A stretch of 38,434 nucleotides of DNA from an uncultured Erysipelotrichaceae bacterium (GTDB lineage Bacteria; Bacillota_I; Bacilli_A; Erysipelotrichales; Erysipelotrichaceae): contig CADABS010000026.1 in assembly GCA_902786245.1 (NCBI GenBank), positions 1 to 38,434 on the forward strand. Reading direction: 5' to 3'. The position numbers were made by a program, and so were the translations under genes. Shown piece by piece: positions 1 through 38,434 of the stretch (the first letter of the stretch is position 1; every line of letters begins with the position of its first letter). The notes beneath the pieces were generated by a model, which saw only the letters and a program-made list of their open reading frames with translations, made no database searches and was not told where the DNA came from.

Positions 1-96
1 ACCTCACGATGGACACCCTTGCCTTCGGCTAGCGTTTCCCACTGTCAAGCACGCAACGGACTTTCACCGTCTAGCTGTCACCCATGCCAGGTGCAC
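1..96 (-). mobile_element. Group II intron, 5' end (truncated by window edge)
   Basis: Read on the minus strand, the segment starting at 96 begins GTGCACCTGGCATGGGTGAC and continues with an AGACGGTGAAAGTCCGT stretch and a CCGAAGGCAAGGGTGTCC stretch. These are the hallmarks of bacterial group II intron domain I. Only the first ~96 nt are in the window; the reverse-transcriptase/maturase ORF and the domain V/VI end would lie off the left edge. The fifth base is A rather than the canonical G of GUGYG. The intron starts 7 bases after the T-tract of a rho-independent terminator, which is the target preference of group IIC introns. Intron identity is recognised from sequence pattern; subclass IIC is inferred from the insertion site. 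Confidence 0.8.
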
Positions 97-100
97 CATA

Positions 101-126
101 AGAAAATGCCGGGCTTTCCGGCATTT
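101..126 (-). terminator. Intrinsic terminator of the hydrolase operon
   Basis: A perfect 9-bp stem (104-112 with 118-126) with a 5-nt loop is followed on the minus strand by TTTTCTTAT. It lies 13 bp past the stop of the serine hydrolase gene and immediately before the group II intron 5' end, so it is probably also the intron's recognition hairpin. Confidence 0.85.
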
Positions 127-138
127 CTCATGTAACCA

Positions 139-1533
139 TCAATTCTGTTTCTTTCTCGGTATGATACGGCTGCCGTACTGTACGGCAAATACTTTTCCGT
201 CTCTGATCAGAGGCCTGACAACCATATCAGAATATCTGCCGCGGATAACACCCTGGTACAGACCTGTCTCAATGACAGGCTTTTCTTTTCCTTCTTCGAC
301 GGATACCAGTTTCCCGTCTCTGACAGTCAGTTCAAATTCCGTACCCTCTCCGGATGAATAGAACCCTGCTGCACCATTGCGCAATGCATCATCCCAGGGC
401 TGCTCTGTAATATTTCTTTCCGGCAGCGGGCAGAAACCTGCATACATGCGCATCAGGGCATCCGAGATCACGCTGACAGGCACATCGGATGTATTGCATA
501 ATATGATGACTGCACAGTCATTGTCATAGGTAAATGCGATATTCGAGGAAACTCCCGGCAACGATCCGCCGTGTCCTGTTACCTGCATACCGCTGACCAT
601 CTGTGTATACAGACCGTAGCCGTATCCGTTATGAATACCGTAGGGCTGCCTTGTTTTGACCATTTCCCGGATACTGTAATCCGAGACAATGCCCTTTCCT
701 TTATTGAGATATACCGAAAGATATTTCTTCAGATCATTCAGAGTCGATTTCATCGCACCGCCGCCGTTGAGCACAAATGCATTGTCATGGTAATCCCGGT
801 GTCCTGTCATGACGCCGTCTTTCTTTTCATACAGCATTGCCGCATTGGGATCTTCTTTCGGTTTTACGAAGTCGCAGAAGCTTCTGTCCATCCCCAGCGG
901 CCTTAGAATATGCTCATTCAGATATTCCGCATAGGAATCCTGATCTCCGTATCTGCGGATAATGCCGGACAGCAGTCCGAAGCCGTCATTGCAGTAGGAC
1001 AGATATTCTCCCGGCACACCGATCAGACCGTCTTCCATCGTCAGGGAATCCAGGCGTTCCGCAACCAGACGTTCTCCTTCAATTGCCAGTGCTTCGCTAT
1101 ATGCCATATCCCCGTCTGTTTCTTCATCCAGATGCAGTTTCTGCTGTACTTCATCGACGACGATCCTGCTCTGCGGGAAGAAGCCTCCGGCATGGGAAAG
1201 CAGATGGGCAACCGTTACGGTTTCTGTATTTTTATTCGTGAATTCGGGAATATACTTCGAGACCGGATCATTGATATTCAGGATGCCGTCTTCTGCCATC
1301 TTCATGACTGCCATGGCTGTAAATGACTTGGTTACCGAAGCCAGTCCGAAAATCGTATCGCCGTTGACCGGAATATCCGATTCCCTTGAGAGATTTCCCC
1401 GGAATACTTCATACTGTGTCTTTCCGGTATGATCAATGATACATGCGGCCAATGCACAGGCATCATATTCTTTCATAACCGTATCGATCAGCTGTTCCGT
1501 CAGGACTCTGTTTCCTTCTGTGATTCTGTTCAT
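139..1533 (-). CDS. Serine hydrolase, class C beta-lactamase family
   Basis: The 464-aa protein has the three active-site motifs of the penicillin-binding/beta-lactamase fold (PF00144): SVTK at 66-69 (nucleophile Ser66, Lys69), YCN at 180-182 and HGG at 321-323. The C-terminal ~100 residues form an extra domain common in stand-alone esterase/peptidase members of this family. There is no signal peptide, so it is probably cytoplasmic. That argues against a true beta-lactamase and for an esterase or D-aminopeptidase-like role; the substrate cannot be read from sequence. The start is supported by GGAGGAG 6 nt upstream. The ATG overlaps the stop of the S9 peptidase gene (ATGA), so translation is probably coupled. 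It is the last gene of a three-gene operon. Confidence 0.88.
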   Translation of the reverse strand: MNRITEGNRVLTEQLIDTVMKEYDACALAACIIDHTGKTQYEVFRGNLSRESDIPVNGDTIFGLASVTKSFTAMAVMKMAEDGILNINDPVSKYIPEFTNKNTETVTVAHLLSHAGGFFPQSRIVVDEVQQKLHLDEETDGDMAYSEALAIEGERLVAERLDSLTMEDGLIGVPGEYLSYCNDGFGLLSGIIRRYGDQDSYAEYLNEHILRPLGMDRSFCDFVKPKEDPNAAMLYEKKDGVMTGHRDYHDNAFVLNGGGAMKSTLNDLKKYLSVYLNKGKGIVSDYSIREMVKTRQPYGIHNGYGYGLYTQMVSGMQVTGHGGSLPGVSSNIAFTYDNDCAVIILCNTSDVPVSVISDALMRMYAGFCPLPERNITEQPWDDALRNGAAGFYSSGEGTEFELTVRDGKLVSVEEGKEKPVIETGLYQGVIRGRYSDMVVRPLIRDGKVFAVQYGSRIIPRKKQN

Positions 1534-3791
1534 TTCATCTCCTCCGGCAATGCAAAGCGGTACGCAGGTACTTCTTCATTGAGCAGATAGCGGACAAAGT
1601 AATCCAGCTTTCTGCGGATAAAATACGGATTCGCCGGGACGTTGTGATTGGTTCTCGGCAGGATCAGGAAGTCAAAGTCCTTATCTTCTTTGATCAGCGC
1701 ATCAACCAGGCGGATCGACTGGGACATGGCGACATTGTCATCCATTGCCCCGTGCACGATGTACAGTTTTCCCTTGAGATTCTTTGCCAGGGAGGTATTG
1801 TCGCCCTGGATATAGATATCCCTGTTGTAAAGACCGTAATAGGTTTCCGTCCACTGGTTGTTGTACATTCTCTGGTCATGGTTTCCGGCCGAGGATACAC
1901 CGACCTTATAGACATCCGGATATTCCAGCATCGCTCTGCTGGTTGCACATCCGCCGCCGGAGTTTCCCCACATGCCGGCTCTGTCCAGATCCAGGAACGG
2001 ATACATCTGCTTCAGCTGCGGAAGCACATAGACATGATCTTTCAGTCCGGCACAGCCATGAATATTTTCATAGCTGATCTCATGCAGTTTCTTGCCTCTG
2101 CCCGGTGTTCCAAGACCGTCAAGAATAATTCCGGCAAAGCCGAGCTGTGCCAGTTCTTCCAGACCGCCCATGATTTCCCTGCCTTCAATCGATGCCTCGT
2201 ACGCAAATGCCTTGGGCACATTGTATGTCTGCATTCCCCCGTAGATATAATCGATAAACGGATAGGTCTTGTCCGGATCGAAATCCGCCGGACGGATCAG
2301 AATACCGTACAGATCCGTCTTTCCATCCGATGCCTTGACCGTAAATCTTTCCGGAACGATATAGCCTCTGTCCATCAGACCGCTGATATCTGCTTTCACC
2401 AGTTCTCTGACGAAGGTACCGTCCGTCTTCCGCAGTACTGTCACCGGCGGCAGATCGACCCGGCTGTATGTATCGATGATCATATCATTGACGATTTCAC
2501 ATCTGTGCATTGCGTCTTCCGGTGTCAGGACTTCAAAGCCGCTGCCGTCATAATGAACGCGGCAGACTGCCTGATAGCACGGATCGGACATCGAAGAAAG
2601 AATGCTCGCATAGAAATAGATATATGCATTCTCATCATCCGCTCTGATCAGTTCCCCGACTGCACAGGTATCCGGAGTAACCGGCCCCACATATGTGCCA
2701 TTGCCGTCATAGCGGAACAGACGGGCATAGTCATCCCGCTCGCTCTGCCAGAGAAGAATCTGCCTGTCTGCACTGAGATAGTTGCTTGCCCAGTAATGTC
2801 CGAAGCCGTCCAGCTGCCCGTGCGTACGGATATTCAGGGATGTCTGTGCATCTTCCCGGTACAGTTCCTTCACTTCTCCATCGGTATTGACCAGGATGAA
2901 CGAAGCGGATTTATTGCCTCTGCGCACCAGCGTCGTATAGAAGGCAGAACTGTCATCCATCCATTTCGAGGAAGCCATATAGCCGCCCAGGACCGGTCCG
3001 CCGGCAGGCTGGGGTTCCATATCCAGTTTTACGACCGTATAATCTTCCGCATTTCCCAGGTAATAATGCGCAAGCGGAACATCTTCATCCTCCGGGAATG
3101 CGCATTTATAGGTATGGAGACGAGGCCGGATGCTTTCCAGATGTTCATCATCATAGGACTGCAGCACATACAGTTCCTTTACCTTTCTCTGGTCCAGTTT
3201 CACCGTCAGGAAATGCACGGAATCCGGTGCCCAGAGCACATCCGGTGCCATCGCTTCGCCTTTGACCTTTGCGGTAATGAATCCGCTGTATTCGGCATAT
3301 TCGCCATAGGCAAAGTCTTTTTCACCATCCCAGGTCAGACGGGTTTCTTTCTGTGTCTTTCTGTCTTTCAGCCAGAGATCATGATCTCTGACAAAAATCT
3401 CTTTCGTCTCATCCGGAGAAACAGATACCGCTTTGTTCTCAAAGCCTCTGCTCTGCAGCGTATTCTCACAGGGATCATAGACAAAGCTTTCGCCTTCTCT
3501 GTCAAAGAATATCTTTCCGTCTATGACGGTGCAGGAGGCAAACGGCAGATGACCGCATTCCAGCAGATCGCAGAGTTTTTCATGATCAAACAGATCTTCT
3601 TCGCTTCCGTCTTCCGTATTCACCTTCCGGAAAACAGCGTATACTTCGTCTTCCTCTCTCTGTTCCAGAGCATAGCCGAAGTGTTTTTCATCCACTTCAA
3701 ATACCTGCGGTGCACCGTTCAGCACTGCCCCTGCCACGTTCCACGGCAGGAGTTTTTCTGCGGCTCTGTAGCGTTCTTCCATTGTTTTCAT
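1530..3791 (-). CDS. S9 family prolyl oligopeptidase / DPP-IV-type peptidase
   Basis: The 753-aa protein has an N-terminal beta-propeller-like region (about 1-490, DPPIV_N type) and a C-terminal alpha/beta-hydrolase domain. The catalytic triad is visible: Ser611 in GNSGGG, Asp684/685 in HGAMDDNV and His716 in TNHNVP. Family members cleave short peptides, often after proline, so a role in intracellular peptide turnover is likely. No signal peptide or membrane segment is seen, suggesting a cytoplasmic enzyme. Its ATG overlaps the SGNH hydrolase stop by 4 nt, and its own stop overlaps the next gene by 4 nt. Exact specificity (X-Pro dipeptidyl peptidase versus acylaminoacyl peptidase) is not determined. 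Confidence 0.9.
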   Translation of the reverse strand: MKTMEERYRAAEKLLPWNVAGAVLNGAPQVFEVDEKHFGYALEQREEDEVYAVFRKVNTEDGSEEDLFDHEKLCDLLECGHLPFASCTVIDGKIFFDREGESFVYDPCENTLQSRGFENKAVSVSPDETKEIFVRDHDLWLKDRKTQKETRLTWDGEKDFAYGEYAEYSGFITAKVKGEAMAPDVLWAPDSVHFLTVKLDQRKVKELYVLQSYDDEHLESIRPRLHTYKCAFPEDEDVPLAHYYLGNAEDYTVVKLDMEPQPAGGPVLGGYMASSKWMDDSSAFYTTLVRRGNKSASFILVNTDGEVKELYREDAQTSLNIRTHGQLDGFGHYWASNYLSADRQILLWQSERDDYARLFRYDGNGTYVGPVTPDTCAVGELIRADDENAYIYFYASILSSMSDPCYQAVCRVHYDGSGFEVLTPEDAMHRCEIVNDMIIDTYSRVDLPPVTVLRKTDGTFVRELVKADISGLMDRGYIVPERFTVKASDGKTDLYGILIRPADFDPDKTYPFIDYIYGGMQTYNVPKAFAYEASIEGREIMGGLEELAQLGFAGIILDGLGTPGRGKKLHEISYENIHGCAGLKDHVYVLPQLKQMYPFLDLDRAGMWGNSGGGCATSRAMLEYPDVYKVGVSSAGNHDQRMYNNQWTETYYGLYNRDIYIQGDNTSLAKNLKGKLYIVHGAMDDNVAMSQSIRLVDALIKEDKDFDFLILPRTNHNVPANPYFIRRKLDYFVRYLLNEEVPAYRFALPEEMK

Positions 3792-4435
3792 ATCATTCTA
3801 CCTTCCTGTATTTCTTCCAGAAATGCCTGTATGCACTGTGCAATCAGCCGGTGGCCTGTTTCATCCGGATGCAGGCCGTCAATCGTATATCCGACTATAT
3901 CGGGCAGTCGGTCATAGAGGTCCAGCACCGGGATTTCATGTGCTCTGCATACCCTCCGTACTGCCATGATATAAGCAGTCAGCGGCGCTATGACCGGTCT
4001 GCCGAAATCGTTGTATTCCGCATCTTCATCGCTTCTGCGCAGCGGCGTCATGAAGATGATCTCTGCCTCGGGATATGCCTGTTTCAGTTCATTGCACAGA
4101 CTGTGCACCGCCCCGTAAAACGTATCATCTGTCCGGTCATCCATGGTTCCGAGCGGCGCATCGCCATGGCCGAAATCATTCGTTCCGCCGAAGATCATGA
4201 CGATATCCGCATCCGGATCCATCTTTCTGACACGGGTACGGAAATAAGCATCATAGGCAGCCCCGACCGAAACCTTCTGCTTTGCGATGCGGGTGCCGTT
4301 GATGCCATAGCCCTTTGTCTCAGCACCGGTGTTTCTGCCCAGAACCCGCCAATAGACATCTTTATGATTCGCAAGACCGTATCCGTACGTGATACTGTCC
4401 CCGAGAAACACGATTTTCTTTCCGTTCAGTTCCAT
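3788..4435 (-). CDS. SGNH/GDSL hydrolase
   Basis: The protein is 215 aa from the chosen start. GDSI near the N-terminus carries the nucleophile Ser14. The block III GGTND motif (Asn86) and the C-terminal DGLHP motif (Asp186, His189) complete the SGNH catalytic set. These enzymes are esterases or lipases that deacylate small esters or carbohydrates. A longer reading from ATG 4474 is possible. The start at 4435 is preferred because GGGAG sits 6 nt upstream and an extended -10 box overlaps the longer N-terminus. It is the first gene of the SGNH - S9 - serine hydrolase operon and is divergent from glmS. There is no signal peptide, so it is likely cytoplasmic; the substrate is unknown. Confidence 0.85.
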   Translation of the reverse strand: MELNGKKIVFLGDSITYGYGLANHKDVYWRVLGRNTGAETKGYGINGTRIAKQKVSVGAAYDAYFRTRVRKMDPDADIVMIFGGTNDFGHGDAPLGTMDDRTDDTFYGAVHSLCNELKQAYPEAEIIFMTPLRRSDEDAEYNDFGRPVIAPLTAYIMAVRRVCRAHEIPVLDLYDRLPDIVGYTIDGLHPDETGHRLIAQCIQAFLEEIQEGRMI

Positions 4436-4451
4436 TAATCTCTCCCGATTC

Positions 4452-4460
4452 ATCATAGCA
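4452..4460 (-). promoter_or_regulatory. Extended -10 promoter of the hydrolase operon
   Basis: On the minus strand TGC-TATGAT ends 16 nt before the ATG at 4435. The predicted start site falls just before the GGGAGAG ribosome binding site, giving a leader of roughly 10 nt. No convincing -35 is seen. Confidence 0.5.
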
Positions 4461-4511
4461 CAGGTATGTTTCATCTGTGTTTCAGAAACCTTTTCAGACG
4501 GTTTTCCAGGA

Positions 4512-4520
4512 TGCTATAAT
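4512..4520 (+). promoter_or_regulatory. Extended -10 promoter of glmS
   Basis: TGC-TATAAT is an ideal extended -10, 30 nt before the glmS ATG. The leader of ~24 nt carries AGGAG. There is no room for a glmS ribozyme. Confidence 0.65.
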
Positions 4521-4550
4521 TGTCCCATCAGAAACAGGAGATAAAAATAT

Positions 4551-6389
4551 ATGTGCGGAATTGTCGGATACAACGGATCTGAACAGGCAGCACCCATCCT
4601 GCTCGAAGGACTTTCCAGACTGGAATACCGGGGCTATGACTCGGCCGGACTGGCAGTTCGGAACGCATCCACCCCTATTGAAATCGTCAAGGCAAAAGGC
4701 AGACTGAGAGTTCTGGCGGAAAAGACCAATGACGGCGAAGCCCTGCACGGTACCTGCGGCATCGGCCATACCCGCTGGGCCACCCATGGCGAGCCTTCTG
4801 AAAACAACGCCCATCCCCATGCGTCCGATGACCGTACGGTTGTCGGCGTACATAACGGCATCATCGAAAACTACCAGGAACTGAAAGAAAAGCTTCTGCG
4901 CCATGACTATGTATTCTACTCTGATACAGACACGGAAGTCGCTTTGAAGCTGATCCATTACTATATGGGAAAATACGCGGGCGGACCGGTTGACTCCATT
5001 GCCCGGGCAATGACCCGTATCCGCGGCAGCTATGCCCTGGCTGTAATGTTTGCGGAATACCCTGATGAAATCTTTGTCGCAAGAAAAGACTCGCCGATGG
5101 TCATCGGCGTAACAGACGGTGCCTGCTATATCGCCTCGGATGTACCGGCTCTGCTGAAATATACCAGAAGCGTCTACTACATCGGCAACCAGCAGATCGC
5201 AAGACTCGGCAAAGGAACGGTTTCCTTCTTTGACATTGACCGGGAACCGGTATCCGTTGAACAGACCGAAGTCAAATGGGATGCGGAAGCTGCGGAAAAA
5301 GGCGGATTCGAGCACTTCATGATCAAAGAGATCCATGAACAGCCCAAAGCCGTCAGAGACACCCTGCATTCCCTGATCAAAGAAGACCATATCGATCTTT
5401 CCGGAACCGGACTGACCGATGAAGACCTGCGGAAATACGAAAGAATCCATATCGTCGCCTGCGGCAGTGCCTATCATGTCGGACTGGCCGGTCAGTACAT
5501 TATCGAAGATCTCGCCAGAATGCCTGTCCGGGTGGAACTCGCCTCTGAATTCCGCTACCGCAATCCCCTTCTGACTGACAGAGACCTTGTCATCGTGATC
5601 TCCCAGTCCGGTGAAACAGCGGATTCCCTGGCAGCGCTGCGTCTGGCAAAAGAAAAAGGCATCGAAACACTCGGCATCATCAATGTCATCGGTTCCTCCA
5701 TTGCCAGAGAAGCAGATCATGTGCTCTATACCCTGGCCGGACCGGAAATTGCCGTTGCGACAACCAAAGCATATTCTGCCCAGCTGGCTGCTGTTTATGT
5801 TCTTGCAGTGCAGGCTGCCCTGATCAGAGGATGCATCGATGAGGAAAAATACAAAGAACTGCTGAATGAAATGGAACAGCTGCCGGCAAAGATGGAACGC
5901 GTTCTCGAAGACAAAGAACGCATCCAGTGGTTTGCCGCAAAATACTCCAATGCCAGAGACATGTTCTTCATCGGCAGAGGCATCGACTATGCCATTTCCA
6001 TGGAAGGCTCCCTGAAGATGAAAGAAATCTCCTATGTCCACTCCGAAGCCTATGCGGCCGGTGAACTGAAGCACGGAACGATTTCCCTTGTCGAAAACGG
6101 AACACTGGTCGTCGGCGTATGCACGCAGAACCATCTGTTTGAAAAGACCCGTTCCAATATGGTGGAAGTCAAATCCCGGGGTGCCTACCTGATGGGACTG
6201 ACCAATTACGGAAACTATTCCATTGAGGATACCGCTGACTTTACCGTATATATTCCCCGTACAGATGCCCATTTCACGACTTCCCTGGCAGTCATTCCCC
6301 TGCAGCTGCTGGGCTATTACCTCAGCGTTGCCAGAGGTCTGAACGTCGACAAGCCGAGAAACCTTGCCAAATCCGTAACCGTAGAATAA
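4551..6389 (+). CDS. glmS: Glutamine-fructose-6-phosphate aminotransferase (isomerizing)
   Basis: The 612-aa protein has the usual length for GlmS (EC 2.6.1.16), which makes glucosamine-6-phosphate from fructose-6-phosphate and glutamine for peptidoglycan and other amino-sugar polymers. It starts MCGIVGYNG, so Cys2 becomes the N-terminal nucleophile of the Ntn glutaminase domain (about 1-230). Two SIS isomerase domains follow: one with GCGSAYH and SQSGETADS at about 300-370, the other in the last 170 residues, ending in the conserved LAKSVTVE tail. The start is fixed by AGGAG 10-14 nt upstream. It is transcribed alone from an extended -10 promoter and ends in a strong terminator. No glmS ribozyme precedes it. 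Confidence 0.97.
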   Translation: MCGIVGYNGSEQAAPILLEGLSRLEYRGYDSAGLAVRNASTPIEIVKAKGRLRVLAEKTNDGEALHGTCGIGHTRWATHGEPSENNAHPHASDDRTVVGVHNGIIENYQELKEKLLRHDYVFYSDTDTEVALKLIHYYMGKYAGGPVDSIARAMTRIRGSYALAVMFAEYPDEIFVARKDSPMVIGVTDGACYIASDVPALLKYTRSVYYIGNQQIARLGKGTVSFFDIDREPVSVEQTEVKWDAEAAEKGGFEHFMIKEIHEQPKAVRDTLHSLIKEDHIDLSGTGLTDEDLRKYERIHIVACGSAYHVGLAGQYIIEDLARMPVRVELASEFRYRNPLLTDRDLVIVISQSGETADSLAALRLAKEKGIETLGIINVIGSSIAREADHVLYTLAGPEIAVATTKAYSAQLAAVYVLAVQAALIRGCIDEEKYKELLNEMEQLPAKMERVLEDKERIQWFAAKYSNARDMFFIGRGIDYAISMEGSLKMKEISYVHSEAYAAGELKHGTISLVENGTLVVGVCTQNHLFEKTRSNMVEVKSRGAYLMGLTNYGNYSIEDTADFTVYIPRTDAHFTTSLAVIPLQLLGYYLSVARGLNVDKPRNLAKSVTVE

Positions 6390-6396
6390 TTCTCTC

Positions 6397-6420
6397 AGGA
6401 AGGCAGTGCCTTCCTTTTTT
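6397..6420 (+). terminator. Intrinsic terminator of glmS
   Basis: Stem 398-404/408-414 of 6397-6420 (GGAAGGC with GCCTTCC, 3-nt loop) is followed by six T. A TTG at 6419 lies in the T-tract, which argues against using it as the start of the next gene. Confidence 0.88.
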
Positions 6421-6421
6421 G

Positions 6422-6430
6422 TGCTACCAT
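6422..6430 (+). promoter_or_regulatory. Extended -10 promoter placing TSS at the ATG
   Basis: TGC-TACCAT ends 6 nt before the ATG at 6437, so the expected start site (about 7 nt downstream) coincides with the A of the start codon. No Shine-Dalgarno sequence is present. Together these suggest a leaderless mRNA. Confidence 0.5.
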
Positions 6431-6436
6431 GAATAC

Positions 6437-6985
6437 ATGCTGAAACAGAAAGAAATCACACCCGGCCTCCGGGATTACAGAGAAATACAAAGGCTGTACA
6501 ATGCCAGCTTCCCCGATGATGAAAGAATCCCGTTCAGCCGCCTGCTCAAGGAAAAAAACGAAAACCGGCAGATGACAGCCTGGTATGAAGATGAACGGCT
6601 GATCGGTATGAGCTATGTCTTCATCCATCAAACCGCTGCGTATCTTGGCTATCTCACCGTAGAAGAATCTCTGCGCAGCAGAGGCTACGGGTCACAGATC
6701 CTCGCCGGACTGCTCGATATATACAAAACCCGGAAAATCATCATCGATATCGAAACCGTCGACCCGGATGCGTCCAATTACGAAGAGCGCAGAAAGCGCA
6801 GAGATTTCTACCTGCGTAACGGCTTTGTACGGACCGGCTGCGGATATTACTTTTACAACGTCAATTATGAACTGCTCAGTGCGCATGGCATCGTACAGGC
6901 AGAGGAATTCCGGGAGCTTATCCTGCAGCACTGGGGTCCCATCGCAGAACAGGCCATATTTAAAACGATTCCCCTGCAGCAGTGA
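6437..6985 (+). CDS. GNAT family N-acetyltransferase
   Basis: The 182-aa protein has the GNAT fold. The acetyl-CoA pyrophosphate loop is visible as RSRGYGS after the YLTVEESL beta-4/beta-5 region (about residues 80-90), and a late FYLRNGF motif is typical of the C-terminal half. It probably acetylates an amine of a small molecule or protein; the substrate is unknown. The ATG at 6437 is chosen over an upstream TTG at 6419 because that TTG lies in the glmS terminator T-tract. There is no ribosome binding site, and an extended -10 lies 6 nt upstream, so translation is probably leaderless. It is convergent with metA, with only 15 bp between the stops. Confidence 0.82.
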   Translation: MLKQKEITPGLRDYREIQRLYNASFPDDERIPFSRLLKEKNENRQMTAWYEDERLIGMSYVFIHQTAAYLGYLTVEESLRSRGYGSQILAGLLDIYKTRKIIIDIETVDPDASNYEERRKRRDFYLRNGFVRTGCGYYFYNVNYELLSAHGIVQAEEFRELILQHWGPIAEQAIFKTIPLQQ

Positions 6986-6999
6986 GGAACCGTCTTTTT
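6964..6999 (+). terminator. Weak terminator candidate after GNAT gene
   Basis: An imperfect stem (ACGATTCCCC with GAGGAACCGT, two mismatches) that includes the stop codon in its 3' half is followed by eight T. It is weaker than the other terminators in the window. Confidence 0.35.
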
Positions 7000-7000
7000 T

Positions 7001-7948
7001 TTACTTTTTGTTTTTAAGCAGCGGTGCAATCGGAGGAACCGTATTGACATCATACGGCGTCTCCTGATAGACGAAGTAGTTCAGCCAGTTGGAATACAGC
7101 ATATTGGCACTCGAGCGCCATGTGCACACCGGCCTCTTTGTATCATCGTCACCGGGATAATAATTGAACGGCACATGAATCGGCAGACCTGCTTTTTTAT
7201 CGCGCAGATATTCCTTTTCCAGCGTATCCGGATCATATTCCGAATGACCGGTAATAAACACCTGTCTGCCGCCGTCTGTCGAGATCGCATAAACACCTGC
7301 TTCTTCGCTTTCCGCCAGGATTTTCAGGCGTCCTGTTTTTACGATGTCTTCCCTCCGGATCGCCGTATGCCGGGAATGCGGAACCATGAATACATCATCA
7401 AAACCCCAGAACAGAATCGATCCCTTGTGTGTTACCTTATGCGGGAACACACCGAACATCTTTTCGGGCAGATCGTATTTGTCAACGCCGTAGTGGTAGT
7501 ACAGAGCTGCCTGGGCTCCCCAGCAGATATGGAAGGTACTGTAGACATGGCTCTTGGTCCATTCCATGATTTCGCACAGTTCCTGCCAGTAGTCCACTTC
7601 TTCAAACGGCATTTCCTCGACCGGTGCGCCGGTGATGATCATACCGTCGAAATAGCGGTCCTTTACGTCTTTGAACGTCTGATAGAACGTTCCCATGTGT
7701 TCTGCCGATGTGTTCTTTGTCTTATGCGAAGAAACCATCAGGAGTTCCATGGATACCTGCAGCGGCGTATTGCCCAGAAGCCTTGCCAGCTGCGTCTCCG
7801 TCACCACCTTTGTCGGCATGAGATTCAGGATCAGAATATGCAGCGGACGGATCCTCTGGCTTTCCGCTCTGATCTCAGACATGACAAATATATTCTCTTT
7901 TTCCAGCGTTTCCCTTGCCGGAAGCGCCTCCGGAATTCTGATCGGCAT
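7001..7948 (-). CDS. metA: Homoserine O-acetyltransferase (MetA type)
   Basis: The 315-aa protein belongs to the MetA/HTS class I glutamine amidotransferase-like family, which acylates homoserine in methionine synthesis. The catalytic residues are present: Cys142 in HICWGAQA, His235 in FITGHSEYD and Glu237. Residue 111, in the GAPVEEM segment, is Glu. In this family Glu111 marks acetyl-CoA use, whereas Gly111 (as in E. coli) marks succinyl-CoA use. The enzyme is therefore predicted to make O-acetylhomoserine despite the common name succinyltransferase. It lies 17 bp downstream of metY on the same strand, so the two form an operon that makes and uses O-acetylhomoserine. A GGAGG-like site precedes the ATG. 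Confidence 0.93.
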
Positions 7949-7965
7949 AAAATGCCTCCTTTTCG

Positions 7966-9243
7966 CTACTCAGTTGCCTTCAGGGCCTGTTTCAGATCTT
8001 CGATGATATCATCGATATTCTCGATGCCTACGGACAGTCTGACAAGATCCGGGCTGACACCTGCCGCTGCCAGTTCCTCGTCATTCATCTGCCGGTGTGT
8101 TGTGGAAGCCGGATGCAGAACGCAGGTATGCGCATCCGCCACATGGGTCGCAATCATCGCAACCTTCAGATGGCTCATGAATGTTTCCGCTGCTTTTCTG
8201 CCGCCTTTGACACCGAAGGAAATAACACCGCAGGTGCCGTTGGGCATATACTTCTTTGCTCTTTCGTAATACCTGCTGGAAGGCAGACCCGGATAATTGA
8301 TCCATGCGACATGCGGATCGGATTCCAGGAATTCCGCAGCTTTCTGTCCGTTTTCACAGTGTCTCTGCATTCTGACGGCCAGAGATTCAAGGCCCAGATT
8401 CAGCAGATATGCATTCATCGGCGAAGGGATCGAACCGAAGTCTCTCATCAGCTGGGCAGTTGCCTTGGTGATAAACGCACCTTCATTGCCGAAGCGTTCC
8501 GCATAGGTAACGCCGTGATAGGAATCATCCGGTGTCGTCAGACCGGGGAATTTATCCTTGTGTGCCATCCAGTCGAATCTGCCGGAATCGATAATGGCAC
8601 CGCCGACCGTCGCATCATGGCCGTCCATATACTTGGTCGTGGAATGCGTAACAATATCCGCACCCCATTCGAACGGACGGCAGTTGACCGGTGTCGCAAA
8701 CGTATTGTCAATGATCAGCGGTACACCATGGTCATGCGCTGCTTTCGCAAAGCGCTCGATATCGAATACGGTCAGTGCCGGATTGGCAATGGTCTCGCCG
8801 AAGACGCATTTTGTATTTTCTTTAAACGCAGCTTCCAGTTCTTCATCGCTGCAGTCCGGATCGACAAAAGTGAACTCAATGCCCATCCGCTTCATCGTGA
8901 CGGAGAACAGGTTGAACGTTCCGCCGTAAATTGCCGTTGACGCAACAACATGATCGCCGCAGCCGGCCAGATTGAACACCGCATAGAAATTCGCTGCCTG
9001 TCCCGATGACGTCAGCATTCCGGCTGTGCCGCCTTCCAGTGCCGTAATCTTTGCGGCTACCATATCATTGGTCGGATTCTGCAGACGGGTATAGAAATAG
9101 CCGCTCGCCTCCAGGTCGAACAGTTTTCCCATATCTTCGCCGGTATCATATTTGAATGTCGTGCTCTGTATAATCGGAATCATGCGCGATTCGCCGTTTT
9201 TCGGTTCATATCCTGCCTGTATGCATTTTGTCTCAAGTTTCAT
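7966..9243 (-). CDS. metY: O-acetylhomoserine sulfhydrylase (PLP)
   Basis: The 425-aa protein belongs to the Cys/Met metabolism PLP-dependent family. The Schiff-base lysine lies in [10 protein letters not shown]. The N-terminal [12 protein letters not shown] and TSSGQAAN segments, and the ~425-aa length, fit the MetY/O-acetylhomoserine aminocarboxypropyltransferase group rather than the shorter MetB/MetC enzymes. It would combine O-acetylhomoserine with sulfide (or methanethiol) to give homocysteine (or methionine). The ATG is preceded by GGAGGCAGAT. An extended -10 lies about 30 nt upstream. I see no SAM riboswitch or T-box in the 120 bp upstream, so regulation, if any, is by another means. 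Confidence 0.93.
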
Positions 9244-9270
9244 ATCTGCCTCCGCATTCTGTTAACAAGT

Positions 9271-9279
9271 ATCATATCA
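9271..9279 (-). promoter_or_regulatory. Extended -10 promoter of metY-metA
   Basis: On the minus strand TGA-TATGAT ends about 27 nt before the metY ATG. The upstream stretch is AT-rich and lacks a good -35. Confidence 0.45.
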
Positions 9280-9322
9280 CAATCAATTTATACTTTTACT
9301 GTTTTAATGCTTTACATACATA

Positions 9323-9346
9323 AAGAAAACAGCCTTCCGGCTGTCT
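9323..9346 (-). terminator. Intrinsic terminator after the sigma-like gene
   Basis: ACAGCC/GGCTGT stem (9329-9334 with 9339-9344) with a TTCC/GGAA loop is followed on the minus strand by TTTTCTTTA. It separates the sigma-like gene from the metY promoter. Confidence 0.8.
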
Positions 9347-9363
9347 TCGGTATAATGCTCTGC

Positions 9364-10752
9364 TTACTGGGCCGGGGCTCCTTCTGTATAGGTTACCCAT
9401 CCCTCTTCGGTATCGATCCATTCGTTTTCATCCAGACGGTACCATGTATCAGCTCCGTCCGTACGGACTGCATATACATAGTAATCCGCACCGGCAACCG
9501 CTTCGCCGACGGTTTCGGATGCTTCATTATCCGCTGTATGGATCGGAATGCCTGCTACATTGATATGTGCAGTTCCGATGACTGCGTTGGGATCGAAGGC
9601 TGCCGGAGCCGGCTCCGGTGCAGGTTCCGGTGCAGGTGCAGGTGTCTCCTGGGAACCTTCATCTGTCTTTTCACCGCTGTCAGGTGTCTCCGCATCCGTC
9701 TTATCATCGGTATTGTTATCCACAACTGCAGAAGGCTCTGTCTTGTTGTTATCTGCCTGGTTTGCGTTGCGCATGAACAGCCACCAGTAGACACCGCCGC
9801 AGGCAGCTGCCATCAGCAGAAGCGCCAGCAGAATCTTCAGGAATGCACCGCCATGACCGGACTCATCGTCCTCATCTTCATATTCATCATCATCGACGAT
9901 CGTTACCGGGGCCGGTTCCTTTACAGGTGCAGGCGCAGGTGTTTCTTCCGGCTGTTCAAGACTGTTTCTTTCATAGACAGATGTATCCTGCAGAAGCTTC
10001 GGTTCCTGTTTTTGCAGTTCTTCCAGATTGATATCATCGGTAAACAGAATTCTGTCTTCCGTATCCTCATCGCTCTGGGCTGCCAGTTCCATCGTATCGC
10101 TTTCATCCAGATCGAATGAAGGCAGAACTGTTTCTTCAACCGGTGCAGATACCGGTTCCGGTGCCGGATTGACCCGGTTTGTCAATGCAGTAAACGTATG
10201 CAGATCGATATCGCCGCGGCGGATGGTCTGCTTTGCCATTGTCAGGAGCGTCTTTGCCTGGTCCTCGCTGATATCCAGATACGAACCGATTTCTGCCGGT
10301 GTCATATGTTCATAGAAATGCAGCGCTGCCGCAAGTCTTTCCGCCGGCTTCAGTTCATCCAGAACATGCAGAATGCGTACCCGGCATTCCTCTTCTGTAT
10401 AGGCAATGATATTCTCCGGACTGCCGTATTCATCCGCAGATGTGTAAGGCAGATCTTCAATGCGGAAAACATCCAGCGGCAGAACTCTGCTCACTGCTTC
10501 ATCACGGACAATTTTGGAAATCCACTGTTCGAAAGACTCCGCTTCTTCGGATTCTTTCAGTCTTCCCAAAGCATTGCGCAGTGCGCTTTCTTCGGAAGAA
10601 CGGGCTGTGTCACGGTCACCGACAAAGAGTCTGGTGACAAAATACATATCTGAAGTAATACCGCGCATCAGTTTCTTCATGGCATCCCGGTCGCCGCCGG
10701 CTGCCAGATGAACGATTTCACGGATTCCGTTTTCTGTCATTGTTTCATTCAT
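9364..10752 (-). CDS. Sigma-70-like protein with membrane anchor and extracytoplasmic SH3-like domain
   Basis: This 462-aa protein has three parts. Residues 1-180 resemble an ECF sigma factor: a region-2-like helical stretch (about 10-90) and a region-4-like helix-turn-helix (about 124-179, LKPAERLAAALHFYEHMTPA then GSYLDISEDQAKTLL). Residues 181-300 are an acidic, Pro-rich cytoplasmic linker. One hydrophobic helix (about 304-327) is followed by a second Pro/Ala/Glu-rich linker and a C-terminal SH3-like domain (about 391-457) that would lie outside. By analogy it may couple a cell-wall signal to transcription, or region 4 may only serve for protein contact. Whether region 2 still binds core polymerase is unclear. 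The TATAAT at about 30 nt upstream has no clear -35. Transcribed singly. Confidence 0.72.
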   Translation of the reverse strand: MNETMTENGIREIVHLAAGGDRDAMKKLMRGITSDMYFVTRLFVGDRDTARSSEESALRNALGRLKESEEAESFEQWISKIVRDEAVSRVLPLDVFRIEDLPYTSADEYGSPENIIAYTEEECRVRILHVLDELKPAERLAAALHFYEHMTPAEIGSYLDISEDQAKTLLTMAKQTIRRGDIDLHTFTALTNRVNPAPEPVSAPVEETVLPSFDLDESDTMELAAQSDEDTEDRILFTDDINLEELQKQEPKLLQDTSVYERNSLEQPEETPAPAPVKEPAPVTIVDDDEYEDEDDESGHGGAFLKILLALLLMAAACGGVYWWLFMRNANQADNNKTEPSAVVDNNTDDKTDAETPDSGEKTDEGSQETPAPAPEPAPEPAPAAFDPNAVIGTAHINVAGIPIHTADNEASETVGEAVAGADYYVYAVRTDGADTWYRLDENEWIDTEEGWVTYTEGAPAQ

Positions 10753-10793
10753 ATTTCATTCACCACCTGTACCTATTATATACTGCCTGAGAC

Positions 10794-12155
10794 TTAATTT
10801 TTAAGACTTTGAATCGGAGAGGGAATTCTGCCGCCCCTGCCGATCATGACAGCCGGACTGGCTTTTTCCACCGGCATGACCGGTCCTTCCCCCAGAAGTC
10901 CGCCGAAAACAAGATGATCTCCCGCTTCCATACCGATGGCAGGAATCAGACGGCAGGCCGTTGTCTTAGAATTGATCATGCCGATGGCGGCTTCATCCGC
11001 AATGATGCCGGACAGTGTCTCCGCTGTCGTATCTCCGGGCACGATGATCATATCGAGTCCGACTGAGCATACCGCTGTCATCGCCTCCAGTTTCTCGATT
11101 TTCAGCGTTCCCGCTTCCGCTGCCGCAATCATTCCGGCATCTTCCGATACCGGTATAAACGCACCGGACAGTCCGCCGACCGAAGACGAAGCCATGATGC
11201 CGCCTTTCTTCACCGCATCATTCAGCATCGCCAGGGCTGCTGTCGTTCCCGGACCGTCGCACTGTTCCAGACCGATTTCCTCAAGGATCTGGGCAACCGA
11301 ATCGCCGACTGCCGGTGTCGGTGCCAGAGACAGATCGACAATACCGAACGGGAATCCCAGCCTGCGGCTTGCCTCTCTGCCGACCAGCTGACCCATCCGG
11401 GTGATTTTGAACGCAGTCTTCTTGATGATCTCCGCAATCTCATCCATCGAAGCGTCCGGACCTGCCTTGCGGACCGCATTGCGTACGACACCGGGACCGG
11501 ATACACCGACATTGATTACAACATCCGGCTCCGATATACCGTGAAAAGCACCCGCCATAAACGGATTGTCCTCAACCGCATTGCAGAAAACGACCAGCTT
11601 GGCCGCACCGAAGCAGTGATCATCCTTTGTCTTTTCCGCACAGGACCGGATCACCTGTCCCATCAGCCGCACCGCATCCATATTGATGCCCGCTTTCGTT
11701 GAACCGATATTCACCGAAGAACAGACGATATCCGTACATGCCAGGGCGTCCGGAATCGATTCGATCAAAGCTCTGTCACCGGGTGTCATGCCCTTCTGCA
11801 CCAGCGCGGAAAACCCGCCGATAAAATTGACGCCTGCATCTTTTGCGGCCTTATCCAGTGTCTGTGCATACCGGACCGGATCGCCGCCGCTGACGCTGAC
11901 CAGCAGAGAAACCGGTGTCACCGAGATCCTCTGGTTGATGATGGGAATACCGTATTCCCGGGAAATATCCTTTGCGGCAGGTACCAGATTCCTGGCACAG
12001 CGCATAATCTTGGCATAGATTTTCTCACAGGATTTCTCGATGTCGCTGTCTGCACAGTCCATCAGAGAAATACCCATGGTAATCGTCCGGATATCCAGGC
12101 TTTCCTCTTCGATCATCCGGATCGTTTCCAGAATATTATCAGATGTACGTGTCAT
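10794..12155 (-). CDS. PFL family protein, UPF0210 (DUF711)
   Basis: The 453-aa protein belongs to the DUF711/UPF0210 family, structurally related to the pyruvate formate-lyase/ribonucleotide reductase barrel but of unknown biochemical role. Recognisable stretches include TMGISLMDC near the N-terminus, [18 protein letters not shown] in the middle and [16 protein letters not shown] at the C-terminus. The usual glycyl-radical motif is not apparent. Members almost always sit beside a small ACT-domain protein, as here: the ACT gene ends 8 bp upstream on the same strand. A TAGGAGAG site precedes the ATG. The conserved pairing suggests the ACT protein senses an amino acid or similar ligand for this protein; that is inference. 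Confidence 0.9.
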
Positions 12156-12163
12156 GATCTCTC

Positions 12164-12433
12164 CTAAATCGAATGCATGGCATTGAAGATATCTTCATGC
12201 ATGACATGGATCACCAGTGCCTGCTCTTCTCCCAGTGCCTCGAATTCATCTGCGATGGCATGCATATTCTCCAGATCCTCAGGAAGATCGACGATCATGA
12301 TCATTGTGAAAAGATCCTGCAGAACTTTCTGGGTTACGTCTACGATGTTGATATTCCGCTGTGCGCACGCTGTTGCGACGCATGCAAGAATACCGGGTCT
12401 GTCTTTGCCTACTACGGATATAACTGCTCTCAT
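12164..12433 (-). CDS. ACT domain-containing protein (UPF0237)
   Basis: This 89-aa single ACT domain begins [20 protein letters not shown], the classic ligand-binding ACT start with the GKDRPGI loop. It belongs to the UPF0237 group, relatives of the glycine-cleavage regulator GcvR fold. It is expected to bind an amino acid or similar small ligand as a dimer. The start ATG overlaps the stop of the lipoprotein gene (ATGA), with GGAGGAG upstream. It is immediately followed by its usual partner UPF0210, giving a lipoprotein - ACT - PFL order. Confidence 0.92.
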
Positions 12434-13623
12434 GCATTCTCCTCCTTTATAAACTCATCATAGGACAGTCCGCAGTAGTACAGTTCCATCCGCAGAAAAT
12501 CCCTGACATGGTTCATCATTTCAATCGTTGTGTCTGCGCAGTCGCTGGATGCATTTTCTGTTTCAAACATAAATGTGCACTTGCCCATGGTCGCCACATC
12601 GCCCTTCCAGTTATAGACATAATTGATCGTGTAATTGGAATACGTAAACGTACCATTGGCAAAGTCAAAAGCATATGCCTCATGATCATTGTAGATCAGT
12701 TCATATACATCTTCCGACTTCTGTTCATATCCGAGCCGGTTCACCAGTCTCTTGCGCAGCGTAGCGGCAGCTGTTGCCTCAGCACTGTCATCCGGCACAT
12801 CGGCTGTCTCAATGGAACCGGTATCGATATCCGCAAAAGCAGGATAGGACGACTGTTCCTTCTTCTGTTCATCGCTGACCGCAACCGTCACGGAATCAAA
12901 GCCCAGATAGCTCAGGGAAGAGTGATATGCAACATTGATCCTGTGTCCGCTGTAGGAAGCCTCTGTTTCAAAGTCCGCTTCCTCCCGGATCAGCCTGCCC
13001 TCCGCATCAAAGGAATCGATGATCCTGCCGGAAAGAACATGCAGATCGCTCAGCTGATCCATACCGTAGAAATCATATCTGCTTAAAAACAGATCCTTCC
13101 GGCTGCTCTCATTCAATACAGCGGTATAGACCGTCTGCCCTTCTTCTTCACTCACATACAGCCCTTCCAGACTGTCTTCCGGAACCGCATAGGGTTCCAG
13201 AGGCACCAGCAGGGTTTTCTTCAGATCGGCAAACGGCATATCCTCATAATAGGAAACAATGCCGTTATAGGTATTGTACAGACGGCCGTCATAATAATAT
13301 CCGTCCATGCTGGAAGCCATCCCGTTGCCGTTGATGTGCTCTTTCAGTCTGCCGGACACATTTCCGTCTGCATCCTGTGCATCCAGGGTTCCGTCCATTT
13401 CATAGATTGCACTGGATTCATCCTCATAGGAAAACGTATAGCGGCTGGATACCGCAGCTGTCCATGCGTCCGCTTTGATTCTGTCATTGATGGCAGCGGC
13501 ATAGCTCTCATAATCACCTGTTTCCGCCGCCGGCTCCGGTTTCACCGGTGTATTTTCCTCCGTCCCTGTGCATCCTGCCAGCAGAATACACAGACCGAGC
13601 ATCCATTTCATCTTCTTCTGCAT
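12430..13623 (-). CDS. Predicted lipoprotein, function unknown
   Basis: The 397-aa protein starts with a short Lys-rich n-region and hydrophobic core ending in LAGC, a clear lipobox with Cys18 as the lipidated residue. The rest is acidic, tyrosine-rich and without transmembrane helices, so it is likely anchored on the outer face of the membrane. I do not recognise a named domain. The sequence contains beta-rich segments reminiscent of LolA/LppX-like folds, but this is only an impression. The ATG follows an extended -10 box by 9 nt with no ribosome binding site, so the mRNA is predicted to be nearly leaderless. Its stop overlaps the ACT gene start. Confidence 0.82.
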   Translation of the reverse strand: MQKKMKWMLGLCILLAGCTGTEENTPVKPEPAAETGDYESYAAAINDRIKADAWTAAVSSRYTFSYEDESSAIYEMDGTLDAQDADGNVSGRLKEHINGNGMASSMDGYYYDGRLYNTYNGIVSYYEDMPFADLKKTLLVPLEPYAVPEDSLEGLYVSEEEGQTVYTAVLNESSRKDLFLSRYDFYGMDQLSDLHVLSGRIIDSFDAEGRLIREEADFETEASYSGHRINVAYHSSLSYLGFDSVTVAVSDEQKKEQSSYPAFADIDTGSIETADVPDDSAEATAAATLRKRLVNRLGYEQKSEDVYELIYNDHEAYAFDFANGTFTYSNYTINYVYNWKGDVATMGKCTFMFETENASSDCADTTIEMMNHVRDFLRMELYYCGLSYDEFIKEENA

Positions 13624-13632
13624 AATACATGT

Positions 13633-13641
13633 ATTATAGCA
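13633..13641 (-). promoter_or_regulatory. Extended -10 promoter at the lipoprotein start codon
   Basis: On the minus strand TGC-TATAAT ends 9 nt before the ATG at 13623, which puts the expected start site only 2-4 nt upstream of the start codon. There is no Shine-Dalgarno sequence. The box lies within the 21 bp between this gene and the upstream phosphodiesterase gene. Confidence 0.6.
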
Positions 13642-13644
13642 AAC

Positions 13645-14733
13645 TCAGGGCACCAATATGACCGGAACTATGGCCTCTTCCCGGCATCCGCCGGCATGGT
13701 TTCCTTTCATTTCCGCATTCCGGCCGTAATCCAGCTGTACATCCGAAACTGCCACTGCCAGATAATCGCCGATAAAATCTTCAAATCTTGCATGCGGCTT
13801 TCCTTTTCCGAACAGACCGCTTTCCACCGCTTCCTGATGCGTCATCAGCACAAAACTGTCTCCCAGCAGTTTATGAAAGTTTTCCTCAAAGGATTCCCTG
13901 TATCCTTCCCGCACCCAGATTGAACAGGCTCTGGCCTCCAGCGAAGGACAATGCACAAATGTATGCGCAACAGACCGGTTCTTCAGCATATCGAAATGAC
14001 GGACATCGATCTGGCTGTGATCCGCCAGAACAAGCAGACCGGTATCCTCCGGAAGGCGGTCTGACAGTTTTTCGATTTCCGACTGTATCTCTTCCAGCAG
14101 AACCCCTGTGCCGCTGTCAGAAGGCCCGAAGTCATGCATGTAATTATCCAGTTCATCCCAGTATCCATAGACAAACCGGCAGTTTTCATCATGTACCGCC
14201 GCATTGATCTTTTCGCACATACTGCGGAAATCTTTACAGGGATTGACCCTGGACCAGGAAGGCCAGAACGTCTCTGCCTGTATTCCCTTTGCGTTCAGTT
14301 CATCATAGATCATATGCACCGGCAGCACCTCATAGGTATAGTTCCCGTAGGTTCTGGAAGTATACTGTCCTTTGTTGTAGAACATGATGATCTGATCATG
14401 CTTTTCCGCAAAATACTGATTCCAGCCCAGCCATCCGGTCTCACACGGATACTTTCCGGTCAGAAACGCTGTTGTCGCAGCTGCTGTTGTCGGAGGAAAA
14501 ACCGTACTGATTTCTTCTTTGATATTTGCCGTCAGGAAAGAATCCTGCGGCAGATGTTTCCGCATGACGCTGATTCCCATCCCGTCCACCAGGACCGCCG
14601 CAACACATCGGAACTGATTCTCATTCAGCCACTGATCAATGACAGGATCGCCTTTTCCGCTTCCATCCAGACCGTAATATCTGCGCAGTGATGTGCCCGC
14701 ATCAACGATACCGCCGTATTCTTCAGCCTTCAT
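13645..14733 (-). CDS. Alkaline phosphatase superfamily phosphodiesterase / nucleotide pyrophosphatase
   Basis: The 362-aa protein belongs to the type I phosphodiesterase/nucleotide pyrophosphatase family (PF01663). Metal and nucleophile features are visible: VLVDGMG with Asp50, then FPPTTAAATTAFLTGKYP containing the likely Thr nucleophile (about 82-83), and a late VLADHSQIDVRH metal-binding motif. It probably hydrolyses a phosphodiester or pyrophosphate bond of a nucleotide or nucleotide sugar. No signal peptide is evident. Start 14733 is preferred over 14748 because GGAGGG lies 7 nt upstream of it, while it would sit against ATG 14739 and be inside the longer reading. It is upstream of the lipoprotein gene with a separate promoter. 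Confidence 0.87.
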   Translation of the reverse strand: MKAEEYGGIVDAGTSLRRYYGLDGSGKGDPVIDQWLNENQFRCVAAVLVDGMGISVMRKHLPQDSFLTANIKEEISTVFPPTTAAATTAFLTGKYPCETGWLGWNQYFAEKHDQIIMFYNKGQYTSRTYGNYTYEVLPVHMIYDELNAKGIQAETFWPSWSRVNPCKDFRSMCEKINAAVHDENCRFVYGYWDELDNYMHDFGPSDSGTGVLLEEIQSEIEKLSDRLPEDTGLLVLADHSQIDVRHFDMLKNRSVAHTFVHCPSLEARACSIWVREGYRESFEENFHKLLGDSFVLMTHQEAVESGLFGKGKPHARFEDFIGDYLAVAVSDVQLDYGRNAEMKGNHAGGCREEAIVPVILVP

Positions 14734-14756
14734 ACGCATACCCTCCACTGATACTC

Positions 14757-14765
14757 ATCGTAGCA
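14757..14765 (-). promoter_or_regulatory. Extended -10 promoter of the phosphodiesterase gene
   Basis: On the minus strand TGC-TACGAT ends about 23 nt before ATG 14733. The start site would precede the GGAGGG ribosome binding site, giving a leader of roughly 16-17 nt. Confidence 0.5.
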
Positions 14766-14770
14766 TTCTG

Positions 14771-14795
14771 AAAACAAACCCGCATCAGCGAGTTT
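14771..14795 (-). terminator. Intrinsic terminator overlapping the Rpn gene stop
   Basis: AAACTCGC (minus strand) pairs with GCGGGTTT (14776-14783 with 14788-14795) around a TGAT loop, followed by TTTGTTTTC. The TGA stop codon of the Rpn gene lies in the loop region. Confidence 0.75.
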
Positions 14796-15798
14796 GCATA
14801 TCGTAACAATTATGATTTCTGACCCATCTGCGGATCGTTTTTTCGCTCTTCCCGAATATCTGTGCAAGGAAACGGATGATTTCACTGTCTTTCAGTGAAG
14901 GATCATTCTCTTTCATCCTTTCAAAACTGCCTGCGATGAGTTTTTTCTCGGTTGTTCTTTCAACCTCAGCCATGGCTTCTTTCTTTTCTTCTTCTGCCTC
15001 CGCCCTCGCAATTGCGACCTGTTCTGCGGCATATTCTTTTTTAATTACATCAATTGCATAGCACATGTTATTATTCCTTCCTTCTTCTTTTTTGATTGAG
15101 ATATCTGTCAGGACACTGATCACATCGACTGCCTCATCCGATATTGCCCGGAAATATCCATCCGCCAGTTTCTGCTTCATTTTTTCCGGATGATCTGCTG
15201 CCTGCAGAAAATCCAGGACATCCTTCAGGTCTTCAGTATCAATCAGGTCCATCTGTTTCTTCGCAAGATTTCTCATACAGACAAGATGCACGTGATAATC
15301 ATTGCATTCACAAAGCTGATCCTGCATATGGTTATCATCCATCACGCCGCGCAGTGACAGCGGCCCGTCCCATTCGCCTTCACCCCAATACAGTACAAGT
15401 GTCTGCACCGGTATGAGCACGCATCCTTTTGTCACTTCCTGCGGATAGTTTCTGACCTTCCTGCCCTTCAGTTCTTTTCTTCTGCTGCGGAAATACGACC
15501 GCATCTGCTTTCCATAATCCGCAAAATCATACTGTGCGATTCTGACCGGTATCGCATAGTCAATGTAATTCTGATTTTCAATCCCGATCATCATGCGCAC
15601 CGGCAGATGCTCTTTCACGGTACAGAGTTTTTCCACATCTCTCTGCATGGATGTTCTTCCGGTATCGGCAGAACCATCCTGTTCCTGCAGATCGGCGAAT
15701 GAAATCATTTTTTTCCCAAAGATGAATGCATTGCACAAATCGGCGAATACATCATTGCGCTGAACGAAATCTTTCAATATGGTATCTTTTCTCCCCAT
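14785..15798 (-). CDS. Rpn family recombination-promoting nuclease / putative transposase
   Basis: The 337-aa protein matches the Rpn/YhgA-like family (PD-(D/E)XK fold, TIGR01784 type). Visible markers are the N-terminal FVQRNDVFADLCNAFIFG stretch, the core MMIGIENQNYIDYAIPVRI strand (GIENQ is the family's E-x-Q active-site region) and DFADYGKQ. The C-terminal half has a Glu/Ala/Lys-rich helix (about 265-295) and a terminal helix-turn-helix-like segment (SEIIRFLAQIFGKSEKTIRR). E. coli Rpn proteins are DNA endonucleases that stimulate recA-independent recombination. No terminal inverted repeats flank it, so it is not an obvious transposon. It has its own promoter, an AAAGGAG site and terminator. 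Confidence 0.85.
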   Translation of the reverse strand: MGRKDTILKDFVQRNDVFADLCNAFIFGKKMISFADLQEQDGSADTGRTSMQRDVEKLCTVKEHLPVRMMIGIENQNYIDYAIPVRIAQYDFADYGKQMRSYFRSRRKELKGRKVRNYPQEVTKGCVLIPVQTLVLYWGEGEWDGPLSLRGVMDDNHMQDQLCECNDYHVHLVCMRNLAKKQMDLIDTEDLKDVLDFLQAADHPEKMKQKLADGYFRAISDEAVDVISVLTDISIKKEEGRNNNMCYAIDVIKKEYAAEQVAIARAEAEEEKKEAMAEVERTTEKKLIAGSFERMKENDPSLKDSEIIRFLAQIFGKSEKTIRRWVRNHNCYDMQTR

Positions 15799-15851
15799 TA
15801 TTTCGGTTTCTCCTTTACAGAGTTTATTCGCGCCGATCCGGGGATATACCC

Positions 15852-15881
15852 ATTATACGATAATTCGGATTTTGTGCGCAA
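15852..15881 (-). promoter_or_regulatory. Promoter of the Rpn gene
   Basis: TTGCGC (-35, 15876-15881) and TATAAT (-10, 15852-15857) are separated by 18 bp on the minus strand. The leader is about 47 nt and ends with AAAGGAG. The -35 overlaps the tail of the preceding terminator. Confidence 0.6.
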
Positions 15882-15907
15882 AATAAAAAGGAATGCACTT
15901 CCTTTTT
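15881..15907 (-). terminator. Intrinsic terminator of the marR-ABC-HAD operon
   Basis: AAAAAGGAA/TTCCTTTTT, a 9-bp perfect stem (15885-15893 with 15899-15907) with 5-nt loop, is followed by TATTT on the minus strand. The HAD gene stop codon touches the 5' edge of the stem. Confidence 0.8.
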
Positions 15908-16754
15908 ATTTCCATCCCTTCGGAATGATATAGTGTTCGAAAAGATATCTGCCGACACCGCCCTCCAGGCATTTATACTCCGTAATATCATCTGCGATGG
16001 CCTTTGTAAGAGGCTGCCCGTCTGCCAGACATACACCCCATCCCGATGCCTCCAGCATCGGGTTGTCATTTTCATTATCGCCGAAAGTGATTATATCCTT
16101 CAGATCGATCGCGTTCTGTGCCGCGAACCGCTTCAGTCCGGTGCCCTTCGTGATGCCCTTTTCCAGAACTTCGACGGTACCCGGGAACGTTCCGACAACC
16201 TGATAGATATCTGAGAACTTCTCCATGACTCTTTTGCGCACCAGCGGTTCAATCTCCGGTGTCGTCCGGAACAGCAGCTTATATGCCGGTTTTTCGCAGA
16301 ATCCGTCGACATCGCCGGTTTTGTCTTCAAACATGAACCCGTGCCGACGCGAAGATTCCAGCAGTTCTCCCTGGATATTCATTGCGTTATGGTTTCCGCC
16401 GCCTTCTGCATTGAGGGAAATCTGATATTCATCGATCAGCGGCAGCATATATTCAATCAGTTCTTTGAGTTTTTCTCTGTCGATCAGATCGATACTCCAG
16501 ATTTCTTCATGGAATCTGTCCCATACCTGGCCGCCGTTCATGCCGATCAGAAAATCAAACGGTTCCGGCATATTCCATGTCTCCGCCTGCTTCAGAAGTC
16601 TCTGATCCATTTCTCTTCCGGTCGCCAGACCGATCAGAACCCCATGTTCATGCAGGATGTGAAATGCATCCTTTGTCACCTGCGGGAGATCCGCCCCTTT
16701 GAATGTCAGCGTCATATCGATATCTGCCGCAAGTGCCTTTATATTTTCAATCAT
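15906..16754 (-). CDS. HAD-IIB family (Cof-type) hydrolase
   Basis: The 282-aa protein has the layout of Cof-type sugar-phosphate phosphatases. Motif I is ADIDMTLT (nucleophile Asp11, acid/base Asp13; the usual DxDGT has Met in place of Gly), motif II is LATGR, and motif IV is GDNENDNPML near the C-terminus. A C2B cap lies between. Substrates are usually phosphosugars or FMN-like compounds; none can be assigned. The ATG has AAGGGG upstream, and the gene starts 12 bp after the ABC gene stop, so it is the last gene of the marR-ABC operon. A role in detoxifying or recycling something related to the exporter's substrate is speculative. Confidence 0.88.
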   Translation of the reverse strand: MIENIKALAADIDMTLTFKGADLPQVTKDAFHILHEHGVLIGLATGREMDQRLLKQAETWNMPEPFDFLIGMNGGQVWDRFHEEIWSIDLIDREKLKELIEYMLPLIDEYQISLNAEGGGNHNAMNIQGELLESSRRHGFMFEDKTGDVDGFCEKPAYKLLFRTTPEIEPLVRKRVMEKFSDIYQVVGTFPGTVEVLEKGITKGTGLKRFAAQNAIDLKDIITFGDNENDNPMLEASGWGVCLADGQPLTKAIADDITEYKCLEGGVGRYLFEHYIIPKGWK

Positions 16755-16766
16755 ATATCCCCTTCT

Positions 16767-18653
16767 TTATCCGCCGATGGCATTTCCTGTGTAGAGCTGG
16801 TAGTATCTTCCCTTTTTCTCGATCAGCTCATCGTGATTTCCCCGCTCAATGATACGTCCGTTTTCCAGTACCATGATGCAGTCGCTGTTGCGTACGGTAG
16901 AAAGACGGTGGGCAATGACGAATGTCGTTCTGCCATGCATCAGTGCGTCCATGCCTTCCTGTACGATCTTTTCGGTACGCGAGTCGATCGAAGAAGTCGC
17001 TTCGTCCAGAATCATGACCGGCGGATCTGCAACTGCCGCTCTGGCAATTGCCAGAAGCTGACGCTGGCCCTGGGAAAGATTGGAGCCGTCGCCCTTCAGC
17101 ATCGTCTGATAGCCATCCGGCAGACGCTTGATAAAACTGTCCGCCCGGGCAAGCTTTGCGGCCATGATGCATTCTTCATCCGTCGCCTCCAGCCGGCCGT
17201 AGCGGATATTCTCCATGACCGTACCGGTGAACAGATGCGTATCCTGCAGAACCATACCCAGCGATCTGCGCAGATCAGGTTTCTTGATCTTATTGATATT
17301 GATGTCATCGTATCTGATCTTGCCGTCCGCAATATCATAGAAACGGTTGATCAGATTTGTGATCGTCGTCTTGCCGGCACCGGTCGAACCGACAAAGGCA
17401 ATCTTCTGACCGGGCTCTGCTTCCATATCGATATTGTGCAGAACTGTCTTCTTCCCGTCATAGGTAAAGTCGACATCCAGGAACGTCACCTTGCCCTGCA
17501 GCTTCTGATAGGTAACCGTGCCGTCTGCCTGATGCGGATGTCTCCAGGCCCAGATATCTGTCTTTTCCTCTGCTTCCGTCAAAGTACCGTCCGGTGCTTC
17601 ATGGACATTGACCAGTTCGACATAGCCTTCATCCACTTCAGATTCTTCATCCAGCATCGCAAAGACACGTTCCGCACCGGCCATGGCCGAGATGATCGAT
17701 GCGACCTGCTGTGAAATCTGCGTCACCGGCATCGAGAAACTCCGGTTCAGCTGCATAAATGAAACCAGTGTACCCAGAGTCAGAGGGAATACGCCGCTCA
17801 GGGCAATACCCGCACCGATCGCTGCACATAATACATAGGAGATATTTCCGATATTCGCCATGATCGGCATCATGATATTGGCAAACTTATTCGCATTGTT
17901 CGCCGCATCGCGCAGATCATCATTGATTTTCTCAAAGTCCGCAATCGCCTTATCTTCATGGCAGAACACCTTGACGACTTTCTGCCCGTTCAGCATTTCC
18001 TCGATGTATCCGTTGACCGCACCGAGATTCCTCTGCTGTCTGACAAAATACGTCCTCGACTTTCCGCCGATCTTTCCCGAGACAAAGATCATGACCGTGA
18101 CCATGATACAGGACAGTACGGTCAGCGGCAGGGAAAGAACGATCATTGATACAAACGTCGTAATGATCGTTGCGCCGCTGTTGACAAAGTTCGGAATTGT
18201 CTGACCGATCACCTGCCGCAGCGTATCAATATCATTTGTATACACTGACATGATATCGCCGTGCTTATGCGTATCGAAATAGCGGATCGGCAGCGATTCC
18301 ATATGCGTAAACAGTTCCGTTCGCAGATGCCGCATGGTTCCCTGTCCGATCGTCGCAGTCATCCGGTGATAGAAGAAGGATGACAGCACACCGACGGAAA
18401 GAACCGAAGCAAGCTTCACCAGACGTGCACCCAGGGCCGAGAAATCCGGATTGCTCTGACCAAGCAACGGGGCAATGTAATCATCGATCAGCGTCCGGGT
18501 AAACAGCGTACTCTGCAGCGTGCATACCGCAGTCACAATGATCAGCACAATGACCAGAAAGAACTGCCACTTATAGTATCTGAACATATAGCTCAGAATG
18601 CGTCCCATGAAGTTTTTATCAAAGCCTCTTCTCACAGGTTTTTTCTCACTCAT
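16767..18653 (-). CDS. ABC exporter half-transporter, canonical-site subunit (YheH/BmrD/EfrB-like)
   Basis: The 628-aa protein has an N-terminal six-helix exporter domain (about 25-330) and a C-terminal ATPase. Walker A is GSTGAGKTT, the signature is LSQGQRQ and Walker B is MILDEATSSID with the catalytic Glu present. A ~40-residue insertion rich in Glu and His/Trp lies between the membrane and ATPase parts. With the upstream subunit it forms a heterodimeric ABC exporter of the BmrCD/EfrAB/TM287-288 kind, which usually extrudes hydrophobic drugs or peptides. The start at 18653 is chosen because GGAGG lies 8 nt upstream; the longer reading to 18743 runs into the preceding gene. It begins 16 bp after that gene. 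Confidence 0.93.
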   Translation of the reverse strand: MSEKKPVRRGFDKNFMGRILSYMFRYYKWQFFLVIVLIIVTAVCTLQSTLFTRTLIDDYIAPLLGQSNPDFSALGARLVKLASVLSVGVLSSFFYHRMTATIGQGTMRHLRTELFTHMESLPIRYFDTHKHGDIMSVYTNDIDTLRQVIGQTIPNFVNSGATIITTFVSMIVLSLPLTVLSCIMVTVMIFVSGKIGGKSRTYFVRQQRNLGAVNGYIEEMLNGQKVVKVFCHEDKAIADFEKINDDLRDAANNANKFANIMMPIMANIGNISYVLCAAIGAGIALSGVFPLTLGTLVSFMQLNRSFSMPVTQISQQVASIISAMAGAERVFAMLDEESEVDEGYVELVNVHEAPDGTLTEAEEKTDIWAWRHPHQADGTVTYQKLQGKVTFLDVDFTYDGKKTVLHNIDMEAEPGQKIAFVGSTGAGKTTITNLINRFYDIADGKIRYDDININKIKKPDLRRSLGMVLQDTHLFTGTVMENIRYGRLEATDEECIMAAKLARADSFIKRLPDGYQTMLKGDGSNLSQGQRQLLAIARAAVADPPVMILDEATSSIDSRTEKIVQEGMDALMHGRTTFVIAHRLSTVRNSDCIMVLENGRIIERGNHDELIEKKGRYYQLYTGNAIGG

Positions 18654-18669
18654 GACAATGCCTCCTTTC

Positions 18670-20418
18670 CTACGCTGCCGACGGCTGGTCGAAGTCGCCG
18701 CCGCCCTTGATCTGTGTATTGTAGATTTCCTGATACAGCTCATTGGTCTTCAGCAGATTCTCCGGTGTATCGAATCCGTCGACATGGCCTCTGTACAGCA
18801 TCAGTACCCTGTCCGCATGTTCAATACTGGAAATACGCTGGGAGATGATCAGCTTTGTCGTACCCGGGATCGTTTCGGCAAATGCCTTCTTGATCTTTGC
18901 GTCCGTTGCCGTATCGACCGCCGATGTCGAATCGTCCAGTACCAGTACCTTCGGATTCTTCAGCAGCGCCCGGGCGATGCACAGTCTCTGTTTCTGACCG
19001 CCCGATACGTTCGTTCCGCCCTGTTCAATATACGTGTTATAGCCATCCGGGAACTTCTCGATGAATTCATCGGCACAGGCCAGCCGGCATGCCTCCCGGC
19101 ACTGCTCTTCTGTCGCATCCGGATTGCCCCAGCGCAGATTGTCAAGAATCGTACCCGAGAACAGTTCGTTCTTCTGCAGCACCACCGCAACGGCATTGCG
19201 GAGTACTTCCATATCGTAGTCCTTAACATCCTTTCCGCCGACCTTCACAGTTCCTTCGTTTGCGTCATACAGTCTGGAAATCAGAGATACCAGCGTTGAT
19301 TTGCCGGAACCGGTCGGACCCATGATACCGATCGTTTCACCGGAATGAATATGCAGATCGATATCCTTCAGTACCTTTTCACCCGTTCCCTGCTTATAGG
19401 AGAACGATACATGCTCAAAATCGATATCGCCGTTCTCCACTGCCATGACCGGTTCTGCCGGATTCTGCAGATCCGGTGTTTCCGTCAGAACTTCATAGAT
19501 ACGCTTCATGGAGGCAGTCGACATGGAAATCATGACAAAGACCATGGAAAGCATCATCAGAGACATCAGAATGCTCATGACATAGGAGAACATCGATGTC
19601 AGATTTCCTTCCGTGATCGTACCTGCCACAACCAGTTTTGCGCCGAACCAGGACAGCGAAATGATACAGCCGTAGACCACCAGCATCATCGCCGGATTGT
19701 TCAGGGCAACCAGATGTTCTGCCTTGATGAACATATTCTGCAGATTGACAGCCGCCTCCGTGAATTTCCTGTTTTCATAATCTTCCCGGACAAATGCCTT
19801 GACGACACGGATCGCTGAAACATTTTCCTGGACACTTGCATTCAGCGCATCATACTTCCGGAATACATTGTTGAAAGTCACCGTCGCATTGGCAATGATG
19901 ATCGTCAGCAGAAATGCAAGGATCACGATGGCAACGACAAAGATCATGGACAGTTCCGAACTGATCGTCATCGCCATGAACACGGACATCACCAGCATCA
20001 GAGGCGGACGCACCGCCATGCGGATGATCATCTGGAATGCATTCTGCAGATTCGTGATATCCGTTGTCATTCTCGTGACCAGACCGGCCGTTGAGAACTT
20101 ATCGATATTCGAAAACGAATAATCCTGTATCTTTCTGTACATGTCCTTTCTGACATTGGCCGCAAACCCGGTGGAAGCTGCCGCCGCATGTCTTCCCGCC
20201 TGGGCCCCGAAGAACAGCGACGCAAACGCCATGGCAACCATCAGACCGCCGTAGACAAGCACTGCATCCATGTTTCCGGCAGTAATGCCCCGGTCGATAA
20301 TCAGTGCCGTCACATACGGAATCAGCACTTCCATCAGTACTTCCGCTGCTGTATAAACCGGTGTCAGGATCGTATCCTTTTTATATTCACCGATTTCATT
20401 CATAAGTGTTTTCAGCAT
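18670..20418 (-). CDS. ABC exporter half-transporter, degenerate-site subunit (YheI/BmrC/EfrA-like)
   Basis: The 582-aa protein has a six-helix exporter domain (about 15-310) and an ATPase domain. Walker A is GPTGSGKST, the signature is VSGGQKQR and Walker B is VLVLDDSTSAVD. The residue after the Walker B Asp is Asp, not the catalytic Glu, which is the mark of the degenerate nucleotide site in heterodimeric exporters. It therefore pairs with the next gene product. AAAGGGG precedes the ATG, 4 bp after the marR stop. Loss of one catalytic site is normal for this class, not a defect. The likely role is export of hydrophobic compounds; specificity is unknown. Confidence 0.93.
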   Translation of the reverse strand: MLKTLMNEIGEYKKDTILTPVYTAAEVLMEVLIPYVTALIIDRGITAGNMDAVLVYGGLMVAMAFASLFFGAQAGRHAAAASTGFAANVRKDMYRKIQDYSFSNIDKFSTAGLVTRMTTDITNLQNAFQMIIRMAVRPPLMLVMSVFMAMTISSELSMIFVVAIVILAFLLTIIIANATVTFNNVFRKYDALNASVQENVSAIRVVKAFVREDYENRKFTEAAVNLQNMFIKAEHLVALNNPAMMLVVYGCIISLSWFGAKLVVAGTITEGNLTSMFSYVMSILMSLMMLSMVFVMISMSTASMKRIYEVLTETPDLQNPAEPVMAVENGDIDFEHVSFSYKQGTGEKVLKDIDLHIHSGETIGIMGPTGSGKSTLVSLISRLYDANEGTVKVGGKDVKDYDMEVLRNAVAVVLQKNELFSGTILDNLRWGNPDATEEQCREACRLACADEFIEKFPDGYNTYIEQGGTNVSGGQKQRLCIARALLKNPKVLVLDDSTSAVDTATDAKIKKAFAETIPGTTKLIISQRISSIEHADRVLMLYRGHVDGFDTPENLLKTNELYQEIYNTQIKGGGDFDQPSAA

Positions 20419-20422
20419 CCGT

Positions 20423-20866
20423 TTACCCCTTTCCTTCTGTCATATCGCTGCAGATATTCGCATAGATCCTCTGCAGATACCCATACAGCTCTTCCTTTTC
20501 TTTTTCACTGAAGCCGTCAACCAGCTGACTGTCGCCCGCCTCCATAAACGCATGATGCTTTGTCAGAAAATCGATGCCTTTATCACTGAGCCGCACCATT
20601 TTGACCCTTCTGTCACCGGGATCCGCGAACCCCTCGACAAACTGCTTTATCTCAAGACGGGAAACGATTCCTGCCATCGTCGCCTGGGCAACTTCAAACT
20701 TCCGTTCCATCGCCTTCATCGGAGCCGTCCTGTTTTCCTGCCGGAACAGGTAATGAAGCACCCGCATCTGGCTGAGTGTCAGATCATTTCTGGCAAGTTC
20801 GCTGTTCGCTCTCTGAAAAAGACGGTCATTGATTTTCTTGAAAAGCAGACCAAAACTCTCTTCCAT
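20423..20866 (-). CDS. MarR family transcriptional regulator
   Basis: The 147-aa protein has the MarR winged-helix layout: N-terminal dimerisation helix, helix-turn-helix (about 50-85, with FEVAQATMAGIVSRLE) and the wing motif DPGDRRVKMVRLSDKG, the family signature. MarR proteins usually repress their own operon and release it when a phenolic or hydrophobic ligand binds. Here the next two genes encode the heterodimeric exporter, and a perfect inverted repeat overlaps the promoter just upstream. GAGGTG lies 4 nt before the ATG. Autoregulation of the whole marR-ABC-ABC-HAD operon is therefore strongly suggested. Confidence 0.93.
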   Translation of the reverse strand: MEESFGLLFKKINDRLFQRANSELARNDLTLSQMRVLHYLFRQENRTAPMKAMERKFEVAQATMAGIVSRLEIKQFVEGFADPGDRRVKMVRLSDKGIDFLTKHHAFMEAGDSQLVDGFSEKEKEELYGYLQRIYANICSDMTEGKG

Positions 20867-20886
20867 TTTTCACCTCGTACCTGTCC

Positions 20887-20914
20887 ATTATAAGCATTGA
20901 CAGCCTGCTGTCAA
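20887..20914 (-). promoter_or_regulatory. Promoter of the marR-ABC-HAD operon
   Basis: Minus-strand TTGACA (20909-20914) and TATAAT (20887-20892) with a 16-bp spacer form a near-consensus sigma-A promoter. The transcript leader is about 15 nt before GAGGTG. Confidence 0.88.
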
Positions 20915-20915
20915 T
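20896..20915. promoter_or_regulatory. Probable MarR operator (perfect inverted repeat)
   Basis: ATTGACAG-N4-CTGTCAAT, 8-bp perfect arms, covers the -35 box and most of the spacer of the marR promoter. A repressor bound here would block RNA polymerase. MarR sites are typically 16-20 bp palindromes of this type. Confidence 0.8.
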
Positions 20916-20935
20916 AGTGTGCTATTGATTTGATG

Positions 20936-20961
20936 AAAGAAAAGCCTTCCGTTCGGAAGAC
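20936..20961 (-). terminator. Intrinsic terminator of the MATE gene
   Basis: GTCTTCC/GGAAGGC stem (one G-U pair; 20944-20950 with 20955-20961) with GAAC loop is followed by TTTTCTTT on the minus strand. It isolates the MATE gene from the marR operon. Confidence 0.85.
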
Positions 20962-20963
20962 TC

Positions 20964-22322
20964 TTACAGATCGATCTGTTTCATCCATTTCTTTGAGAGA
21001 ATGCGCTTCGCACCGATCAGGGATTTGATGACCCAGTCGATACGCAGACTCAGCATGACAGTAAACGCATCCAGATGCAGAACCAGGCCCGTCAGATATC
21101 CCAGGGGAACCGATACCAGCCACAGGAAGCCGGCATCGATGAACATAACGAACTTCGTATCGCCGCCTCCCCGCAGAACACCCTTTGTGATCGTTGACTG
21201 CATCGCCTGGAACACGACCATCAGCGATACCGCATTCAGCATCCCTATACCGATTTCATATGTTTCTTCGGATATTTCATAGAAACCCAGGATCGCCGGT
21301 CCGACCAGACGCATGACGACTGCCGTGATCAGTCCCAGTACAACGGACAGTGCCAGCAGCGTCACTGCCTCATGATATGCCTGTTCCCGTTTTCCTTCCC
21401 CCAGACGGTTGCCGATCACCGTATGAGATGCCTGGCCCATGCCGGAGGTAAATACCGTACAGAACCGCATGACCATCGCAATGATCGCATTGGCCGCCAC
21501 AAATGCAGTTCCCATATGTCCGATGATAATTGCGACCGCGCTGTTGCCGAAAGCAAGCAGCGAATCCGATGCCATGACCGGAAGACTGTATTCAAAATAC
21601 TTCCGGACAACTTCTCCGCAGGGTCTGAATATATCTCTGAACCGGAAGCCGACCTTCTTTTCATACAGGAAGAAATATCCGCCGATCACAGCCGCTTCAA
21701 CAACCCTGGCAATCACGGTTCCCAATGCGGCACCGGCGATTTCCATTCTCGGCATGCCCAGTTTTCCGAATATGAATATCCAGTTGAAGAAGATATTGAC
21801 GAAGAAACTGACAATGGAAGTATACAGAGGAATTCTGACATCGCGGATCGACCGCAGGATCTGTGTCAGTGTCAGAGAAATGCCCATCAGGAAGAATGTC
21901 GGAATACTCCAGCGGAAATAAATGACACCTTTGGCAATGACATCCGCATCCGCCGTATAGATATGCATGATGGCAGGCGCAAAGAACAGGACCGCCAGTG
22001 TAAACAGCGCCGAGATCACGGTTTCAAACCTTAACATCGTAGCTGCTGTTTTCTTCAGGGAATCAACATTCCCGGAGCCCCAGTACTGCGCTGTCAGAAC
22101 TGCTGCACCGCAGCCCATGCCCATGCACAGAATCTGGAAAATATTGATGAAATCATTGGCCAGAGAAGATGCGGAAAGCTGTATTTCACCGAATTTTCCA
22201 AGCATGACCGTATCCATCATATTGACACCGATCGTAATGACATTCTGGGCAATGATCGGAAATGCCATCACCGCAACTCTGCGGTAGAAATTCCTGTCTT
22301 TCACAAATACTTTTTCCATCAT
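20964..22322 (-). CDS. MATE family efflux transporter
   Basis: The 452-aa protein has about twelve hydrophobic helices in two homologous halves, the layout of MATE (NorM/DinF-like) cation-coupled efflux pumps. Recognisable pieces are the MDTVMLGKFGEIQLSA segment after the first helix and the internal SLRIDWVIKSL region near the C-terminus. It is predicted to export cationic or hydrophobic compounds. The start at 22322 (7 nt after GAGGTG) is better placed than GTG 22328, which is 1 nt from that site; ATG 22319 is also possible. It is transcribed alone, divergent from the GH4 gene and upstream of the exporter operon, so two efflux systems are adjacent. Confidence 0.92.
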   Translation of the reverse strand: MMEKVFVKDRNFYRRVAVMAFPIIAQNVITIGVNMMDTVMLGKFGEIQLSASSLANDFINIFQILCMGMGCGAAVLTAQYWGSGNVDSLKKTAATMLRFETVISALFTLAVLFFAPAIMHIYTADADVIAKGVIYFRWSIPTFFLMGISLTLTQILRSIRDVRIPLYTSIVSFFVNIFFNWIFIFGKLGMPRMEIAGAALGTVIARVVEAAVIGGYFFLYEKKVGFRFRDIFRPCGEVVRKYFEYSLPVMASDSLLAFGNSAVAIIIGHMGTAFVAANAIIAMVMRFCTVFTSGMGQASHTVIGNRLGEGKREQAYHEAVTLLALSVVLGLITAVVMRLVGPAILGFYEISEETYEIGIGMLNAVSLMVVFQAMQSTITKGVLRGGGDTKFVMFIDAGFLWLVSVPLGYLTGLVLHLDAFTVMLSLRIDWVIKSLIGAKRILSKKWMKQIDL

Positions 22323-22345
22323 CTTCACGCACCTCAGACGGTTCT

Positions 22346-22351
22346 ATTATA
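22346..22351 (-). promoter_or_regulatory. -10 box of the MATE gene
   Basis: TATAAT on the minus strand, 23 nt before ATG 22322. No good -35 or TG extension is seen. Confidence 0.4.
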
Positions 22352-22439
22352 TTCGAATCCGGCATAGGACAGCCATAAATACATATCGTTGCAGGGATCC
22401 GCTATGTATGTCAGAATGGCTTTGCATAAGGAGCACATC

Positions 22440-23834
22440 ATGAAAGATCATGGATTGAAAATTGTCACCATCGGCGGCGGATCCAGCTATACCCCTGAAC
22501 TGATGCAGGGATTTATCAGCCGCTGTGAAACCCTTCCCGTCAGAGAAATCTGGCTCGTCGATATTCCCGAAGGAGAAGAAAAACTGAACATTGTCGGAGC
22601 CATGGCACAGCGCATGTGGGATGCCTCCCCGTATGATGTCAAAGTCCATCTGACCCTGGACCGCAGAGAAGCCCTGAAAGACGCAGACTTCGTAACCACC
22701 CAGTTCCGCGTCGGTCTGCTCAACGCCCGGATCAAAGACGAGCGCATTCCCCTTTCCTATGGTCAGATCGGCCAGGAAACAAACGGTGCCGGCGGTATTT
22801 TCAAAGCGCTGCGAACCATTCCCGTCATTCTCGATATCGTCAAAGACATGCAGGAACTCTGTCCGGATGCCTGGCTGATCAATTTTACCAATCCCTCCGG
22901 TATGATTACGGAAGCGGTGATCCGTCATGCCGGATTTGAAAAATGCATCGGCTTATGCAACGGGCCGATCACCGTCATGAAGGAAGAACCCGGGATGCTG
23001 GGCGGAAAGCAGGAAGATTATCATTTCCGTTTCGCCGGTCTGAATCATTTCCACTACCACCGTGTCTTCCGGAAAGCAGACGGCAAGGAAGTTACCAAAG
23101 ATATCCTGCAGCGCATGGCAGAAGATGACAGAGCCAATATGGTCAATGTACATAAGGAATCGTATATGGCAGATCAGCTGACCGCAATGAACTGCATTCC
23201 CTTCAGCTACCACCGCTATTATTATCTCTATGAAGAAATGCTTGCCCATCAGCTTGCGGAATATGAAAACCATACGACCCGGGCCGAAACCGTCCGGGCT
23301 GTCGAAGAAGAACTCTTTGAACTCTATAAGGATCCCGCTTTGCATGAAATGCCCGAACTGCTGAAGAAAAGAGGCGGTGCCTATTACAGCGACGCCGCCT
23401 GTACAGCCATCAATAATATTTACAACAGCACCGGAGAAATGATGGTCGTCAACACCCGCAACCGCGGTGCCATTGCCTCTCTTCCCTATGACTGCGTTGT
23501 TGAGGTCAGTTCCCTGCTGTTCTCTGACGGACCGGTTCCTCTGGTATTCGGCGATTTCGAACCCTCCGAAAGAGGCTGGCTGCAGATCATGAAGGCAATG
23601 GAGGAAACCGTCATTGAAGCGGCAATTGAAGGAAACTACGGGAAACTGCTGAAAGCATTCCAGATGAATCCTCTGATCCGCCATGGCCACACAGCACAGG
23701 CAATGATGGACGAAATGCTTGTCGCCAATGAAAAATATCTCCCGCAGTTCAGCGGAAAAATACAGGAACTGAAGGTAAAAGGCATCATCATTCATGACGA
23801 AAAAGTCCGTGCCATATGCGCAGCTGGACTGTAA
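22440..23834 (+). CDS. 6-phospho-beta-glucosidase, glycoside hydrolase family 4
   Basis: The 464-aa protein begins with the NAD-binding motif IGGGSSYTPEL (about 11-21) typical of GH4. The metal-binding/active-site residues Cys173 (in CNGP) and His203 (in GLNHFHY) are present. GH4 enzymes use NAD and a divalent metal to hydrolyse 6-phospho-glycosides by a redox elimination mechanism. The DIPEG and TTQFRVG features favour the 6-phospho-beta-glucosidase (LicH/CelF-like) branch, which processes PTS-imported beta-glucosides. No PTS genes are adjacent. The start at 22440 is set by GGAG 7 nt upstream; a longer in-frame reading lacks a site. It ends 5 bp from the convergent DUF1848 gene. Confidence 0.9.
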   Translation: MKDHGLKIVTIGGGSSYTPELMQGFISRCETLPVREIWLVDIPEGEEKLNIVGAMAQRMWDASPYDVKVHLTLDRREALKDADFVTTQFRVGLLNARIKDERIPLSYGQIGQETNGAGGIFKALRTIPVILDIVKDMQELCPDAWLINFTNPSGMITEAVIRHAGFEKCIGLCNGPITVMKEEPGMLGGKQEDYHFRFAGLNHFHYHRVFRKADGKEVTKDILQRMAEDDRANMVNVHKESYMADQLTAMNCIPFSYHRYYYLYEEMLAHQLAEYENHTTRAETVRAVEEELFELYKDPALHEMPELLKKRGGAYYSDAACTAINNIYNSTGEMMVVNTRNRGAIASLPYDCVVEVSSLLFSDGPVPLVFGDFEPSERGWLQIMKAMEETVIEAAIEGNYGKLLKAFQMNPLIRHGHTAQAMMDEMLVANEKYLPQFSGKIQELKVKGIIIHDEKVRAICAAGL

Positions 23835-23839
23835 AACGG

Positions 23840-24781
23840 TCATTCTTCCGTAAAATCCAGACGCATCTGTCCGTCCAGATAGCTGACCTGTTTTGCCTCG
23901 GTAATGATATCGTCTTTCTGCACTGTTCCGCACAGCAGCGGACTGGCAGGATCATGCATGCGCATGTTCCGGATCACCGATTCTCTGTCGTAATTGGCAT
24001 AGCAGTAGCGGCAGAAATGCGCGCATGTATTGTACATGCCGATATCGCTGCCGAGCAGACAGGAACATCCCTCCCGGGCATTCATCTGCGACCTGGGCAC
24101 ATCCAGATGAATATGCAGTGCATCTTCGATTACTTCCTGTGTCATGCATCCCGACGCAATCGCACCGAATCTTTCCAGTGCTTTGTCTTCCAGACACAGA
24201 TACACCTGCATGCCATGGGCAGCAGCTGTCTTTACAAAATACTCCGTCAGGATCTCCTGATCCGTTTTAGACACTTCCCGTACTTCCGGGAAGTTTTTAA
24301 CGGTCTTCTGGTACAGGTCGATAAAACTGACAACAACTCTTTTCGTATATCCCTGCAATTCACTGCAGATCTTTTGGAACGCCCGCTGATGATATTCCAT
24401 TGTATATCTTTCCGAAAGAAATACCGGATCATAGCGCCAGATCACCGCATCGGATCCGATGGTTTCCGACAGTTTCTGAAAGGAACGGATGACTTCATGT
24501 TTATCCGGAACACCCGGTTCAATGTCTTTCGCATACGGAGTCAGCGTGACATACCAGAGCTGCCGGAACCTCTTCAGTTCTTCCAGATGTTCCAGCATCG
24601 GTCCGGGATTCTTGGTACAGAAAGAAAGCACATCGACGACATCCGGCGTCAGTCTGTAGCGGTAGATCTGTTTCGGATAATAAGGATTTCTGACCAGCAC
24701 AAAACCTTCACGAACCCTGTTCATGAACCATTCGGAATAGAATGCCGGAATATCCGTGCGGCTGCCCGTGTTCAGTATCAT
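23840..24781 (-). CDS. DUF1848 family protein with C-terminal cysteine cluster
   Basis: The 313-aa protein matches the DUF1848 family. It starts MILNTGSRTDIPAFYSEW and has alternating strand/helix segments in the middle (VVVSFIDLY, MQVYLCLE) that suggest a TIM-barrel-like core. The C-terminal region has a dense cysteine cluster (CSCLLGSDIGMYNTCAHFC followed by RYCYAN) reminiscent of iron-sulfur or radical SAM-like proteins, though the classic N-terminal CxxxCxxC is absent. Biochemical function is unknown. GGAGAAGAG precedes the ATG. It lies 57 bp after the aspartokinase gene, separated by a strong terminator, so any co-transcription needs read-through. Confidence 0.85.
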   Translation of the reverse strand: MILNTGSRTDIPAFYSEWFMNRVREGFVLVRNPYYPKQIYRYRLTPDVVDVLSFCTKNPGPMLEHLEELKRFRQLWYVTLTPYAKDIEPGVPDKHEVIRSFQKLSETIGSDAVIWRYDPVFLSERYTMEYHQRAFQKICSELQGYTKRVVVSFIDLYQKTVKNFPEVREVSKTDQEILTEYFVKTAAAHGMQVYLCLEDKALERFGAIASGCMTQEVIEDALHIHLDVPRSQMNAREGCSCLLGSDIGMYNTCAHFCRYCYANYDRESVIRNMRMHDPASPLLCGTVQKDDIITEAKQVSYLDGQMRLDFTEE

Positions 24782-24793
24782 CTCTTCTCCATC

Positions 24794-24825
24794 AAAAAAG
24801 TGCAGTTATATTTAACCACACTTTT
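24794..24825 (-). terminator. Intrinsic terminator of the aspartokinase gene
   Basis: A 13-bp stem (24796-24808 with 24813-24825; two G-U pairs on the minus strand) with a 4-nt loop is followed by TT and further T. It could also work partly in the opposite direction. Confidence 0.82.
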
Positions 24826-24838
24826 CATTGATATTCCT

Positions 24839-26152
24839 TTACATGTCTTTTTTCAGGCCGTCATACAGTGCCCGTACCGTCCGCTGATAATCCGTTTCCG
24901 GCACCGCAACAATGACGATCAGTTCACCGAAGCTCGCGTCAACCATACGGATGGAAATATCCGCATCGGCGATCACCTGCAGAATACGCGCTGCCGCACC
25001 GGTATTGGAAATACCCTCACCGACGACCGCAATCAGGGCAATGCCGTCTTCAATAAAGATTCTGTCCGGATGCAGTTCATCATCGATTTCCTTCAGGATC
25101 TCATCCCGGCAGTGATCCAGCTGCGGGGTGGAAACCAGTACCGACATCGTTTCCATGGACGTCGGCATATGTTCAAATGATACGCCGTGCTCCGCAATGA
25201 TCCGCAGCACCGAAGCACCGAAGCCGATTTCCACGTTCATCATGACCTTTTCGATCTGCAGATTGGAGAATCCCGTCTTTCCGGCAATACCGGAAATACC
25301 GCGCTTCTTGACATGGTCCGGCATGCCCGAAACGATCCAGGTACCATGGGCAGACGGATCAGATGAATTGCAGATATGGATCGGAATACCTGCCGTACGG
25401 ACCGGCAGAACCGTATCTTCATGCATGACAGAAGCACCCATATAGGAAAGTTCACGCAGTTCCCGGTAGCTGATCCATTCCATCGTCTTGGCTTCCGGAA
25501 TGACTCTGGGATCCGCTGTCAGAAGACCGTTGACATCTGTCCAGTTCTCATAGACATCCGCTTTGACTGCTCTTGCGGCAATCGCACCCGTCACATCCGA
25601 GCCGCCCCGGCTGAACGTACAGATCTCATCTCTGCCGATGCCGCCGTAGAAGCCCGGAATGACCGCATGTTCCGCTCTGCGCATTGCCCGGCGCAGCACG
25701 GGATATGTCGCGGCTTCATCGAAGCGCCGCCTGGAATCAAAGAAAATGGTATTTGCCGCATCGATCATCGGCCAGCCGAGATATGCCGAAATCACCTTGG
25801 CATTGAGATATTCCCCTCTGCTTGCCAGATAATCCCGGGAAGGCTTTTCTTCGATCCTGGCAATGATCATTTCAAACTCCCGGTCCAGATCCAGTTCAAT
25901 ATCCAGATCTGCAGCGATCTGTTCAAACCGTTCCTGTACCAACCGCAGCGCCGGCATATAATCCCTGCCGTTTTCCGCCGCCTCATATACCTGATACAGA
26001 AGATCCGTGACTTTGATATCTTCACCGAACCGTTTGCCCGGTGCCGATACGACCATATACTTCCGTTCGGGATTGTCTCTGAGTATGTTTACGGCATTGC
26101 GGATCGCATCCGCATCTGCCAGGGAGGTGCCGCCGAATTTTGCAACGATCAT
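24839..26152 (-). CDS. lysC: Aspartate kinase
   Basis: The 437-aa protein is aspartokinase (EC 2.7.2.4), the first step from aspartate to lysine, threonine and methionine. The kinase domain starts MIVAKFGGTSLADA, with the KFGGTS nucleotide-binding motif at residues 5-10. The C-terminal third (about 295-437) holds two ACT-type domains, including GEGISNTGAAARILQVIADA, which normally bind lysine or threonine for feedback inhibition. The start at 26152 is supported by GAGGAAACAATT directly upstream and by alignment of KFGGTS; ATG 26182 would add ten unusual residues. It is divergent from the lysA operon and not preceded by a riboswitch of its own. Confidence 0.95.
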   Translation of the reverse strand: MIVAKFGGTSLADADAIRNAVNILRDNPERKYMVVSAPGKRFGEDIKVTDLLYQVYEAAENGRDYMPALRLVQERFEQIAADLDIELDLDREFEMIIARIEEKPSRDYLASRGEYLNAKVISAYLGWPMIDAANTIFFDSRRRFDEAATYPVLRRAMRRAEHAVIPGFYGGIGRDEICTFSRGGSDVTGAIAARAVKADVYENWTDVNGLLTADPRVIPEAKTMEWISYRELRELSYMGASVMHEDTVLPVRTAGIPIHICNSSDPSAHGTWIVSGMPDHVKKRGISGIAGKTGFSNLQIEKVMMNVEIGFGASVLRIIAEHGVSFEHMPTSMETMSVLVSTPQLDHCRDEILKEIDDELHPDRIFIEDGIALIAVVGEGISNTGAAARILQVIADADISIRMVDASFGELIVIVAVPETDYQRTVRALYDGLKKDM

Positions 26153-26198
26153 AATTGTTTCCTCGGTTTCTGTAAGAGGCATTCAGTGCCTGCGACTG

Positions 26199-26204
26199 AT
26201 TATA
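26199..26204 (-). promoter_or_regulatory. -10 box of lysC
   Basis: TATAAT on the minus strand, giving a leader of about 40 nt before ATG 26152. The -35 region is weak. The leader is too short for a riboswitch. Confidence 0.5.
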
Positions 26205-26248
26205 ACGTAAAATCCGGAATATGCACCTGCTAAATGCATGTATTTTCA

Positions 26249-26277
26249 TTGAAATGCAGGAAATCAGATGGTATCAT
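26249..26277 (+). promoter_or_regulatory. Promoter of the lysA-dapA-dapB-ddh operon
   Basis: TTGAAA (26249-26254) and TATCAT (26272-26277) with a 17-bp spacer. The predicted start site is about 26284, just before the riboswitch P1 helix. Confidence 0.75.
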
Positions 26278-26286
26278 ACTCAACAT

Positions 26287-26441
26287 AGATAGAGGTGCGG
26301 ATGCGACGAAGTCAGACAGAGCCGGCAGGCGATCGATGTCTGGTTTCAGCAATTCCGCCGAACTGGGAAACAGGGCGCTGGTTCCCGGTGGGCTGACGGA
26401 GAATATCCTTCAGACTGTCTACTGATGTAGGAGTGCTATCT
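26287..26441 (+). promoter_or_regulatory. Lysine riboswitch (L box) aptamer
   Basis: The segment opens AGATAGAGGTGCGG and closes GGAGTGCTATCT, so AGATAG (26287-26292) pairs with CTATCT (26436-26441) as helix P1. In between are the conserved AGAGGTGCG junction, a GCCGAACTGGG block and a CTGTCTACTGATG stretch, as in the Bacillus lysC leader. The motif belongs to the lysine riboswitch class. It sits 64 nt upstream of lysA and is followed by an intrinsic terminator, so lysine binding should shut off lysA-dapA-dapB-ddh. Recognised by eye from sequence blocks, not by covariance search. Confidence 0.92.
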
Positions 26442-26456
26442 GTGGGTGATTTGTAT

Positions 26457-26485
26457 ATGCCGGCAGATAACATGCCGGCATTTTT
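26457..26485 (+). terminator. Riboswitch-controlled terminator
   Basis: A perfect 9-bp stem ATGCCGGCA/TGCCGGCAT (26457-26465 with 26473-26481), 7-nt loop, then TTTTT. The 3' P1 strand TATCTG (26437-26442) is exactly complementary to CAGATA (26464-26469) at the terminator loop, giving a simple antiterminator that excludes both P1 and the terminator. Confidence 0.88.
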
Positions 26486-26505
26486 CGTCACAGGAGGAAA
26501 CAGCG

Positions 26506-27756
26506 ATGTTGAAAATCGGCGGCGTATCCCTCGGGGATCTTCAGAAACAGTACGGAACACCCCTGTATGTATACGATGAAACAAAACTGCGCAGCAGACT
26601 GCAGGAATTCACGGAAAACTTCCGCAGCGATTTATTTGATACATGCGTCATCTATGCATCCAAGGCATTCAACTGCAAAGCGATGATCCGGCTCGTATCG
26701 GAATACGGATGCGGCCTGGATGTCGTCTCCGGCGGAGAGATGTATACCGCCCTGAAAGCAGGCTTCAATCCGGCAAAGATCTATTTTCACGGAAATAACA
26801 AAACACCGGAAGAAATATCCATGGCCATTGCCAACGGCATCGGCACGATCATTCTCGACAATGAAATGGAAGCGGATGAACTCATCCGCCAGATGGAAAA
26901 AACGGATTCTTCCGTCAATGTCTATCTGCGCATCAATCCCGGCATCGAAGCACATACGCATCAGTATATCGTCACTGCCCATGTCGACAGTAAATTCGGT
27001 TTCTCCCTGCTCGATGAAAAAACGATCGCGGATACTGTGCAGAGACTCACCGCCACAGAAAAAATCAATGTCTGCGGCCTGCATGCCCATATCGGATCGC
27101 AGATCTTCGATAAACAGGCATATGCCGAACTGATCCGTAAAATGTTCCGCACCGCCGTGCATTTCAACAATGATTACGGCATGCATATCACCGACATCAA
27201 CCTGGGCGGCGGCTTTGCGGCATATTACACCGATGAAGACCATCCGGTTCCCGTACAGGAAGTATGTGAAACGATCCTGCAGACATGCGCGGAAGAAAAC
27301 ACAGAAAACATGATCCGCAGAGTACTGATCGAGCCGGGACGCAGTATCGTCGCGGAAGCAGGCTATACGCTGTATACCGTCGGCTATCTCAAGAAGACGC
27401 CCAACCGCCATTACGCATTTGTCGATGGAGGCATGTCCGATAATATCCGCCCTGCCCTGTATCAGGCAAAATACAGCGCTGTCATCGCCGGAAAAGAAGA
27501 TCTTGCCCCGAAAGAAACCTATACCATTGCCGGCAAATGCTGCGAATCCGGAGACATTCTGATCGATTCCATCGATCTGCCGGAAATCGAAACCGGCGAT
27601 ATTCTGGCAATGAAAACAACCGGTGCCTACGGCTATTCCATGGCATCCCGGTACAACAAGCTCCCGTTCGCAGGTGTTGTATTCGCAAAAGACGGCACCA
27701 GCCGGGAAGTCATCGCAAGAGAAACATACGATCACATGATCGCACTGGAAAAATAG
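26506..27756 (+). CDS. lysA: Diaminopimelate decarboxylase
   Basis: The 416-aa protein converts meso-diaminopimelate to L-lysine (EC 4.1.1.20). It is a fold III PLP enzyme: the Schiff-base lysine is in IYASKAFNCKA near residue 50, followed by GLDVVSGGE, HAHIGSQI, the EPGRSIVAEAG phosphate-binding motif and the CCESGD active-site cysteine loop contributed across the dimer. The start is fixed by AGGAGG 9 nt upstream; an upstream in-frame reading would run through the terminator. It is the first gene of the riboswitch-controlled operon, unusual in that the last pathway step comes first. dapA follows after 17 bp. Confidence 0.96.
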   Translation: MLKIGGVSLGDLQKQYGTPLYVYDETKLRSRLQEFTENFRSDLFDTCVIYASKAFNCKAMIRLVSEYGCGLDVVSGGEMYTALKAGFNPAKIYFHGNNKTPEEISMAIANGIGTIILDNEMEADELIRQMEKTDSSVNVYLRINPGIEAHTHQYIVTAHVDSKFGFSLLDEKTIADTVQRLTATEKINVCGLHAHIGSQIFDKQAYAELIRKMFRTAVHFNNDYGMHITDINLGGGFAAYYTDEDHPVPVQEVCETILQTCAEENTENMIRRVLIEPGRSIVAEAGYTLYTVGYLKKTPNRHYAFVDGGMSDNIRPALYQAKYSAVIAGKEDLAPKETYTIAGKCCESGDILIDSIDLPEIETGDILAMKTTGAYGYSMASRYNKLPFAGVVFAKDGTSREVIARETYDHMIALEK

Positions 27757-27773
27757 CAGGAGGAAGGAAAGCC

Positions 27774-28649
27774 ATGCTGAAAGGATCTATCGTTGCACTC
27801 ATCACCCCCTTCCATGAAGACGGAAGTGTCAATTTCGAAAAACTCGGAGAGCTCCTGGAATGGCACATCGCCAATTCCACCGACGGCATTCTGGTGCTCG
27901 GCACGACCGGTGAAAGCACGACAATGAGCCATGAAGAAGATGACGCCGTTGTCGAATTCACCCTGAAGACCGTCAATCACCGTGTACCTGTCATTGCCGG
28001 ATCCGGTTCCAATGACACAAAAACCATGCTCGAAAAATCAAAGAAATACGCTGCCATGGGTGTCGATGCCCTGCTGGTCATCACCCCGTATTACAACAAG
28101 GCAAACGAAGAAGGCATGATCCGCCATTTCACGACCGTCGCGGACAATGTGGACAAGCCCCTCATTCTCTATAACGTACCAGGCAGAACCGGATGCTCCA
28201 TCAGCGTCAGCGCAGTTGAAAAGCTCTCGAAGCATCCCAATATCATCGGTATCAAAGAAGCTTCCGGCAATATCAGCTATGCCGTCAGCGTATCCCGCTA
28301 TGTCAATGAGAACTTTGCCATGTACTCCGGCAATGACGACATGATCGTTCCGATCCTTGCCCTGGGCGGCTCCGGCGTTATCTCCGTCTTTGCCAATACA
28401 AACCCGAAAGAAGCACATGACCTTGTTCAGAACTGGTTTGACGGAAACCAGAAAGAAGCCCTGGCAATCCAGCAGAAATATCTGGATTACATTCATGCGC
28501 TGTTCTGCGAAGTCAACCCGATCCCGGTCAAAGAAGCACTGAACCAGATGGGAAAAGAGGTCGGCGGATACAGACTGCCTCTGTATGAAATGGCAGAAAA
28601 CAACAAAAAACATCTGATCGAAGAAATGAAGAAAGCAGGCATTCTATGA
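27774..28649 (+). CDS. dapA: 4-hydroxy-tetrahydrodipicolinate synthase
   Basis: The 291-aa TIM-barrel protein condenses pyruvate with aspartate semialdehyde (EC 4.3.3.7). ALITPF opens the barrel, GTTGES follows, LYNVPGRT carries the catalytic Tyr, and GIKEASGN carries the pyruvate Schiff-base lysine. Length is standard for the family. The ATG is preceded by AGGAGGAAGG. A longer in-frame reading from 27537 lies wholly inside lysA and is rejected. Its stop overlaps the dapB start (ATGA), so these two are translationally coupled. The aspartate-semialdehyde dehydrogenase needed to supply its substrate is not in the window. Confidence 0.96.
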   Translation: MLKGSIVALITPFHEDGSVNFEKLGELLEWHIANSTDGILVLGTTGESTTMSHEEDDAVVEFTLKTVNHRVPVIAGSGSNDTKTMLEKSKKYAAMGVDALLVITPYYNKANEEGMIRHFTTVADNVDKPLILYNVPGRTGCSISVSAVEKLSKHPNIIGIKEASGNISYAVSVSRYVNENFAMYSGNDDMIVPILALGGSGVISVFANTNPKEAHDLVQNWFDGNQKEALAIQQKYLDYIHALFCEVNPIPVKEALNQMGKEVGGYRLPLYEMAENNKKHLIEEMKKAGIL

Positions 28650-29350
28650 AAATCATCATCGGTGGAAAAGGAAAAATGGGCGTTCTGCTGGCAAAGTCCT
28701 TTGAAGAAGCCGGCCATCAGGTCTTAGGTATGTTCGATGCATACAATCTCGATGAACTGACAGACGGTGCCGACATGATCGTCGATTTCTCCCACCGCGA
28801 CAACCTCGGATGGATCATCGATTATGTAAACAGAAACAACTGTGCACTCGTCTACGGTACGACCGGACTCAGCGATGAACAGAAGGAACAGCTCAATCTT
28901 CTGTCTCAGAATCATCCGGTATTCTTCAGTGCCAATTTCTCCTATGGCGTTGCGGTACTGCAGGAACTGATCAGAACCGCCGCTCCCTTACTGAAAGATA
29001 CCTTTGATATCGAAGTGACTGAAACACATCACAACCAGAAACAGGACGCACCCAGCGGCACTGCCAAAGCGATCATCGATATTCTCAACCCCGACGGAGA
29101 ATTCAAAGAAGTATTCGGCAGAAGCGGCATGACCGGTGCCAGACAGAAGGAAATCGGCATCCATTCGCTCCGGGGCGGCACAGAAGCAGGTGAGCATACG
29201 GTTCACTTCTTCGGAAACAGCGAGCATATTTCCATTACGCATCATGCGGACAACAGACAGATCTTTGTCAATGGCGCTGTGCGGGCAGCGGAATATCTTT
29301 CGTCAAAACCTGCCGGCATGTATACCATGCAGGATCTTCTGTTCAGATAG
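28646..29350 (+). CDS. dapB: 4-hydroxy-tetrahydrodipicolinate reductase
   Basis: The 234-aa protein reduces the DapA product to tetrahydrodipicolinate (EC 1.17.1.8). The N-terminal GGKGKMG is the NAD(P)-binding loop. The substrate-binding motif ETHHNQKQDAPSGTAKA contains the conserved HH and the DAPSGTA stretch. It is shorter than the ~270-aa enzymes of enterobacteria, as in many anaerobic Firmicutes, with no motif missing. Its start overlaps dapA by 4 nt. It is followed 16 bp later by ddh. Confidence 0.95.
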   Translation: MKIIIGGKGKMGVLLAKSFEEAGHQVLGMFDAYNLDELTDGADMIVDFSHRDNLGWIIDYVNRNNCALVYGTTGLSDEQKEQLNLLSQNHPVFFSANFSYGVAVLQELIRTAAPLLKDTFDIEVTETHHNQKQDAPSGTAKAIIDILNPDGEFKEVFGRSGMTGARQKEIGIHSLRGGTEAGEHTVHFFGNSEHISITHHADNRQIFVNGAVRAAEYLSSKPAGMYTMQDLLFR

Positions 29351-29366
29351 AAAAGAGGGATAGAAC

Positions 29367-30353
29367 ATGAAAACAAGAATCGGCATCCTGGGCTACGGCA
29401 ACCTCGGCCGCGGAATTGAATTCGCAGTACGGGAAACATCCGACATGGAACTCACCGCGGTATTTACCAGACGCGATCCTTCCACCGTAACGATTCAGAC
29501 AGAAAACGTTCCCGTTCTGCCGGTCAGTGAACTCCTGAACTGGACAGACAGGATCGATGTCCTGATGCTGTGCGGCGGCAGCGCTACGGACCTGCCTGTA
29601 CAGACTCCGGAATACGCAAAGTATTTCAATGTCATCGACAGCTTTGATACACATGCCAATATTCCCCAGCACTTCGCGGCAGTCGACGCTAGCGCAAAGG
29701 AAAACAATAAGACAGCCATGATTTCCGTCGGCTGGGATCCGGGACTGTTCTCCCTGATGAGAGCCTATACATCCGCCATCCTGCCCAACGGCAACGACTA
29801 TACATTCTGGGGCAAAGGTGTATCCCAGGGGCATTCCGACGCAATCAGAAGAATTGAAGGCGTTGCCAATGCAAAGCAGTACACTGTACCGGTCGACAGC
29901 GCTCTGACCGCCGTCAGAAACGGAGAGAATCCCGAACTCACCACAAGACAGAAACACACCCGTGAATGCTTCGTCGTTCTCAAGGAAGGCGCAGATCCGG
30001 CAAAAGTCGAAAAAGAAATCATCGAGATGCCCAATTACTTCGCGGATTATGACACAACCGTCAACTTCATTTCCGCAGAGGAATTTGCCGCAAATCACAG
30101 CGGCCTGAACCACGGCGGCTTCGTATTCCGCTCCGGTTCCACCGGTGCAGACCATGAACACAACCATGTCATTGAATTCTCGCTGAAGCTCGACTCCAAC
30201 CCTGAATTCACCACCAGTGTCATGATTGCCTATGCAAGAGCCGTAAAGCGTCTTGCGGACAGAGGCGATTTCGGCTGTAAGACAGTCTTCGATATTCCGC
30301 CTGTGCTTCTGAGCGAACTGACACCGGAAGAAATGCGCAGCCACCTGCTGTAA
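29367..30353 (+). CDS. ddh: meso-Diaminopimelate D-dehydrogenase
   Basis: The 328-aa protein makes meso-diaminopimelate from tetrahydrodipicolinate in one step with ammonia and NADPH (EC 1.4.1.16). The N-terminal GILGYGNLGRGIE is the Rossmann loop. SVGWDPGLFSLMR, GVSQGHSDAIRRIEGV and NHGGFVFRSG are signature regions of this family. Its presence in the operon means the cell uses the dehydrogenase branch, with no succinylase or acetylase dap genes nearby. GAGGGAT lies 6 nt before the ATG. It is the last gene of the operon and is followed by a strong terminator. Confidence 0.96.
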   Translation: MKTRIGILGYGNLGRGIEFAVRETSDMELTAVFTRRDPSTVTIQTENVPVLPVSELLNWTDRIDVLMLCGGSATDLPVQTPEYAKYFNVIDSFDTHANIPQHFAAVDASAKENNKTAMISVGWDPGLFSLMRAYTSAILPNGNDYTFWGKGVSQGHSDAIRRIEGVANAKQYTVPVDSALTAVRNGENPELTTRQKHTRECFVVLKEGADPAKVEKEIIEMPNYFADYDTTVNFISAEEFAANHSGLNHGGFVFRSGSTGADHEHNHVIEFSLKLDSNPEFTTSVMIAYARAVKRLADRGDFGCKTVFDIPPVLLSELTPEEMRSHLL

Positions 30354-30357
30354 TCCG

Positions 30358-30378
30358 AACGCCTGCAAAGGCGTTTTT
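30358..30378 (+). terminator. Intrinsic terminator of the lysine operon
   Basis: AACGCCT/AGGCGTT stem (30358-30364 with 30369-30375), GCAA loop, T-tract to 30378. Confidence 0.9.
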
Positions 30379-30416
30379 CTTATCTCTGCTTTCATCCCGC
30401 AAAGCTGAAACCGGTA

Positions 30417-30445
30417 TTGTTTTCTGCAGAAATCTCGCATATAAT
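30417..30445 (+). promoter_or_regulatory. Promoter of tRNA-Thr
   Basis: TTGTTT (30417-30422) and TATAAT (30440-30445) with a 17-bp spacer; the expected start is ~7 nt before the mature tRNA 5' end. Confidence 0.8.
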
Positions 30446-30459
30446 ATAAAGGCTTCAGC

Positions 30460-30532
30460 GCCGACTTAGCTCAGCTGGTAGAGCAATTCATTCGTAATGA
30501 ATAGGTCGTAGGTTCAAGTCCTATAGTCGGCA
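30460..30532 (+). tRNA. tRNA-Thr (anticodon CGT)
   Basis: The full cloverleaf is readable: acceptor GCCGACT/AGTCGGC, D-stem GCTC/GAGC, anticodon stem ATTCA/TGAAT with loop TTCGTAA (anticodon CGT, reads ACG), T-stem GTAGG/CCTAT with TTCAAGT loop, and discriminator A at 30532. CCA is not encoded. A promoter and terminator flank it, so it is a single-gene unit. The 3' half is a common integrase target. Confidence 0.96.
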
Positions 30533-30540
30533 TCGTCAAA

Positions 30541-30563
30541 AGCCCTTGAAACAGGGCTTTTTT
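30541..30563 (+). terminator. Intrinsic terminator of tRNA-Thr
   Basis: AGCCCT/AGGGCT stem (30541-30546 with 30553-30558), 6-nt loop, then five T. Confidence 0.9.
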
Positions 30564-30603
30564 CATATCCTATACATGCATGGAATCTTTAAGCCTTGGC
30601 AAA

Positions 30604-30654
30604 TTGTCACACTTTTGTCACACCTAGGCTTATTTTTTTCTGATTTTGTCACAC
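30604..30654 (+). repeat. Three direct TTGTCACAC repeats downstream of tRNA-Thr
   Basis: The 9-mer TTGTCACAC occurs at 30604-30612, 30615-30623 and 30646-30654, in the same orientation in an AT-rich stretch starting ~40 bp after the tRNA terminator. Spacings are 11 and 31 bp, so two copies are about one helical turn apart and all three could be on a similar face. Arm-type binding sites of tyrosine integrases look like this. No integrase gene is in the window, so this would be a leftover. Confidence 0.7.
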
Positions 30655-30746
30655 TCAAAGCGGTTTGTCCGCCTTTACCGCTATATATTTTTTCTAACCC
30701 CATTCCCCGGTCTGCCGGGCTGTCCGCACCATTCCGAACAGGGGGG

Positions 30747-30881
30747 CTAACTCAGCAAGCCCAAGGGCAAACCATCGCTTTCCAATATCTCTGTGATAAA
30801 TGTTTCTAACAGATCGAATGTCTCTTGCTCCGTCAACCCGGCACGAATAAACAACTCCATAATCCTTTCTAACGTGTCCAT
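30747..30881 (-). CDS. Small acidic protein, 44 aa, unknown
   Basis: A 44-codon ORF starts at ATG 30881 with AAGGGAG 7-9 nt upstream and ends with TAG. The predicted product starts MDTLERIMELFIRAGLTEQE and continues with an acidic, heptad-like helical segment rich in Leu, Ile, Phe and Glu. That looks like a genuine small helical protein rather than random translation. A different-frame ORF on the same strand (30694-30918) is less protein-like. I do not recognise the family. It lies in the tRNA-adjacent scar region and may be cargo of a lost integrative element. Confidence 0.5.
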   Translation of the reverse strand: MDTLERIMELFIRAGLTEQETFDLLETFITEILESDGLPLGLLS

Positions 30882-30939
30882 GTTCTAATCTCCCTTCATA
30901 CTTACATACGCAAACCATACTTCTGGAGTGACAGCTGCT

Positions 30940-30970
30940 TTATCTGTACTGTATCTGACAGAACAGATAA
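30940..30970. repeat. Inverted repeat upstream of the small ORF
   Basis: TTATCTGT (30940-30947) and ACAGATAA (30963-30970) are perfect 8-bp arms with a 15-nt spacer. There is no T-tract. It could be an operator or recombination site for the small ORF region; nothing decides between these. Confidence 0.4.
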
Positions 30971-31019
30971 CATGATAAGACAATATATACAAAACCAATA
31001 AGCGGCTAACCCCTCCTAA

Positions 31020-31121
31020 GTCTTTCAGACTCTAGAAGAGGGTCTGCGCCGCATTTTGAATCAATATGAAGGAGTACGGATTATTGACCTGGCACAATGG
31101 CTGGCAGACAGCAAGCTGTAA
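31020..31121 (+). pseudogene. Remnant of a protein C-terminus (33 codons)
   Basis: After a TAA at 31017-31019, the frame from 31020 runs open to a TAA at 31119-31121 and encodes a protein-like tail including RILNQYEGVRIIDLAQWLADS. It has no start codon or ribosome binding site and nothing matches in frame upstream, so it looks like the 3' end of a gene whose body was deleted. The parent family is not identified. Another short frame here (starting at ATG 31068) is not convincing. Confidence 0.4.
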
Positions 31122-31178
31122 ATGCTGCTGAAAGGATTATTTGCGGAACAGAGTTTTAGCCTTCATTCCGACAGCCGA

Positions 31179-31206
31179 TAAAAAAGCACTGATAGTTTTC
31201 AGCGCT
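31179..31206 (-). terminator. Intrinsic terminator overlapping the small-protein stop
   Basis: AGCGCTGA/TCAGTGCT (minus strand; 31199-31206 with 31185-31192), 6-nt loop, then TTTTTT. The TGA stop of the upstream gene (31199-31201) is part of the 5' stem arm. Confidence 0.82.
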
Positions 31207-31444
31207 TCTTTCTGTATTCACTCTCAATCAGATATCTGGCCTGTTCCAGATCTTCTTTTTTCACAAATACCTCATAGCTGTTATCAGAAGAATCATAGCC
31301 GACATTCCACATCTTCTGCCGCAGCGATGTCTGCGGTGTCCTGGTTTTAGTGGAACAGTGAATTTCATGTGCCTTCAAAATATCCAGCGCATTCATGAAA
31401 TAATCGTAATCCGGTGTTTCCAGCAGTAAAACGCGATTGAACAT
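31199..31444 (-). CDS. Small DUF2007-like protein
   Basis: An 81-aa protein from ATG 31444 (83 aa if TTG 31450 is used). The layout, beta-strand FNRVLLLETPDY, helix with ALDILKAHEI and a C-terminal VFVKKEDLEQARYLIE, resembles the DUF2007 putative signal-transducing domain, where a small ferredoxin-like fold ends in a V-x-x-x-DLEQA helix. Function is unknown. AGGAGG lies 11 nt before ATG and 5 nt before TTG, so the start is undecided. It follows the MdoB-like gene by about 76 bp on the same strand and ends in a strong terminator. Confidence 0.68.
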   Translation of the reverse strand: MFNRVLLLETPDYDYFMNALDILKAHEIHCSTKTRTPQTSLRQKMWNVGYDSSDNSYEVFVKKEDLEQARYLIESEYRKKR

Positions 31445-31498
31445 AAGCAATGTTTCCTCCTTCCATAATCATTTATCCGCCATAGAAGATTTCCTTTC

Positions 31499-31517
31499 AC
31501 AGATCCCGGTGATCTGT
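31499..31517. repeat. Inverted repeat between MdoB-like and DUF2007-like genes
   Basis: ACAGATC (31499-31505) and GATCTGT (31511-31517) with a 5-nt loop. No T-tract follows in either direction, so it is more likely an RNA processing hairpin or operator than a terminator. Confidence 0.4.
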
Positions 31518-31526
31518 CACACGGCA

Positions 31527-33152
31527 TCAATTGAATTTTGTGATGTAAAACTCGGAATACTTCTGCAGTTCCTTTTCCAGTGTATCATAACCCATTTCTT
31601 CCGCCAGCGTCGGTGTATCGGAAAACAGGTCTGTACCGAGTCCGATCCGGTCTCCTTCGATATCAAATCCCATGAAGGACAGCGCTGTAGGCATCAGATC
31701 CATCGGTGTAAACAGACGTTTTTCGGTATTGCTCAGATCATATGATTCCATGTCTTTCGCAATAAAACAGTTATATACGGTACGGTCATAATAATCAGTA
31801 TCGCTGACAAGAAGCACATCCATCCGGGGATGATCGCCGGTAACCATAATGACCGTATCCTCATAGAAATCCTGTTTCTGGATCCATTCAATGAACTCTG
31901 CCACCTGATAATCCGCACAGACAATGACATTCTCCAGCTGGGTCGGATAGATCCATTCGCAGTGGTCGCAGAAATATCCTGCCACATGATGCGTATCGAC
32001 CGTCAGAAGCGTAAAGTTGAACGGTTCGTCCTTTGCGGCAAGCTTCGTGATTTCATCTTTGGCGATTTCATAGAGAATGGAATCCTCGAATCCCCACCAG
32101 ACAAAATAGTCTTCATCGATATATCCGTCTTTGATGGCCTGAAAATAGTCATAGACCTTATAATTGCCATGCTGTTCAAAATAATCCTTCCGGCCGGCAA
32201 AGTCTCCGTCCGAGCCGCACAGGAATTCCTGATTGTATCCGTATTTCTCCAGCACATCGCCGATCGCCGTAATGCCGGACGCAAACGAATTGTATTCATC
32301 CATGGAATTCTGCTCGACCGGGAACGAAAAAGGAACCCCTGTCGTTGTCGCAAACAGCGCACCCATCGTCCAGGTCGTACCGGTGATCGGATGCGATCCG
32401 CTCATCGTTCCGTTTTCCCCGCTGAATGAAATATACTTATCTGCCAGATAGGTCAGATTCGGAATGTAGTTATTGGAAGGCTGCCAGCCTCCTTCTGCTT
32501 TCGAGGCATAGGTCGATTCCATGCTCTCCATATAAATATTGATAATATTCTTTGTCTTCTCGTCCCTGGAAACCACATCCAGCGGTTCGACATACTTTTC
32601 ATCATAGATCTTTGTCTGCTGGCTGCGGACGAGCAGATATTCTGAAATATGCAGCTTGGACTCCGCATACACAACACCCGGCCACATACCGCCGATACAT
32701 ACAACGAGTACGACGATCCGGAATACACGTCTTGCGGCCGCAAAACTGCCATGATGCTTTTTATCCGTACATACCAGCAGCTGCATCAGATAGGACAGCA
32801 CTTCCGCACCGATCATCAATGCCATGCCAGTCATCACCGGGCCTTCCGCATATTCCCTGACATAGTCGACCGCCGACTGCAGGAAATTCGTATCGGCTCC
32901 TTTGATCGGCATCGTGATGGTATAGATCACTTCCTGAATGGATACACCGAATGTCGAATCAAACCAGTCCGTCAGCGGCTGGATGCCGAAATCCGCCACC
33001 AGCAGTCCTGCGATTATCGTATAGAACACTGCAAGCAGGGCAATGGTCACAGCAGCCTTCACCAGAAACCATGCTGTTTTCCCTGCACCGCCCGCAATCT
33101 TCGCAGCTGTGATATTCGTATTTCCCTCTTCTTTATTTCTTCTAAAAAGCAT
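31527..33152 (-). CDS. MdoB/LtaS-like phosphoglycerol transferase (sulfatase-fold membrane enzyme)
   Basis: The 541-aa protein has about three N-terminal membrane helices (about 28-55, 100-125, 145-168) and a large extracytoplasmic alkaline-phosphatase/sulfatase domain. Key segments are NIINIYMESMEST (metal-binding Glu), PITGTTWTMGALFATTTGVP (the MdoB-type stretch with the likely Thr nucleophile), TVDTHHVAGY and GDHPRMD (metal ligands). The middle motif is closer to OpgB/MdoB phosphoglycerol transferase I than to canonical LtaS. It probably moves glycerol phosphate from phosphatidylglycerol onto a glycan or teichoic-acid chain. AAGGTG precedes the ATG. It lies 49 bp after the DUF4129 gene, with a possible own promoter. 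Confidence 0.87.
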   Translation of the reverse strand: MLFRRNKEEGNTNITAAKIAGGAGKTAWFLVKAAVTIALLAVFYTIIAGLLVADFGIQPLTDWFDSTFGVSIQEVIYTITMPIKGADTNFLQSAVDYVREYAEGPVMTGMALMIGAEVLSYLMQLLVCTDKKHHGSFAAARRVFRIVVLVVCIGGMWPGVVYAESKLHISEYLLVRSQQTKIYDEKYVEPLDVVSRDEKTKNIINIYMESMESTYASKAEGGWQPSNNYIPNLTYLADKYISFSGENGTMSGSHPITGTTWTMGALFATTTGVPFSFPVEQNSMDEYNSFASGITAIGDVLEKYGYNQEFLCGSDGDFAGRKDYFEQHGNYKVYDYFQAIKDGYIDEDYFVWWGFEDSILYEIAKDEITKLAAKDEPFNFTLLTVDTHHVAGYFCDHCEWIYPTQLENVIVCADYQVAEFIEWIQKQDFYEDTVIMVTGDHPRMDVLLVSDTDYYDRTVYNCFIAKDMESYDLSNTEKRLFTPMDLMPTALSFMGFDIEGDRIGLGTDLFSDTPTLAEEMGYDTLEKELQKYSEFYITKFN

Positions 33153-33201
33153 TTTTCACCTTAACGGAACTATATTACACAAACATGCAGTCCATTTCCA
33201 G

Positions 33202-34395
33202 TCATACCGAACGGAATCTGCTGCGGATCATCTGCACCAGGCTTTTCACTTCCTGTACATTTTCATCCGGCTTTTCTCCATAGCGTACCGGCAGCCATAA
33301 TTCTCTCAGCTTCCTTCCGCTTTCATCTTTCAGCAGCTTATCCGTTTCAAAGGCAATCTGATCCGAAGCCGCAGAACCGTCGCAGGGAATGTTCTTCTTT
33401 GCGCATGCCTTCAGATATTTCCGGTAGCTTTCCCGTACGGATGACGCAGTACGCGTCCTTTTCTTTCTCTGCACCGGTCCGGCAGAACTCCGTATCACTC
33501 TCAGATCGGCAGACGGCGCATGTTCTCCGGCTTTTCTCATCATCCGGATGATCCAGAGAACCGCCAGCACCAGCAGTACAGCTGCCGCAATCTGCCAGAA
33601 CAGTTCACCCGAAGCAGCCATGCCGTCTTCCCCGTCAATAAAAGACATTTCTTCCCCGGCATCGCCGATTTCCATATCCGGAACTGCCGGCTCAATATGA
33701 ATATTGAAGAAGCCTGCCAGCCATTGTACAAATACAGAACCCGCATACAGCACATAATAGATCAATCTGCCGAATCCATGCAGCGCCGGCTGAATCAGAT
33801 ACCCGTAGATACTTCTGACAATGAACAGATATACATTCTGCATCTGCGGCAGAAACAGCACGATCACAAGCAGACCCGATGCAATACATACGCCTGCATT
33901 CAGCAGAACATATCTCCGGTCCAGCAGACTGACATTTTCATCCCGCAGTATTCTCAGCATGAATACATGCGCAATCAGAAACAGAACAAACCATGGCAGC
34001 GAGTGATCGAAATAATAGCTGCCGATGCCGAGCGTAAAGAATATGCTGAGCAGCAGATACAGCAGACTGCCTGCCTTCAGATGTGCCATGGCCGTATCAT
34101 AATTGAATTCCCAGAAGCCGAAAACACACCGGAATATCAGTATTCCCGCCGGCAGAACCAGAGAAACATGGAATGTCTCTGCCGGAACGATCATCAATAC
34201 AAGCAGCATCAGCGGAAAATATTTCAGGATCCCCTTCTGATGGCGCATGCGCACACACAGCCATCCGCTCAGAAGCAGTACAGCCAGGAATCGAAGCACG
34301 GAAATCCAGCTTTCTTCGATCAGACCGAGACCGAACGTCGAAAGATACAGGAAAGCTTCTGAAAGCAATGAAATCATAATCATCACTGTATTCAT
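33202..34395 (-). CDS. Membrane protein with C-terminal DUF4129-like domain
   Basis: The 397-aa protein has roughly six to seven hydrophobic helices in the first 230 residues, a short outer acidic stretch with GDAGEEMSFIDGEDG, another helix (about 267-290) and a cytoplasmic C-terminal domain. The last ~85 residues (YRKYLKACAKKNIPC to LWLPVRYGE) resemble DUF4129, found in MoxR-associated operons. Homologous operons often encode a transglutaminase-like core (TgpA/DUF3488) here; I see no transglutaminase Cys-His-Asp motif, so only the membrane and DUF4129 parts are present. The ATG overlaps the DUF58 stop (ATGA). Confidence 0.78.
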   Translation of the reverse strand: MNTVMIMISLLSEAFLYLSTFGLGLIEESWISVLRFLAVLLLSGWLCVRMRHQKGILKYFPLMLLVLMIVPAETFHVSLVLPAGILIFRCVFGFWEFNYDTAMAHLKAGSLLYLLLSIFFTLGIGSYYFDHSLPWFVLFLIAHVFMLRILRDENVSLLDRRYVLLNAGVCIASGLLVIVLFLPQMQNVYLFIVRSIYGYLIQPALHGFGRLIYYVLYAGSVFVQWLAGFFNIHIEPAVPDMEIGDAGEEMSFIDGEDGMAASGELFWQIAAAVLLVLAVLWIIRMMRKAGEHAPSADLRVIRSSAGPVQRKKRTRTASSVRESYRKYLKACAKKNIPCDGSAASDQIAFETDKLLKDESGRKLRELWLPVRYGEKPDENVQEVKSLVQMIRSRFRSV

Positions 34396-35453
34396 GCCTG
34401 ATTGCCTCCCTGTGCCGATATGACAAACACCTTCATCCCGGTCATCCGTTCATACTGGGCAAGTACCGGACGCAGTTTTTCCGGATGGGCACTGATCAGA
34501 ATATAAGAGCGCATCTCACCCCGTACCGCTGCCGAAGGCTTCAGCAGTTCCGATGCCCCGAAAGAACATGCATATCCGGCTCTGCCCAGGGTCTCTTTCA
34601 CCGCTTCAAGATGTCTGTATCCGGTACCGTCCGGTATATAGGATGCCTTCATTGCCGGCAGGATCACTGCGTCTGTCGCAAATGAAAACACGATATGCTT
34701 TTCTTCCATCAGCTCCGCCGTACTGCGGGCAAGGGCATAGCAGTATTCTGCTTCATCTGCCGACGCATCTTCGATATCGACAAGAATCGCCGCCTTCTGA
34801 TCAGAAGTATAGTCATACTGCCGTACCATCAGCTTGTTTCTTTTCAATGACTGTGCCCAGGCAATATCCTTCTGCGGCTCTCTTCCGGTATATTCCCGGA
34901 AACCGCTGATCTGAATCGGATCGGGCATGATGAATCTCTGCACGGATACCGATCCCAGATACGACCCGAAAGCCGGCTCAAACCGTTCAAGGTCTGCCCT
35001 TTCAGGATAGACAATGATTTCCAGCGGTTCATCAAACTGCTTTGTCTGTCTTTTGATGCCGAGCAGATCGCCGCAGGTAATACGGGCACTGCCGAGTACA
35101 TATCTTCCCCTCTTCCCGATCTTCACCGGTGCCTTCAGTTCACCCTTCTGCCCCGGCATCAGATAGACCGTCTGTTCCTTGGCTGATTCCGTACCCTTAT
35201 AGGACAGCGTCTGCTGCGTCTGTACCGTTTCAAACTGTATTTCCCGGGGAAAGTATTCCCGCAGTTTCAGATACAGCACCGGCAGTCTTCTGCGGTTGAT
35301 CAGTTCCGAAGTGATTTCAACCGTCTCATTGCATTCACAGCACCGCTTCTCTGCTTTCAGAGCATACGAAATACCGTCGAAGCAATGTTCGATACTGTAT
35401 TTCTCCAGCAGAAAAATCACTGCCGCAATGATCAGAACCGTCAATAATCTCAC
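34392..35453 (-). CDS. DUF58 domain-containing protein
   Basis: The 353-aa protein has one N-terminal membrane segment (about 3-16) and a DUF58 region. Visible marks are the RGRYVLGSARITCGDLLGI stretch (about 135-155), then the DPIQISGFREYTGREP and DIAWAQSLKRNKLMVRQY stretches (about 195-230), which define the family. A following von Willebrand A-like segment begins AAILVDIED, although the complete MIDAS DxSxS motif is not seen. DUF58 proteins are the standard partners of MoxR ATPases. Translation starts at GTG 35453, which overlaps the moxR stop (GTGA) and lies 4 nt after a GGAGGAA site. Confidence 0.88.
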   Translation of the reverse strand: MRLLTVLIIAAVIFLLEKYSIEHCFDGISYALKAEKRCCECNETVEITSELINRRRLPVLYLKLREYFPREIQFETVQTQQTLSYKGTESAKEQTVYLMPGQKGELKAPVKIGKRGRYVLGSARITCGDLLGIKRQTKQFDEPLEIIVYPERADLERFEPAFGSYLGSVSVQRFIMPDPIQISGFREYTGREPQKDIAWAQSLKRNKLMVRQYDYTSDQKAAILVDIEDASADEAEYCYALARSTAELMEEKHIVFSFATDAVILPAMKASYIPDGTGYRHLEAVKETLGRAGYACSFGASELLKPSAAVRGEMRSYILISAHPEKLRPVLAQYERMTGMKVFVISAQGGNQA

Positions 35454-36391
35454 AGTTCCTCCAGCGGTATTCTGACTTTTTCAAGAATCTGGCGCACCCG
35501 TTTTTCGCCTGCTTCCGCAGACATCGAAGAACCGCCGATCCTGTGGGCAAGCACCGGTACGGCAAGATCCCGGATATCTTCCGGAATGACATAATCCCTT
35601 CCGTTCAGAGCCGCATGCGCCTGGGCAGCACTGTACAGAGCAATACCGCCGCGGGTGGATATTCCTGCTGAACTTCTGTCATTGCGGCTTTCCTCAATGA
35701 TATCCATCAGATATTCTCCGACATCTTCCGATACCCGGACTTCTGCCACCTGCTTCTTCAGTTCCTGTGTTTCTTCATCTGTCACCACCGCTTTCAGTTG
35801 GGAGACAATTGCGGCAGCCGGTTTACGGGCAATGACTTCCAGTTCCTGTTCTCTTGCCATATAGCCCATCTGCAGACGCATGAAGAAACGGTCGATCTGC
35901 GCTTCCGGCAGAGCAAACGTACCGAAGCTTTCCAGCGGATTCTCCGTTGCCATGACCATGAACGGTTCCCGCATCGGATATGTCACACCGTCGATCGTGA
36001 TCTGCCGCTCTTCCATCGCCTCCAGCATACTTGCCTGGGTTCTCGGTGTAGCCCGGTTGATTTCATCCGCCAGAATGATCTGCGTAAACAGCGGACCCGG
36101 ACGGAATTCAAATTCCGTCGTTTTCATATTGTAGAAATTGATACCGGTCAGATCCGAAGGAAGCAGGTCCGGTGTAAACTGGATCCGCCTGAAATCGCCC
36201 CCGACCGAACGGGCAAAAGAACGCAGTAACATCGTCTTTCCCGTACCCGGCACATCTTCCAGCAGAATATGCCCGGAGCACAGAAAGCACTCCAGTACAT
36301 GCAGAATAATATCGTCTTTGCCGAGAATCACCTTCCGGCAGTTATCCAGAATTCTTGTTTTATAAGATTCAAATAATGCTGTATCAACCAT
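35450..36391 (-). CDS. MoxR family AAA+ ATPase
   Basis: The 313-aa protein is a MoxR AAA+ ATPase. Walker A is EDVPGTGKT (about 40-48), followed by the MoxR hallmark RIQFTPDLLPSDLTG. Walker B is IILADEINRA, then TPRTQASMLEAMEE, the sensor region ATENPLE and an arginine-finger segment. MoxR ATPases act as chaperone-like remodelers for partner proteins of the DUF58/vWA type. The start at 36391 puts AGAGG 8 nt upstream; ATG 36397 would be only 2 nt from it. It is the first gene of the moxR-DUF58-DUF4129 operon, with an extended -10 box about 26 nt upstream. Confidence 0.93.
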   Translation of the reverse strand: MVDTALFESYKTRILDNCRKVILGKDDIILHVLECFLCSGHILLEDVPGTGKTMLLRSFARSVGGDFRRIQFTPDLLPSDLTGINFYNMKTTEFEFRPGPLFTQIILADEINRATPRTQASMLEAMEERQITIDGVTYPMREPFMVMATENPLESFGTFALPEAQIDRFFMRLQMGYMAREQELEVIARKPAAAIVSQLKAVVTDEETQELKKQVAEVRVSEDVGEYLMDIIEESRNDRSSAGISTRGGIALYSAAQAHAALNGRDYVIPEDIRDLAVPVLAHRIGGSSMSAEAGEKRVRQILEKVRIPLEEL

Positions 36392-36416
36392 CGCCATATC
36401 CTCTCACATGCATTCC

Positions 36417-36425
36417 ATTATCGCA
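36417..36425 (-). promoter_or_regulatory. Extended -10 promoter of the moxR operon
   Basis: TGC-GATAAT on the minus strand, with a leader of about 19 nt. It partly overlaps the terminator of the upstream gene. Confidence 0.5.
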
Positions 36426-36426
36426 T

Positions 36427-36458
36427 AAAAAGCACCCGGGCTTAATGCCGGATGCTTT
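36427..36458 (-). terminator. Intrinsic terminator overlapping the hypothetical gene stop
   Basis: An ~11-bp stem with one G-U pair (AAAGCATCCGG with CCGGGTGCTTT on the minus strand) is followed by TTTTTAT. The TAA stop of the 131-aa gene (36442-36444) falls in the loop. Confidence 0.8.
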
Positions 36459-36837
36459 CTGAAAACCATACTTTTACCCGTGACTGTTCTTTCTCCTTCT
36501 GCTTCTTTTCCATACGGAGCTGCTTCCGGTACATTTCTTCCCGCTTCAGCACCCGCTCGATCCTGTCCAGTTCCGGCGCACTGCCGCTTTCCGTCAGGGG
36601 AACATGAATGGACCGGGCGATTTCAGGATCCTGTACGTTTTCTTTCAATACCCGGGCAAACGGAATGCCATAGGAGAGCGAATCCGGATCCATATGCCAT
36701 GAACCGTCCCTGTGCCTGTAGAAATGCGTTGTGTATACGGTATGTCTGGACGGCACTGCCCAGCGGATTGAAACCAGACGTTCTTCTCTTTTTTCGGAAA
36801 GAATGGTGAAACCCTTATAGAAATCTCTGACGTTCAT
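36442..36837 (-). CDS. Hypothetical protein, 131 aa, basic coiled-coil C-terminus
   Basis: I do not recognise this 131-aa protein. The N-terminal part (about 1-60) has aromatic and charged residues, with SRHTVYTTHFYRHRDGSWHM standing out as a His/Tyr/Arg-rich segment. The C-terminal third (about 90-125) is a highly charged Lys/Glu/Arg helix that could form a coiled coil. No signal peptide or membrane segment is present. GGGAGG lies 7 nt before the ATG. It is single, between the PI-PLC-fold gene and the moxR operon, with its own terminator. Confidence 0.72.
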   Translation of the reverse strand: MNVRDFYKGFTILSEKREERLVSIRWAVPSRHTVYTTHFYRHRDGSWHMDPDSLSYGIPFARVLKENVQDPEIARSIHVPLTESGSAPELDRIERVLKREEMYRKQLRMEKKQKEKEQSRVKVWFSESIRH

Positions 36838-37012
36838 ATGCGTCCTCCCTTTCTTTTCCGGTTTCTCTGATGCGCCCCGTGATTCATCCGTTCAGTCCCG
36901 CTTCGCTCCGGCGTGTCAGACCAACATTTTTTTACCTGGTTGTCTATGGCGGGCAGTACCTTCCAGGGATGCTATTCAGTTTTCAGCGCAAAACAAAAAC
37001 CGGCTTACAGAC

Positions 37013-37037
37013 AGATACAGAAGTGGTATCTGTATCT
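37013..37037. repeat. Inverted repeat in the 36838-37117 intergenic region
   Basis: AGATACAG (37013-37020) and CTGTATCT (37030-37037) are perfect 8-bp arms around a 9-nt loop. No T-tract follows. Apart from this, a TTGACA without a convincing -10 (minus, 37109-37114) and a TGCTATTCA-like box (plus, about 36970), I see nothing clear in this 280-bp gap. Confidence 0.45.
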
Positions 37038-37117
37038 CCCTGATGTCCGGTCAATCTTTTTCTGTCTGCGCCTGTGCGCAATGTAAACTTAGCAAATCCT
37101 TTATAATTTGTCAAATA

Positions 37118-38221
37118 TCATTCTGCCGGAGGCGCTTCTGCAGGTGCTTCCTCTGCCGGCGCTTCTGCCGGTGCCGGTTCTTCTTTCGGTATCAGCGTAT
37201 TGGAATGAATTACCTTTTCCGCCAATGCGCTGTCCGCATAATCAAACATGAAGATACCGTAAGGATTGCCCTCCGTCAGAGTATACGCCGTAAACTTCTC
37301 ATTGATTTCCTTTGCATTCCAGCGGATCCAGTGCAGGAAGCCCGACTCGCAGTGCAGAGAATTCAGAACAAACATATGATCGGCTGCCATCGGTTCATCC
37401 AGCAGAGAACGCGCTGCCATCCATTTATCACCGCGGTCATACTGACTGTGATTCTGTACCATGATGCCGTCCTGCGTATTCAGATAGAACGTCTCTGCGG
37501 CATTTGCCAGTACTGTACTGCTGTGCTGCTCCGGATAACAGAAATTCAGCCCGCTGAAATTCTCCCCGAGTTCCAGCGCATCCTCATATCTTCTGCACAG
37601 AACGATCTTTCCCCGGACCGCATCCAGATTCGGAATACGGTTGGCGGTATAGAACAGATTGTGATTCTTCTCAATCAGATTGGAAACCAGCTGCTGCACC
37701 ACTGCAGGATCGTCATCTTCCTTTTCCTTTGTCAGAATAAACACGACCGTTTCAGCCGGATGATTCTCCATGAACTCTCTTGCCGTAATGACCGCATCTG
37801 ACAGAGATACCGCTGTATCCAGGAAATATGCACTCTGCCGGCATTCCGCACCGCCTGTGCATAGAACCAGTTTCTGATACTGACCGCTGCCTTCAATACG
37901 GACATGCAGATCAAACACTCTGTATCCCAGTTTCATCTGTTCTTCCAGACCTGTCAGCTGGGTCTGCTTTGTTACAGACGGAAATACATACCGTGCGGCA
38001 CTGTCCGCTGTTCCCGGCAGATTCAGTGTACTGAGCTGTCTGTTTCCTTCCACCTGTGCCATCCAGTTTTCCTCAGGGTAGCTGCCTGCTTCTTCCCCGT
38101 CTGGATAGATAATGCCGAAGAAGTACAGCGGTACCAGAACAATGACTGCCAGCAGCAATAATGTAAACAGCAGCTTGAACGGACGGAAGCGCCGTCTTCT
38201 TCTCCCCTTTTTATTTGCCAT
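37118..38221 (-). CDS. Membrane-anchored PI-PLC X-domain-fold protein lacking catalytic residues
   Basis: The 367-aa protein has a basic N-terminus and one membrane anchor (about 16-38), then an outer domain with the phosphatidylinositol-specific phospholipase C pattern. LPGTADS (69-74) aligns with the family's PGTHDS, GYRVFDLHVR (99-108) with the GARIFDIRGR stretch, and LVLCTGG (118-124) with the VLHHGP stretch. The residues that match the B. cereus catalytic His32, Arg69 and His82 are Ala72, His106 and Thr122, so the classical cleavage chemistry should be absent. The C-terminal tail is Pro/Ala/Glu-rich, about 20 residues. GGGGAGG lies 9 nt before the ATG. Probably a cell-surface binding protein. 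Confidence 0.75.
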   Translation of the reverse strand: MANKKGRRRRRFRPFKLLFTLLLLAVIVLVPLYFFGIIYPDGEEAGSYPEENWMAQVEGNRQLSTLNLPGTADSAARYVFPSVTKQTQLTGLEEQMKLGYRVFDLHVRIEGSGQYQKLVLCTGGAECRQSAYFLDTAVSLSDAVITAREFMENHPAETVVFILTKEKEDDDPAVVQQLVSNLIEKNHNLFYTANRIPNLDAVRGKIVLCRRYEDALELGENFSGLNFCYPEQHSSTVLANAAETFYLNTQDGIMVQNHSQYDRGDKWMAARSLLDEPMAADHMFVLNSLHCESGFLHWIRWNAKEINEKFTAYTLTEGNPYGIFMFDYADSALAEKVIHSNTLIPKEEPAPAEAPAEEAPAEAPPAE

Positions 38222-38350
38222 AATTCAATTTCCTCCCCTCGCAGGAAATGACGTGATTAACTACAGAATATCACTTTTCCGTATATTTTCACACAAACAG
38301 CTTCAGCATGCATGTTTGAGAATGATTAAAACCCGGGCGCTCTAAAATCG

Positions 38351-38419
38351 CATGAGGTTGAGGAGTGGCTTCAAAAACACATGAGGTCGATTTTTATCGG
38401 CCTTTTTTTCTTCATGAGG
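38351..38419 (+). repeat. Cluster of three CATGAGG repeats at the window edge
   Basis: CATGAGG occurs at 38351-38357, 38380-38386 and 38413-38419 in the same orientation, spaced 29 and 33 bp. No gene is seen in 38222-38434. The composition differs from the surrounding sequence, and the copies flank a terminator-like hairpin, which would suit the end of an insertion element; this is not established. Confidence 0.45.
38385..38409 (+). terminator. Terminator-like hairpin at the right edge
   Basis: GGTCGAT/ATCGGCC (38385-38391 with 38396-38402; one G-U pair), TTTT loop, then seven T. No gene on the plus strand ends before it within 7 kb, so it may belong to an element that continues to the right. 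Confidence 0.55.
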
Positions 38420-38434
38420 ATAGTCTCTAAAGTA

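Follow-up and report, generated by a model that had tools for sequence, protein, structure and literature searches.

Membrane-Anchored Sigma Factors and the Locus

Several ECF sigma factors anchored in the membrane have been described before, among them ECF52 SCO4117, ECF48, ECF53, and IutY (PMC8999054, PMC5826349). For SCO4117 of Streptomyces, release by proteolysis has been proposed; in ECF52 proteins, which are reported only in Actinobacteria, a zinc finger separates the head from the membrane (PMC5826349). In the case of IutY (ECF243) of Pseudomonas putida, release by Prc and RseP has been shown (PMC8999054). The sigma-like domain of PhyR is a sigma mimic and takes the sigma factor's place on the anti-sigma protein NepR (PMC8999054).

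In the 38,434-nucleotide stretch of Erysipelotrichaceae DNA analyzed here (the window), a gene on the minus strand (9364–10752) encodes a 462-residue protein that joins a sigma-like head, a linker, a membrane helix, and an SH3 domain. A preliminary description made from the letters alone had picked out this gene, leaving its strand unstated, and had read the product as a fused sensor and transcription factor. The open reading frame is real, and the open reading frame, the profile, the fold search, and the full-length model together show that the anatomy was rightly described; the interpretation stands for the architecture but not for action as a transcription factor. The proposed one-component cell-wall sensor is not new as a design, its logic being shared by ECF52, ECF48, ECF53, and IutY (PMC8999054, PMC5826349).

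Judged from its sequence, the window protein shares the published membrane-anchored ECF layout but neither the zinc finger nor the contact residues. Like ECF52, it carries an ECF head, a membrane helix, a proline-rich outer stretch, and an outer wall- or sugar-binding domain on one chain; unlike ECF52, it has an SH3 domain instead, and its contact residues are worn. The one-chain order of ECF head, zinc finger, and membrane helix found in ECF52, ECF48, and ECF53 is not its layout. As in IutY, a membrane part is fused to its sigma head, but the iron-starvation surface signaling and the fused anti-sigma part of IutY are not seen in it. PhyR is a response regulator, whereas the window protein lacks a receiver domain; its PhyR-type Pfam match is below threshold (14.4 bits, cut-off 27), and the NMR complex of PhyR with NepR came up at a weak rank in the fold search. 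The exact design of a sigma head with an SH3 domain was not found in the literature searched, the main ECF classification lying outside that scope.

A Sigma Fold on an Acidic Tether

The head consists of a sigma2-like part (residues 7–92; 10477–10734, minus strand) and a sigma4-like part (residues 120–180; 10213–10395, minus strand). Region 4 alone passes curated cut-offs, Pfam PF08281 being matched by residues 125–176 with 27.8 bits. Neither Sigma70_r2 nor other Pfam models of region 2 matched the window protein, TIGR02937 stayed below its cut-off (34.9 bits vs. 42.9), and the ECF family models gave sub-cut-off matches over residues 9–179. With a profile of 20 orthologues, matches to AlgU, SigW, and RpoE (1e-14 to 5e-10) extended over the entire module. 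We modeled residues 1–200 with AlphaFold and, as the preliminary description had suggested, compared the structure with sigma regions 2 and 4. The best of five models reached a pLDDT of 81 (the other four 55–66) and a pTM of 0.76, and both domains were matched in solved ECF factors, with the highest Z scores for E. coli sigmaE (11.5) and SigW (11.2). The structure models were built from 8–9 sequences; the full-length model reproduces the same head. Predicted fold, solved-structure matches, and orthologue profile thus bear out the sigma2/sigma4 module and place an ECF-type fold in residues 1–196.

The remaining parts also agree with the preliminary description. In the full-length model, the linker (residues 197–302; 9847–10164, minus strand) is disordered, with pLDDT under 50 for residues 201–302, and residues 186–302 carry a net charge of −28, confirming its acidic nature. 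Residues 303–332 (9757–9846, minus strand) are modeled as one helix, in line with a single membrane passage. The outer domain (residues 391–457; 9382–9582, minus strand) is a bacterial SH3 domain of the SH3b beta-barrel type: residues 393–457 are modeled as all-beta with pLDDT of about 85–91, Foldseek gave a weak match to the SH3b domain of the lysin PlySb (9kz1, E 0.13), and the homologous domains of relatives match SH3_3 just under the cut-off. No zinc finger or fused anti-sigma domain was found in the window protein, either with Pfam or in the model, where residues 201–302 are disordered. The head is probably inside and the SH3 domain outside; the 5–7 lysines or arginines just before the helix and 1–3 after it in close orthologues are consistent with this orientation, although the window copy is without the cluster.

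Clade-Wide Change at the Contact Positions

We compared 22 members of the clade containing the window protein with 27 other ECF sequences of the family (12 paralogues from tandem arrays and 15 others); most of the 27 are membrane-fused and a few are soluble. We picked both sets among search hits, and they do not form a balanced sample. Positions D403, I405, Q406, and E407 follow sigma70 numbering mapped through the alignment, and we take them, from general knowledge of sigma factors, to be contact positions. The aspartate equivalent to D403 is present in none of the 22 clade members but in 24 of the 27 comparison sequences (11/12 array paralogues, 13/15 others), and a hydrophobic residue at the I405 position in 4/22 and 24/27, respectively. 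An acid at the E407 position is found in 0/22 vs. 18/27 (3/12 and 15/15); its loss alone is not decisive because the array paralogues mostly have asparagine there. The −35 helix of region 4.2 is similarly altered, with its threonine kept in 1/22 vs. 25/27 and its arginine in 0/22 vs. 24/27 (12/12 and 12/15). The window copy has a worn clamp-binding motif, SSEES, at residues 52–56, with S52, E54, E55, and S56 at the four positions and no region 2.2 D..QE motif, and it has Q165, A166, and L169 at the T, V, and R positions in place of the region 4.2 TV.SR motif.

The Pfam models follow the same division: region 2 was matched, weakly, in 3 of 20 clade proteins vs. 23 of 25 in the comparison set, while region 4 was found in all of both (20 and 25). 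The polymerase-binding surface of region 2 had been named as the feature on which the transcription-factor reading would stand or fall; the fold is intact, but key surface positions have changed clade-wide. With clamp contacts changed and the −35 helix arginine absent throughout the clade, action as a transcription factor is not supported, and the head, having lost its residues for gripping polymerase and reading the −35 element, may be a repurposed sigma factor and not a working one. Against repurposing would count that 14/22 clade members retain the Q406 equivalent (the window copy has glutamate), that W77 is present in 22/22, and that the core of region 4.1 is well conserved; moreover, motif loss is not a binding measurement, and the analysis found no partner for the head.

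Selection on the Head and Its Descent

The head has a dN/dS of about 0.09–0.2 in seven orthologue pairs, indicating strong purifying selection. The values are lower than those of the linker in every pair where the latter could be computed and are similar to or below those of the SH3 domain in most pairs. Seven residues (R41, W77, Y103, D107, E108, R139, and K174) are invariant in 20 heads. The head is apparently still used, with selection acting on a role apart from the usual contacts. In the phylogenetic tree, the clade arises once, its branch being long (0.71, support 99/96), and next to it stand the array paralogues, which keep more of the motif; the wear therefore looks derived.

Orthologues and Gene Neighborhood

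In about 20 other species, from a set of 70 genomes of the genus, the parts follow one another as in the window protein, and the architecture is thus not a chance product. The orthologues come mostly from MAGs, and those that align over the full length show 31–39% identity to the window protein. The cultured Erysipelotrichaceae bacterium NK3D112 has an orthologue too (L099). Across 392 genomes sampled from the phylum, no match spanning both the head and the SH3 end was found outside the genus. Conservation of the domain order, on which the preliminary description had also staked its reading, holds in the orthologues and breaks down in more distant relatives: L051 keeps the sigma2-like part, helix, and SH3 domain but is missing sigma4; L048 lies behind DUF711 as in other loci but ends after the helix; and L083 and L088 encode sigma-helix proteins, also without SH3. 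In L050, L055, and L056, which belong to the same genus, a zinc ribbon replaces the head on a similar body of linker, helix, and SH3. The parts of these membrane proteins are, as far as sequences tell, exchangeable. L049 was considered as a worn sigma head and dropped, profile comparison giving no support. The L083 (5548–6357) and L088 (5372–6178) genes, encoding a head with a terminal membrane helix, adjoin a conserved gene for an 833-residue protein, and polysaccharide-type genes also lie near the former.

The sigma-like gene is the last of a conserved housekeeping cluster, often located just behind rpoA and rplQ, with the order (phosphodiesterase)–lipoprotein–ACT–DUF711–sigma-like gene. In the window, all members are on the minus strand: the DUF711 gene (10794–12155; Pfam PF05167, 7.7e-194, and synteny) is next upstream after a 41-bp gap, followed by the ACT-domain gene (12164–12433), a lipoprotein-like gene without a Pfam family (12430–13623), and a type I phosphodiesterase-like gene (13645–14748), the last present in some clusters only. 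Most orthologues close this cluster, and DUF711 is directly upstream in 15 other loci. In two species (L072, L073), the lipoprotein gene is kept and DUF711 does not adjoin; a few copies (L071, L046) are located elsewhere. The lipoprotein-like gene is itself conserved in this cluster across the genus at 31–46% identity. Farther along the window, 24839–30353 holds, judged by eye, an apparent and ordinary lysine/diaminopimelate set (aspartokinase, lysA, dapA, dapB, and a dehydrogenase).

The absence of a separate anti-sigma factor, as first described, holds for adjoining genes: none was found at the locus, and one may lie elsewhere in the genome. Sigma region 2 is present in 11 further proteins of the genome, encoded in short frames of 157–223 residues except for two that are longer and strongest-scoring. 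Several soluble ECF genes adjoin a gene for an anti-sigma-type membrane protein, one with zf-HC2; from these pairs it follows that the classical two-gene design coexists with the one-chain protein.

A Repurposed Head or a Working Sigma Factor

We favor a reading in which the membrane protein faces the wall and carries a sigma-derived head that serves for docking or as a decoy, and give it an even chance of being right; a functional one-component sigma factor ranks below it. The head would descend from a membrane-fused ECF sigma factor that was then repurposed, and it would form the cytoplasmic part of a single-pass membrane protein whose outer SH3 domain would hold or sense wall material. The long acidic tether would let the head reach cytoplasmic partners. 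Motif loss suggests that the head no longer acts as a promoter-selecting polymerase subunit and has lost its transcription activity; instead, the sigma fold and its new set of conserved residues would bind a putative partner, be it an anti-sigma protein, some component of RNA polymerase, or another molecule.

A working membrane-anchored ECF factor, in which the SH3 domain reads wall stress, proteases cut linker and helix, and the freed head directs polymerase, is possible but rather unlikely. The intact sigma2/sigma4 fold, the order conserved in orthologues, the lack of an adjoining anti-sigma gene, and the precedents of ECF52 and IutY agree with it, as does the existence of membrane-fused relatives with more canonical motifs, such as L011 and L058; however, clamp and −35 contacts are altered clade-wide, and the disordered linker holds no fused anti-sigma or zinc-finger domain. 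The two peptidase M50 proteins encoded in the genome would suit such cleavage, but this machinery is generic and proves nothing. That the protein is a membrane-bound mimic titrating the anti-sigma factor of a soluble ECF system, as PhyR does with NepR, is improbable. The kept fold with its worn polymerase and DNA contacts, the soluble ECF genes beside anti-sigma-type neighbors, and the PhyR precedent with its weakly ranked fold match would fit; yet no anti-sigma gene lies nearby, there is no response-regulator part, and such titration would be a special case of the repurposed head that the data do not single out. We reject as highly improbable the idea of a head decaying as a relic on a protein in which the SH3 part alone matters: the missing sigma4 in L051 and the zinc-ribbon heads on the same body would accord with it, but it is largely refuted by a head dN/dS mostly as low as that of SH3 or lower, as well as by the seven invariant positions.

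If the head is a repurposed fold, a sigma factor has been turned into a docking module under strong selection; if it is a working sigma factor, the protein would be a compact switch leading from wall to promoter in Firmicutes, with no anti-sigma gene. We tentatively suggest, while holding it doubtful, that a bacterial lineage turned membrane-fused sigma factors into a wall-facing family whose sigma-shaped heads have ceased to start transcription and bind polymerase or anti-sigma proteins at the membrane, linking wall to transcription by mimicry. The relatives within one family form a series from more canonical through worn to sigma4-lost, and either way automatic "sigma factor" labels on such proteins need care.

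Other Sigma–Membrane Fusions

A tandem array in L058 (5133–17594; G148:C60) contains four genes for proteins in which a head of Sigma70 regions 2 and 4 is joined to a membrane helix. Their outer parts are large and differ between copies, with VWA, TSP3 repeats, lipase-like, WG repeats, and SH3; a fifth, shorter copy lies at 3439–5115. In L060 (3589–7227), a 1,213-residue protein combines a full DUF3160 domain with a membrane helix and a head of sigma regions 2/4, and a zinc-ribbon protein is encoded between this gene and a second of its kind. Genomes G050, G087, G112, G133, and G254 (genus g50) and G129 (g60) have at least 13 sigma-like matches each; because most of these lie in open frames of about 330–600 residues, the g50 and g60 genomes appear to hold large expansions of ECF–membrane fusions.
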